Shown here in pieces: positions 1-45,549 of a DNA stretch of 45,549 nucleotides. Each line of letters opens with the position of its first letter. Within the stretch, counting starts at the first letter, position 1. Where the stretch lies: contig JAWXAT010000014.1 in assembly GCA_034439615.1 (NCBI GenBank), positions 1 through 45,549 on the forward strand, in the 5' to 3' direction. The notes beneath the pieces are model-generated. The model was not told where the DNA came from and did no database searches. It saw nothing but the letters and a program-made list of their open reading frames with translations. This stretch comes from Oligoflexia bacterium. GTDB lineage: Bacteria; Bdellovibrionota; Bdellovibrionia; JABDDW01. The translations under genes were made by a program, and so were the position numbers.

Positions 1-84
1 CTCATGCTCATGCTCATGCTCATGCTCATGCTCATGCTCATGCTCATGCTCATGCTCATGCTCATGCTCATGCTCATGCTCATG
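1..84. repeat. Hexanucleotide tandem repeat (CTCATG)14 at window edge
   Basis: Fourteen uninterrupted copies of CTCATG fill the first 84 bases and run off the left edge, so the true copy number is unknown. Read on the minus strand each unit is CAT GAG, and it is in frame with the truncated nucleotidyltransferase that starts at 561, so it encodes His-Glu dipeptides. The other minus frame tested contains TGA in every unit, so only some frames stay open. A six-base unit changes length without shifting the frame. Confidence 0.95.
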
Positions 85-561
85 CAGAGGTTGATCTTCT
101 TTTAAAATCAAATTCCCGAAGTTTGAGATTTCATTTAGCTCCATTTTGTATGCACCAAATGCAGCGTGCGAAGTTTCAAGAGTTTTATCAAACCAATTCA
201 ATAATTTCTCAGAACTAATGATCAAAGTATCAGGAAGCAAAACAAGATTTTTTTCTTCCCACTTTTCATGTGAAGCTAAAAGTGTCATGGGCCATTCTTG
301 TTTTTCGATTGGCTTATGAATAATAAAATCAATTCTAAAATCAGTTTTATTTTTTAATTCAAACCCATCTGCCCAAGTTTTAAGCCGCGCTAGTTTTTCT
401 TCGCGCGTTATGATGGTGACCTTAAACTCTGTATTTGTTTCTAAAAGATGTGTAAAAGAATTCTCTATAAGAGCTTTGCCCTCATGAATCATTAATTCTT
501 TAATGGGCCAATCAGAGTTTCGTTTGCCAAAACCAGCGGCTGGGATTAGTACATTTAGCAT
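1..561 (-). CDS. Sugar-phosphate nucleotidyltransferase-like protein, 3' truncated, with C-terminal His-Glu repeat
   Basis: I translated this by hand; the frame is open from ATG at 561 to the left edge (187 codons, no stop). The N-terminus LNVLIPAAGFGKR is the nucleotide-binding loop of NTP transferases (AAGxGxR), and 'LLPDTLI' near residue 118 resembles the segment carrying the metal-binding Asp. Such enzymes activate a sugar phosphate with an NTP for LPS, capsule or glycan synthesis in the cytoplasm. After about 159 ordinary residues the protein becomes (HE)14 up to the edge. The start codon overlaps that of the divergent glycosyltransferase: both lie in CATG at 559-562. The substrate cannot be told. 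The repeat may be a linker, a tail, or an assembly artefact. Confidence 0.7.
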   Translation of the reverse strand, partial: MLNVLIPAAGFGKRNSDWPIKELMIHEGKALIENSFTHLLETNTEFKVTIITREEKLARLKTWADGFELKNKTDFRIDFIIHKPIEKQEWPMTLLASHEKWEEKNLVLLPDTLIISSEKLLNWFDKTLETSHAAFGAYKMELNEISNFGNLILKEDQPLHEHEHEHEHEHEHEHEHEHEHEHEHEHE

Positions 562-1393
562 GAAAACAATTCCAGTAATTTTAAGTTTTAATCATATTGA
601 ATTGACCAAGAGATGCGTAAACTCAGTACTTGGTCATTTTACAACAAGGCCAATCTATCTTGTTCACAACGGATCACAAACTGAAATCGTAAATGAACTT
701 AAAGCTGAATTCCCGCAAGTGGAACACCTCGTTTTAGAAGTGAACCAAGGCTTCTCTGGTGGGGCTAATCACGGTTTACGAACGGCATTTAGCAGTAACG
801 TAGAGCGTGTCTTATTTGTGACAAACGATACGACACTTGAAAAGTTATCATTTGATGAATGGCCAGGTTATGTAAGTGATAGTTATATAATGGCCCCTCG
901 AATTGAGAGAAGAAAAACAGGTACGATTGATTCTTTGGGTGCCAAAGTTGATTTTTTCAAAGGTAAACTCATTCATCATAATTTAGAAAATCAAGCTGAC
1001 GTGAATGATCCTGGATTCTACGTTCCGGGTACTGCGTTTTTGATTTCTAAAAAAGCCTGGGATAAAATAGGGGAATTTGACGCAAGTCTTGGCACCTATT
1101 GGGATGATGTGGATTATAGCCTTCGAGCCAGGGCCCAAGGTGTTAGTTTAGATCTCTTGCCCTCAATTGTTTTAAATCACGGTATAGGTAAAACCTGTCA
1201 TGGCAATCCGCTATACACTCTCTATCATTTTCACCGTAACAGGAGGCGAGTGACCTGGCGCCATGCTAAAAAGGGCCATAAGCTTGTGTTTGGAGCAGTC
1301 TACGGATACGATATGGCGCGAAAAATTTTCAAATTTACTCTTAATCATGATCCCATTCGCTTGAAATTCGTACTTCGCGCCCTTCTTTCATGA
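560..1393 (+). CDS. Glycosyltransferase family 2 protein
   Basis: 277 residues from ATG 560. GT-A fold features in order: N-terminal strand TIPVILSFNH, NQGFSGGAN at 62-70 (as in rhamnosyltransferase-type GT2 enzymes), VTNDTT at 87-92 in the place of the DxD-like metal site, a YVPGTAFLISKKAWDKIG segment at 154-171, and WDDVDYSLRARAQG at 181-194 with the probable catalytic acid. It should transfer a sugar from a nucleotide donor to a surface glycan on the cytoplasmic side of the membrane. I preferred this start over an in-frame ATG at 503 because the GT2 core begins immediately and the longer form would overlap the divergent gene by 59 bases. No good ribosome-binding site is visible. Donor and acceptor are unknown. 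Confidence 0.85.
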   Translation: MKTIPVILSFNHIELTKRCVNSVLGHFTTRPIYLVHNGSQTEIVNELKAEFPQVEHLVLEVNQGFSGGANHGLRTAFSSNVERVLFVTNDTTLEKLSFDEWPGYVSDSYIMAPRIERRKTGTIDSLGAKVDFFKGKLIHHNLENQADVNDPGFYVPGTAFLISKKAWDKIGEFDASLGTYWDDVDYSLRARAQGVSLDLLPSIVLNHGIGKTCHGNPLYTLYHFHRNRRRVTWRHAKKGHKLVFGAVYGYDMARKIFKFTLNHDPIRLKFVLRALLS

Positions 1394-1411
1394 TATGGTG
1401 CGCTCATATTT

Positions 1412-3265
1412 ATGAGCGAAAAATCTGAATTATTGCCTACAACAAAAGATGAGATGAATAAGCGTGGTTGGAATGAATTAGACATTCTTCTCATCACGGG
1501 TGATGCGTACATTGATCATCCCACATTTGGCATTCCTTTACTTGGTCGGGTATTAGAAAAAAAAGGTTATAGAGTCGGTATCATCGCGCAACCTGATTGG
1601 CGCAATTTTGATGATATCACCCGCATGGGAACACCAAAACTTTTTTGCGGTGTGAGTGCTGGTTCAATGGATAGCATGATTAATAAATACACAGCCCTTA
1701 AGCGTCTTCGCGATTACGATGCCTATACACCCGGGGGAAGTCCTGATCTAAGACCTGAAAGAGCAACAATCGTATTTACAAATTTAGCTAGAAAAGCATT
1801 TCCGGGGCTGCCAGTTATTATCGGTGGTATTGAAGCAAGTTTACGACGATTTACCCATTTTGATTATTGGGATAATAAAATACGTAGAAGTATTCTTTTT
1901 GATTCACGTGCTGATCTTCTTTGTCACGGAATGAGTGAAAAAACAATTTTAGAAATTGCCCATCATTTTAAATCTGGAGGAACCGTTGATAACATTCCTC
2001 CTTTTCGTGGTACTGCTCGCATTCATAAAAATATTGATTCGATTCCTGAAGACAAACGCATTGTTATGGCGAGTTTTGAAGAAATTCAAGCCCCACTTAA
2101 TGGCACAGTAGAAGAAATAAATCTTAGTCATGCAAAATTTAATAAATCAGCTGTAACAATTGAGCGTGAGAGTAATCCCCATAACGCAAAAATTCTTATC
2201 GAACCATGCCAAGGGCGTTATGTCGTAGCTCAACTTCCTGTATTGCCACTTTCAACAAAAGAGCTTGATGATATCTACGAGCTGCCTTTTACTAAACGGC
2301 CCCATCCAATGTATGTGCAGCCCATACCAGCATATGAAGTTATAAAATTCTCAGTGCAAACAAATCGTGGATGTTTTGGTGGCTGTAGCTTTTGTGCGAT
2401 CACTTTACAACAGGGGCGAGAGATTCAATCTCGAAGCCCGGATAGTCTTAAAAAAGAAGTCGAAAAATTAAAAAATATTCCCGGATGGGCAGGCACAATT
2501 ACAGATCTTGGTGGGCCGAGTGCAAATATGTACAAGCTCACTGGTAAAGATGAAAGCATTTGTAAGTTGTGTAAAAAAATGTCGTGTTTATTTCCAAAGC
2601 CTTGTTTTAATTTAGACACCGATCAAACACCACAAATTGAAATGATGCGGATGATTCGTAAAACTCCAGGTGTTAAACATGTCTTTATCGCAAGTGGTAT
2701 TCGCTATGATTTAGCACTTCAAACGCCAGAATATATAAAAGAGGTGACTCAACACCACACAGGTGGAGTGATGAGTGTAGCGCCTGAACATACCGACCCC
2801 ATGGTTTTAAAACTTATGAAAAAACCACCCATTGAAGAATACAATAAATTTGTAGAGTATTTTAATCAATACAGCAAAGAAGCTGGCAAAAAACAGATGC
2901 TCTCGCCCTATTTTATTTCAAGCTTTCCTGGTTCAGATTTAAATAAAACTTCAAAAATGAGTGAGTATTTCAAGGCTAATAAAATGCGCCCTGAACAGAT
3001 TCAAGATTTTATCCCATCGCCTATGACCTTAGCGACTGCCATGTATTATACAGAAAAAAATCCTCACACCAATGAACCCATTTATATTGAAAAAGCCATG
3101 TCTAAAAGAAAGCTTCAAAAACGAACGCTTCAATCTTTTTTGCCTCAAAACAGATTTATTAAGGCTCGTGATTTGCGTAAAAAAGGAAAATTTCCTCGCA
3201 CCTACATTGCTTCTGAAACAGAAACACTCGATGGGAATAATAGCCCTTTAGATATAAACGGTTAG
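1412..3265 (+). CDS. ygiQ: YgiQ family radical SAM protein
   Basis: 617 residues. The N-terminal domain carries LLITGDAYIDHPTFG, typical of YgiQ/UPF0313 proteins. The radical SAM motif CxxxCxxC is Cys321, Cys325 and Cys328 within RGCFGGCSFCAIT, which should bind a 4Fe-4S cluster and SAM. Further conserved pieces are DLGGPSANMY and the C-terminal region around FIPSPMTLATAMYYT. The reaction catalysed by the family is not established. The gene starts 18 bases after the glycosyltransferase stop and lies 25 bases before mutL. The ATG has no obvious Shine-Dalgarno sequence. Confidence 0.92.
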   Translation: MSEKSELLPTTKDEMNKRGWNELDILLITGDAYIDHPTFGIPLLGRVLEKKGYRVGIIAQPDWRNFDDITRMGTPKLFCGVSAGSMDSMINKYTALKRLRDYDAYTPGGSPDLRPERATIVFTNLARKAFPGLPVIIGGIEASLRRFTHFDYWDNKIRRSILFDSRADLLCHGMSEKTILEIAHHFKSGGTVDNIPPFRGTARIHKNIDSIPEDKRIVMASFEEIQAPLNGTVEEINLSHAKFNKSAVTIERESNPHNAKILIEPCQGRYVVAQLPVLPLSTKELDDIYELPFTKRPHPMYVQPIPAYEVIKFSVQTNRGCFGGCSFCAITLQQGREIQSRSPDSLKKEVEKLKNIPGWAGTITDLGGPSANMYKLTGKDESICKLCKKMSCLFPKPCFNLDTDQTPQIEMMRMIRKTPGVKHVFIASGIRYDLALQTPEYIKEVTQHHTGGVMSVAPEHTDPMVLKLMKKPPIEEYNKFVEYFNQYSKEAGKKQMLSPYFISSFPGSDLNKTSKMSEYFKANKMRPEQIQDFIPSPMTLATAMYYTEKNPHTNEPIYIEKAMSKRKLQKRTLQSFLPQNRFIKARDLRKKGKFPRTYIASETETLDGNNSPLDING

Positions 3266-3290
3266 TTTTATTACAAATTGGGGTTAACAG

Positions 3291-5093
3291 ATGCGTCCGA
3301 TTGAAATCTTAGATTCTGAGACCATTAATAAAATTGCAGCCGGTGAAGTTATTGAAAGACCAGCAAGTGCATTAAAAGAGCTACTTGAAAATAGTGCTGA
3401 TAGCGGAGCCACGCGCGTTGAAATAGATTTTGACGAAGGTGGTAAAACTGAAATTCGAGTACTTGATGATGGTCACGGTATGGATCTTAATGAACTGCCA
3501 TTGTCATTAGAGAGACATGCAACAAGTAAAATTAAATCAATTGATGATTTAATGAGTTTAAATACATTCGGTTTTCGCGGCGAAGCCCTGGCATCTTTGG
3601 CGGCTGTTAGTGAACTCTCACTTCATAGCGGTAAAAAAGAATCACCATCGGGTTCAAAAATTATTTCTTACGGAGGAAAAACCGAGGGGCCGGTTCCTGC
3701 TGCGCCATTGTGCGGAACCCAAGTTGTAGTTAAAAATCTTTTTTTTAATGTTCCAGCAAGACAGAAATTTCTAAAATCTGATGCTGGTGAAACAGCGGCA
3801 ATTAAAAAAACTGTACGATCATTTGCTTTAAGTCATCCTGAATTACAAGTCACATTAAGGCAATCTGGTCGTGTTATTTATCAATGGGGTAAACAAGATT
3901 TTTTTAAACGCGCATGCCAAGTTTTAAATGTCGAGCCAAATCAAGCTTTACTCATTGAGGCAGTCGAGTCGGGGCTTAAGCTTCAAGCTGTACTTGTATT
4001 GCCACAATGGAATTTAGCCACCCAACAAGGTATTTGGCTTTTTGTACAATCAAGACCTGTGGTTGATCGCATAATTCAACAAGCACTTTTTGAAGGTTAT
4101 CGAAATCTCATGATGCAGCATCAATACCCACAAGCGGTATTAAAACTCAATGTGGATCCAGGTTCTGTAGATGTGAATGTGCATCCTACAAAAGCACAAG
4201 TAAAATTTCTTAACCCCTCAGCTGTTTTTAGATTTATTAGTAGAACTGTTAAAGAGGCATTAGAGAAAAAATTAGGTGCTCAGCAAAATAAATCAAGTGA
4301 TGTTATCTATGATACTCATACACAGCAAAATCTCGTGCGTGATGCCGTAGTTCAATACAATCAAAGAGCATACACAGCGGCTCAAGAAGACGCAGTTGAG
4401 ACATCTCGATTTTTAGCTCAATCTTCATTTCAAAACAATGCGCCTAAAGATAATTCAACTGATTTACTAAATGCCGTTATGCCTGAAGCAAAACCAAAAG
4501 GTGCATGGTCATCACTTCAACTTATTGGTCAGTACTCAAATACATATCTTGTGACTCAATCTGCAAAAGCATTGGTACTTATTGATCAACATGCGGCACA
4601 TGAGAGAGTATTATTTGAGGGGCTAAAAAATAATTTTCAAAAAAATAATGTTGAAAAACAAGCAGCCCTTTTAGAAGAACTCATTGAACTTCCGGCTGAA
4701 GCTATTGAGGCAATTACTGAAGCTCGATATGAGAAAATATTTAATGAACTTGGTTTTGACTTAGCCCAAAGAGGTCCCACTACATTAAGTATAATAGCTA
4801 GGCCCGCATTTTTAATTGATGTAGGTTTAGCTCCACTTTTTGAGCGTCTAGGTGAGCAAATACTTGATTGCGGATCCAAAGGGGTAATCGATGACCTTTT
4901 GGGTGAAATATGGGCCTCAATGGCTTGTCACGGCGCAATCAGAGCGGGGAGAGTACTTAGCCAATCTGAGATGCAATCACTTTTAAATCAAATGGATGAT
5001 TATTCTTTTTCAAGTTTTTGCCCACATGGAAGGCCTGTAAGTGTTCAATTAGGGCTGCATGAACTTGAGAAAATGTTTAAGAGAATTGTGTGA
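3291..5093 (+). CDS. mutL: DNA mismatch repair protein MutL (endonuclease type)
   Basis: 600 residues. The N-terminal GHKL ATPase shows ETINKIAAGEVIERPASALKELLENS and the DDGHGM and GFRGEAL motifs. The C-terminal domain has DQHAAHERVLFE from residue 432, which fits the DQHA(x)2E(x)4E metal site of nicking MutL proteins, plus ACHGAIRAG (545) and CPHGRP (577), which complete that site. MutL links MutS mismatch recognition to strand incision, and this form nicks DNA itself; no MutH gene is seen here. The stop overlaps the miaA GTG start (GTGA, 5090-5093), so the two genes are co-transcribed and probably translationally coupled. Confidence 0.97.
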   Translation: MRPIEILDSETINKIAAGEVIERPASALKELLENSADSGATRVEIDFDEGGKTEIRVLDDGHGMDLNELPLSLERHATSKIKSIDDLMSLNTFGFRGEALASLAAVSELSLHSGKKESPSGSKIISYGGKTEGPVPAAPLCGTQVVVKNLFFNVPARQKFLKSDAGETAAIKKTVRSFALSHPELQVTLRQSGRVIYQWGKQDFFKRACQVLNVEPNQALLIEAVESGLKLQAVLVLPQWNLATQQGIWLFVQSRPVVDRIIQQALFEGYRNLMMQHQYPQAVLKLNVDPGSVDVNVHPTKAQVKFLNPSAVFRFISRTVKEALEKKLGAQQNKSSDVIYDTHTQQNLVRDAVVQYNQRAYTAAQEDAVETSRFLAQSSFQNNAPKDNSTDLLNAVMPEAKPKGAWSSLQLIGQYSNTYLVTQSAKALVLIDQHAAHERVLFEGLKNNFQKNNVEKQAALLEELIELPAEAIEAITEARYEKIFNELGFDLAQRGPTTLSIIARPAFLIDVGLAPLFERLGEQILDCGSKGVIDDLLGEIWASMACHGAIRAGRVLSQSEMQSLLNQMDDYSFSSFCPHGRPVSVQLGLHELEKMFKRIV

Positions 5094-6010
5094 AAGTTGT
5101 AAGTATTTGCGGCGCTACTGCTACCGGAAAAACCGCTATCGCATTTCAATTAGCTCAAAAATTAAATACAGAAATTATAAGTTTTGACAGCTTACAAATT
5201 TATCAAGAATTAAACATCGGTACTGCTAAACCCCCACCCGAAATGCTTAATGCCATCAGACATCACCTTATTGATGAAATTAAACCCACAGAAGTTTTCA
5301 CTGCAGGTGATTTTAGAAAACAGGCACTCCAGATTTTAAAAACATTAAGTGATTCAAAAGATTTTGCAATCTTGGTTGGCGGAACGGGTTTTTATCTTCA
5401 AGCTCTTTTAAAAGGAATGCATGATATTCCTGAGGTTTCAACTGAAGTGAAACATAAGTTAAAGGCAGATTTAAAAGCTCTCGGCAGCACAGAACTTTAT
5501 GAGGAGCTTCAAATTTCTGACCCTCAATATGCGACAAAGATTCATCCCAACGATACATATAGAATTTTAAGAGGACTTGAACTTATTCGTTCAGGTAAAG
5601 GGCCAACACAAATTCGAAATGATTTTAATCCGCAAAAATTTCCTTACACATTAGTACAATTGGGACTTCGTCGTAAAAAAGAAGTTCTTAAAAATGCTAT
5701 TGAAGTTCGAACGAATAATATGTTTGAGCAAGGGATACTTAATGAAACGCAAACACTTGTAAAAAAATACTCTAAAGACTTACGCCCATTACAAAGTGTA
5801 GGGTATAAAGAATGTGTAATGCATCTTGATGGGCAAATTTCAATAAAGCAGGCTCAAGATTTAATTACCCAAAATACTATGGCCTTGGCTAAAAGACAGA
5901 GCACTTGGTTTAAACGAGATAATACCATTCATTGGTTTGACCCCGATGATACAAACCAAAACATCATGGATGAGATAAACAAGGTATTAGATAATCAATA
6001 CACAGCGTAA
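5090..6010 (+). CDS. miaA: tRNA dimethylallyltransferase MiaA
   Basis: 306 residues from a GTG start overlapping the mutL stop by four bases. The P-loop GATATGKT is at 8-15, followed by SFDSLQIYQELNIGTAKP, the DSxQxY region of MiaA that binds substrate and catalyses transfer, and LVGGTGFYLQALLKG. The enzyme adds a dimethylallyl group to A37 of tRNAs reading UNN codons. A later segment, SVGYKECVMHLDG, matches the conserved GYKE region. Length is normal. The mutL-miaA pairing is common in bacteria. Confidence 0.96.
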   Translation: MKVVSICGATATGKTAIAFQLAQKLNTEIISFDSLQIYQELNIGTAKPPPEMLNAIRHHLIDEIKPTEVFTAGDFRKQALQILKTLSDSKDFAILVGGTGFYLQALLKGMHDIPEVSTEVKHKLKADLKALGSTELYEELQISDPQYATKIHPNDTYRILRGLELIRSGKGPTQIRNDFNPQKFPYTLVQLGLRRKKEVLKNAIEVRTNNMFEQGILNETQTLVKKYSKDLRPLQSVGYKECVMHLDGQISIKQAQDLITQNTMALAKRQSTWFKRDNTIHWFDPDDTNQNIMDEINKVLDNQYTA

Positions 6011-6013
6011 AGC

Positions 6014-6042
6014 TTGACAAAATTCTATAAATTTCAAATACT
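6014..6042 (+). promoter_or_regulatory. Candidate sigma70-type promoter for yicC-gmk-rpoZ-rel
   Basis: TTGACA at 6014-6019 is a perfect -35 box. With a 17-base spacer the -10 box would be AATACT at 6037-6042. Transcription would then start at about 6049, exactly at the yicC ATG, implying a leaderless or nearly leaderless mRNA. No Shine-Dalgarno sequence precedes that ATG, which agrees. The -10 match is only moderate. Confidence 0.4.
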
Positions 6043-6048
6043 TCGCTC

Positions 6049-6930
6049 ATGATAAGTAGCATGACCGGGTTTGGGACGTCTGCTTTTAAGAATGAGAAGA
6101 TTTCCCTAAATATCCAAATTAAAAGTGTGAATGGTCGTTTTTTAGAAACACGCTTTCGTATGCCTCGTGAGTACTCAAGTCTTGAAGGTGAAATTAAGAA
6201 AAAAATCTCAAAATATATTCAGCGTGGCACACTCGATATTTCTATTTATCGCACTATTGAAACAAAAGACGCCAATATCGTTGTCACTCCCAACATCTCA
6301 TTAGCAAAAGCGTGGGTGAAGGCCTGTCAAGAGTTAGCGTCGTTTACTAATCTCAACGACGATACAACATTTGCCTCGCTCTTACGTGTTCCCGATATGA
6401 TGCAAATTTCCGGTAATGAAGAACTTCAAGACTGGGAAAAATCAGCCGTCTATGAAACCGTAGAAAAAACATTAGAAGCTTGCTTGGGCGAAAAACGTAG
6501 AGAAGGCGAAGCCCAATTCAAAACGTTTTCAGATCTATTAGATACACTTGAAAAATTCATTACTGATATTAAGAAGAAAAAAAAGATCATTGATAGCCAG
6601 CTTCTAGCAAAACTGGGTGAGCGTCTTAAAGCACTTGCTGATGGGATAGCAATTGATCCTCAACGGCTTGCTCAAGAAGCTGTTTTTCTAATGGATAAAG
6701 CCGATATCGAAGAAGAGCTCATTCGTGCAGAAACCCACATCAAGGCCTATAGACTTGCGTTGAATGAAAAAGTAAGTGTGGGCAAGAAGCTTGAGTTTTA
6801 CACTCAAGAGCTCCATCGAGAAATCAATACCATGGGTTCAAAAACTCAGGCTCTTGAAGTAACTTTAGATGTTATTGAGGCAAAAACCTGCATCGAAAGA
6901 CTGCGCGAACAGGTGCAGAATGTGGAGTAA
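6049..6930 (+). CDS. yicC: YicC/YloC family endoribonuclease
   Basis: 293 residues. The start MISSMTGFG matches the invariant SMTGFG opening of the family. The C-terminal domain has YTQELHREINTMGSK and VIEAKTCIERLREQVQN, the conserved part that includes the acidic residues proposed to be catalytic. Family members are cytoplasmic oligomeric endoribonucleases that degrade some RNAs. A lysine-rich helical segment (around 175-190) lies between the domains. The stop codon TAA is directly followed by the gmk ATG. The yicC-gmk-rpoZ-spoT order is a widely conserved cluster. Confidence 0.94.
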   Translation: MISSMTGFGTSAFKNEKISLNIQIKSVNGRFLETRFRMPREYSSLEGEIKKKISKYIQRGTLDISIYRTIETKDANIVVTPNISLAKAWVKACQELASFTNLNDDTTFASLLRVPDMMQISGNEELQDWEKSAVYETVEKTLEACLGEKRREGEAQFKTFSDLLDTLEKFITDIKKKKKIIDSQLLAKLGERLKALADGIAIDPQRLAQEAVFLMDKADIEEELIRAETHIKAYRLALNEKVSVGKKLEFYTQELHREINTMGSKTQALEVTLDVIEAKTCIERLREQVQNVE

Positions 6931-7545
6931 ATGAAAGCATTCCGTCATGGACGCATATTAAAGTTTGAAGGTGAGTCACGGCTCAAGCCTTGCCTTATCA
7001 TCGTTTCAGCACCCAGTGGTGCCGGGAAATCCACCCTTTGTGCCCGCCTTGTTGAGGAATACCCAGAAATCATTGAAAATGTGAGTTTTACGACACGCCC
7101 GCCACGTAATAAAGAAGACGATGGTGTTGATTACTTCTTTGTAGATATGGCGGAGTTTGAGGAGAAGAAAAACAGGAGCTTTTTTGTAGAACATGCCATG
7201 GTTCATGACCACTGCTATGGAGTAAGCTTTGCCCAGATCGAAACGGCAATTAAATCAGGAAGGCCCATTATTTTAGATATTGACGTTCAGGGAGCTAAAA
7301 CTCTTCTCAATAAGTTCCCAGATGCCCTCACGATCTTTGTTTTACCTCCTTCTATCGAGGAGTTAGAGCGAAGGCTTAAATCAAGGGATCAAGGAAAAAC
7401 CAATAACTACATGCTCAGAATCAAAAATGCGGCATCTGAAATGGCTCAAGCCGTTCACTTTAAACACCAGCTCATTAATGAGAATCTAGAAGAAGCCTAT
7501 GCACAGTTTAAGAAAGTAGTTGAAACTGCGCTCAGAAATAGCTAA
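6931..7545 (+). CDS. gmk: Guanylate kinase
   Basis: 204 residues. The P-loop APSGAGKST is at 27-35, followed by SFTTRPPRNKEDDGVDYFFV (GMP-binding region) and LDIDVQGA. It phosphorylates GMP to GDP. About 17 residues precede the usual family start; no other in-frame initiation codon is available and GGAG sits just before the ATG, so the longer N-terminus seems real. The gene abuts yicC with no gap and lies upstream of rpoZ and rel, linking guanine nucleotide supply with (p)ppGpp metabolism. Confidence 0.96.
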   Translation: MKAFRHGRILKFEGESRLKPCLIIVSAPSGAGKSTLCARLVEEYPEIIENVSFTTRPPRNKEDDGVDYFFVDMAEFEEKKNRSFFVEHAMVHDHCYGVSFAQIETAIKSGRPIILDIDVQGAKTLLNKFPDALTIFVLPPSIEELERRLKSRDQGKTNNYMLRIKNAASEMAQAVHFKHQLINENLEEAYAQFKKVVETALRNS

Positions 7546-7557
7546 TTTGATTAGCTA
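7539..7557. repeat. Perfect inverted repeat over the gmk stop codon
   Basis: Arms TAGCTAAT (7539-7546) and ATTAGCTA (7550-7557) pair perfectly around a 3-base loop. The left arm contains the gmk stop codon. There is no T-tract after it on the plus strand, so it does not look like an intrinsic terminator. It could be an RNA processing or attenuation hairpin between gmk and rpoZ, or chance in AT-rich DNA. Confidence 0.5.
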
Positions 7558-7579
7558 AAGTAAAATAAAGGAGTGCTTC

Positions 7580-7813
7580 GTGGCTCGTATTACGGTTGAA
7601 GATTGTCTTACAAATGTTGCTAATCGTTTTGCATTGGTAATGTTAGTTTCTAAACGTGCTAAACAAATTATGCGCGGTTCTAAACCTTTGGTAAGTGTAA
7701 AAGATAATAAAGCTATTGTTACTGCACTTCGCGAAGTTGCAGCGAATAAAGTTTGGTATGATGTAGGTGATGGCACTGCTGAAGATCAAATTGAACAAGA
7801 CTTGAATCGTTAA
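7580..7813 (+). CDS. rpoZ: RNA polymerase omega subunit
   Basis: 77 residues from a GTG start with a clear AAAGGAG ribosome-binding site. The sequence MARITVEDCL, NRFALVMLVSKRAKQI and a KAIVTALREVA helix are typical of omega, which assists assembly of the beta-prime subunit and forms part of the ppGpp site in many proteobacteria. It sits between gmk and rel/spoT, its usual place. Length is normal for short omega proteins. Confidence 0.95.
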   Translation: MARITVEDCLTNVANRFALVMLVSKRAKQIMRGSKPLVSVKDNKAIVTALREVAANKVWYDVGDGTAEDQIEQDLNR

Positions 7814-7851
7814 TGTGCTTGCCCTCTTAATTCTTATTGCACGGAACTCAA

Positions 7852-10068
7852 ATGAGTGAGTCCTTTAAAGACATTTCGAAGGGCGAAAAAAATATCACAC
7901 CCACAAAAGCTCTTGCCCAGCTCAAAGATAAAATTACGTCTTATTTTCCGCTCGCCGATCTCGCTTTAGTAGATAAAGCATATAAATTTTCAGAAAAAGC
8001 ACATTCTGGTCAACTCCGTAGATCTGGAGATCCGTACATACTTCATCCATTGGGTGTTGCCACCGCCCTTGCTGAAATGCACATGGATCTCGACACGATC
8101 ATCACTGGCCTTTTACACGACACAGTAGAAGACACAGTTGCCACATTAGAAGATATTGAAAAACTATTTGGGCCGACAATCGCTAGTCTTGTAGATGGTG
8201 TGACTAAAATTTCTCAAATGTCGTTTCGTAATACCCACGAAAAACAATCAGAAAATATACGTAAAATGATTATCGCTATGGGGCGAGATATTCGAGTGAT
8301 TTTAGTAAAACTCGCTGATCGCCTCCACAATATGCGAACTCTGAATCATATGCCCATCGATCGACAAGTGATTATTTCTCAAGAAACCCTAGATATCTAT
8401 GCACCGCTGGCAAATAGACTTGGTATCAGCTGGTTAAAGATAGAACTTGAAGATTTAAGTTTACGGTATTTAAAACCTGAAATTTATCAAAAGCTTTCTC
8501 AAAAAGTTTCTAAGAAAAAAAATGAACGGGAAAAATACATTCTTGAAGTTATCTCGGTTTTGAAAAAAGAATTAACAAAAGAAAGTGTTAAAGCTGAAGT
8601 GCACGGCAGACCAAAACATTTTTATTCAATTTATAAAAAAATGGAAGCTAGCAGCATTGATTATGAACAAGTTTATGACATCTTAGCGTTTCGAGTTTTG
8701 GTTGATACAATGGTTGAGTGTTATGAGGTTTTAGGTGTTATTCATAATATTTGGAAGCCTATCCCTGGGCGTTTTAAAGATTTTATAGCTATGCCTAAAG
8801 CCAATAACTATCAAAGTTTGCATACAACAGTTATTGGCCCGGGTGGTGAGCGTGTTGAAATTCAAATTAGAACCCATGAAATGCATTTGATTGCAGAGCG
8901 TGGAATTGCTGCCCACTGGAAATACAAGGAAGGTGGGGGCATCGATAAAGAAACAGAAAAACGTTTTGAATGGCTCCATCAACTTTTGCAATGGCATCAA
9001 CAGCTCAAAGACCCATCAGAATTTTTAGAGACAATTAAAACCGATCTATTTGCAGGTGATATTTACGTTTTTACTCCCCATGGCGATGTCATGGAGTTTC
9101 CGTTCGGAGCCACTGCACTTGATTTTGCCTACAGTGTGCATACAGACGTTGGAAATCATTGTGTTGCTACAAAAGTGAATGGGAAGATTGTTCCTTTTAA
9201 ACATAAACTTAAAAACGGGGATAGTATCGAAGTTGTTACATCACCGAATCAAAAGCCAACAAAAGATTGGCTCAAGATGGTTTATTTAAGTCGCGCTAAA
9301 AATAAAATCAGAGCTTATATTAAAAGTGAAGAGCGTGCTCGAGCGATTAGTTTGGGTACTGAGATGATTGAAAAATTATTTAAAAAATATGATCTCAATT
9401 TTAATAATTTTTTAAAACCCATTCATACCGAAAAACTTCTTAAAGAATTAGCACTATCAGAATTAAACGATGTCATCGCACAAGTGGGTTATGGCAAGAT
9501 TGCACCATTAAAAATTGTTGAAATTTTAGCTCCAGAAAAAACAAAAGAGCCACTTAAAGAACCTCCAGAGCCTGATACTTTTTTAAGAAAAGTTTTTAAA
9601 GCAGCAATTCAAAAATCATCTAAATCTAGATCAGCAATTCAGATTCACGGGATGAGTGATATTTTAGTGCGTTTTGGAAAATGCTGTAGTCCGATTCCAG
9701 GTGATCCGATCGTGGGTTTTATTACGAGGGGGCGAGGTATAACGGTTCATCTTGCAATTTGCCCAAAAGTTTATGACATGGATCAAGATCGCAGAGTCGA
9801 TGTTGCCTGGAACCTTGATATGCAAACAGAGCGTGTGGCTAAACTTCGCATCGTCTGTGTGGATGAACCTGGGTTACTGCAAAAAATGTCTGAAGCTTTT
9901 GCTGAACAAGGGGTGAATATTCATACCGCCCAAGTTAGAACAACAAAAGATCAAAAAGCCATTAGTCTCTTTGAAGTGAGTGTTCATGACATAGCCCATC
10001 TTCAAAAGGTTATGAAAGAGCTTGAAAAAGTAAAAGGCGTTATTTCAGTTGAGCGTATGAAGGCATGA
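7852..10068 (+). CDS. spoT: Bifunctional (p)ppGpp synthetase/hydrolase (Rel/SpoT)
   Basis: 738 residues from ATG 7852; an in-frame TTG five codons earlier is possible, but a GGA stretch precedes the ATG. Domains in order: HD hydrolase with LLHDTVEDT (His89-Asp90), synthetase with RFKDFIAMP at 307-315 and EIQIRT at 336-341, TGS at roughly 402-463, a conserved Cys pair near 611-612 in the zinc-finger-like region, and a C-terminal ACT domain with LRIVCVDEPGLLQKMSEAF. The RFKD (RxKD) form of the synthetase motif is the one found in bifunctional enzymes rather than RelA-only ones. It controls the stringent response. Closest in function to SpoT/Rel; only one copy is seen here. Confidence 0.96.
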   Translation: MSESFKDISKGEKNITPTKALAQLKDKITSYFPLADLALVDKAYKFSEKAHSGQLRRSGDPYILHPLGVATALAEMHMDLDTIITGLLHDTVEDTVATLEDIEKLFGPTIASLVDGVTKISQMSFRNTHEKQSENIRKMIIAMGRDIRVILVKLADRLHNMRTLNHMPIDRQVIISQETLDIYAPLANRLGISWLKIELEDLSLRYLKPEIYQKLSQKVSKKKNEREKYILEVISVLKKELTKESVKAEVHGRPKHFYSIYKKMEASSIDYEQVYDILAFRVLVDTMVECYEVLGVIHNIWKPIPGRFKDFIAMPKANNYQSLHTTVIGPGGERVEIQIRTHEMHLIAERGIAAHWKYKEGGGIDKETEKRFEWLHQLLQWHQQLKDPSEFLETIKTDLFAGDIYVFTPHGDVMEFPFGATALDFAYSVHTDVGNHCVATKVNGKIVPFKHKLKNGDSIEVVTSPNQKPTKDWLKMVYLSRAKNKIRAYIKSEERARAISLGTEMIEKLFKKYDLNFNNFLKPIHTEKLLKELALSELNDVIAQVGYGKIAPLKIVEILAPEKTKEPLKEPPEPDTFLRKVFKAAIQKSSKSRSAIQIHGMSDILVRFGKCCSPIPGDPIVGFITRGRGITVHLAICPKVYDMDQDRRVDVAWNLDMQTERVAKLRIVCVDEPGLLQKMSEAFAEQGVNIHTAQVRTTKDQKAISLFEVSVHDIAHLQKVMKELEKVKGVISVERMKA

Positions 10069-10081
10069 TTCAATTGAAAGC

Positions 10082-10780
10082 TTAATTCATTTTTATTACT
10101 GGGCCAAATATATCTTGATCCGGCGGCATGATTAATTCTTTAGGATCCACTTCATCACAAAATTCAGCTTCAAAATTTTCAATCAATGCCAGTGGTTTTT
10201 GTTCATTTGACTCACCCATGACCAGTACCCCAGCAGCTGCGAGACCATCAACTATATTGGTGGTACTCATAACAATCGGTCGATTAAAGATATCGGGTTT
10301 TCCGATATGGCTATCTACACCTTTGAATCCCCAATAAGAGATACCAACGCCACTCACACCTTTACGTAAAGGTGTGCATCTTGAATCTGTTAGAATTATG
10401 CCTAGTTTTTTAATCTGATAATGAGTTTTGGTTGTTAACCAAAGGTCTTTTGCACTTTGGTAAGGATCTTTTGGCCAGAGAATATAAAATTTTCCTTCAG
10501 CATTTGATTCATCGATTCCGGCTGCGGGGATTAAAATATTATTTTTTATGGTGAGATATGTTTTATATGATTCGCATAAAACAATATCGGCTTCTTTTTT
10601 AACGAGATCTTTTTTTGAAGTCTCAGAATGATTTACGATTTGACCTTCAGCTAATGAGATAATCTTAGAGGTAACCAGCAAAATTGACCCTTCAGGCAAC
10701 GATTTCACATGAGTCGTGATAAAACTGACTAAATCTTCGTTTAAATGAAAAATACGGGTCGAAATTGCAGTGATTTTCAT
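10082..10780 (-). CDS. CofE-like gamma-glutamyl ligase domain protein
   Basis: 232 residues from ATG 10780; further in-frame starts lie at 10795 and 10816, and none has a clear ribosome-binding site. LLVTSKIISLAEGQIV (35-50), LTDSRCTPLRKGVSGVGISYWGF and the later STTNIVDGLAAAGVLVMGE match the fold of coenzyme F420:L-glutamate ligase. No other F420 biosynthesis gene is present in the window. In bacteria without F420, such as Chlamydia, relatives have been proposed as folate gamma-glutamate ligases; that role is possible here but unproven. The gene is convergent with rel (13-base gap) and divergent from the next lipoprotein gene. Confidence 0.75.
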   Translation of the reverse strand: MKITAISTRIFHLNEDLVSFITTHVKSLPEGSILLVTSKIISLAEGQIVNHSETSKKDLVKKEADIVLCESYKTYLTIKNNILIPAAGIDESNAEGKFYILWPKDPYQSAKDLWLTTKTHYQIKKLGIILTDSRCTPLRKGVSGVGISYWGFKGVDSHIGKPDIFNRPIVMSTTNIVDGLAAAGVLVMGESNEQKPLALIENFEAEFCDEVDPKELIMPPDQDIFGPVIKMN

Positions 10781-10858
10781 GGGTGAAACATACATTGCGT
10801 CATAAAGGTCTTGCAAGTTTTGAGATCTTCATCAAATATTTAGATAGGAGAACTTACA

Positions 10859-11974
10859 ATGAAGCGACGCATCATAATCTGCGCTTTTTTGATCGCAGGT
10901 TGTGCACAAAATCAAATTGTTACTGAAGAGAATACTGAAATAAGACCTGTGAAGCGTTTTAGATCTACTTCACGCACACCTTCTTCAGAAAACGCTAAAA
11001 AAATTAAGCCCGTAGAAAGTACATTGGCGCAAAAAGTAAACCAAACTTTCAAGAGCATTCTTACTAACGATGATAAAAAAGCAAAACTAGCATATGGTCG
11101 AAATTATAGACACATGCCTGATTTTATTCAGTTCGCTGTTGATCTGCGATTTAAAAATTACGACCATGCCATTATACTTTTAGAAAAATTGGAAATTACT
11201 CCACCAGAAAAAGAATTCTGGTTAAAAATTCTTAATACAAAACCAGCTCGTTTAGTGTCCCCAATTTGTGAAGCACTTAAGGCCGATACATCTCTTAATT
11301 TTACTGAATCCCAAGAGCAGGTGAGATGGAACAATGAAACCGATAAACTCATTGAATCATTGATATCAGCACAAGCTAAAAATGCTGAGCCTTCTGAATT
11401 AGATAAAATTATTGAACAAATAAATTGTAAGCATGTTGGTGAAGCATTGAGTTGCGAGCCCATTGAGCCTGCTTTAAGAGAGAAATTATTAAATGATGTT
11501 TTCTTTGACAAAATTCATAATCTTCAAGTACGCGATACAAATTTTATTAAATGGAATAATAAAAATTATATAAAAATAACTGAATATCAAAGGCATGTGA
11601 CAATAGATTCTCTGCATAAGTTTTTTCATGCAATTCAAGCGACCCCCTATGATCGACAAGTTAAATTTTTGAAACGATACCGAGGCATCGGTCGAGATTT
11701 AAGATCTGAGAATATTGTCGGTCGAATATTTGGTGATCTTGTTTTAGGCGATGAAAAAGATATGGTTTTAGCTGAGCATATTCAAAGTTTTTTACAGGCG
11801 TATCCGATATTAAATCTTACTTTGGGTTTAGAATTTGAATTGGCAACTTGTGGTTTGCCAACTGAAATACCAGCGTTTAAACCACCTAAGCCAAATGCTA
11901 ACACTTCAAGCTCAGCAGGCAAAAACCCTTCAGCGACTGCAACAGTGAGTCCTTCGCCAGTACCTAAACAATAA
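10859..11974 (+). CDS. Predicted lipoprotein of unknown function
   Basis: 371 residues with a strong AGGAG ribosome-binding site. A short signal peptide ends in the lipobox LIAGC, with Cys15 as the probable lipid-modified residue. The mature part is hydrophilic, mixed charge and probably mainly helical; the C-terminus is a Ser/Pro/Thr/Ala-rich tail. I recognise no domain. The last 11 bases overlap the end of the convergent YvlD-like gene at 11964-11974, so there is no room for a terminator between them. Confidence 0.85.
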   Translation: MKRRIIICAFLIAGCAQNQIVTEENTEIRPVKRFRSTSRTPSSENAKKIKPVESTLAQKVNQTFKSILTNDDKKAKLAYGRNYRHMPDFIQFAVDLRFKNYDHAIILLEKLEITPPEKEFWLKILNTKPARLVSPICEALKADTSLNFTESQEQVRWNNETDKLIESLISAQAKNAEPSELDKIIEQINCKHVGEALSCEPIEPALREKLLNDVFFDKIHNLQVRDTNFIKWNNKNYIKITEYQRHVTIDSLHKFFHAIQATPYDRQVKFLKRYRGIGRDLRSENIVGRIFGDLVLGDEKDMVLAEHIQSFLQAYPILNLTLGLEFELATCGLPTEIPAFKPPKPNANTSSSAGKNPSATATVSPSPVPKQ

Positions 11975-12314
11975 TCGTATGAAGAATGGCATTTAAGATA
12001 GCTAGTACCACTGCGCCTAAAAATGCTGTGGACCAATTTTTTATACTAAAGTTAGGTAAAACAGCTGCGCAAAATCTTAAAATAACTCCGTTGATGATGA
12101 TCATAAACAAGCCAAGGGTTATGATATTTAGAGGTAATGTCAGTAAGACTAATATCGGCTTAATAAAAAAATTTGCAAAACCAATGACAACTGAGATAAC
12201 GAGTGCAGATAAAAAACCACCTACTTGAAATCCAGATAAAAAATATGATGTCGCCATAAGTGCAATTGCTGAAACAGCCCACTGCACTAATGTGATGATG
12301 AGTCCGTGATCCAT
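11964..12314 (-). CDS. YvlD-type small membrane protein (phage holin family 4 fold)
   Basis: 116 residues and almost wholly hydrophobic, with about four membrane segments (roughly 5-27, 30-50, 54-78 and 90-113). The motif FANFFIKPILVLLTLPLNIITLGLF carries the NxxxKPxxxxLxxPxxxxTLGLF pattern of the YvlD/DUF family that databases label phage holin 4. The function of the family is not settled and the name does not imply phage. AGGATAA precedes the ATG. It lies nine bases after the barrel-like gene, at the end of the surE operon. Confidence 0.85.
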   Translation of the reverse strand: MDHGLIITLVQWAVSAIALMATSYFLSGFQVGGFLSALVISVVIGFANFFIKPILVLLTLPLNIITLGLFMIIINGVILRFCAAVLPNFSIKNWSTAFLGAVVLAILNAILHTIIV

Positions 12315-12323
12315 TTGTTTATC

Positions 12324-13154
12324 CTATTCAAGTAAAGTCAGGTTTAAAAAAATACTTCTAGCTAACTGAAATTGGCTATTACGTGCAAGAAAGTCTTTAT
12401 CTTCTAAATTGTTTTCATTTCCCTGCTGCCAATAACTAACGCCCATACGAACAACTTTTCCGAAAATATCTAGTTGGTAGTATATTTCACCTTGAATTTC
12501 AAATCCATAACCATATTGTACAACTTTAAGGCGAGAGGGGGTTTGTGCAGAAAAAATCTGGAGCAGATCAAATGCTGCGAGTACTCCAAGCTTTCTTGTA
12601 ATAGGGATGCTTCTTTCTATAGCAAAAGAAATTCCTTTGTATTGGGTGATGAAAAGTTTGTCAGTTGTGTCCATCAGTTTAAAATTTGAATCACTTTGGT
12701 GATATAAAATTTTAAAAGCTAGGTTGTCATCAAGACGAGTATTGTCAAAGTAAAATGTGTAACGAGGGCCAATGTCGAGCCACGTCATATAGGCATCAGC
12801 TTTATTAGTTGATGCGACATCAGGCACAATGTTTTGTGCGTATATTCCCCGTGCTTCAATACCAAGATTGCCCCAGAAATTACTTACTGCTTCGCCGCCA
12901 ATTGCATAGAGATTTCCATTTTGGCCTAATTTTACAGTGTCAGCGGTATTGGTAATCATTTGAACAAGACCTGTTTTAATTTTAAAACGATAATTGCGTG
13001 GAGGGTTTTGCTCTCTGATTTCATCAATAATGCTATTTACTTCATCCCATTTAAATTGAGGAAGATCGGCCTCAAATGATTGGCTTTGTGCTGGTGTCGG
13101 CGTTTGTGCCAACGTAACTTGTGAAATAAATAATAGTAAAAATAAAAATTTCAC
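12324..13154 (-). CDS. Secreted, probably outer-membrane beta-barrel protein
   Basis: 276 residues starting with GTG that overlaps the preceding stop (GTGA, 13151-13154). The signal peptide MKFLFLLLFISQVTLAQ is followed by a Pro/Thr/Gln linker. After about residue 60, alternating polar/hydrophobic stretches such as YAIGGEAVSNFWGNLGIEARG, RYTFYFDN and GYGFEIQGEIYYQL suggest beta strands of an outer-membrane barrel. The final residue is Glu rather than an aromatic, which is less typical. No family recognised. It is translationally coupled to the M23 lipoprotein gene. Confidence 0.75.
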   Translation of the reverse strand: MKFLFLLLFISQVTLAQTPTPAQSQSFEADLPQFKWDEVNSIIDEIREQNPPRNYRFKIKTGLVQMITNTADTVKLGQNGNLYAIGGEAVSNFWGNLGIEARGIYAQNIVPDVASTNKADAYMTWLDIGPRYTFYFDNTRLDDNLAFKILYHQSDSNFKLMDTTDKLFITQYKGISFAIERSIPITRKLGVLAAFDLLQIFSAQTPSRLKVVQYGYGFEIQGEIYYQLDIFGKVVRMGVSYWQQGNENNLEDKDFLARNSQFQLARSIFLNLTLLE

Positions 13155-13639
13155 GGAAGGTACTCCAGCGGATCAACTGGTTTTTTATTCACGCGAATTT
13201 CAAAATGAAGATGTGGTGCAGTGGCGCGTCCTGTTTTACCAACGAGTCCGATGAGACTTCCGCGTTTAATGAGTTCTCCGGATTTCACTAGTAATTTATG
13301 ACAGTGGCCATAGAGGGTAGCGGTTTTTGAATTGTGCTCAATAATAATCATTTTGCCATAGCCCGAAAATTTTTGGCCTGCATAAACTACTCGCCCGTCG
13401 GCTGGAGCATAGATGCGTGTTCCTTTAGGGGCTGCGATATCGATACCATCATGATGTGAGCCATCGTCTTCGGCAATAAATTCTTGCGAGACTTTGGGTT
13501 TAGCAATGGGCCAAACAAGATAGAGACCGTTTTTTTTATTTGGAATAGACGCAGGTTTACGATGTGGTGTCGATGAACAGTTGAGGTTAAGCATCGCAAA
13601 AATTATGAGTAGTGTTACCCGCCAAAACCGATTTCCCAC
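13151..13639 (-). CDS. M23 family peptidase-like lipoprotein (NlpD/LytM type)
   Basis: 162 residues from a GTG with GGAGG about ten bases upstream. The signal peptide ends LNLNC, with Cys21 as probable lipidation site, though the residue before Cys is Asn rather than the usual Gly/Ala. The LytM domain spans about 60-160: HHDGID places His63 and Asp67 in the HxxxD zinc motif, and HLHFE gives His143/His145. The zinc ligands look complete, so it may cleave peptidoglycan cross-bridges rather than only activate amidases. It has no LysM domain, unlike E. coli NlpD. It overlaps the end of surE by 25 bases; surE next to nlpD-like genes is a common arrangement. Confidence 0.88.
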   Translation of the reverse strand: MGNRFWRVTLLIIFAMLNLNCSSTPHRKPASIPNKKNGLYLVWPIAKPKVSQEFIAEDDGSHHDGIDIAAPKGTRIYAPADGRVVYAGQKFSGYGKMIIIEHNSKTATLYGHCHKLLVKSGELIKRGSLIGLVGKTGRATAPHLHFEIRVNKKPVDPLEYLP

Positions 13640-14382
13640 TTTTTAAACTCCTCCATGAGTTCATAATTGGTACAGTCTAATTTTAGCGGTGTGATGCTGA
13701 CGTATCCTTCATCGATATGATTGCAATCGCTGCCTTTTATATCATCAAAACCTTTGTATTCTCCACCGAGCCAATAATAGGGGCGATTACGCGGATCAAG
13801 GCGTGTTTCAATTTCATCAGAGTAGTATCTGCGACCTTGTTTTGAAATCTTAACACCTTTTACTTGATTCATCGGAAGATTGGGAATGTTCACATTGATA
13901 ACATGATTAAGTGGGTATTTTTCTTTTATAGCCATGGGAACAAAAATCTTTGCAAAGGCCACTGCGGTTTCCCAGTGCATAGAAACCTTTTCGAGGTGAT
14001 GACCCAATGATAAACTAAATGCTAATGCTTTGACTCCGAAGTAAGCTCCTTCGCGGGCTGCTGCTACGGTACCAGAATAATAAATATCATTTCCTAAATT
14101 TGCTCCACGATTAACACCACTCACAATTATGTCAGGCTTTTTCTTCATGATGTGTCGAGTGGCCATGTAAACACAATCAGCAGGGCTTCCACTAATTGCG
14201 TAATAATTTTTTTTAGTTTCAACACAGCGTAATGGTTTATGAAGAGTGAGGCTATGGCCACTGGTTGAACGTTCACGATGTGGAGCCACAACTGTTATGT
14301 CACCGAGTTTTTCAAGTGCTTCTGCGAGTAATAAAATTCCTGGAGATTCAATACCATCATCATTGGCAATTAAGATATTCAT
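13615..14382 (-). CDS. surE: 5'-nucleotidase SurE
   Basis: 255 residues from ATG 14382 (an in-frame ATG three codons upstream is possible; GGGA lies close before 14382). MNILIANDDGIESPG has the metal-binding Asp8-Asp9, RSTSGHSLT the conserved Ser, and VSGVNRGANLG the Asn that complete the active site. The enzyme removes phosphate from nucleoside monophosphates and is linked to stationary-phase survival. A conserved YVSITPLKLDCTN segment closes the protein. First gene of a four-gene minus-strand group. Confidence 0.95.
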   Translation of the reverse strand: MNILIANDDGIESPGILLLAEALEKLGDITVVAPHRERSTSGHSLTLHKPLRCVETKKNYYAISGSPADCVYMATRHIMKKKPDIIVSGVNRGANLGNDIYYSGTVAAAREGAYFGVKALAFSLSLGHHLEKVSMHWETAVAFAKIFVPMAIKEKYPLNHVINVNIPNLPMNQVKGVKISKQGRRYYSDEIETRLDPRNRPYYWLGGEYKGFDDIKGSDCNHIDEGYVSITPLKLDCTNYELMEEFKKWEIGFGG

Positions 14383-14448
14383 AGGTCCCATCCATGGCTG
14401 AAGAAAACAGTAGTTACCTATAATTATGCCAGTCCCACGGCGTCAACG

Positions 14449-14475
14449 AAAGGTGAGCTGATATTTCTCGCCTTT
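14449..14475. repeat. Inverted repeat between glyA and surE
   Basis: Arms AAAGGTGAG (14449-14457) and CTCGCCTTT (14467-14475) pair with one G-T type mismatch around a nine-base loop. On the minus strand it lies downstream of glyA and upstream of surE. It lacks a long T-tract, so it is at best a weak terminator. A TTGACG (-35-like) box followed by TAATTATAGG lies just after it on the minus strand and could start the surE operon; that promoter reading is weak. Confidence 0.35.
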
Positions 14476-14530
14476 GGTCAAGTCGGGGTCTAATGGAAAA
14501 ATGTATTTCTGTGACTTAAATTACTTTTGA

Positions 14531-15766
14531 TTATTCTTTGAAAACTGGAAATCCTTGGCAAAGTTCTTTGATTTGGCCACGAACGGTTGATGTGACTTTT
14601 GATTCACCACCAGCTTTTAACACTTCGTGAATCCAAGAACCTACGATTTTCATCTCAGTCACACCCATACCTCTAGTTGTAAGAGCAGGTGTTCCGATAC
14701 GAATTCCGCTAGTAATAAAAGGGCTTTTTGTTTCAAAGGGAACAGTGTTTTTATTTACGGTGATGCCAGCTTGGTCTAACCAATGTTCAGCATCTTTACC
14801 GGTAATATTTTTATTTGTTAAATCAATAAGCATTAAATGATTGTCAGTTCCGCCAGTGACAAGATCATAACCATGACCCATGAGTACTTCGGCTAATGTT
14901 TTGGCATTATCAATAACTCGCCTAGCATATTTTTTAAAGTTAGGTTTAAGGGCTTCTCCAAATGCTACGGCCTTTGCCGCAATGACGTGTTCAAGTGGGC
15001 CACCTTGAATGCCAGGAAATATTTTTGAGTTCACAGCTTTTCCAAGGGCTTCACTGCAAAGAATCATTCCACCGCGAGGACCACGAAGTGTTTTATGTGT
15101 GGTTGTTGTAACGTAATCTGCGTAGGGGATTGGTGAAGGTGAAAGATCAGCGGCAATAAGGCCTGCGATATGTGCCATATCTACAAAAAGTTTTGCGCCT
15201 ACTTCATCGGCAATTTCTCGAAATTTTGCAAAATCTAGGGTGCGTGGGTAAGCCGAAAAACCCGCGATGATCATTTTTGGTTTTTCTGCAATTGCACGTT
15301 CGCGAATAATTCCATAATCAAGGCGTTTATCTTTTTGGCTCACACCATAGTGAGTGGCTCGATATAATATTCCACTAAACGAAACAGGTGAGCCGTGGGT
15401 GAGATGCCCGCCATGAGAGAGATCCATTCCTAAAACCGTGTCACCAGGTTTGAGTACGGCCATGTAAACGGCCATGTTGGCTTGTGAACCTGAGTGGGGT
15501 TGAACATTGGCGTGTGAACATTTAAAAAGTTCTTTTGCGCGATCAATTGCTATTTGCTCAATTTGATCTATGAATTCACAACCACCATAATAGCGTTTAC
15601 CTGGATAACCTTCAGCGTATTTGTTTGTGAGCACACTTCCTTGAGCTTCAAGAACTTCGTTTGATACGTAATTCTCAGAGGCGATCATTTCAAGGCCTTC
15701 GAGTTGTCGAAGTTTTTCTTTTTCAATATATTCAAAAATTTTAGGATCTTGTTCTTTAATGCTCAT
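14531..15766 (-). CDS. glyA: Serine hydroxymethyltransferase
   Basis: 411 residues from ATG 15766, chosen because GGAG lies eight bases upstream inside the end of rpiB. Lys225 in [14 protein letters not shown] is the pyridoxal phosphate lysine; [11 protein letters not shown] and GKRYYGG are substrate-binding motifs. The enzyme converts serine and tetrahydrofolate to glycine and methylene-tetrahydrofolate, supplying one-carbon units that the purine pathway farther along also uses. Last gene of the fatty-acid operon; the 148 bases before surE hold an inverted repeat. Confidence 0.97.
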
Positions 15767-15768
15767 TT

Positions 15769-16200
15769 TTAGCACTCCATTTTTTCTGTGCGCAATTTAT
15801 GACGTCCACCTGCAAAAGGTGTTGAAAGCCAGGTACGAGCAATTTCGATTGCTAATCCAAATGGAATCAAACGAGCTCCCAAGCAAAGTACATTGGCATT
15901 ATTATGTTCTCTTGATAATTTAGCGGAAGGTATATCCCAACATAATGCAGCCCTAATATTTTTATGCCGATTTGCACTCATGGCCATTCCTTGACCGCTG
16001 CCACAAATTAAAATTCCATAATCTGCTTTTTTATTTATTACTTCTTGGCATAATTTTTTGGCGTAATCAGGATAATCTACGGATTTTTCATCATGTGTAC
16101 CTAGATCAATAAATTCAAAATTTAGATGCGATAGCTCTGAGATTAATTGTTTTTTAAGGGAAATTCCCCCGTGGTCTGCAGCGATGAGAACTTTTGTCAT
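15769..16200 (-). CDS. rpiB: Ribose-5-phosphate isomerase B
   Basis: 143 residues. [12 protein letters not shown] has the Asp9-His10 pair; [14 protein letters not shown] places the catalytic Cys66, and [10 protein letters not shown] follows as in RpiB. It interconverts ribose 5-phosphate and ribulose 5-phosphate, feeding PRPP for purine synthesis. Its ATG directly follows the fabF stop (no gap), and its 3' end contains the ribosome-binding site of glyA. Confidence 0.95.
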
Positions 16201-17448
16201 TTAAGGTCCGCGTTTAAAGATCAGTGAAGCATTTGTTCCACCAAAGCCGAAGCTATTAGATAAAACAGCGGTGAGTCTTTTTTCTCTCGCCGTGTTTGGA
16301 ACGTAATCAAGATCGCACTCAGGACTTGGGTTATCAAGATTTATTGTGGGAGGAACAACGTTGTCACGCAGTGCTAAAACGGCAAACACTGCCTCTAAGC
16401 TTCCAGCTGCACCGAGTAAATGACCTGTCATACTTTTTGTAGAGCTCACCCATACTTTTTTAGCATGTTCTCCAAAAGCTCTTTTAACTGCTTGAGTTTC
16501 TGCAATATCCCCTGGGCCTGTGCTTGTACCGTGGGCATTGATGTAATCAATGTCACTGGGGTTAAGCTCGGCATCTTTAAGAGCCATTTCCATGCATTTT
16601 GCTGCGCCAAGTCCGCCTTCTGATGGACTCGTCATATGATACGCATCGCAATTTAGACCGTAGCCAACAACTTCGCAATAAATGCGAGCACCACGTTTGA
16701 GTGCATGTTCGAGATCTTCAACAACCATAATGCCTGAGCCTTCGGCGAGTACAAACCCATCGCGAGCGTTATCCCATGGCCTTGAAGCTTTTGTGGGATC
16801 ATCGTTACGTGTTGAAAGGGCTCGCATAGAAGAAAAACCTGCGATTGCTAAGGGGCAAATTGTTGATTCTGCTCCTCCGGCTAATGCCACATCACAAATT
16901 CCATCGCGTATATATCTCATGGCTTCGCCAATTGAGTGAGCACCAGTGCTGCAAGCAGTTGTAATGCAAATATTGGGGCCACGTGCACCGTAAGTAATTG
17001 CTAATTGGCCAGCTGCAAGATTTGGAATCACCATGGGAATAAAAAATGGAGAAACACGATTAGCACCGCGATCTCTTAAGATATTGTGTTGAACTTCAAT
17101 ACCAGGAAGTCCACCCATACCAGCTGATACAATAGTGCCAACTCTGTCGGCATTTTCATCAGTGATGGTGAAGCCTGAATCATCGAGTGCCATTTTGCCT
17201 GCAGCCATGGCGTATTGAATGAATAGATCCATTTTTTTTTGTTCTTTTTTATGAACCCATAGATCTGGCTGGAAGTTTTTTACTTCACCCGCAATTTGCG
17301 AGTCATAGGTAGACGCATCAAAGCGGGTGATTTTTGAAATGCCCGATTTGCCTTCTAAGATATTCTTCCAAGTTTCTTGTGACGTCATCCCCAGAGGTGA
17401 AACAACTCCCACTCCGGTGACGACAACACGGCGTTTACCTGATTTCAT
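16201..17448 (-). CDS. fabF: Beta-ketoacyl-ACP synthase II
   Basis: 415 residues. The condensing-enzyme triad is Cys166 (TACSTGA), His306 (NAHGTSTGPGD) and His343 (SMTGHLLGAAGS), so this is an elongating synthase of the FabF/FabB type. It extends acyl-ACP with malonyl-ACP in type II fatty-acid synthesis. The usual start VVVTGVGVVSPLG is at residues 8-20. It follows acpP by eight bases, the common acpP-fabF order. Confidence 0.97.
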   Translation of the reverse strand: MKSGKRRVVVTGVGVVSPLGMTSQETWKNILEGKSGISKITRFDASTYDSQIAGEVKNFQPDLWVHKKEQKKMDLFIQYAMAAGKMALDDSGFTITDENADRVGTIVSAGMGGLPGIEVQHNILRDRGANRVSPFFIPMVIPNLAAGQLAITYGARGPNICITTACSTGAHSIGEAMRYIRDGICDVALAGGAESTICPLAIAGFSSMRALSTRNDDPTKASRPWDNARDGFVLAEGSGIMVVEDLEHALKRGARIYCEVVGYGLNCDAYHMTSPSEGGLGAAKCMEMALKDAELNPSDIDYINAHGTSTGPGDIAETQAVKRAFGEHAKKVWVSSTKSMTGHLLGAAGSLEAVFAVLALRDNVVPPTINLDNPSPECDLDYVPNTAREKRLTAVLSNSFGFGGTNASLIFKRGP

Positions 17449-17456
17449 TTAAAATT

Positions 17457-17693
17457 TTAGGCTTTTCCTTTGGATTGAAGATATTTTGTAACATCACCAA
17501 CTGTGCGGAGTTTTTCTGCCGCTTCATCGGGAATTTCAAGATCAAATTCTTCTTCCATAGCCATTACTAATTCTACGATGTCTAAGCTATCAGCCCCTAA
17601 GTCATCAATGAATGATGATTCGGCTTTTACTTTTTCAGCTTCAACACCAAGCTGTTCCACGATAATATTTTTTACTTTTGATTCTACGTTCAT
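17457..17693 (-). CDS. acpP: Acyl carrier protein
   Basis: 78 residues, acidic. The phosphopantetheine attachment site is Ser36 in [16 protein letters not shown] strong GAGGAGG ribosome-binding site precedes the ATG, in keeping with the high expression expected of ACP. It carries growing acyl chains between the Fab enzymes encoded on both sides and donates them to PlsX. Confidence 0.98.
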
Positions 17694-17738
17694 GTGTTCC
17701 TCCTCTTTAATAAGCGTGCAATTCCCAATTTAAAATTT

Positions 17739-18485
17739 TCAAATCATATTTAAGCCGCCGTTGACATCAAGTGTGTGACCCGTGATGTAACGAGCGTAGG
17801 GAGAAGTTAAAAACAAGCAAGCGTGTGCGATATCAGCTGCTTCTCCCATGGATCCAAGTGGTACGCGTTCTAAGATGCTTTTCTTTTGCGCGTCGGTCAA
17901 TGACTCTGTCATATCTGACCCAATAAATCCAGGCGCAATGCAGTTTAAGCGTATTTGACGACTGGCGACTTCTGCCGCAATGGATTTGGTAAAACCAATG
18001 ATGCCAGCTTTACTAGCAGCATAATTACTTTGACCAGCATTGCCAGTTTGTCCGATGACACTTGTGATGTTAACAACCGAACCTTCTTTGGCTCGCAGCA
18101 TTATTTTTACTGCTGCTTTTGTGCAGGCATAAACACTTCTAAGATTGGTCTCTATAACTGCATTCCAATCTTCAGGTTTAAGTCTTAAGAGGAGTTGATC
18201 TTTAGCAATTCCAGCGTTGTTGATCAAAACGTGAAGACCACCAAGGTCTTCTTGAATTTGCCCAAAATAAGTATCTACAGCTTGGGGGTCAGAGACGTTG
18301 AATTTATAAAGTTTGTGCCCTTCGCCTTGCAACTCTGAAAGTGTTTTTTGAGCTGCTTCATCATTTGATTGATAGGTGATAGCTACTTTTGCGCCAACAT
18401 GGGCATAGGCAAGAGCGATTCCACGGCCAATGCCACGACTTCCTCCTGTTACGACAACAACTTTATCTTTGTAATTAAAAGCCAT
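17739..18485 (-). CDS. fabG: 3-oxoacyl-ACP reductase
   Basis: 248 residues of the short-chain dehydrogenase/reductase family. TGGSRGIG at 13-20 is the NADPH-binding loop, NNAG at 89-92 follows, and the catalytic residues are Ser142, Tyr155 and Lys159 (YAASK). It reduces 3-ketoacyl-ACP in each elongation cycle. GGAG precedes the ATG within the end of fabD. Normal length. Confidence 0.97.
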   Translation of the reverse strand: MAFNYKDKVVVVTGGSRGIGRGIALAYAHVGAKVAITYQSNDEAAQKTLSELQGEGHKLYKFNVSDPQAVDTYFGQIQEDLGGLHVLINNAGIAKDQLLLRLKPEDWNAVIETNLRSVYACTKAAVKIMLRAKEGSVVNITSVIGQTGNAGQSNYAASKAGIIGFTKSIAAEVASRQIRLNCIAPGFIGSDMTESLTDAQKKSILERVPLGSMGEAADIAHACLFLTSPYARYITGHTLDVNGGLNMI

Positions 18486-18488
18486 TGA

Positions 18489-19469
18489 TCAAGCTCCGTC
18501 TTCAAGATGTTGCATCGTGTTTTTTAAATTTTCAACAGTGTCGATATTAAAAGTATGAGCCGTTAAATCTGTTTTTTTGATAAGCCCTGCAAGTACACGA
18601 CCTGCGCCAAATTCTAGATATTTATTTACTCCTGTGTGTCGCACAGAACTTGTCCATAAGACGGGTTTAGTCATTTGTTCAAATAAAAGAGTTTTGGCTA
18701 ATGTGCCATCGTGATTTTTTTCAGCATTCACATTATGAATTACTGCAAACTTCATTTGTTTTTGCCACTGAACTTTTTCAAGTTGTGATTTTAATCTTTC
18801 AGCTGCTGGCTTCATGAGTGAGCAATGAAAAGGAGCACTCACAGAAAGTGGGATCATTTTTGCTCGGCTCGCACCATAGTCTGAAGCAATAAGATGTTCT
18901 TTCATGTAGTCTAAAGCTTTTTGATGGCCACTGACCACTACTTGGCCTGGGCTATTAAAATTTGCTGCTTCTAAAACACAGTTTTTTAAACCACCATCGG
19001 TTGCAGCTTTATTTTGCATATCGCTACACGCTTTAATTACTGAGGCGTCATCTAAACCTAAAACGGCCATCATAGCCCCAGTACCAACAGGTACGGCATC
19101 TTGCATGGCTTGACCACGAATGCGTACTGTTACTATGGCTTCATTTAATGTCATGGCTTCACTTGCAACAAGGGCTGAGTATTCACCTAAGCTATGCCCC
19201 AATGTTACTGTAGGTCTGAATTCACATTCTGAAGTAAACACTCTCCATGCTGCAATGCTTGTAACAAGAAGGGCGGGTTGAGTGTTAGCTGTAAGTTTTA
19301 GATCTTGATCTGAACCTTCAAAACAAAGTCTTTTCAGATCAAGTTTTAAACTATCAGATGCTTCTTCATAAGTTTGTTTTGCGATATTAAAATTTTCAAA
19401 AAAATCTTTTCCCATGCCCGTATGTTGACTGCCTTGACCTGGAAATACCGCTGCCCATGATTCACTCAT
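18489..19469 (-). CDS. fabD: Malonyl-CoA:ACP transacylase
   Basis: 326 residues. FPGQGSQHTGMG at 9-20 and the nucleophile Ser93 in GHSLGEYSAL define the family; a later FHCSLMKPA contains the catalytic His. It loads malonate from CoA onto ACP. The ATG lies one base after the fabH stop and GAGG precedes it. Position between fabH and fabG is the usual order. Confidence 0.97.
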   Translation of the reverse strand: MSESWAAVFPGQGSQHTGMGKDFFENFNIAKQTYEEASDSLKLDLKRLCFEGSDQDLKLTANTQPALLVTSIAAWRVFTSECEFRPTVTLGHSLGEYSALVASEAMTLNEAIVTVRIRGQAMQDAVPVGTGAMMAVLGLDDASVIKACSDMQNKAATDGGLKNCVLEAANFNSPGQVVVSGHQKALDYMKEHLIASDYGASRAKMIPLSVSAPFHCSLMKPAAERLKSQLEKVQWQKQMKFAVIHNVNAEKNHDGTLAKTLLFEQMTKPVLWTSSVRHTGVNKYLEFGAGRVLAGLIKKTDLTAHTFNIDTVENLKNTMQHLEDGA

Positions 19470-19470
19470 C

Positions 19471-20460
19471 TTAATACCTCAATAAAAGTGCGCCTGATGT
19501 CAGGCCCGCACCAAATACAGTGATGAGAATGAGATCACCTCGTTTAACTTTACCTGCTCTTACGGCTTCATCAAGTGCAATGGGTACAGAGGCTGATGAA
19601 GTGTTTCCTGTTTTTTCTAAATTCATAATGATTTTATCCATGGAGATATCAAGTTGTTTTGCAATGGCTTCAATGATGCGTTGATTAGCTTGATGGGGGA
19701 TTACCCACTGAATATCATTAATTGTCATTTTATTTGCGAGTAAAACTTCAGTTGAACAACGAGACATTGTTCGAGTCGCATTTTTAAAAATATCACGACC
19801 CTTCATAATCATGTGATGAGCACCACTCTCTAAAACTTCTTTAGTGATGGGCATTTTTGAACCACCGCCAGGAAGCATGAGAAGTTCTGCTAAATTTCCG
19901 TCTGCAAATAGACTCTCACCTAAAATTGCACTCGCACTATTTTCATCAGCGCGTCCTAAAACAACGGCTCCTGCGCCATCACCAAAAAGTATGCAAGTGT
20001 CACGATCTTTATAATTCACAATACGTGAAAGAGTTTCAGCTCCAACAACTAATATATTTTTAAACATTCCTGTGCGAATATATTGATTGGCAACGCTACA
20101 GGCGAAAAGAAATCCAGAGCAAGCAGCGTTAAGATCTAAGGCTCCACAAGTTCCTGCACCAAGTTTTGCTTGAAGCAGTGATGCAGTATTAGGAAGTGAA
20201 TAATCGCCAGTACATGTTGCAAATAATATTAATTCAATATCTGTTGGTTTAAGGCCTGAGGCACCAATGGCTTCTTGGGCAGCGATTAAGCCTAAGTCAC
20301 TAGTTGCATGTACAGGTGAGGCAATTCGTCGTTCTCTAATTCCTGTGCGTTCAACGATCCATTGGTCATCGGTTTCAACTAATTTTTCAAGATCTTGATT
20401 GGAAAGTATTTTTTCAGGAAGATAGCGACCTGTTCCTTTTATTTGTGTATTGAAATTCAT
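19471..20460 (-). CDS. fabH: Beta-ketoacyl-ACP synthase III
   Basis: 329 residues. Catalytic Cys114 (NAACSGF), His256 (PHQANQRI) and Asn286 (KTGNTSSAS) form the FabH triad. It starts fatty-acid synthesis by condensing an acyl-CoA primer with malonyl-ACP. The ATG overlaps the plsX stop (ATGA, 20457-20460), indicating coupled translation. Confidence 0.97.
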   Translation of the reverse strand: MNFNTQIKGTGRYLPEKILSNQDLEKLVETDDQWIVERTGIRERRIASPVHATSDLGLIAAQEAIGASGLKPTDIELILFATCTGDYSLPNTASLLQAKLGAGTCGALDLNAACSGFLFACSVANQYIRTGMFKNILVVGAETLSRIVNYKDRDTCILFGDGAGAVVLGRADENSASAILGESLFADGNLAELLMLPGGGSKMPITKEVLESGAHHMIMKGRDIFKNATRTMSRCSTEVLLANKMTINDIQWVIPHQANQRIIEAIAKQLDISMDKIIMNLEKTGNTSSASVPIALDEAVRAGKVKRGDLILITVFGAGLTSGALLLRY

Positions 20461-21488
20461 GGTGTAGTTACCTCAGCACTTTGAGTGCTAACAGGTTTTA
20501 TTACACTTAAATCTAAAGCTTCACGCAAGCGATCAACGAGGCCTTCTTTTGCTGTTTTTTCAGCCATATGGAGAGCATTTTTAATAGCTAAGGTTGATGA
20601 GCGTCCATGACATATTAAACTTAAGCCCCCAATTCCTAAGAGGGGTGCTGCGCCATACTCAGCATAATCTAATTTCTTTTTAAGCGGTCTAAGTGAACTT
20701 TTTGCGAGTAAATAACCAAGTTTTCCTGAGATACTTGAAGAGAAACTTTGTTTAAGGAGTTCCATGATGGCTTCTCCTAAACCTTCTGCAGTTTTTAAAA
20801 TAACATTCCCTACAAACCCGTCACAGATGATTACATCATATTCGCCAGTAAAAATATCGCGACCCTCGCAATAACCTGCGTAATTGATAGATGGGATTTG
20901 TTTTAATAATGAATGTGTTTCTCGTGTGAGTTCGTTGCCTTTACTTTCTTCTTCACCGTTACTAATCAGGCCAATGCGAGGTTTTTTAATTCCACGCATG
21001 ACTTGACCATAGGCATGCCCCATGAGTGCAAAATCAACTAAATGAGTTGCCTTGCAATCAACGTTGGCACCCATATCTAAACAATAAGTTGGAAATGGTT
21101 TTAAAGTTGGAACAGGTGTCACAAGTGCAGGGCGTTCTACGTCTTTAAGTCTTTTTAGGAGTAATAAACTTAGAGCCATAAAGGCTGCTGATGAACCAGC
21201 AGATAAACTGGCATTCGCTTCGCCTTGAACTACAAGGTCTACGCATTTATACATGCTTGTATTTTTTTTATTTCGTAACTGGGCAGAAGCTTTTTCAGCC
21301 ATGTCGATAAGTTCTGGAGCGTGAACGATGGAAATACGAGGGTGTCCAGCGCCAAGTAAGGATTTTAATTTTCCTTCATCACCTGTGAGGATCACATGAG
21401 CTTGGGACTCGTTAACAAAATCAAGGGCACCGCGAATGTTTACTTCGGGGGCTAAATCGCCGCCGAAGGCGTCCAATGAGATTTTCAC
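20457..21488 (-). CDS. plsX: Phosphate acyltransferase PlsX
   Basis: 343 residues from a GTG start. The opening KISLDAFGGDLAPEVN corresponds to the family's DAMGGDxAP motif, here with Phe for Met. GANVDCKATHLVDFALMG is the conserved central segment. PlsX converts acyl-ACP to acyl-phosphate, the donor for PlsY in phospholipid synthesis. It follows rpmF by six bases and overlaps fabH. Confidence 0.95.
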   Translation of the reverse strand: MKISLDAFGGDLAPEVNIRGALDFVNESQAHVILTGDEGKLKSLLGAGHPRISIVHAPELIDMAEKASAQLRNKKNTSMYKCVDLVVQGEANASLSAGSSAAFMALSLLLLKRLKDVERPALVTPVPTLKPFPTYCLDMGANVDCKATHLVDFALMGHAYGQVMRGIKKPRIGLISNGEEESKGNELTRETHSLLKQIPSINYAGYCEGRDIFTGEYDVIICDGFVGNVILKTAEGLGEAIMELLKQSFSSSISGKLGYLLAKSSLRPLKKKLDYAEYGAAPLLGIGGLSLICHGRSSTLAIKNALHMAEKTAKEGLVDRLREALDLSVIKPVSTQSAEVTTP

Positions 21489-21494
21489 TTTTCG

Positions 21495-21677
21495 TTAGGA
21501 ATTCATCCTTGGAGCAATAACTTCTTTGCCATTGTAATAACCGCATGTGCATACGCGATGGGGAACTTTAAGCTCACCGCATTGTTTACAGGTGCTGGTA
21601 CTGGGTCTTGTCAAAGCATGATGACTTCTTCTTTTGTTGCGCTTTGACTTTGTTGTTTTATCTGCGGGAACTCCCAT
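21495..21677 (-). CDS. rpmF: 50S ribosomal protein L32
   Basis: 60 residues. MGVPADKTTKSKRNKRRSHH is the basic N-terminal tail of L32. Four cysteines (CKQC and CTC region, about 30-45) form a zinc-ribbon, so this is the zinc-binding form. AAAAGGAG precedes the ATG. It sits between yceD and plsX, its classical position. Confidence 0.96.
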   Translation of the reverse strand: MGVPADKTTKSKRNKRRSHHALTRPSTSTCKQCGELKVPHRVCTCGYYNGKEVIAPRMNS

Positions 21678-21678
21678 T

Positions 21679-22233
21679 TTATTCTCCTTTTAATTCTTTC
21701 AACTTAGCGAAAGGTGAAACTTTTTGATCAACTTCTTCATGTTTACATAAACATTGTGCAAGATTTAAATTCGAACCGCATTTTAGACATAGTCCTTTGC
21801 ATTCTTCAGTACATAGAGGTTGAAAAGGTATTTCCAACGCTACCTGTTCATGTACGGCTTCTGCAAGGTTGATTTCATTACCTTCAAGAAATTCTAAATC
21901 AAAAGAACCATCAAGATCATCAATAGAATCAGTTAGGCCGCTGATATTGTCTTCTGATTTATAATAGTTTGTGACGAAATTTTTTGAAAACTGAGAACTA
22001 AAATCCTCAGCACACCTTGAGCATATGTGCCGAAGTTCACCTGTTAGTTTACCACGCACTTGAACTAAACTATCTGCAGGTGAGATATGAATATTAGCCT
22101 GATAAACTGGGTAATCACCTAAAAGATCAAAAAGAGTAGTGTTGAGTTCTCCTGTTTTTTGGGAAAAATCAAAGTCTAGACCCCCTTGAGGGATTTCATG
22201 AAATTTTAGCTTTAAATCTTTGGCAGCACTCAT
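21679..22233 (-). CDS. yceD: YceD/DUF177 family protein
   Basis: 184 residues from ATG 22233; another ATG lies at 22257. FHEIPQGGLDFDF near the start matches the family, and the C-terminus has a Cys-rich CTEECKGLCLKCGSNLN segment. YceD-family proteins are encoded next to rpmF and some are linked to 23S rRNA maturation; the exact role here is inferred. A longer reading to 22293 is unlikely because it would start inside the predicted promoter. First gene of the rpmF-plsX-fab operon. Confidence 0.88.
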   Translation of the reverse strand: MSAAKDLKLKFHEIPQGGLDFDFSQKTGELNTTLFDLLGDYPVYQANIHISPADSLVQVRGKLTGELRHICSRCAEDFSSQFSKNFVTNYYKSEDNISGLTDSIDDLDGSFDLEFLEGNEINLAEAVHEQVALEIPFQPLCTEECKGLCLKCGSNLNLAQCLCKHEEVDQKVSPFAKLKELKGE

Positions 22234-22272
22234 GAATATAACGTTCTCCAATATCATCGCAAAATGACTTCT

Positions 22273-22301
22273 TAAATAGTCTTGGGGTGTCAAAAAGTCA
22301 A
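22273..22301 (-). promoter_or_regulatory. Sigma70-type promoter of the yceD-rpmF-fab operon
   Basis: On the minus strand TTGACT (22301-22296) and TATTTA (22278-22273) are separated by 17 bases. The expected start point, near 22266, lies just upstream of both ATG candidates of yceD. It is the best-matched promoter in the window and fits the head of a long operon. Prediction by eye only. Confidence 0.55.
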
Positions 22302-22319
22302 GAAATCCTATTGTTTAGA

Positions 22320-22349
22320 TTGATTTTCATAATTTAAAAACTCTACAAT
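22320..22349 (+). promoter_or_regulatory. Candidate promoter of the SH3/barrel protein gene
   Basis: TTGATT at 22320-22325 and TACAAT at 22344-22349 are separated by 18 bases. The start point would be at about 22355-22356, on the ATG itself, suggesting a leaderless transcript. If the mRNA instead begins later, the in-frame TTG at 22376 would be the start. Confidence 0.4.
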
Positions 22350-22354
22350 CAGGC

Positions 22355-23278
22355 ATGGCACATGGCAGTGTTGGTTTGAATCATCTTACAAGAGTTCTCT
22401 TAACCATTGTATTCCTCTTTGGAGCACTTCTTTGGCCCTCTTTTGGGCATGCTGATTCTTTAGAGATCAACGTAGAGCAAGTAAAAGTTTATGGTGCGCC
22501 TGATGAAGAATCAGATGTTATTTTTACTCTATTTAAAGGCGATTCAGTCCCTTTGAGTAAAAAATCAGTTCCTAACTACAAAAAAGTGTTGATCCAAGAT
22601 GGTGGGCAAAAGCGCGTTGGCTATATTAAAAATAGTGAGCTCACCCGTGGCGGAGCAAAAACAAAACCCCAAAAGAATCAGCCAAAATCAAAACTCAAAG
22701 GACTCGCTGGACACGTTGTACTTGGTCTTACGGGTGGAGGAAATTATCAATATCAAGGGGCTAGAACTTACACTGATACCGCAAGTGCCACTGCAAGTAT
22801 AAGTGCCTTAAGCGGGTTTAGTACCCTTTTTGGTGCTTTTGTAGATTATCCATTTTCAGAGAGATTTAGTGTAAGTGGCTATTTTCAGTACAAAAAAGTA
22901 TCTGTTACCGGTACCGCTTCTTATTCACTTACGACAATTCCAAATGTCGCCACCGACACATTTTTAAAAGAAACATTTCTGGTTTTTGGAGCTTTATTAA
23001 AATTTTATCCAAATCGTAACGGAAGCTGGTGGTTTGGTGGCGGGGCACAGGTAGATAAAGCTACTGCGGGGACACTTAAGTTTGGTGGGTTTCCTGAAGG
23101 CCCACTTGAGAATAAAGATCTTCCAACATTTACGTATGTCTACGCTGCGATTGGTGCGAATTTTCCGTTATTTGGAAAATTCTATTTTATGCCGGATCTT
23201 AGATTTGGTGTGCTCCTTGTTTCAAATCCATTAATTATAGAAGCTGATATTATCGGAAATATTGGTTATTCGTTTTAA
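22355..23278 (+). CDS. SH3-domain outer-membrane beta-barrel protein
   Basis: 307 residues. A signal peptide ends near GHADS (about residue 33). A bacterial SH3-like segment follows (about 35-95: KVYGAPDEESDVIFTLFKGD ... VGYIKNSEL). After a Lys/Pro/Gln linker, the remainder is Gly/aromatic-rich alternating strands (GLTGGGNYQYQG, FGAFVDYPFSERFSVSGYFQY) ending in IGYSF, with the terminal Phe expected of a Bam-dependent barrel. It probably joins peptidoglycan to the outer membrane; function unknown. The start is uncertain: TTG 22376 would give a shorter signal peptide. Confidence 0.8.
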   Translation: MAHGSVGLNHLTRVLLTIVFLFGALLWPSFGHADSLEINVEQVKVYGAPDEESDVIFTLFKGDSVPLSKKSVPNYKKVLIQDGGQKRVGYIKNSELTRGGAKTKPQKNQPKSKLKGLAGHVVLGLTGGGNYQYQGARTYTDTASATASISALSGFSTLFGAFVDYPFSERFSVSGYFQYKKVSVTGTASYSLTTIPNVATDTFLKETFLVFGALLKFYPNRNGSWWFGGGAQVDKATAGTLKFGGFPEGPLENKDLPTFTYVYAAIGANFPLFGKFYFMPDLRFGVLLVSNPLIIEADIIGNIGYSF

Positions 23279-23322
23279 ACATGGCACATACTTTGCGAGG
23301 AGAATCTGCAAAGAGGTGATTG

Positions 23323-24567
23323 ATGAAGCCAAAAACGATTTTAAGTTTTCTAGTACTCCTTATTTCGCTCTCACTAGCACAATCACTACAAACGGTTCAT
23401 GCAGACACTGCATATGATGTAAACACTCCTGTAAAAAAGAAATACAAAAGAGCACTTGTTGTAGCAGGCGGTGGATTTCAAACAGCCATTTTTCTTGGCA
23501 TCATCGAAGGTGCCTTAAAAAGTCCAAATCCACCAGACGTCATTGTTGCTACTTGCGGCGGTTCTGTTGCCGCAGCCATAACCAATGCATTTCCTAATGT
23601 TGAAGATCGCAGGAAATTTTTGGTTGAAGACTATTATGAATCATTTCGTGATGTGAAATTAGAAAATAATGGGTTTCGCTATTTAATAAAAAGTTTTTTT
23701 AGAGTTTTAGGTGCTGCTAAATCTGGTGTAAAAGAAAAAATTCCACCTATCTTTGAAGACTACATGGTGAATATTCCCATTGATCCTAAAATAATGCCCA
23801 AACTTAACATTCCATTTAACCCACAAGGGATTCCGATTATTATTATTGCTGGGGAATTAGATCCAGAATTTGGGCCTGATCATGTTGGTGAGCTTAGGCG
23901 CGGGAGAAAACTAGTAACACAGACATTTTTTACTGACCCGATGACGGCAACGTTGCTTGAGGGTTTTGAATCACCTGTTGCTTACCCCGAAAGTACTGTT
24001 AGAAAAGAAACTAAAACAATCATTGATAAAACACTTGTGCAAGCGTCGCGTGCATCTATTTCTGATTTTTATGGAACAAGCCTTCAAAATATCGATGGCA
24101 CATTTTATGTAACGGGTGCGACAGATCTTTATGCAATTGAAGTAGGTGAGTATGTTGCTGATGAAGTCATCATGACTTACAAGAGGCCGTTTCCTAAAAT
24201 GTTTCAAAAAGCTATGAAAAGTGTGTTTCGCTACGATAGTAATAAACGCCTTAAAGAAGTTAACGCAAAAGATGCTGCTTATTGGATCGATATTACCGAC
24301 ACAAATACAACACTCGCTAAAGAAGAATTTGGGCCTGCGATTAATTGGCTTACATGGAAAGTAAATCTTCGTATGGCTAAAACATTTGAAGAATACGATG
24401 CGCGAGTGACAAAGTTGTGGAACTATGGTGAAGAGCGAGCTTGGGAAGCACTTAATTTTTCTGTAAGAAACTGGAAATGCCATGTTCGTGAGAGAAACAA
24501 AGGAAACACAGATTTTAATCATCCCTCAGTTAAGTCTGAGCCATGCCCTGTTAAAAAACAAAAATAA
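23323..24567 (+). CDS. Secreted patatin-like protein with atypical active site
   Basis: 414 residues from ATG 23323; AGAGG lies upstream. A signal peptide (LLISLSLAQSLQTVHA) is followed by RALVVAGGGFQTAIFLGIIEGAL, which fits the patatin oxyanion-hole loop GGGxxG and first helix. The nucleophile elbow is CGGSVAAA with Ser81, so the canonical GxSxG is GGSVA. The later FYVTGATDLYAIEVGEYVADEV aligns with the patatin DGG/A segment, but the Asp position appears to be Thr264. If the alignment is right, the Ser-Asp dyad is incomplete and lipase activity doubtful. Cys477-like residues near the end are few. It may be a binding or scaffold protein. Patatin is my best assignment, not certain. Confidence 0.65.
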   Translation: MKPKTILSFLVLLISLSLAQSLQTVHADTAYDVNTPVKKKYKRALVVAGGGFQTAIFLGIIEGALKSPNPPDVIVATCGGSVAAAITNAFPNVEDRRKFLVEDYYESFRDVKLENNGFRYLIKSFFRVLGAAKSGVKEKIPPIFEDYMVNIPIDPKIMPKLNIPFNPQGIPIIIIAGELDPEFGPDHVGELRRGRKLVTQTFFTDPMTATLLEGFESPVAYPESTVRKETKTIIDKTLVQASRASISDFYGTSLQNIDGTFYVTGATDLYAIEVGEYVADEVIMTYKRPFPKMFQKAMKSVFRYDSNKRLKEVNAKDAAYWIDITDTNTTLAKEEFGPAINWLTWKVNLRMAKTFEEYDARVTKLWNYGEERAWEALNFSVRNWKCHVRERNKGNTDFNHPSVKSEPCPVKKQK

Positions 24568-24592
24568 TGTTTTAAGTAAATTTTAATTGATT

Positions 24593-25867
24593 CTAGTGAG
24601 AATTGATCCAGGTGGCGATTTTTTTACTCACCCCGGTTTGTGATTTGATAAAATCAGTGATCTCTGATTTTCTTTTTTCTACTTCATTTGAATTTAATTT
24701 TGTTTCATTCATCAAGATTGATTCTAATTCAAATGAATCATCCACGACGCGGGCAAAGCCTTTTGTTTTTAAAGACAATGCTTCGCGATTGTTGTGGTGG
24801 TAGGGGCCAATAATAATAAGATTACCGCAAGCTGCGGGCTCCATCACACTATGTACAGACTTTTTAAAACTACCACCTACGAATGAAATCTGAGCTATTT
24901 TGTACAAATCAGCTAAAACTCCCACGACATCAACTAAAATAACTGGTGAGCTCGCTAAAGTTTTGCTGTCTGCCTTTTCAAGAGTATCGTTAAGTTTTGA
25001 GTAATATACAAATTCAAATCCTAATTTTGTGAGCTGAATTTCAAGATCTTTGAGATGTTGTTGTGTGGGCTCATGGGGTGCTATTAAAACTTTTAAGCCT
25101 AAGGTGACAGGTTTAATGAGTGCGGGAATAAGAATTTTTTCATCTTGGGGCCATGTACTTCCAGCTACGAAAATCGGAGTGTTTGGAGTTTGTGTTGATG
25201 ATAAATTTTTTATCGGTCGATTTTCTTGAAGTCGAAAAAGAACTTGATCAAAACGGGTGTCGCCATCAATTGAAATTTTTATATCTGGATCAAGGCGAAG
25301 AAAATTACTTTTATCTTCTTCAGCTACACATGAAACATAAGTTAAATCTTCAACGATGCGACCATAGAGTAAGCGCCCCCAAAAACTTGCAGCACGACCA
25401 CTATGACTTGGCAATGTTGCGGAAAACAAGATGCTGGGAATATTTTTCTTTTTTGTCTGCCAAATCATATTGGGCCAAGTGTCTGTACGTGCGATTGCTA
25501 AAACTTTTGGTTGATAGTGATTTAAAAACTCATTCCAGTGCCATGGTGTATCCCATGGCATGGGTACAAATAAATCTATCTCAGGAGTTTTTTCTAAAGC
25601 TTTCATCACTGATGGAGAAAAATAAGTTACTAAAATCTTATGAGTACTTATTTTTTTAAGTTCTCTAAGAACAGGCTTTGCGTATTCGAGCTCTCCACTG
25701 GCGACGTGAAACCATATCCACGATGTTGTTTCATCGCGAGGTTGGATCCAGCTTTTATGTTTTCTAATTTTTAAACCCAATTTTACTTTTTCATTCTTAA
25801 AGCTTAGGAGCCAGAATAAGAAATAGACCAAAGGATAAAGTATAAATGTGTAGATCGTTTGAATCAT
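24593..25867 (-). CDS. waaA: 3-deoxy-D-manno-octulosonic acid (Kdo) transferase-like WaaA
   Basis: 424 residues. An N-terminal membrane anchor (about 1-20) precedes a GT-B fold: WIWFHVASGELEYAKPVL, SILFSATLPSHS, and a C-terminal ISFVGGSFKKSVHSVMEPAACG, which is the nucleotide-sugar site. The enzyme adds Kdo to lipid A on the inner face of the membrane. Compared with E. coli, the SVGE and ETELWPN motifs appear here as ASGE and RTDTWPN, so it is a divergent member. It overlaps the upstream GT9 gene by four bases (ATGA). It is convergent with the patatin-like gene. Confidence 0.85.
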   Translation of the reverse strand: MIQTIYTFILYPLVYFLFWLLSFKNEKVKLGLKIRKHKSWIQPRDETTSWIWFHVASGELEYAKPVLRELKKISTHKILVTYFSPSVMKALEKTPEIDLFVPMPWDTPWHWNEFLNHYQPKVLAIARTDTWPNMIWQTKKKNIPSILFSATLPSHSGRAASFWGRLLYGRIVEDLTYVSCVAEEDKSNFLRLDPDIKISIDGDTRFDQVLFRLQENRPIKNLSSTQTPNTPIFVAGSTWPQDEKILIPALIKPVTLGLKVLIAPHEPTQQHLKDLEIQLTKLGFEFVYYSKLNDTLEKADSKTLASSPVILVDVVGVLADLYKIAQISFVGGSFKKSVHSVMEPAACGNLIIIGPYHHNNREALSLKTKGFARVVDDSFELESILMNETKLNSNEVEKRKSEITDFIKSQTGVSKKIATWINSH

Positions 25868-26877
25868 GAGGTTTCCAAAATGGTTTTAAGTTCCTCTAAC
25901 ACCATTTCAGGTGTGATAAGTTTCATGCATTTTTGATATGTGGGGTTAACGCAGGGGCCAGACCCATCTTTTGAACAGGGTTGACACCAAAGTTGTGTCT
26001 GAAGTGCTTTACTTGTTTTTCGATAAGGGTGGCCAAAGGGGGTGGGGCCTAAAATGCCGACAACATTTTTTTGAAGACATTCGGCCATATGCAAAATTCC
26101 TGTGTCAGCGGCGACTAGTGTGTGACAAAGTGAAACGGCAGCGGCACTTTCAAGTAAAGTGAGTTTACCTTGAAGTGATAATACCCGTTGTTGATTAATG
26201 ATAAGGTCTTTGCAAAACCCGTCTTTTGGGCCACCTAATATAAGAACATTGTAATCAGTAAGTTTTAAAATCTTCGTAACGACTACTTTCCAATAATCTA
26301 AAGGCCACGTTTTTTTTGCCCAAGCTGTTGCTGGGGCGATGGCGATCCAGGGTTTTCCTTCCCATGCAATTTGCTGTTTTACTTTTGTGAGAATCCCTGG
26401 GGCAAGATGAAGTTCAGGGCCTTTATCGTCAATCATAATACCCCACCGTGCAAGTGGTGACAGGTAACTATCAACGGCACGATAGCGCTTACCAAAAAGA
26501 TTTATTTTAAAAACAAAGAGTAAAAATCTTTTAATACGACTTTTAGATCGCCTTAAAAAAAACTTCGGCCTCAAATAAAAACTTAATATATGAGATCTTA
26601 AATTATTATGTGCATCATAGACATGTGTGTAGCCAGCATCTGCAAGTATTTTTGACTGCGCAAGCCAACCTTTAAAACCAAGAGCACGCTCAAATGAAAT
26701 TACGCGTGAAACATAAGGGTTGTAAGCTACGAGTTCACGATTATCAGATCTGACGAGCCAATGAATCTCAGCGCGGGGAAATTTTTTGCGCAAATGTCTT
26801 GGTATTGCTGAGCATTGAATGATGTCTCCAATACTTGAGAGTCTGATGATGAGAATTTTCTCTGTTGTTGTGCTCAT
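25864..26877 (-). CDS. Glycosyltransferase family 9 (heptosyltransferase-like)
   Basis: 337 residues. ILIIRLSSIGDIIQCSAIPRHL at 8-29 is the GT9 N-terminal signature, and LVAADTGILHMAECL with GILGPTPFGHPYR forms the C-terminal donor site. Members add heptose to the LPS inner core (WaaC/WaaF/WaaQ), and the coupling to waaA supports this. Which position it glycosylates cannot be told. The upstream side has no clear ribosome-binding site and opens onto a 526-base intergenic region. Confidence 0.88.
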   Translation of the reverse strand: MSTTTEKILIIRLSSIGDIIQCSAIPRHLRKKFPRAEIHWLVRSDNRELVAYNPYVSRVISFERALGFKGWLAQSKILADAGYTHVYDAHNNLRSHILSFYLRPKFFLRRSKSRIKRFLLFVFKINLFGKRYRAVDSYLSPLARWGIMIDDKGPELHLAPGILTKVKQQIAWEGKPWIAIAPATAWAKKTWPLDYWKVVVTKILKLTDYNVLILGGPKDGFCKDLIINQQRVLSLQGKLTLLESAAAVSLCHTLVAADTGILHMAECLQKNVVGILGPTPFGHPYRKTSKALQTQLWCQPCSKDGSGPCVNPTYQKCMKLITPEMVLEELKTILETS

Positions 26878-27178
26878 GTTTTTGAGCTTAGCTTGAAATA
26901 TTGATTAGATCCAGAAAACCAGACATGCCCATATCATTGATGCAAAAGCGCCAGCGCGTGAGTCTTCGCAACTAACCATGAGCAGAGGTGAAATGAGAAT
27001 CGCTAAAGTAGTCATGTAGTCTTAATTGAGCAAGAAGTAGTCCTTTTGGAAAATGGCTTAAGTGATTGAAATAACAGTGATTAAGAAATGCTAGGGGTAT
27101 CTATCAATTCGACAAAGAGACGATTTTTGTAGCTTCACAGTGGGTCTCCGGCTGTGGTCTCCGGTTATGTGGAAGTTG

Positions 27179-27275
27179 GCAAAACTTGATTTGAATCATA
27201 ATGTACTTCATTTTCTTAAGTCAGAATTCATCACCCTATAGAGTTGGGCATCTATTAGATGCCTAACTCTATAGG
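27179..27275. repeat. Palindromic element, copy 1
   Basis: It begins with a 22-base sequence that recurs exactly at 27643-27664 (it contains AAAACTTGATTTGAATCATA). It ends with a near-perfect palindrome: left arm CCTATAGAGTTGGGCATCTA (27235-27254) and right arm TAGATGCCTAACTCTATAGG (27256-27275) differ by one G-T pair. No T-tract follows, so it is not a standard terminator. It looks like a small REP- or MITE-like element. Confidence 0.7.
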
Positions 27276-27366
27276 TGTAATCTTGTGGTACTCATTTCGC
27301 TTTGTATTTCGAAACAAACATCGGTCAGATACTATTTGATTCTTGATCGATTGGCATAAGTGGTAT

Positions 27367-27393
27367 TACCATTTTCATAGTCTGAAAATGGTA
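27367..27393 (+). promoter_or_regulatory. Hairpin touching the ribosome-binding site of the small secreted gene
   Basis: Arms TACCATTTTCA (27367-27377) and TGAAAATGGTA (27383-27393) pair perfectly over 11 bases around the loop TAGTC. The next bases, GGAGG (27394-27398), are the Shine-Dalgarno sequence, five bases before the ATG. The placement suggests an mRNA leader hairpin or a DNA operator; it leaves the Shine-Dalgarno sequence itself unpaired. Confidence 0.6.
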
Positions 27394-27403
27394 GGAGGAT
27401 CAA

Positions 27404-27619
27404 ATGTTGAAGATAACTCTTTGTGGTCTAATTATGGTTTTAATGGTGGCAGGTCTGGCATATGCCGATAATGATGAGGTTCTTGTTGATACCAAAAAGG
27501 ACAATACCGAAGCTACTAAACAAATAGACAAGGATATTAAAGAGTCTACGAGGCAAAAGGTAAGCCATGATAAGAAAACTAAAAAAGTGAAATTGAAAAA
27601 ACCTTCAGAAAATAAATAG
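27404..27619 (+). CDS. Small secreted lysine-rich protein, unknown
   Basis: 71 residues with a perfect AGGAGG ribosome-binding site. A signal peptide of about 21 residues (MLKITLCGLIMVLMVAGLAYA) would release a mature peptide of about 50 residues that is very hydrophilic: acidic first (DNDEVLVDTKKDN), then strongly basic (KKTKKVKLKKPSENK). No Cys remains after cleavage. I recognise no family. It stands alone between two related palindromic elements, with an adjacent 5' hairpin. Confidence 0.7.
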   Translation: MLKITLCGLIMVLMVAGLAYADNDEVLVDTKKDNTEATKQIDKDIKESTRQKVSHDKKTKKVKLKKPSENK

Positions 27620-27642
27620 CCAGTAAACCACTATAATGAGTA

Positions 27643-27719
27643 GCAAAACTTGATTTGAATCATATGCACTTCATACCCTATGAAGTTAGGCATCTAATAG
27701 AAGCCTTGACTCATACGTT
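27643..27719. repeat. Palindromic element, copy 2 (degenerate)
   Basis: It starts with the same 22 bases as copy 1 (27643-27664), then ACTTCAT, then a decayed version of the palindrome containing GTTAGGCATCTA and GAAGCC. The copies flank the small secreted gene in direct orientation about 460 bases apart. It ends within the last bases before the convergent oxidoreductase gene. Confidence 0.65.
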
Positions 27720-28373
27720 TCACAAAAATGACGCTAACTCTTGGTTTTCATAAACTTGTAAGCCCAAAACTGGTTTTTGGGCGGCTGTAATCATTGCCTT
27801 TGCGACTTTTTCACCTTCAATGGGGCTCCATTTTTTAAGGGGGCCTTTAAAAAACGGACCTAAAAATTTTAAAGATTTGATGGCGGCCTTTTCTCCCAAT
27901 CTCAAATCTTCTCGGTCTCCTAAAAGTAATGAGGGTCTAAAAATATGAATACATTCATAAGCGAGTTTACCAAGGGCTAGTTCAAGATCTCCTTTAACGC
28001 GTGAATAAAAAACAGGTGAAACTGCATTAGCACCTAGGGATGAAACTATGAGAAATTGTTTTGCGCCATTTTTGAGCATGATTTCAGCAAGTTTCAAATT
28101 ATAACTAAAGTCGATTTTATAGAACTCCACTTTACTCCCTGCTTTTTTAATAGTGGTGCCAAGGCATGAGAAAACATCGTCGGCACTAATGCCTGAGAGA
28201 ATCTCTAAGTTATCGAAGCTCGTTTTTATGACTTTAAGTTTTGGGTGTTTGAATGAAAGATCTTTGCGCGTAACAGCAATTACTCTGTCGTAATATTCAG
28301 ATTTTAAAAGAAGATTGAGGCAATTTTGGCCTACAAGGCCCGTGGATCCTGCAATTAAAGCTGTTTTACTCAT
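27720..28373 (-). CDS. NAD(P)-binding Rossmann oxidoreductase (TIP30/YfcH-like)
   Basis: 217 residues with AGGGG before the ATG. ALIAGSTGLVGQNCLNLLL carries the GxxGxxG dinucleotide motif (Gly9, Gly12, Gly15). SCLGTT and FLIVSSLGANAVSPVFYSRVKGDLE follow, with a YxxxK catalytic pattern, as in atypical short-chain dehydrogenases of the TIP30/HTATIP2 type. Substrate unknown. It stands alone, divergent from the purine operon. Confidence 0.8.
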   Translation of the reverse strand: MSKTALIAGSTGLVGQNCLNLLLKSEYYDRVIAVTRKDLSFKHPKLKVIKTSFDNLEILSGISADDVFSCLGTTIKKAGSKVEFYKIDFSYNLKLAEIMLKNGAKQFLIVSSLGANAVSPVFYSRVKGDLELALGKLAYECIHIFRPSLLLGDREDLRLGEKAAIKSLKFLGPFFKGPLKKWSPIEGEKVAKAMITAAQKPVLGLQVYENQELASFL

Positions 28374-28460
28374 TGTCGGCCCCTCACAATTTCTAAGTCA
28401 CTTTTACTTCTCATAAATGTTCAAAGAAATCTCTTAAATAGTTGGAATCGCAAGAATTGA

Positions 28461-28478
28461 ATGTTACTTAAATAACAT
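28461..28478. promoter_or_regulatory. 18-bp palindrome upstream of purM
   Basis: ATGTTACTTAAATAACAT is symmetric at all but one base pair and ends 26 bases before the purM ATG. Its size and place fit a dimeric repressor site over the promoter of the purine operon. It may overlap a TTGAAT-17-TATTTC promoter. No regulator gene is nearby, and AT-rich DNA gives such palindromes by chance. Confidence 0.35.
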
Positions 28479-28504
28479 CTATTTCATGAGCTATTTCTTT
28501 TTAA

Positions 28505-29521
28505 ATGGAGATTGTTAAGGCTGTGGGAACTGTCATTGACTACAAGTCAAGTGGAGTTGACGTTGAAGCCGGTGACAAGCTTGTGGATTGGATCAAAGCT
28601 CAGCCTCCAACGGGTGCTTATAAAAACATTCGCGGTGGAATTGGTGGCTTCTCAGCGCTCTTCAAACTTGATCTCACAAAATATAAAAATCCATTACTCG
28701 TTTCATGTACTGATGGCGTTGGCACCAAGGTCAAATTAGCAGTTGAGCTTAATTGTATCGAACCCACAGGCATTGATCTTGTAGCTATGTGTGTCAATGA
28801 CATGATCACCTGTGGTGCAGATCCGCTTTTTTTTCTCGATTATTATGCTTCAGGAAAACTTCAATTAAGCCAAGCTCAAGCACTTCTAAAAGGTATTATG
28901 GAGGGCTTAAAACAAAGTGACTGCACACTCGTTGGCGGTGAAACTGCAGAAATGCCCGGTGTATATGCAAAAGATGATTATGACTGTGCGGGTTTTTCAG
29001 TAGGAGTTGTTGACGAAGATAAAGTTATCGATGGAAAAAATTTAAATATCGGTGATGTAGCTATCGGAATTTCTTCAAGTGGTTTTCATTCTAATGGGTT
29101 TTCATTATTGCGAAAACTTTATGAAAAAGATTTTAAAGAACATGCAAACGTACTTATGACTCCTACAAGAATATATGTTGGTCTTGTTAAAACATTAAAA
29201 GAAAAAATAAAAATCAAAGCAATGGCTCACATTACAGGAGGCGGTGTTTTAGGAAATGTACCTAGAGTCATGCAAGAATTCACAGCACTTAAAACTCAAC
29301 GTTGGCCATGGCCAGATACTTTTGCTGAAGTTCAAAGGCGAAGTGGTTTAAGTGCTAAACAAATGCTTGAAACTCTTAACTGCGGTATTGGGTATGTGAT
29401 TTTTGTTTCAACGCAAGATGCAAAAACTGTGATTGAAGAATCTGAAAAACTTGGCTGGAGTGCATGGAATATTGGCTCAATTGTGAAACACTTGAAAGCT
29501 GAGCCCGAGGTGTTGATATGA
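28505..29521 (+). CDS. purM: Phosphoribosylformylglycinamidine cyclo-ligase
   Basis: 338 residues. YKSSGVDVEAGDKLV is the N-terminal signature, CTDGVGTKVKLA binds ATP, and VGGETAEMPG and HITGGGVLGNVPR are conserved downstream. It closes the imidazole ring to form AIR in step 5 of purine synthesis. The start ATG has no ribosome-binding site; a GTG at 28523 is an alternative. First gene of the purine operon, overlapping purN by ATGA. Confidence 0.95.
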   Translation: MEIVKAVGTVIDYKSSGVDVEAGDKLVDWIKAQPPTGAYKNIRGGIGGFSALFKLDLTKYKNPLLVSCTDGVGTKVKLAVELNCIEPTGIDLVAMCVNDMITCGADPLFFLDYYASGKLQLSQAQALLKGIMEGLKQSDCTLVGGETAEMPGVYAKDDYDCAGFSVGVVDEDKVIDGKNLNIGDVAIGISSSGFHSNGFSLLRKLYEKDFKEHANVLMTPTRIYVGLVKTLKEKIKIKAMAHITGGGVLGNVPRVMQEFTALKTQRWPWPDTFAEVQRRSGLSAKQMLETLNCGIGYVIFVSTQDAKTVIEESEKLGWSAWNIGSIVKHLKAEPEVLI

Positions 29522-30120
29522 GCTTAAAAGAAATTTCTTTTGGGCGTCAGCGTATCGGAGTTTTAATTTCTGGTAATGGAAGCACACTGCAATCAATTCT
29601 TGATTGTATGGATATGCTTGATGTTGCCGTCGTTATTGCCTCTAAGCCTTCAGCCTACGGAATTTTACGTGCGAGACGTATGGGTGTGCCTGTTGAGATA
29701 ATTCCTCGTGAACTTCGTTTAAGTACACAAAAACTTGAAGCAGAAAAATGGATCTCATCTAAATTAGATGCATACAAAGCCCAGAAAATATTTCTAGCAG
29801 GCTTTATGCGTATTATTTCTGAAAATTTTATTAATAAATATCAAGACCGCATTTTTAATATTCACCCTTCATTATTACCTAAATACAAAGGCATGAGTGC
29901 ATTTGAAGAAACATTAGCTTCAAGTGATCTTGTTGGAGGCGTGAGTATACATCACGTTGCGCCAGATGTTGATTCTGGTGAAATAATATTACAAAAAGAT
30001 TTTGATATTCCAATTCATCGCGATGAAAAACTAAGTCAGCTGTTGTTGCACATCAATGAACAGCGAGCATTAAGAAATGCTCTGCAAAGGATCCTATGGC
30101 AAAAACAACTGATGTCGTAA
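29518..30120 (+). CDS. purN: Phosphoribosylglycinamide formyltransferase
   Basis: 200 residues. RIGVLISGNGSTLQSIL binds GAR, and the catalytic residues are Asn114 and His116 (NIHPSLLP) and Asp152 (DVDSGEI). It transfers a formyl group from 10-formyl-THF to GAR, step 3. It overlaps purM by four bases and the next gene by 25. Confidence 0.94.
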   Translation: MSLKEISFGRQRIGVLISGNGSTLQSILDCMDMLDVAVVIASKPSAYGILRARRMGVPVEIIPRELRLSTQKLEAEKWISSKLDAYKAQKIFLAGFMRIISENFINKYQDRIFNIHPSLLPKYKGMSAFEETLASSDLVGGVSIHHVAPDVDSGEIILQKDFDIPIHRDEKLSQLLLHINEQRALRNALQRILWQKQLMS

Positions 30121-31490
30121 TTTGCGGCTCAGGCTTTCGAGGATTGTGGCTTGCGAGTGAACTGGTTAAGATTGGTTGGTCGGTTACTTGGATCCAACTT
30201 CATAGGACCCCAAGTAACAAACGCGAGGGTGGTTTTGTATTTGACGATTGGGCATGGCAAGTTGGGCCTGCACACCAAAATTCAAAACTTGTGAAGGCCA
30301 CACAAGAATTTATTAATGACGTTATTAAACCAGAACTTCAAAACATAGCCGTTCAAATTATAACACCTCTTGGTCCTTTTGAATTTACAGGGGGCGCTCA
30401 GAAACGTTGTTTTAAGAAATTTTTTAAAGACACAGCTCTTGAACTTGAAGAATTTCTTCTTAATGTTGATTCAGCTCAAAAAATGGAGAGTGTGAAAGGT
30501 TCACAACTAATATTTGCATATGTTCATAAAGTATTTAAATTTCCACTAGGAAAACGCTGGGTTTTAGAATGGTTGGGGAGTCTGAGGCGTCCACGTACTG
30601 TTGGTACATTTGATTGGATTACTAAATGGGGCGGAGATATTTTAAATCCCAATCTTGGATTTTGGCTATTACAAGACAGTCTAACAGCCATTACTGAACG
30701 CGCAATGACATGGGCTGAACGTAAGGGTGTCACTGTTATGCGTAATGCTAAAATCGTCGACGTAGGTGTTGAAGGCAGATCAATTACCGGAGTTGAAATT
30801 CAAGGGGCTGAGGGTTACATGCCCTGTCGGTATCTAATTTTAAGTGCTTCTCATCAAACTATAAGTCAAAAATTAGATAACTTTTCAAAGAATATAAAAT
30901 CTCAGCTTAAAGCAGGGGATGACAAATTTGTCTGGGCACGTTGTGGTTTTTTTATGAAGCCTCACTCAAAACCCGAGGGGCTCCTTGCATTTTCAAGTTA
31001 TGTCATTGACCCAAACATGCCCCTTAAAGAAGCTAATATGGGTCTTTTAAAATGGCGTGTTACTAATGATGGTGATTATTTAACTGTATGGGTTTGTATT
31101 CCTAATAGTGAAATTATGCGTCGCAGTTATTTAAAGAATCTTTTATGTGAAATTCAAAAACATTTAGAAAGTTTATTTCCATGGTTTTCAAAACAACTTT
31201 CAGCTGTTTTGCCATTTGAAGAATATTTTCAAACCCAAGATCTCAGTCATGATGATTTAGCGGTGGTGTTTGATGAATCATGCGCGTTTGCAAAACATAC
31301 TACACGACTTAAGAATGTTTGGTTAGGTGGGCCTGTGTATGATCGAGGTTTAGAACTTTTATCGCGCCTAGCTACTGAAATGCGATTACTTACTCAATTA
31401 AGTGAAGTGAAACAAAAGGAGTCAAAACGTGATCGAGCGCTATACGCTCCCCGAAATGGGCAAAATCTGGACAATTCAAAACAGATTTGA
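30096..31490 (+). CDS. FAD/NAD(P)-binding oxidoreductase-like protein inside the purine operon
   Basis: 464 residues, with AAAGGA before the ATG. The N-terminus DVVICGSGFRGLWLASELVKIG has the GxGxxG Rossmann motif at 11-16. A later segment (RAMTWAERKGVTVMRNAKIVDVGVEG ... YLILSASHQT) resembles the second dinucleotide-fold half of amine-oxidase or phytoene-desaturase-like flavoproteins, and the end NVWLGGPVYDRGLELLSRLATEM resembles their FAD-closing helix. I do not recognise the subfamily or substrate. Position is striking: its start lies in purN and its last 62 bases overlap purB. It is not a known purine enzyme. Confidence 0.75.
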   Translation: MAKTTDVVICGSGFRGLWLASELVKIGWSVTWIQLHRTPSNKREGGFVFDDWAWQVGPAHQNSKLVKATQEFINDVIKPELQNIAVQIITPLGPFEFTGGAQKRCFKKFFKDTALELEEFLLNVDSAQKMESVKGSQLIFAYVHKVFKFPLGKRWVLEWLGSLRRPRTVGTFDWITKWGGDILNPNLGFWLLQDSLTAITERAMTWAERKGVTVMRNAKIVDVGVEGRSITGVEIQGAEGYMPCRYLILSASHQTISQKLDNFSKNIKSQLKAGDDKFVWARCGFFMKPHSKPEGLLAFSSYVIDPNMPLKEANMGLLKWRVTNDGDYLTVWVCIPNSEIMRRSYLKNLLCEIQKHLESLFPWFSKQLSAVLPFEEYFQTQDLSHDDLAVVFDESCAFAKHTTRLKNVWLGGPVYDRGLELLSRLATEMRLLTQLSEVKQKESKRDRALYAPRNGQNLDNSKQI

Positions 31491-32718
31491 GCGTCTCTTA
31501 GATGTTGAAAAAGCAGTTGCACGTGCGCAAGCTCAGTTGAAAATTATTCCTGAGAAAGCAGCGCGTGTTATTAATGGTCTTAATAAGATAAATGTTGAGC
31601 GCATTTTAGAAATTGAGAAGACAACAAAACATGACGTTATCGCTTTTGTAACAAGCATGGCTGAAAAAGCTGGTCCTGAAGGTCGTTATATTCATTTTGG
31701 TTTAACTTCATCTGATGTTTTAGACACGGCTGTATCATTACAAATAGAAGAATCAAAAAATGTTTTACTTGAAAAACTAGATGTACTTGAAGAAGTCCTT
31801 AAAAGTTTTATCAAAAAACATAAAGACACACTTTGTGTTGGGCGCACACACGGAATGCATGCTGAACCTACTACATTGGGGTTAAAATTTGCAGGTTTTT
31901 TAGCCGAACTTAAAAGAAATAAAAAACGAGTGAGCGCTGCTTGCACCCAAGCCTCGGTGGTTAAACTCAGCGGCGCTGTAGGTACATATTCATCCCTTGG
32001 AATTGAAGTTGAACAACTCGTTGCTAAAAAATTAAAATTACCCACAGAAGATGTGGCAACTCAAGTAATACCGCGAGATCGTCATGCTGAGGTTTTCTCA
32101 AGTTTAGCGCTTTTAGGTGCGGGATTTGAAAGATTGGCTATTGAGGTTAGGCATCTTCAACGAACAGAAGTCGGTGAGCTTGAAGAGGGATTTCAAAAAG
32201 GACAAAAAGGTTCAAGTGCGATGCCGCATAAAAGAAACCCTATTGCTTCAGAGAATATTACAGGCCTTGCTAGACTATTGAGAGGGTATTTGGTCGCCGC
32301 AATTGAAAACGTAGCACTTTGGCATGAGAGAGATATAAGTCATTCATCAGTAGAGCGGGTGATATTCCCTGATGCTTTTATTCTTGCGCATTACGCAACA
32401 GATCGAATGATTCAGGTGGTAAAGAATTTGAGCGTGAATAAAAAGCGCATGAAAGAAAATCTTGATCTTACTCATGGGCAAGTTTTTAGTTCACATATTT
32501 TATTGGAACTTATTAAAAAGGGTATGAGTAGAGAAGATGCTTACGCACTTGTACAAAGACATTCTCATCAACTTACTCAGGGTTTAGATTTGGAAACTTC
32601 TTTACTTAAAGATGCTGAGTCAAAAAAACTTTTATCAAAAAAAGAATTAGCTCGAATTTTTTCAGGCGTTACACATCGCAAATCTATTCACAAAGTTATT
32701 GAAAGGGTACTCAAATGA
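31429..32718 (+). CDS. purB: Adenylosuccinate lyase
   Basis: 429 residues from a GTG preceded by AAAGGAG, which fixes the start. MIERYTLPEMGKIW is the usual N-terminus. HFGLTSSDVLDTA, GRTHGMHAEP and the fumarase/ASL signature SSAMPHKRNP (262-271) are present. It works at two steps, forming AICAR and AMP. It overlaps the previous gene by 62 bases and purC by ATGA. Confidence 0.96.
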   Translation: MIERYTLPEMGKIWTIQNRFERLLDVEKAVARAQAQLKIIPEKAARVINGLNKINVERILEIEKTTKHDVIAFVTSMAEKAGPEGRYIHFGLTSSDVLDTAVSLQIEESKNVLLEKLDVLEEVLKSFIKKHKDTLCVGRTHGMHAEPTTLGLKFAGFLAELKRNKKRVSAACTQASVVKLSGAVGTYSSLGIEVEQLVAKKLKLPTEDVATQVIPRDRHAEVFSSLALLGAGFERLAIEVRHLQRTEVGELEEGFQKGQKGSSAMPHKRNPIASENITGLARLLRGYLVAAIENVALWHERDISHSSVERVIFPDAFILAHYATDRMIQVVKNLSVNKKRMKENLDLTHGQVFSSHILLELIKKGMSREDAYALVQRHSHQLTQGLDLETSLLKDAESKKLLSKKELARIFSGVTHRKSIHKVIERVLK

Positions 32719-33440
32719 CCGTGGAAAAAAGAGATCTCCTTTATGAAGGAAAGGCGAAAAAAATATTTTCTACAACAACGCCTTCAACACTCATTCAAGA
32801 ATTTAAAGATAGTCTCACAGCTTTTAATGCACAGAAAAAAGGGTCATTTCAAGGTAAAGGTGAGGTAAACTTAAAAATCACTACCTGCATTTTTAAACAC
32901 CTGGCATCGTATGGAATACCTACACATTTCATAAGCAACATTGATGCTAAAAACATGGTTGTTGAAAAATTGACGATGATTCCACTTGAAGTTGTAGTGC
33001 GTAATCGAGCCGCGGGGTCTTTTAGTACAAGACTCGGAGTGCCTGAAGGCACACGCCTGGATGGGCCTTTTGTAGAATTTTATTATAAAAAAGATGAGCT
33101 TGCTGACCCCATTGTTACAGAAGATCATATTTTGGCGCTTAAGCTCTCAACACTTCCAGAAATCAAAATATTAAGAGATCGAGCATTAGAGATTAATATC
33201 CATCTTTTGAACATGTTTTCAGAGATTGGAATCGAACTCATCGATTTTAAATTAGAATTTGGTCGTAACAACGAAGGTCGAATTTTACTTGCTGATGAAA
33301 TAAGTCCTGATTCATGTCGATTGTGGGATCTAAAAACCCAAGAAAAATTAGATAAAGATCGTTTTCGGCGGGATCTTGGGAAAGTCGAAGAGAGTTATAA
33401 TTTAGTTTGCGATAAGCTCTTAAAAAAATGGAGTCACTAG
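32715..33440 (+). CDS. purC: SAICAR synthase
   Basis: 241 residues. LLYEGKAKKIF is the N-terminal ATP-binding signature and LADEISPDSCRLWD the conserved C-terminal metal/substrate motif, with VVRNRAAGS between. It joins aspartate to CAIR. It overlaps the purB stop by four bases and is followed one base later by purS. Confidence 0.96.
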   Translation: MTVEKRDLLYEGKAKKIFSTTTPSTLIQEFKDSLTAFNAQKKGSFQGKGEVNLKITTCIFKHLASYGIPTHFISNIDAKNMVVEKLTMIPLEVVVRNRAAGSFSTRLGVPEGTRLDGPFVEFYYKKDELADPIVTEDHILALKLSTLPEIKILRDRALEINIHLLNMFSEIGIELIDFKLEFGRNNEGRILLADEISPDSCRLWDLKTQEKLDKDRFRRDLGKVEESYNLVCDKLLKKWSH

Positions 33441-33441
33441 G

Positions 33442-33678
33442 ATGAAATTTTCAGTAGAAATTATGCCAAGACCTGAAGCATTGGACCCCCAAGGGCGAGC
33501 TGTTCAGGGGAGTCTTCAAAGACTTGGTTTCACAGTTGAAGATTGTAGAGTTGGAAAAGTTGTTATCGTAGATGTGAAAGAAGAAAATAAAACAAAAGCA
33601 CTTGAGCAGGTTCACCAGATGGCAGAAAAAATATTGGCGAACCCACTTATAGAAACATTTGAGGTAAAAGCTCTTTGA
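33442..33678 (+). CDS. purS: FGAM synthase subunit PurS
   Basis: 78 residues. FSVEIMPRPEALDPQGRAVQGSLQRLG corresponds to the PurS start, which needs the DPQG motif, and VEDCRVGKVV follows. PurS bridges PurQ and the small PurL in the FGAM synthase complex. TAGG precedes the ATG and the stop overlaps the purQ TTG. Confidence 0.94.
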   Translation: MKFSVEIMPRPEALDPQGRAVQGSLQRLGFTVEDCRVGKVVIVDVKEENKTKALEQVHQMAEKILANPLIETFEVKAL

Positions 33679-34334
33679 AGCCAGTAGGGGTGTTGAGATT
33701 TTTAGGAACAAATTGTGATGCCGATGTTATAGCGGCTCTTGATGCCGTGGGCATTGCAAATAAATATATATGGTGGGCCAATCGTTTTGAGCCGTCGAGC
33801 TACTCAGCATTTGTTTTACCGGGTGGCTTTAGTTACGGTGATTATTTGCGGGCAGGTGCTCTTGCCGCACATGCACCAGCGATGGACGATCTTAGAAAAG
33901 CCGCAGAAATTGGAATGCCTGTTCTTGGAATATGCAATGGTTTTCAAATTCTTTGTGAAGCAAAACTTCTTGATGGGGCATTAACAAAAAATATTTCAAG
34001 GCAGTTTCAAGACGAATGGGTAGATTTAGAACAAAAATCAACTCAAGGGTTTTGGAATTCAAAAGTCAGAACACATTTTAGACTTCCCATTGCACATTCT
34101 ATGGGGCGCTGGATTGCTCCAGCGGATATCGTAAAACGACTCGAAGATAATGATCAAATTTGGCTTAAGTATGCAAAAAATCCTAATGGTTCACTTCATG
34201 ACATTGCTGGTATTTCAAATAAGGCAAAAAATGTTGCTGCCCTGATGCCTCATCCCGAACGGGCAATGGATGATTGGATGGGAAGCCCTGATGGTAAATT
34301 TCTTTTTGATTGTTTAAAAGCAGGTGGCTTATGA
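33675..34334 (+). CDS. purQ: FGAM synthase glutaminase subunit PurQ
   Basis: 219 residues from a TTG overlapping the purS stop (TTGA). [13 protein letters not shown] is the N-terminal signature. The class I glutaminase nucleophile is Cys87 ([10 protein letters not shown]), and [10 protein letters not shown] holds the His and Glu of the triad. It supplies ammonia to PurL. It overlaps purL by ATGA. Confidence 0.95.
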
Positions 34335-36526
34335 CATTACACACACTTGAATCAAAGCTTAAACACTATAGGCTCTCAAAAGCTGAATATGATTTAATGA
34401 AACAATATATCGGTCATGAACCCAACATTATAGAATGGGCTTTATATTCAGCTCTATGGAGCGAACATTGTTCTTATAAAAGTTCAAAAGTTTTTTTAAG
34501 AAAACTCTTCACAACACATCCACGAGTTGTTCAAGGCCCTGGTGAAAATGCAGGTGTTATTGATTTAGGTGAAGGCGAACGTGTTGCCTTTAAAATGGAA
34601 AGTCATAATCATCCAAGTTTTATTGAACCCACTCAGGGTGCTGCAACAGGTGTTGGCGGAATTTTACGGGATATTTTTACAATGGGTGCAAGGCCAATTG
34701 CGTCTATGGATTACCTTTGTTTTGGGAGTGTCGATAATAATCATACTCCAAAACTTGTGCAAGGTGTGGTTAAGGGTATCGGTGGGTACGGTAATTGTGT
34801 TGGTGTACCTACAGTAAATGGGCAAACAACGTTTCATCCAAGTTATAATAATAATAATTTAGTAAACGCTTTTAGCTTAGGTTTATTTCGACCAGGTGAA
34901 GAAATATTTTATGGAAAAGCCAGCGGTGTTGGAAATCTCATCGTCTATGTTGGTGCTCGCACGGGGCGTGACGGTGTGCATGGCGCAGCCATGGCAAGTG
35001 AGAGTTTTGATTCTGATATAGAAAAGAAAAAACCAAATGTTCAAATAGGTGATCCATTTTTTGAAAAACTTCTAATCGAAGCTTGTCTTGAAGTGATGAA
35101 AGAAAATCTTGTGGTGGGCATTCAAGATATGGGTGCTGCAGGACTTACAAGTTCTACATTTGAAATGGCTTCTCGCGCAAATAGTGGTTTAAAAATGGAT
35201 CTTAAAAGAGTTCCATTAAGGGAGCCCGATATATCACCTGAAGAAATATTATTAAGCGAAAGCCAAGAGCGCATGGTTTTAATTGTTGAGCCCTTAAAAC
35301 TTCGAAAAGTTGAAGCCATCTTTAAGCGTTGGGATCTCGCTTGTAGCGTGATCGGTGAAATTACCTCAGGAGAAAAAGTTGAACTTTTTTGGGGTGAAGA
35401 ATGTCTCGCCAGTGTTGATCATAAACCACTTGTAGATAAAGCCCCTGTTTATGAAAGACCCTATGAGTTGCCCACTTTGCCCATAACAACGAAGATCACA
35501 GCCGGTGAGCCTGAAAATTTAGAACAAACATTAGTAAGATTTATTTCTCGTCCTGAAATGGCTTCACGTGAATGGATCACAAAACAATACGATCAACGTG
35601 TGGGTGCTAAAACCATGAGTGCTTGCGAAGATGGGGTTGCATTAATAAGGCTTCCTGATTCAAAGCGAGTATTAGGGATGGCCACAGGGTGTCGCCCGTT
35701 ATTGATGGCCTGGCATCCTGAAGTCGGTGCACAAGATGCAATTGCACTGCCTGTTTTACAAATGGCGGCTCGAGGTGTCAAAGCACTTGCTGTTACTGAT
35801 TGTCTAAATTTTGGAAATCCTGAAAAACCAAAAATCATGGGTGAGTTTGTTTCAGCTTTGTCCGGGTTAGATAAAGCTTGTCGTGCTTTTGACACGCCCA
35901 TCATTAGTGGCAATGTCAGTCTTTATAATGAAACCTTAGGTGTGAATATCGTAGGAACTCCTTCAACTGGAATTGTGGGAATAAGGCGCGATCTTTCGGG
36001 TCCAAAAAGTGTATTGCCTGAAGCGGGGCTAGATTTATTTCTTATTCGCACAAAAGATGAAAGTTTGTGGCTTGGTGAATACGCAAGCCTCATTGAAAAT
36101 ACAAAGCCACAAGGTGAGGCGCGCATAAATTTAGATGCACTTACTTCGCTTCAGCAAGTTTTTTTAGATAGCTCAGGCATTGCAGTGAGTTCACAAGTTG
36201 TTGGGCGTGGAGGACTCATCATGGCTCTTTATAAGCTGTGTCGCGATGGAATTGGTATTGCAATTGATTATTTTGAGCGTGATCGAAGTATTGTTGAATT
36301 TCTTTTTGCCGAGAGATTTTATGCCGGAGTTTTTGCGGTGCGGCCTGAAGATTCAGTGCGTCTTATCGATACATGTCGTCATTTAGAAAATTTTGTTGAT
36401 ATTAAAAAAATTGGAAAGTCCCAAAATGATGAATTACGTGTTAATCATTACTTAAACGTTCGAGTTGAATCTCTTAATAAGGCTTATCAAAAAGGTTTAG
36501 GGGGCATTGTTGAAAAAATGGCGTGA
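34331..36526 (+). CDS. purL: FGAM synthase large subunit PurL
   Basis: 731 residues, the small type that needs PurS and PurQ. The start ATG 34331 overlaps the purQ stop; a longer reading to 34310 would overlap by 25. [14 protein letters not shown] contains the catalytic-site His, and [22 protein letters not shown] the ATP/metal region; a repeated AIR-synthase-like domain follows in the second half. It converts FGAR, ATP and ammonia to FGAM. The end overlaps purF by 17 bases. Confidence 0.96.
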
Positions 36527-37901
36527 GGAATGCGGTGTCTTTGGCATCTGGAATCATCCCGAGGCTAGCCGTATCACTTACCTGGGTCTTTTTGCTCTTC
36601 AACATCGCGGCCAAGAATCATGTGGTATAGTCTCACTTGATAAAGAAAATCATATTCATCATAAAGGTCTTGGCTTAGTTGCAGATAATTTCACTGAACC
36701 CGAATTAGACAGACTCTCAGGAAGAACCGCCATCGGGCATGTTCGTTACGCTACCACCGGCGATAATCTTCTCACCAATGCTCAGCCACTCACGGCAAAT
36801 TTGAAAGATGGTTTTGTTGCAGTCGCTCATAATGGGAACATTGTGAATGCAGGAAAACTTCGTGAAGAATTAAAAAATGATGGGGCGATTTTTCAAGGCA
36901 GTAACGATACGGAAGTCTTGATTCATCTCCTTGCTCGAGACAAAGCTGTAAAATTTGAAGACCGAGTAATGAATGCTCTTAAAAAATTAGAGGGGGCCTA
37001 TAGTCTGGTTATTCTCACTTCAAAACAACTTTTTGCAGTACGGGACCCGATGGGTTTTAGACCCCTTTCAATCGGAAAACTCGATGGGGATATGAACGGG
37101 TTATCTTATAGTTCTTGGGTAGTTGCGAGCGAAACATGTGCTTTTGATTTAATCGGTGCAAAATTTGAGCGTGACATTTTGCCTGGTGAAATTCTTATTA
37201 TTGAAAATGGCGGGGGTAAAACCCATAGTCTTCATTTGCCTGAAGCTCCTAAAAAAGCTCAATGTATATTTGAACACGTTTATTTTGCGCGTCCAGACAG
37301 TGTTGTTTTTGGTGAAGGAGTTTACGAAGCAAGAAAAAATCTTGGTAGATATCTTGCCCAAGAATGCCCCATTGATGCTGACATAGTTGTGCCTGTGCCA
37401 GATAGTGGAGTTGCCGCAGCATTAGGTTATGCAGAGGAAAGTAAAATCCCATTTGATATGGGCATAATTCGAAACCACTATGTGGGGCGTACTTTTATTG
37501 AACCGCGAAGTCATATTAGAAGTTTTGGTGTGAAAATTAAGCTTAATCCTATGGCTGCTTTACTTCGAGGAAAACGCGTTATTGTTATCGACGATAGTAT
37601 TGTGCGAGGTACTACGTCTAAAAAAATTATAAGCCTTGTCAGAAATGCGGGCGCTAAAGAAATTCATTTACGAATTGCAGCACCTCCAACCACCGGGCCC
37701 TGCTATTACGGTGTAGATACGCCTACTAAAAAAGAATTAATAGCCGCTAATCAATCAGTTGATGAAATCAGAAAATTTGTAGGAGCTGACACCCTTGGTT
37801 ATTTATCAGTAACGGGGCTACTTAAGGCGGTTCGAGCCAATTCTAATACATATTGCGCTGCTTGTTTTGATGGAAAATATCCAACGCCTATTTATGATTG
37901 A
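36510..37901 (+). CDS. purF: Amidophosphoribosyltransferase PurF (Fe-S type)
   Basis: 463 residues from TTG 36510, five bases after the GGGG at 36501-36504; a TTG at 36507 is also possible. After a seven-residue propeptide comes Cys8 (EECGVFGIW), which must become the N-terminal nucleophile, as in Bacillus subtilis. Cysteines in QCIFEH, GPCYYG and YCAACF correspond to the four ligands of the B. subtilis 4Fe-4S cluster. The PRPP loop is [13 protein letters not shown]. It commits PRPP to purine synthesis. Last gene of the operon. Confidence 0.95.
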
Positions 37902-37938
37902 ACTTGAATAAAACCCTGACTTTGGCCCACAATAAATC

Positions 37939-38859
37939 ATGATTAAAAAACCACATATTCTCAATAAGGGAGACGCAGTTGCTATTGTTGCGCTGAGTTC
38001 CTTTTTTGATCGGGAGATGTTTAATAAAAGTTTGAAAGTTATTAAAAGTATGGGTTTAAAACCTATTTTTGATAAATCAGTATTTAACAAAGATTTTATC
38101 TTTGCCGGTTCTGCCAAAACGAGATTAAATAATTTGATCAAGGCTATGAAGAACCCAAAAGCTAAGGCAATCTGGTGCGTGCGTGGCGGTTATGGGGCCT
38201 ATGATATAGCCCAAGAACTTGCGCTTAAAAAAATCAAGACTTCATCTAAAATATTAATTGGTTATAGCGATGTGAGTGCACTTCATTTTTATTTCAACCA
38301 AAAATTAAAATGGCCAACACTTCACGGGCCATTATTTACTAGATTAGGAAAACAAGAGTACCGGGGTTTAGAGAAAAAAGTTTTAGAAGAAACACTTTTT
38401 AATTTTAATTACAGACTTAAAGTGAATTTGGGGCTTAAAGTTCTAGGAGCTAAAAAAAATGTCACTGGAGTATTAACGGGCGGGAATTTAAGTCTAATTG
38501 CAGGCTCAATCGGAACACTTTGGGAAATTGACACAAAAAATAAAATTTTATTTATCGAAGAGATCGCAGAGTCAGGTAAAAAAATAGACAGACTCTTAGC
38601 GCAGCTTTGGCACGCAGGAAAATTTGATCATGTGAAGGCCGTTGTATTTGGAGATTTCACTGACTGTCTCGATGGCAGAGGGCAACTTTGGCTTGAGTCA
38701 GTGAAAAGGCGATTTTCAAAAGCCTCGTTCCCTGTGTTATTGGGTCTAAAAGCAGGTCACGATAAAATAAATTTAACATTGCCATTTGGGGTGAAGGTTA
38801 AAGTTTCAGCTGTGACTAGACCTTGTTTTGAAGTTATCGAAGGTTTTGCACGTGAATGA
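37939..38859 (+). CDS. ldcA: LD-carboxypeptidase (S66 family)
   Basis: 306 residues. WCVRGGYGAYDIA and the nucleophile Ser110 in GYSDVSALHFY are S66 signatures; LFIEEIAES holds the catalytic Glu and GLKAGHDKIN the His. It trims the terminal D-Ala from the tetrapeptide of recycled murein in the cytoplasm. It has no signal peptide, as expected for a recycling enzyme. It overlaps the next gene by eight bases. Confidence 0.93.
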   Translation: MIKKPHILNKGDAVAIVALSSFFDREMFNKSLKVIKSMGLKPIFDKSVFNKDFIFAGSAKTRLNNLIKAMKNPKAKAIWCVRGGYGAYDIAQELALKKIKTSSKILIGYSDVSALHFYFNQKLKWPTLHGPLFTRLGKQEYRGLEKKVLEETLFNFNYRLKVNLGLKVLGAKKNVTGVLTGGNLSLIAGSIGTLWEIDTKNKILFIEEIAESGKKIDRLLAQLWHAGKFDHVKAVVFGDFTDCLDGRGQLWLESVKRRFSKASFPVLLGLKAGHDKINLTLPFGVKVKVSAVTRPCFEVIEGFARE

Positions 38860-39901
38860 AAAAAATGATTTTCAAAATATCCTTAATAAAATTAAAAAAG
38901 AAAAATTCCCCGAAAACATTCAAATTACTGTTTATTCAAAAAACAAAACCGTTATTCGAGAAAACTTAGGAAAGCCCTATAAGTATTTTGATGTTTCAAG
39001 TCTTACAAAAATCATGGTGACCACACCCTTAATCATGAAACTAGTTAATGATAAAAAACTTAACTTAAATGATCGATTAGAAAAGTATTTGGGTTTTCTT
39101 CAAGGGCGTGCTCCTGGGCAAATTAAAATTATTGATTTATTAAGACATAAATCAGGGCTTGAGTGGTGGAGACCCTACTTTAAAGAACTCATGAAATGTC
39201 CTGTTACGTCACGCGTTGCCGTTTTAAAAAAAATATTTGCTGCTGAGAAAGTTGGGCGCTCAGAAAAATGTGTCTATTCTGATTTAGATTTTATTTTGCT
39301 TGGCTGGGTGATTGAAGAAATATTAAGTCTTTCACTTGATGAAGCAGCTCATGAATATATTTTTAAGCCATTAAAAATGGGAAATACTCGATTTTTACGT
39401 TGTGAATTTGGAAAAAAGTCACAATTTGCTCCCACTGGTAATGACAAAAGGCGTGGGTATATTTGTGGTGAAGTAGACGATGATAATTGCTGGGCAATGG
39501 GTGGAGTATCAGGGCACGCAGGTTTGTTTTCTACTATGGATGACACTTTGAAATTTGCTGTGAGTATTTGGAATGCTTATAATGGTAAATCAAATAAAAT
39601 ATTTAATGCAAAGCTTGTTAAAAAATTCGCTCAACGCTCAGTCTCTCAAAGTATTGGTGATTGGGCTTTAGGGTTTATGGTACCGAGTAGACCCGTGAGC
39701 ACAGCGGGGACTAAAGTATCTTCTAATGCCTTTGGCCACGTTGGTTACACCGGCACCAGCATTTGGATAGATGTGAAACGTAAAGCCATAGTTACGGTAT
39801 TAGCAAACGGAAGTTACCCTAATAGAGACAACACTCGTTTTGGAAAATTAAGAAAACAACTTCATGATGCCATATGGGAATTACTTGATGAACAAAAATA
39901 A
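38852..39901 (+). CDS. Serine beta-lactamase/transpeptidase-family hydrolase
   Basis: 349 residues from GTG 38852, with GAAGG upstream; a TTG at 38828 is the longer choice. SSLTK gives the SxxK nucleophile (Ser50, Lys53), YSD takes the place of the YxN motif, and GHVGYTGTSIW resembles the third motif. No signal peptide is visible, so it may act in the cytoplasm. Members of this class C-like family include esterases and peptidases. Between ldcA and mpl it may act on murein peptides; that is inference. Confidence 0.8.
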   Translation: MNEKNDFQNILNKIKKEKFPENIQITVYSKNKTVIRENLGKPYKYFDVSSLTKIMVTTPLIMKLVNDKKLNLNDRLEKYLGFLQGRAPGQIKIIDLLRHKSGLEWWRPYFKELMKCPVTSRVAVLKKIFAAEKVGRSEKCVYSDLDFILLGWVIEEILSLSLDEAAHEYIFKPLKMGNTRFLRCEFGKKSQFAPTGNDKRRGYICGEVDDDNCWAMGGVSGHAGLFSTMDDTLKFAVSIWNAYNGKSNKIFNAKLVKKFAQRSVSQSIGDWALGFMVPSRPVSTAGTKVSSNAFGHVGYTGTSIWIDVKRKAIVTVLANGSYPNRDNTRFGKLRKQLHDAIWELLDEQK

Positions 39902-41297
39902 AGAGACGATTTACATGATGGGTATTTGTGGTACGGCCATGGGTAGTCTTGCTGGATTACTTCGAGATATGGGCTACAATGTCAGAGGGAGTGATCAAAA
40001 TGTTTATCCTCCCATGAGCACAAAATTAAAATCTTTAGGCATTGATATTATTGAAGGCTATAAGCCTGAGAATCTTAATCCACGCCCAGATAAAGTAATC
40101 GTTGGTAATGTTATGAGTAAAACTCATGCTGAAGTACAAGCACTTTTAGATAGTAAAATTCCCTACACAAGTCTCCCAAAGGCAATGGGTGAATTTCTTA
40201 TTAAAGATCGTCACAGTGTTGTGATTTCAGGCACTCATGGAAAAACCACAACAACGGCAATTGCGGCATGGGTTTTAGAAAAAGCTGGGCTCAAGCCTGG
40301 TTTTATGATTGGTGGTGTACCGTTAAATTTTCCAAATACATTTTCAATTGGTAAGGGAAATTATTTTGTCATTGAAGGTGATGAATACGATACAGCTTTT
40401 TTTGATAAGGTTCCAAAATTTATTCATTATCGTCCTCGAAGTGTGATTTTAACGAGCATCGAATTTGATCACGCTGACATCTATCGAGATTTAGATCATG
40501 TTAAAGATGCCTTTAAAATGCTTTTAAAGCTTATTCCTGAAGACGGACATCTTATTTATCAATCTGAAGACGAGAATATTAAAAGTATTTTAGCAGAAAC
40601 AAAATGTAAGAATGTTCAAGGATACGGGGTTAAATCAACAGATTGGCAACTTGGCGATATCAAATGGGAAGAAGCTTATTCTCAATTTGATGTAATCTAT
40701 CAGGGTAAAAAAATAGATACGATAAAATCAAATCTATTTGGTGAATATAATTTGCTCAATGCTTTAAGTGTTTATGCTTTGGCTTATAATTTAAAGTTAG
40801 ATCTAAATAAAGTACGAGAAGCATTTATGAGTTTTAAAGGAGTAAAAAGGCGACAAGAAATTATTGGTCAGCCCCGTCACATAACTATCATTGACGATTT
40901 TGCTCATCACCCCACAGCTGTTCGAGTGACCATTGGTGGAGTAAAGAAAAGATTTAAAAAATCACGCATTATTGGTGTTTTTGAACCACGTTCAGCCACT
41001 TCAAGGCGACGTATTTTTCAAGATGATTTTGCAAAAGCTCTGAGCACTGCAGATGAAGTGATTGTCTCTGTGCCCTATGATCAAAGTAAAATTTCTGAGA
41101 CTCAGCGTTTTAATTCTGATGAGTTAATTAATGACATCAAAAAAATCAAAGGCGATGCTCATGCGACCCTTGGGCATTCACCTGATGAAATTATCAGCCA
41201 TCTTAAAACCTTGGCCCAACCTGGGGATGTTATTTTATTAATGAGTAATGGTGGCTTTGGTGGAATTTATCAAAAGCTTCTTAAAGAATTGATCTGA
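39888..41297 (+). CDS. mpl: UDP-N-acetylmuramate:tripeptide ligase Mpl
   Basis: 469 residues from ATG 39888, with GGGA upstream; it overlaps the previous gene by 14 bases. YMMGICGTAMGSLAGLLRDMGY is the N-terminal Mpl-type signature, GTHGKTTTTA the ATP P-loop, and FDHADIYRDLD the following motif. Mpl joins recycled L-Ala-D-Glu-meso-DAP to UDP-MurNAc. It might be read as MurC, but GICGTAMG instead of the MurC-type GIGGxGM favours Mpl. Confidence 0.9.
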   Translation: MNKNKETIYMMGICGTAMGSLAGLLRDMGYNVRGSDQNVYPPMSTKLKSLGIDIIEGYKPENLNPRPDKVIVGNVMSKTHAEVQALLDSKIPYTSLPKAMGEFLIKDRHSVVISGTHGKTTTTAIAAWVLEKAGLKPGFMIGGVPLNFPNTFSIGKGNYFVIEGDEYDTAFFDKVPKFIHYRPRSVILTSIEFDHADIYRDLDHVKDAFKMLLKLIPEDGHLIYQSEDENIKSILAETKCKNVQGYGVKSTDWQLGDIKWEEAYSQFDVIYQGKKIDTIKSNLFGEYNLLNALSVYALAYNLKLDLNKVREAFMSFKGVKRRQEIIGQPRHITIIDDFAHHPTAVRVTIGGVKKRFKKSRIIGVFEPRSATSRRRIFQDDFAKALSTADEVIVSVPYDQSKISETQRFNSDELINDIKKIKGDAHATLGHSPDEIISHLKTLAQPGDVILLMSNGGFGGIYQKLLKELI

Positions 41298-41432
41298 TGA
41301 AATTTCTTTTAAGCGGTACTTATACACATTATAGCCACTAAACGCATTGGAATAGATTACGCCCAAGAGGCAATTCATTGGCCCTTACGATTTTATATTA
41401 AAAATAATGATTTTGTGTCCAAAAAGGGCTAG
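41297..41432 (+). pseudogene. Possible frameshifted small-gene remnant between mpl and mutS
   Basis: ATG 41297 overlaps the mpl stop (TGATG) and opens a 14-codon frame, [14 protein letters not shown], ending at 41341. Another frame, offset by one base, is open from about 41312 to a TAG at 41430-41432 and reads, in part, [17 protein letters not shown], protein-like and with no start codon of its own. A single indel would join the two into a peptide of about 45 residues. Chance is possible in so short a stretch. Confidence 0.25.
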
Positions 41433-41442
41433 AAACGAGCCC
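41426..41442 (+). repeat. Short hairpin before the mutS start
   Basis: GGGCT (41426-41430) and AGCCC (41438-41442) pair around a seven-base loop, and the ATG follows one base later. The only G-rich stretch that could serve as ribosome-binding site is inside this stem. It may lower mutS translation. Confidence 0.4.
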
Positions 41443-41443
41443 A

Positions 41444-44068
41444 ATGGAAACCCCCAAATTAACACCTCTCATGCAGCAATACTGGGATATCAAAAACCAG
41501 CATACCGATAAGATTTTACTTTTTCGGATGGGGGATTTTTATGAAATGTTTTTTGATGATGCCATAAAAGCAGCTCCACTTCTTAATATCGCACTCACTT
41601 CACGAAATAAAACTCAAGGCAATGACACCCCCATGTGTGGTGTTCCTCATCATTCAATCGGCTCTCATATTAATAAGCTTTTAAGAGCAGGGCTCAAAGT
41701 TGCTATTTGTGATCAAGTTGAAGATGCAAAAGATGCAAAAACAATTGTCAAACGAGCTGTTACTCGAGTTGTTACACCCGGTATTGTCTATGACCCTGAG
41801 ACTTTAGATAGTGCTTCTACTAATTTTGTAGCGACAATACTTAGTCATGGCGATGAGTTGTATTCGCTAGCCTGTGTTGATGCTTCAACTGGTGAGGTAT
41901 TAGAAGGTGAGGGATTATCATTAGGGGAACTCTCTACCTGGATTCAAAAATTATCGCCTCAAGAATATTTAATTGATGAAAAAATAACTCTTCCATTTAC
42001 ATTAAGCGGTGTCATAACAAATAGAAGTCGCCTAAAGGGTCAGTCAGCGTCAGATTTTCTCATCCAATATGTTAAAGAAATGCAAGGGCCTGATGTCGTA
42101 AAAACTTTACGTGTACCTCAGCCTCTACAAAAAGATTTTTTAAAAATCTCTGCAACGACCATCAGGCATTTAGAATTATTTAAAACCAGTGAAGGTGAAA
42201 AAGAGGGCAGTCTTTTTTCAACTATTGATTGCACAAAGTCACCCATGGGGGCTCGGGTATTAAAGAAAAGACTGGCTTGCCCGTTTTTAAGTTCAAAAGA
42301 AATAAATACACAATTAGATCTTGTGAATTACTTTTATGAAAATGAAGTTGTCAGAAAAAATCTTAGGCAAAATCTAGCTCTGATTGGTGATTTAGAACGT
42401 AAGGTTGCAAAACTTAGCAATCCACTTTGTAATGCCCGTGATCTTCAAGCTTTAGCAAAAGCACTTACGCAAGTTATAAGTATTTTATCTGAAGAATATG
42501 CCAAGGAGTATTTATCGTGGAATTATTTAAATAAAAATTTAGATCAAGACCTTAAATTAGATAGTAATAGCTCATCGCAAGAAATTAAAGTTGCAAGTAA
42601 TATTTCATCTCGCATTTTAGAAACACTTCAAGATGAACTTCCACATTCGACTAAAGAAGGTTCGCTGATTAAGCCGGGCATTAATTCAACACTTGATGAG
42701 TATGTGGTACTCTCAACTCATGCACAGACTTTACTTTCTGAGTTAGAAGCAAAAGAACGTAAAAACTCAGGAATTCAAAGTTTAAAAGTAAAGTATAATT
42801 CTGTGTTTGGTTATTCTCTTGAAATTACAAAGGCCAATCTTGAAAAAGTACCTGCTCATTTTGTGAGACGACAAACCCTTGCGCAAGCAGAGCGTTTTGT
42901 AACGACTGAATTGAGTGATTTAGAACAAAAGATATTAAGCAGCCAACAAAAGAGATGTGATCTTGAATATCAATTATTTTCTGATCTCAAACAGTTAGCA
43001 TTATCTCAAGCCATTTCATTTTTAAATCTTTCAACTTTAATTGCTCAGATTGATCTAAGCCAAGGGTTTGCTCATCTTGCTTATGAAAGGCGTTACGTAA
43101 GACCGCAATTTATTGAGGGGCAACTCAAAATCATACAATCCAGGCACCCGGTGTTAGAGCAAATTATGAGTGAGCCTTTTATTCCAAATGATATTTATTT
43201 AAATCAAGGGCAATGTCTTTTACTTACTGGCCCTAATATGGCAGGTAAAAGCACACTCATGCGACAAACTGCTTTAACAGCAATTCTTGCTCAGTCAGGT
43301 TCTTTTGTTCCTGCGGCAAAAGCATTTATCCCTCTTTTTGATCATATTTTCACACGTATTGGAGCGAGTGATAATTTAAGTCGTGGTCTTTCAACATTTA
43401 TGGTTGAGATGACTGAAACTGCAGAAATTATAAAAGATGCGACTCCAAAATCTTTGGTTATTTTAGATGAGATCGGTCGTGGCACCAGCACTTATGATGG
43501 AATGAGTTTGGCCCAATCTGTTTTAGAATATTTTTTAAGTAACATAAGTTGTTTTACATTTTTTGCTACCCATTATCATGAACTCACTGAGCTTGATAAA
43601 GATTTTAAAAATTTATTAAACGGGCATATGTCGATCCAAGAATTCAAAGGCCAATTGGTGTTCTTAAGAAAACTTGTTTCAGGTGCAGCAAATCGAAGTT
43701 ACGGTATTGATGTGGCAAAACAAGCTGGGCTTCCAAAACAAGTCACCGATCGAGCTCAGATGATATTAAAAGGACTCGTTGTAAAATCTAAGCAGATTCA
43801 TCAAACAAAGCAGCTCAATTTACTTGAACAGATGGATGTTCACGATAATGACAGCAGCAGCAGCAACAGCAGTAGCAACGACACCGGAATCTTGGCTGAG
43901 AATGAAATGCTCATCTTAAAAGTAAATGAACTTCAAAGACTTAATGAAAAATTTAAAGTGGTCATTAATTCTATGCATGAAACCAAAGTTGAAAGTTTAA
44001 CTCCACTTGATGCGCTTAATCGATTTGCCCAAATTCAAAAAACTATAAACGCAAAAGATCTCTCATGA
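41444..44068 (+). CDS. mutS: DNA mismatch recognition protein MutS
   Basis: 874 residues. The mismatch-probing Phe-x-Glu is Phe32-Tyr-Glu34 in GDFYEMFF. The ATPase has Walker A GPNMAGKS (596-603), DEIGRGT (675-681) and the ATHYHEL motif. MutS binds mismatches and recruits MutL, whose gene lies 38 kb away on the same strand. A Ser/Asn-rich tract, SSSSNSSSN (804-812), encoded by AGC/AAC repeats, interrupts the C-terminal linker. The stop overlaps the next ATG (ATGA). Confidence 0.98.
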   Translation: METPKLTPLMQQYWDIKNQHTDKILLFRMGDFYEMFFDDAIKAAPLLNIALTSRNKTQGNDTPMCGVPHHSIGSHINKLLRAGLKVAICDQVEDAKDAKTIVKRAVTRVVTPGIVYDPETLDSASTNFVATILSHGDELYSLACVDASTGEVLEGEGLSLGELSTWIQKLSPQEYLIDEKITLPFTLSGVITNRSRLKGQSASDFLIQYVKEMQGPDVVKTLRVPQPLQKDFLKISATTIRHLELFKTSEGEKEGSLFSTIDCTKSPMGARVLKKRLACPFLSSKEINTQLDLVNYFYENEVVRKNLRQNLALIGDLERKVAKLSNPLCNARDLQALAKALTQVISILSEEYAKEYLSWNYLNKNLDQDLKLDSNSSSQEIKVASNISSRILETLQDELPHSTKEGSLIKPGINSTLDEYVVLSTHAQTLLSELEAKERKNSGIQSLKVKYNSVFGYSLEITKANLEKVPAHFVRRQTLAQAERFVTTELSDLEQKILSSQQKRCDLEYQLFSDLKQLALSQAISFLNLSTLIAQIDLSQGFAHLAYERRYVRPQFIEGQLKIIQSRHPVLEQIMSEPFIPNDIYLNQGQCLLLTGPNMAGKSTLMRQTALTAILAQSGSFVPAAKAFIPLFDHIFTRIGASDNLSRGLSTFMVEMTETAEIIKDATPKSLVILDEIGRGTSTYDGMSLAQSVLEYFLSNISCFTFFATHYHELTELDKDFKNLLNGHMSIQEFKGQLVFLRKLVSGAANRSYGIDVAKQAGLPKQVTDRAQMILKGLVVKSKQIHQTKQLNLLEQMDVHDNDSSSSNSSSNDTGILAENEMLILKVNELQRLNEKFKVVINSMHETKVESLTPLDALNRFAQIQKTINAKDLS
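43853..43879 (+). repeat. AGC-type trinucleotide tract in mutS
   Basis: Nine codons built from AGC, AGT and AAC encode SSSSNSSSN in the linker after the ATPase domain. Length changes would stay in frame. Confidence 0.8.
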
Positions 44069-45270
44069 GTACTGTTTGGCCTATAGTTCTCATATCAGAG
44101 CGTGCCTGGGGGCAAATCAAGCGAGGAAGCCTCTGGATTTTCTCAAACGAATTTCAAACTAAAATGAAAGCCATAATACCTGGGCAATGGGTTGAGTTTT
44201 ATTGTCGGTCAGAGTATGTGGGTTTTGGATATGTAAACCCACATTCACTAATTACGGGTCGCATTTGCTCACGGGAAAAAGTTACAGATATTAAACAAAT
44301 GTTTACTCATCTCATCACTCAAAGCTTACAGCGTCGAAAACAATTTTTGGGAACCGGATCATTTCGTGCTGTTTTTTCGGAATGTGATTCTTTGCCGGGG
44401 CTAATCGTTGATGTCTATGAAGGTTCATGCTGTGTTGCTCTTTCAACAACGGCGGGAATGGATCAAGCAAGGTCTCATTGGGAAGCCGCATTACTTGAAG
44501 TTTTGGAACCTGAGGCTTTAGTTGTTCGAGGTGATAGTTCAATAAGACATCTGGAGAATATTAAAAATTTTAAAGATGTCGTTAAAGGTAAAGACATTGT
44601 TAAGAGTGAAGTTGATTCATTAAAAAATGGTCAGGTGAGAGAAGGGGATGTTCTCTTTGCCGCTGATTTTATTGATGGTCAAAAATCAGGATTTTTTCTT
44701 GATCAAAGAGAGAATCGCCAACATCTTAAGAAAAATTCAAGTGGTAAAACCGTTTTAGATCTTTGCTCGTACTCTGGTGGTTGGGGACTCTCAGCACTTA
44801 AAGGTGGTGCTGAGCATGTGACATTTGTAGATCAAAGTGCTGATGCTTTAAAACTAGTTCAAAAAGGTATGGAGCTTAACGGTTTTGATTTAAATCGAGC
44901 GACTTTTATAACTTCTGATGTATTTGACTATTTAGAAAAAACTCCAGTTAAAGGCAAATTTGATATTATTGTTGCTGACCCACCAGCATTTGTGAAATCT
45001 AAAAAGAATCTCCCTCAAGCAGTGAAAGCTTATATAAAACTAAATGCCCTAGCTATAAAGCGACTAAAATATGGAGGTGTACTTTATTCTTGTAGCTGTA
45101 GTTTTCATCTTCCAGAGCATGAGTTTTTACAAGTTTTAACAGAGAGCTTGCAAAAAGAGGGGCGCGTAGGGACTGTGATTTATCAAGGTGGCCAAGCTCC
45201 AGATCATCCGTGGATTCTAAATCGCCCTGAGAGTAAATATCTTAAATGTTTGGGCCTTCAGGTTTATTAA
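44065..45270 (+). CDS. rlmI: Class I SAM-dependent rRNA methyltransferase (RlmI/RlmK-like)
   Basis: 401 residues. The N-terminal 80 residues resemble a PUA RNA-binding domain (RGSLWIFSNEF, GFGYVNPHSLITGR). The methyltransferase starts near FIDGQKSGFFLDQRENR, then SAM motif I VLDLCSYSGGWGLSAL, and the catalytic ADPPAFVKSKK. RlmI makes m5C in 23S rRNA; relatives modify other positions, so the exact site is uncertain. It overlaps mutS by four bases. Confidence 0.88.
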   Translation: MSTVWPIVLISERAWGQIKRGSLWIFSNEFQTKMKAIIPGQWVEFYCRSEYVGFGYVNPHSLITGRICSREKVTDIKQMFTHLITQSLQRRKQFLGTGSFRAVFSECDSLPGLIVDVYEGSCCVALSTTAGMDQARSHWEAALLEVLEPEALVVRGDSSIRHLENIKNFKDVVKGKDIVKSEVDSLKNGQVREGDVLFAADFIDGQKSGFFLDQRENRQHLKKNSSGKTVLDLCSYSGGWGLSALKGGAEHVTFVDQSADALKLVQKGMELNGFDLNRATFITSDVFDYLEKTPVKGKFDIIVADPPAFVKSKKNLPQAVKAYIKLNALAIKRLKYGGVLYSCSCSFHLPEHEFLQVLTESLQKEGRVGTVIYQGGQAPDHPWILNRPESKYLKCLGLQVY

Positions 45271-45410
45271 GAAAGCTTGGGCAAATAATAAAGCCTGGTT
45301 ATTAAGAAAGTTTGCAATCTTGATTGAATGTTTGAAGCAAAGAAATCAAGTAATTAGTGTGTAGTTGTTTAATTATCGGGTGTTTGAAGCAAGCATTAGA
45401 CCAAGCCTCA
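45271..45410. other. Non-coding region with short direct repeats
   Basis: TTATTAAGAAAG occurs at 45264-45275 (over the rlmI stop) and 45299-45310; TGTTTGAAGCAA at 45329-45340 and 45381-45392. No gene, promoter or terminator is evident. A minus-strand frame open from the edge to a stop at 45302 exists, but the repeats have no stop in any frame on that strand. Confidence 0.6.
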
Positions 45411-45549
45411 AAGCAAGTAAGTAAGTAAGCAAGTAAGTAAGTAAGCAAGTAAGTAAGTAAGCAAGTAAGTAAGCAAGTAAGTAAGCAAGTAAGTAAGCAA
45501 GTAAGTAAGCAAGTAAGTAAGCAAGTAAGTAAGCAAGTAAGTAAGCAAG
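45411..45549. repeat. AAGY tandem repeat: 16-mers then 12-mers, at window edge
   Basis: Three copies of AAGCAAGTAAGTAAGT (45411-45458) are followed by seven full and one partial copy of AAGCAAGTAAGT up to the edge. All are built of the tetramers AAGC and AAGT, so the longer unit differs from the shorter by one AAGT. It runs off the window. It does not encode an obvious protein. Confidence 0.95.

Follow-up and report, generated by a model that had tools for sequence, protein, structure and literature searches.

The window, a 45,549-nucleotide stretch of an Oligoflexia bacterium genome analysed here as a whole, carries two repeat features that are best explained, with a probability of about 0.6, as partly decayed copies of a genome-restricted, mobile-like repeat that accompanies small accessory genes. 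This repeat, termed E, forms a dispersed family in its host genome and recurs in pairs around single small genes or toxin-antitoxin (TA) pairs. In the window, the two copies enclose a 71-amino-acid open reading frame (71-aa ORF) within a variable interval bounded by a heptosyltransferase gene and purM:

25864..26877, minus strand: glycosyltransferase family 9 (heptosyltransferase) gene, bounding the variable interval on the left
27177..27346, plus strand: element copy 1, approximately E 15-203 (DNA similarity and covariance model)
27179..27200, plus strand: first exact 22-mer, lying within the left end of E (exact-match search and shuffles)
27232..27277, no strand assigned: central palindrome of copy 1, core arms 27235-27254 / 27256-27275
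27367..27393, plus strand: 11-bp hairpin abutting the AGGAGG of the 71-aa ORF, separate from E (z -5.2)
27404..27619, plus strand: 71-aa ORF, the bracketed cargo, between the copies and in the same orientation
~27629..27718, plus strand: element copy 2, approximately E 1-46 joined to E 95-126 (DNA similarity)
27643..27664, plus strand: second exact 22-mer (exact-match search and shuffles)
27720..28373, minus strand: NAD-dependent epimerase/NAD(P)-binding family gene, convergent with the cargo
28505..29521, plus strand: purM (AIR synthase) gene, bounding the variable interval on the right

The 22-mer GCAAAACTTGATTTGAATCATA lies on the same strand at both of its positions and occurs at no further position in the window, even with 3 mismatches allowed; 100 dinucleotide shuffles of the window yielded 0 matches to it. 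This shuffle test, together with the further genomic copies described below, rules out a chance origin of the repeat. The 22-mer and the adjacent palindrome are two pieces of one longer repeat, E, which spans ~200 bp. Copy 1 lacks the left 14 nt and has a 25-nt internal deletion between two ACTTCAT repeats. It is 86-94% identical over 120-148 bp to the copies at C62, C32, C31, C17, C2 and C10, and it matches the covariance model with an E-value of 2.5e-33, copy 1 itself being among the 7 sequences used for the model. Its palindrome (27235-27275) has 20-nt arms that are 95% complementary, the highest complementarity among the 6 inverted-repeat pairs detected in the window at the settings used, and as single-stranded DNA it folds with -17.9 kcal/mol versus -3.6 for shuffles (z -8.4). 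Copy 2 has a larger internal deletion and is missing its 3' part; it begins 9 nt past the stop codon of the 71-aa ORF and finishes 1 nt short of the convergent gene's stop. Of its palindrome, only the left arm and the loop remain (~27675-27706; z -2.9). A first-pass annotation of the window had described an exact 22-base repeat, a palindrome of about 40 bases that is intact in the first copy and decayed in the second, and a 71-residue gene bracketed in direct orientation, and each of these descriptions holds.

The 71-aa ORF has an AGGAGG 5 nt ahead of its ATG, and its N-terminus resembles a signal peptide by eye. The protein has no match in a Pfam search or in a plasmid search. Its two NCBIfam matches, both far under the cut-off, and its weak partial matches in 5 of 39 relatives (E-value 0.005-0.08, all within longer frames) are taken as noise. 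The hairpin at 27367-27393 is a perfect 11-bp structure placed at the ribosome-binding site of this ORF, where translational control is possible; its exact motif was present in 10 of 175 loci, all 10 fetched around the same window place.

Copies of E were sought in the whole host genome (3,001,738 bases, 70 contigs) with a DNA search seeded with the window region, with a covariance model built from 7 E copies and with a local sensitive search. Together these searches identify 18 E units at 14 loci, so the elsewhere-in-genome search proposed in the first-pass annotation does return further copies. Two units each lie at C62, C31, the window (C14) and C10 near 6 kb, and one each at C32, C17, C2, C10 near 57 kb, C46, C22, C20, C34, C61 and C8. 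The loci are dispersed across at least 13 contigs, several of them amid housekeeping genes. Three copies (C62, C32 and C31) are full-length, share 89-93% mutual identity and reside in differing gene contexts; the remaining units are shortened or have lost internal sequence. The left end of E (CACTAG...) is CACTAGATTGAATAGC, common to five copies with one variant in copy 2, and the right end is about AACTATTT, common to seven; the sequences flanking these ends are unrelated between copies. Internally, E contains a small hairpin (AAGTCC...GGACTT) and a large central palindrome (AGTTAGGC...GCCTAACT), and the C62 copy has a third small hairpin at its right end. The copies at C20 (L023:2375-2540) and C22 (L018 around 2469-2606) share a different left flank, CTAGTCAAA..., and possibly represent a second E subfamily.

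Several matches were excluded from this count: a 36-bp match (86%) at C3:122821-122856 that lies inside coding sequence by eye, the opposite-strand palindrome matches, which are the same copies, a C34 match with an E-value of 0.48, and a half-match on C33 beside an HNH gene 3' end (model E-value 0.11; blastn E-value 2.4e-4). By blastn, the uncounted C33 half-match is as strong as the counted partner at C10. The C33 stretch L115:2056-2192, downstream of the HNH gene end, carries a diverged sequence resembling the right end of E (TTTCGAAACAAACAACAGTCA) and may be an older E fragment.

The reach of E appears to be narrow. A search of 143 genomes of the class recovered E from the host genome alone (up to about 5 first-look candidates scored per genome), and a separate search of 40 genomes, including its own, again found it in one. 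The exact hairpin motif of E has no match in a genome contig collection, a slightly shorter hairpin motif and two further E motifs have none in viral contigs, and blastn with E returns none in plasmids or phages; the host genome was possibly left out of these searches. The host is probably a member of the Bdellovibrionales group: in the genome contig collection its PurM has its best match in a Bdellovibrionales MAG (54% identity), and the top 8 of 26 loci listed come from MAGs of Bdellovibrionales type. In the literature found, judged on titles and abstracts, E is undescribed.

A recurring pairing is the feature of E that bears most directly on the 71-aa ORF. In a sensitive blastn search of the 14 loci with 7 E copies as queries, a second E, less complete than the first and always in direct orientation, was detected at four loci at a distance of 231-637 bp; the other 10 hold a single E and no partner was found there. 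At every paired locus the gap between the copies is filled by one small gene or TA pair, and the order along the element strand is the same: fuller E, cargo, less complete E and then a convergent gene, met at its 3' end. Two of the cargoes run in the same direction as E and two run against it. In the window, the cargo is the 71-aa ORF and the convergent neighbour is the epimerase-like gene. At C62, a 72-aa ORF with no Pfam, NCBIfam or phage match lies between E and a 72% identical partner (E-value 1.4e-7), which the covariance model also matches in the whole genome with an E-value of 0.38, and a 152-aa ORF is convergent. At C31, the cargo is a DUF4160 protein, with a DhiT-toxin match under the cut-off, next to an antitoxin that matches CopG and BrnA, likewise under the cut-off; the convergent neighbour is a DUF2177 gene. 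At C10 near 6 kb, where the partner measures 31 bp (E-value 4e-4) and sucD is convergent, the cargo consists of a BrnT toxin with a match over the cut-off and an 85-aa ORF that has no family match and is regarded as BrnA because of where it lies.

Random placement of 18 units on 3.0 Mb gave, over 100,000 trials, a mean of 0.10 pairs closer than 1 kb and a maximum of 3, a test that is generous because the C62 and C10 partners were sought near known copies only and did not reach an E-value of 0.001 or lower in whole-genome searches. When restricted to units found genome-wide, two pairs, one of them the window, remain among 16 units, and the probability of at least two is about 0.002. Were the genome to hold 60 fragments rather than 18, four chance pairs would have a probability of about 0.03. 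In control blastn searches, 20 random 6-kb stretches (120 kb) gave 0 matches at an E-value of 4.1e-4 or lower, the strength of the weakest counted partner, and 1 at 0.5 or lower; 79 kb of HNH and Y1 loci gave 1 match at 4.1e-4 or lower, the C33 half-match.

The two window copies were probably derived independently of each other, as judged from their sequence similarities. The hairpin stretch of copy 2 is identical to C17 (32/32) and C62 (31/31) and matches copy 1 at 27/32 positions. Copy 1, in its left part, agrees fully with C62 (31/31) and at 29/31 positions with copy 2. The left part of copy 2 is non-discriminating (43/46 to C31b, 31/33 to copy 1). An in-place tandem duplication is thus disfavoured, as each window copy has a stretch (the hairpin in copy 2, the left part in copy 1) that is identical to E elsewhere in the genome and differs from the other window copy.

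All 18 E units are intergenic, overlapping ORF 3' ends by at most 18 nt, if two short unvalidated ORFs beside C20 and C8 are set aside. In 13 of the 18, the ORF next upstream is on the same strand and ends at E (from an 18-nt overlap to 176 nt away), and the other 5 are arranged differently; several units occupy convergent gaps almost exactly. Four of the five copies with an intact left end have the stop codon of a same-strand ORF 9-17 nt upstream. TA modules also occur in this neighbourhood. Four lie within 1 kb of E at the 14 loci (31.0 kb, 36 small ORFs): a nucleotidyltransferase-HEPN module (C32), the DUF4160 protein with its antitoxin (C31), and modules of the BrnT type (C10) and the PIN/VapC type (C10 near 57 kb). 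This count leaves out single antitoxin-like ORFs at C31 and C32 (the latter HigA-like) and a weak "mobile mystery A" match at C34. The matches of a padloc scan, most of them of regulator type, are likewise left aside. A control set of 165.5 kb with 74 small ORFs (the 20 random 6-kb stretches and the window) contains two modules, a nucleotidyltransferase-HEPN pair and a Gp49 and HTH_3 pair, their pairing judged by family names. TA modules are therefore commoner near E than in the control (binomial p 0.007), in a post hoc comparison posed after the loci were known and with the window counted in both sets.

A multi-copy HNH gene is another neighbour of E. At C62 it stops 17 nt short of E, and the repeats of its leader are found downstream of E at both C2 and C20. 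Other ends of the gene and six further places with the leader repeats (C39, C23, C45, C33, C50 and C17) have no E match in the stretches fetched, and the idea that E is a leader or end of this gene was rejected on the leader repeats without E. The gene encodes a 356-aa HNH endonuclease at L010:3017-4087, and closely similar pieces (84-93% protein identity), each broken off at a contig end, occur on C46, C34, C33, C70, C12, C6, C19 and C2, with long leader repeats upstream (GCGAATATGTAAG... and similar). It looks like an amplified and possibly mobile gene that breaks the assembly.

The corresponding places in relatives bear on whether E and its cargo were inserted in the host's own lineage. In G001, a genome of the same family and another genus, the heptosyltransferase and purM genes are adjacent, about 151 bp apart, and the interval contains no E, no 71-aa gene and no epimerase gene, which is the empty place that the first-pass annotation had suggested looking for. 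That annotation had named two outcomes that would tell against it, a repeat confined to this spot and a gene present at the same place in all relatives without the elements; other copies exist in the genome, and gene and elements are both absent from this same-family genome. In G002, the interval holds two other ORFs, by eye a response regulator and a sensor kinase, and because of these other genes the spot is considered generally variable. A comparable picture is seen after sucD. The host genome has an E'-BrnTA-E segment there (L015:1884-2640), followed by different downstream genes, whereas G001 and G003 have ndk (by eye) and G002 has another gene and then ndk. The comparisons at the two places support an insertion in the host's own lineage, read at the level of gene order since the relatives include no genome of the same genus and G001-G003 are too distant for a base-level reading of an empty site; loss in the relatives may also account for the absence.

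The main rival to a unit composed of E and a gene has E landing separately from small accessory genes (TA pairs, HNH genes and ORFans) in the same permissive intervals, so that the 71-aa gene is not cargo at all. This is somewhat unlikely in our estimate. The other genes between heptosyltransferase and purM in G002 fit it, as does the gene after sucD, which differs between G002 and G001/G003. It is also consistent with the single E at 10 of 14 loci and with the HNH gene or its leaders adjoining E at C62, C2 and C20, yet not at the six other leader places. Independent landings, however, predict mixed orientations and gap contents, whereas all four pairs are direct, hold one small transcription unit in the gap and place the less complete copy at the convergent 3' end.

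Comparison with known element classes does not provide a ready name for E. Like miniature inverted-repeat elements (MITEs), all 18 units are short, non-coding, dispersed and intergenic. None of the three full copies has terminal inverted repeats above shuffles at 5% (first 60 nt against the reverse complement of the last 60), and none has an exact repeat of at least 5 nt at its edges, a target duplication that decay could hide. E as a MITE with classical ends was rejected on these two features. The 439-bp MITEs that flank class 1 integrons in Acinetobacter have 5-bp target repeats, and pairs of them are proposed to move genes by transposition or homologous recombination (PMC3934969). The paired E copies resemble them as two small non-coding elements that bracket genes, but differ in having no detectable terminal inverted repeats or target repeats and in carrying one small gene or TA pair in place of a class 1 integron.

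REP and BIME sequences are described as intergenic palindromes found mostly downstream of genes and in convergent gaps (PMC3733652, PMC2817692), settings that E shares with them, as it does the palindrome. Unlike REPs, which consist of a 20-40 bp palindrome and usually exceed 100 copies, E spans ~200 bp, has 18 units and shows no unpaired GTAG or CGTC tag at the hairpin base in the inspected alignment. The genome contains five matches to the Y1-type transposase (Y1_Tnp), four of them over the cut-off. RAYT genes are flanked by two inverted repeat copies, whereas none of these five places has E in the flanks fetched (model E-value up to 1; blastn E-value up to 4e-4). A REP/RAYT identity was rejected on size, low copy number, the missing tag and the Y1 places without E in the flanks fetched; the term "REP-like" used in the first-pass annotation is thus not supported in its strict sense. 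The REP-associated transposase that it had suggested looking for did not emerge among these five places. The Y1-transposase gene at C49, which is under the Pfam cut-off, has its own inverted repeats of ~66 bp (88%) at L070:1081-1146 and 1874-1938, a GTAAGGCCGTGCC-type sequence unlike E.

ERIC sequences also have a palindromic structure. They are mid-length intergenic repeats that can sit at gene 3' ends and number 30 copies in E. coli K-12 (PMC10969869). Judged by description, E is likewise a mid-length intergenic repeat with a central palindrome, but it was not found outside its own genome. Cargo-bracketing pairs, as seen for E, do not figure in the portion of PMC10969869 used here.

E loci further recall integron gene cassettes, with small genes or TA pairs next to a hairpin repeat within 9-17 nt of the stop, and could on this basis be attC sites in integrase-less cassette clusters (CALIN). 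Sites of the attC type carry a RYYYAAC box followed by a GTTRRRY box about 40-200 nt further on. The sequences GTTAGGC and GCCTAAC are both present in E and fit this consensus, but they occur in the reverse order, GTTAGGC first, and 11 nt apart. A correctly ordered RYYYAAC...GTTRRRY pair 40-200 nt apart is present at 0 of 6 E loci tested, on either strand. Unlike an integron array, E loci are also scattered across at least 13 contigs. The attC/CALIN explanation was rejected on box order and is regarded as extremely unlikely.

A further alternative is that E is mainly an RNA or 3'-UTR element, a transcript barrier or stabiliser between convergent genes that spread by selection for this role. 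The co-oriented upstream ORFs that end at E in 13 of 18 units and the almost filled convergent gaps are in keeping with such a role, and each strand of one full copy gives a better fold than shuffled sequence (z -2.9 and -3.8). Against it, no terminator-like site was detected in 26870-28510, and copies with half of the hairpin or none persist. Among 27 predicted pairs in E, 0 have changes on both sides, and therefore there is no sign that the structure is selected. Rfam gives 0 matches in the window at gathering scores, and at E-values up to 1 it gives tRNA only, away from E, in 5 of the 14 loci. A known structured RNA family was thus rejected on the absence of an Rfam match and of covariation, and an intrinsic terminator on its absence at the window copies; a mainly RNA-level role for E appears very unlikely.

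E therefore acts like a small non-autonomous interspersed repeat that is not classifiable as a MITE, REP or attC element, and it probably depends on other factors for movement. In the stretches read (70-contig assembly, ORFs part-scanned), no gene next to or between E copies was recognisable as a transposase; no transposase or recombinase could be tied to E, and no excision product was found. We infer that E moves or once moved, by factors acting in trans, and took the 71-aa gene along. The first-pass annotation had suggested that the gene was carried or captured by a small mobile element. This is plausible for E: the dispersed repeat and the bracketing at three other loci stand in its favour, and the missing transposase, excision product and target duplication stand against it.

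In the proposed mechanism, E would settle downstream of stop codons as a small non-autonomous mobile element. An E - small gene - E' segment would then, most likely, have been assembled and inserted between the heptosyltransferase gene and purM. Two routes could lead to this arrangement: the two E copies may act together as a composite, or an incoming unit of gene and E may use a resident E as homology. More speculatively, E may be the recombination site of an integrase-independent cassette system, in which a small gene or TA pair, together with a 200-nt hairpin element starting 9-17 nt past its stop, inserts singly or paired at chromosomal gene 3' ends, perhaps with a single-stranded hairpin as the intermediate; we consider this unlikely.

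Small hairpin repeats scattered through a genome are often regarded as inert debris. E is a genome-restricted family that brackets single small genes or TA pairs four times in one geometry, without MITE ends or attC boxes. If the E unit moves, it would provide a minimal means of shuttling single genes and addiction modules around the chromosome. If it does not, E would still mark the hypervariable 3' intergenic spots of this lineage.
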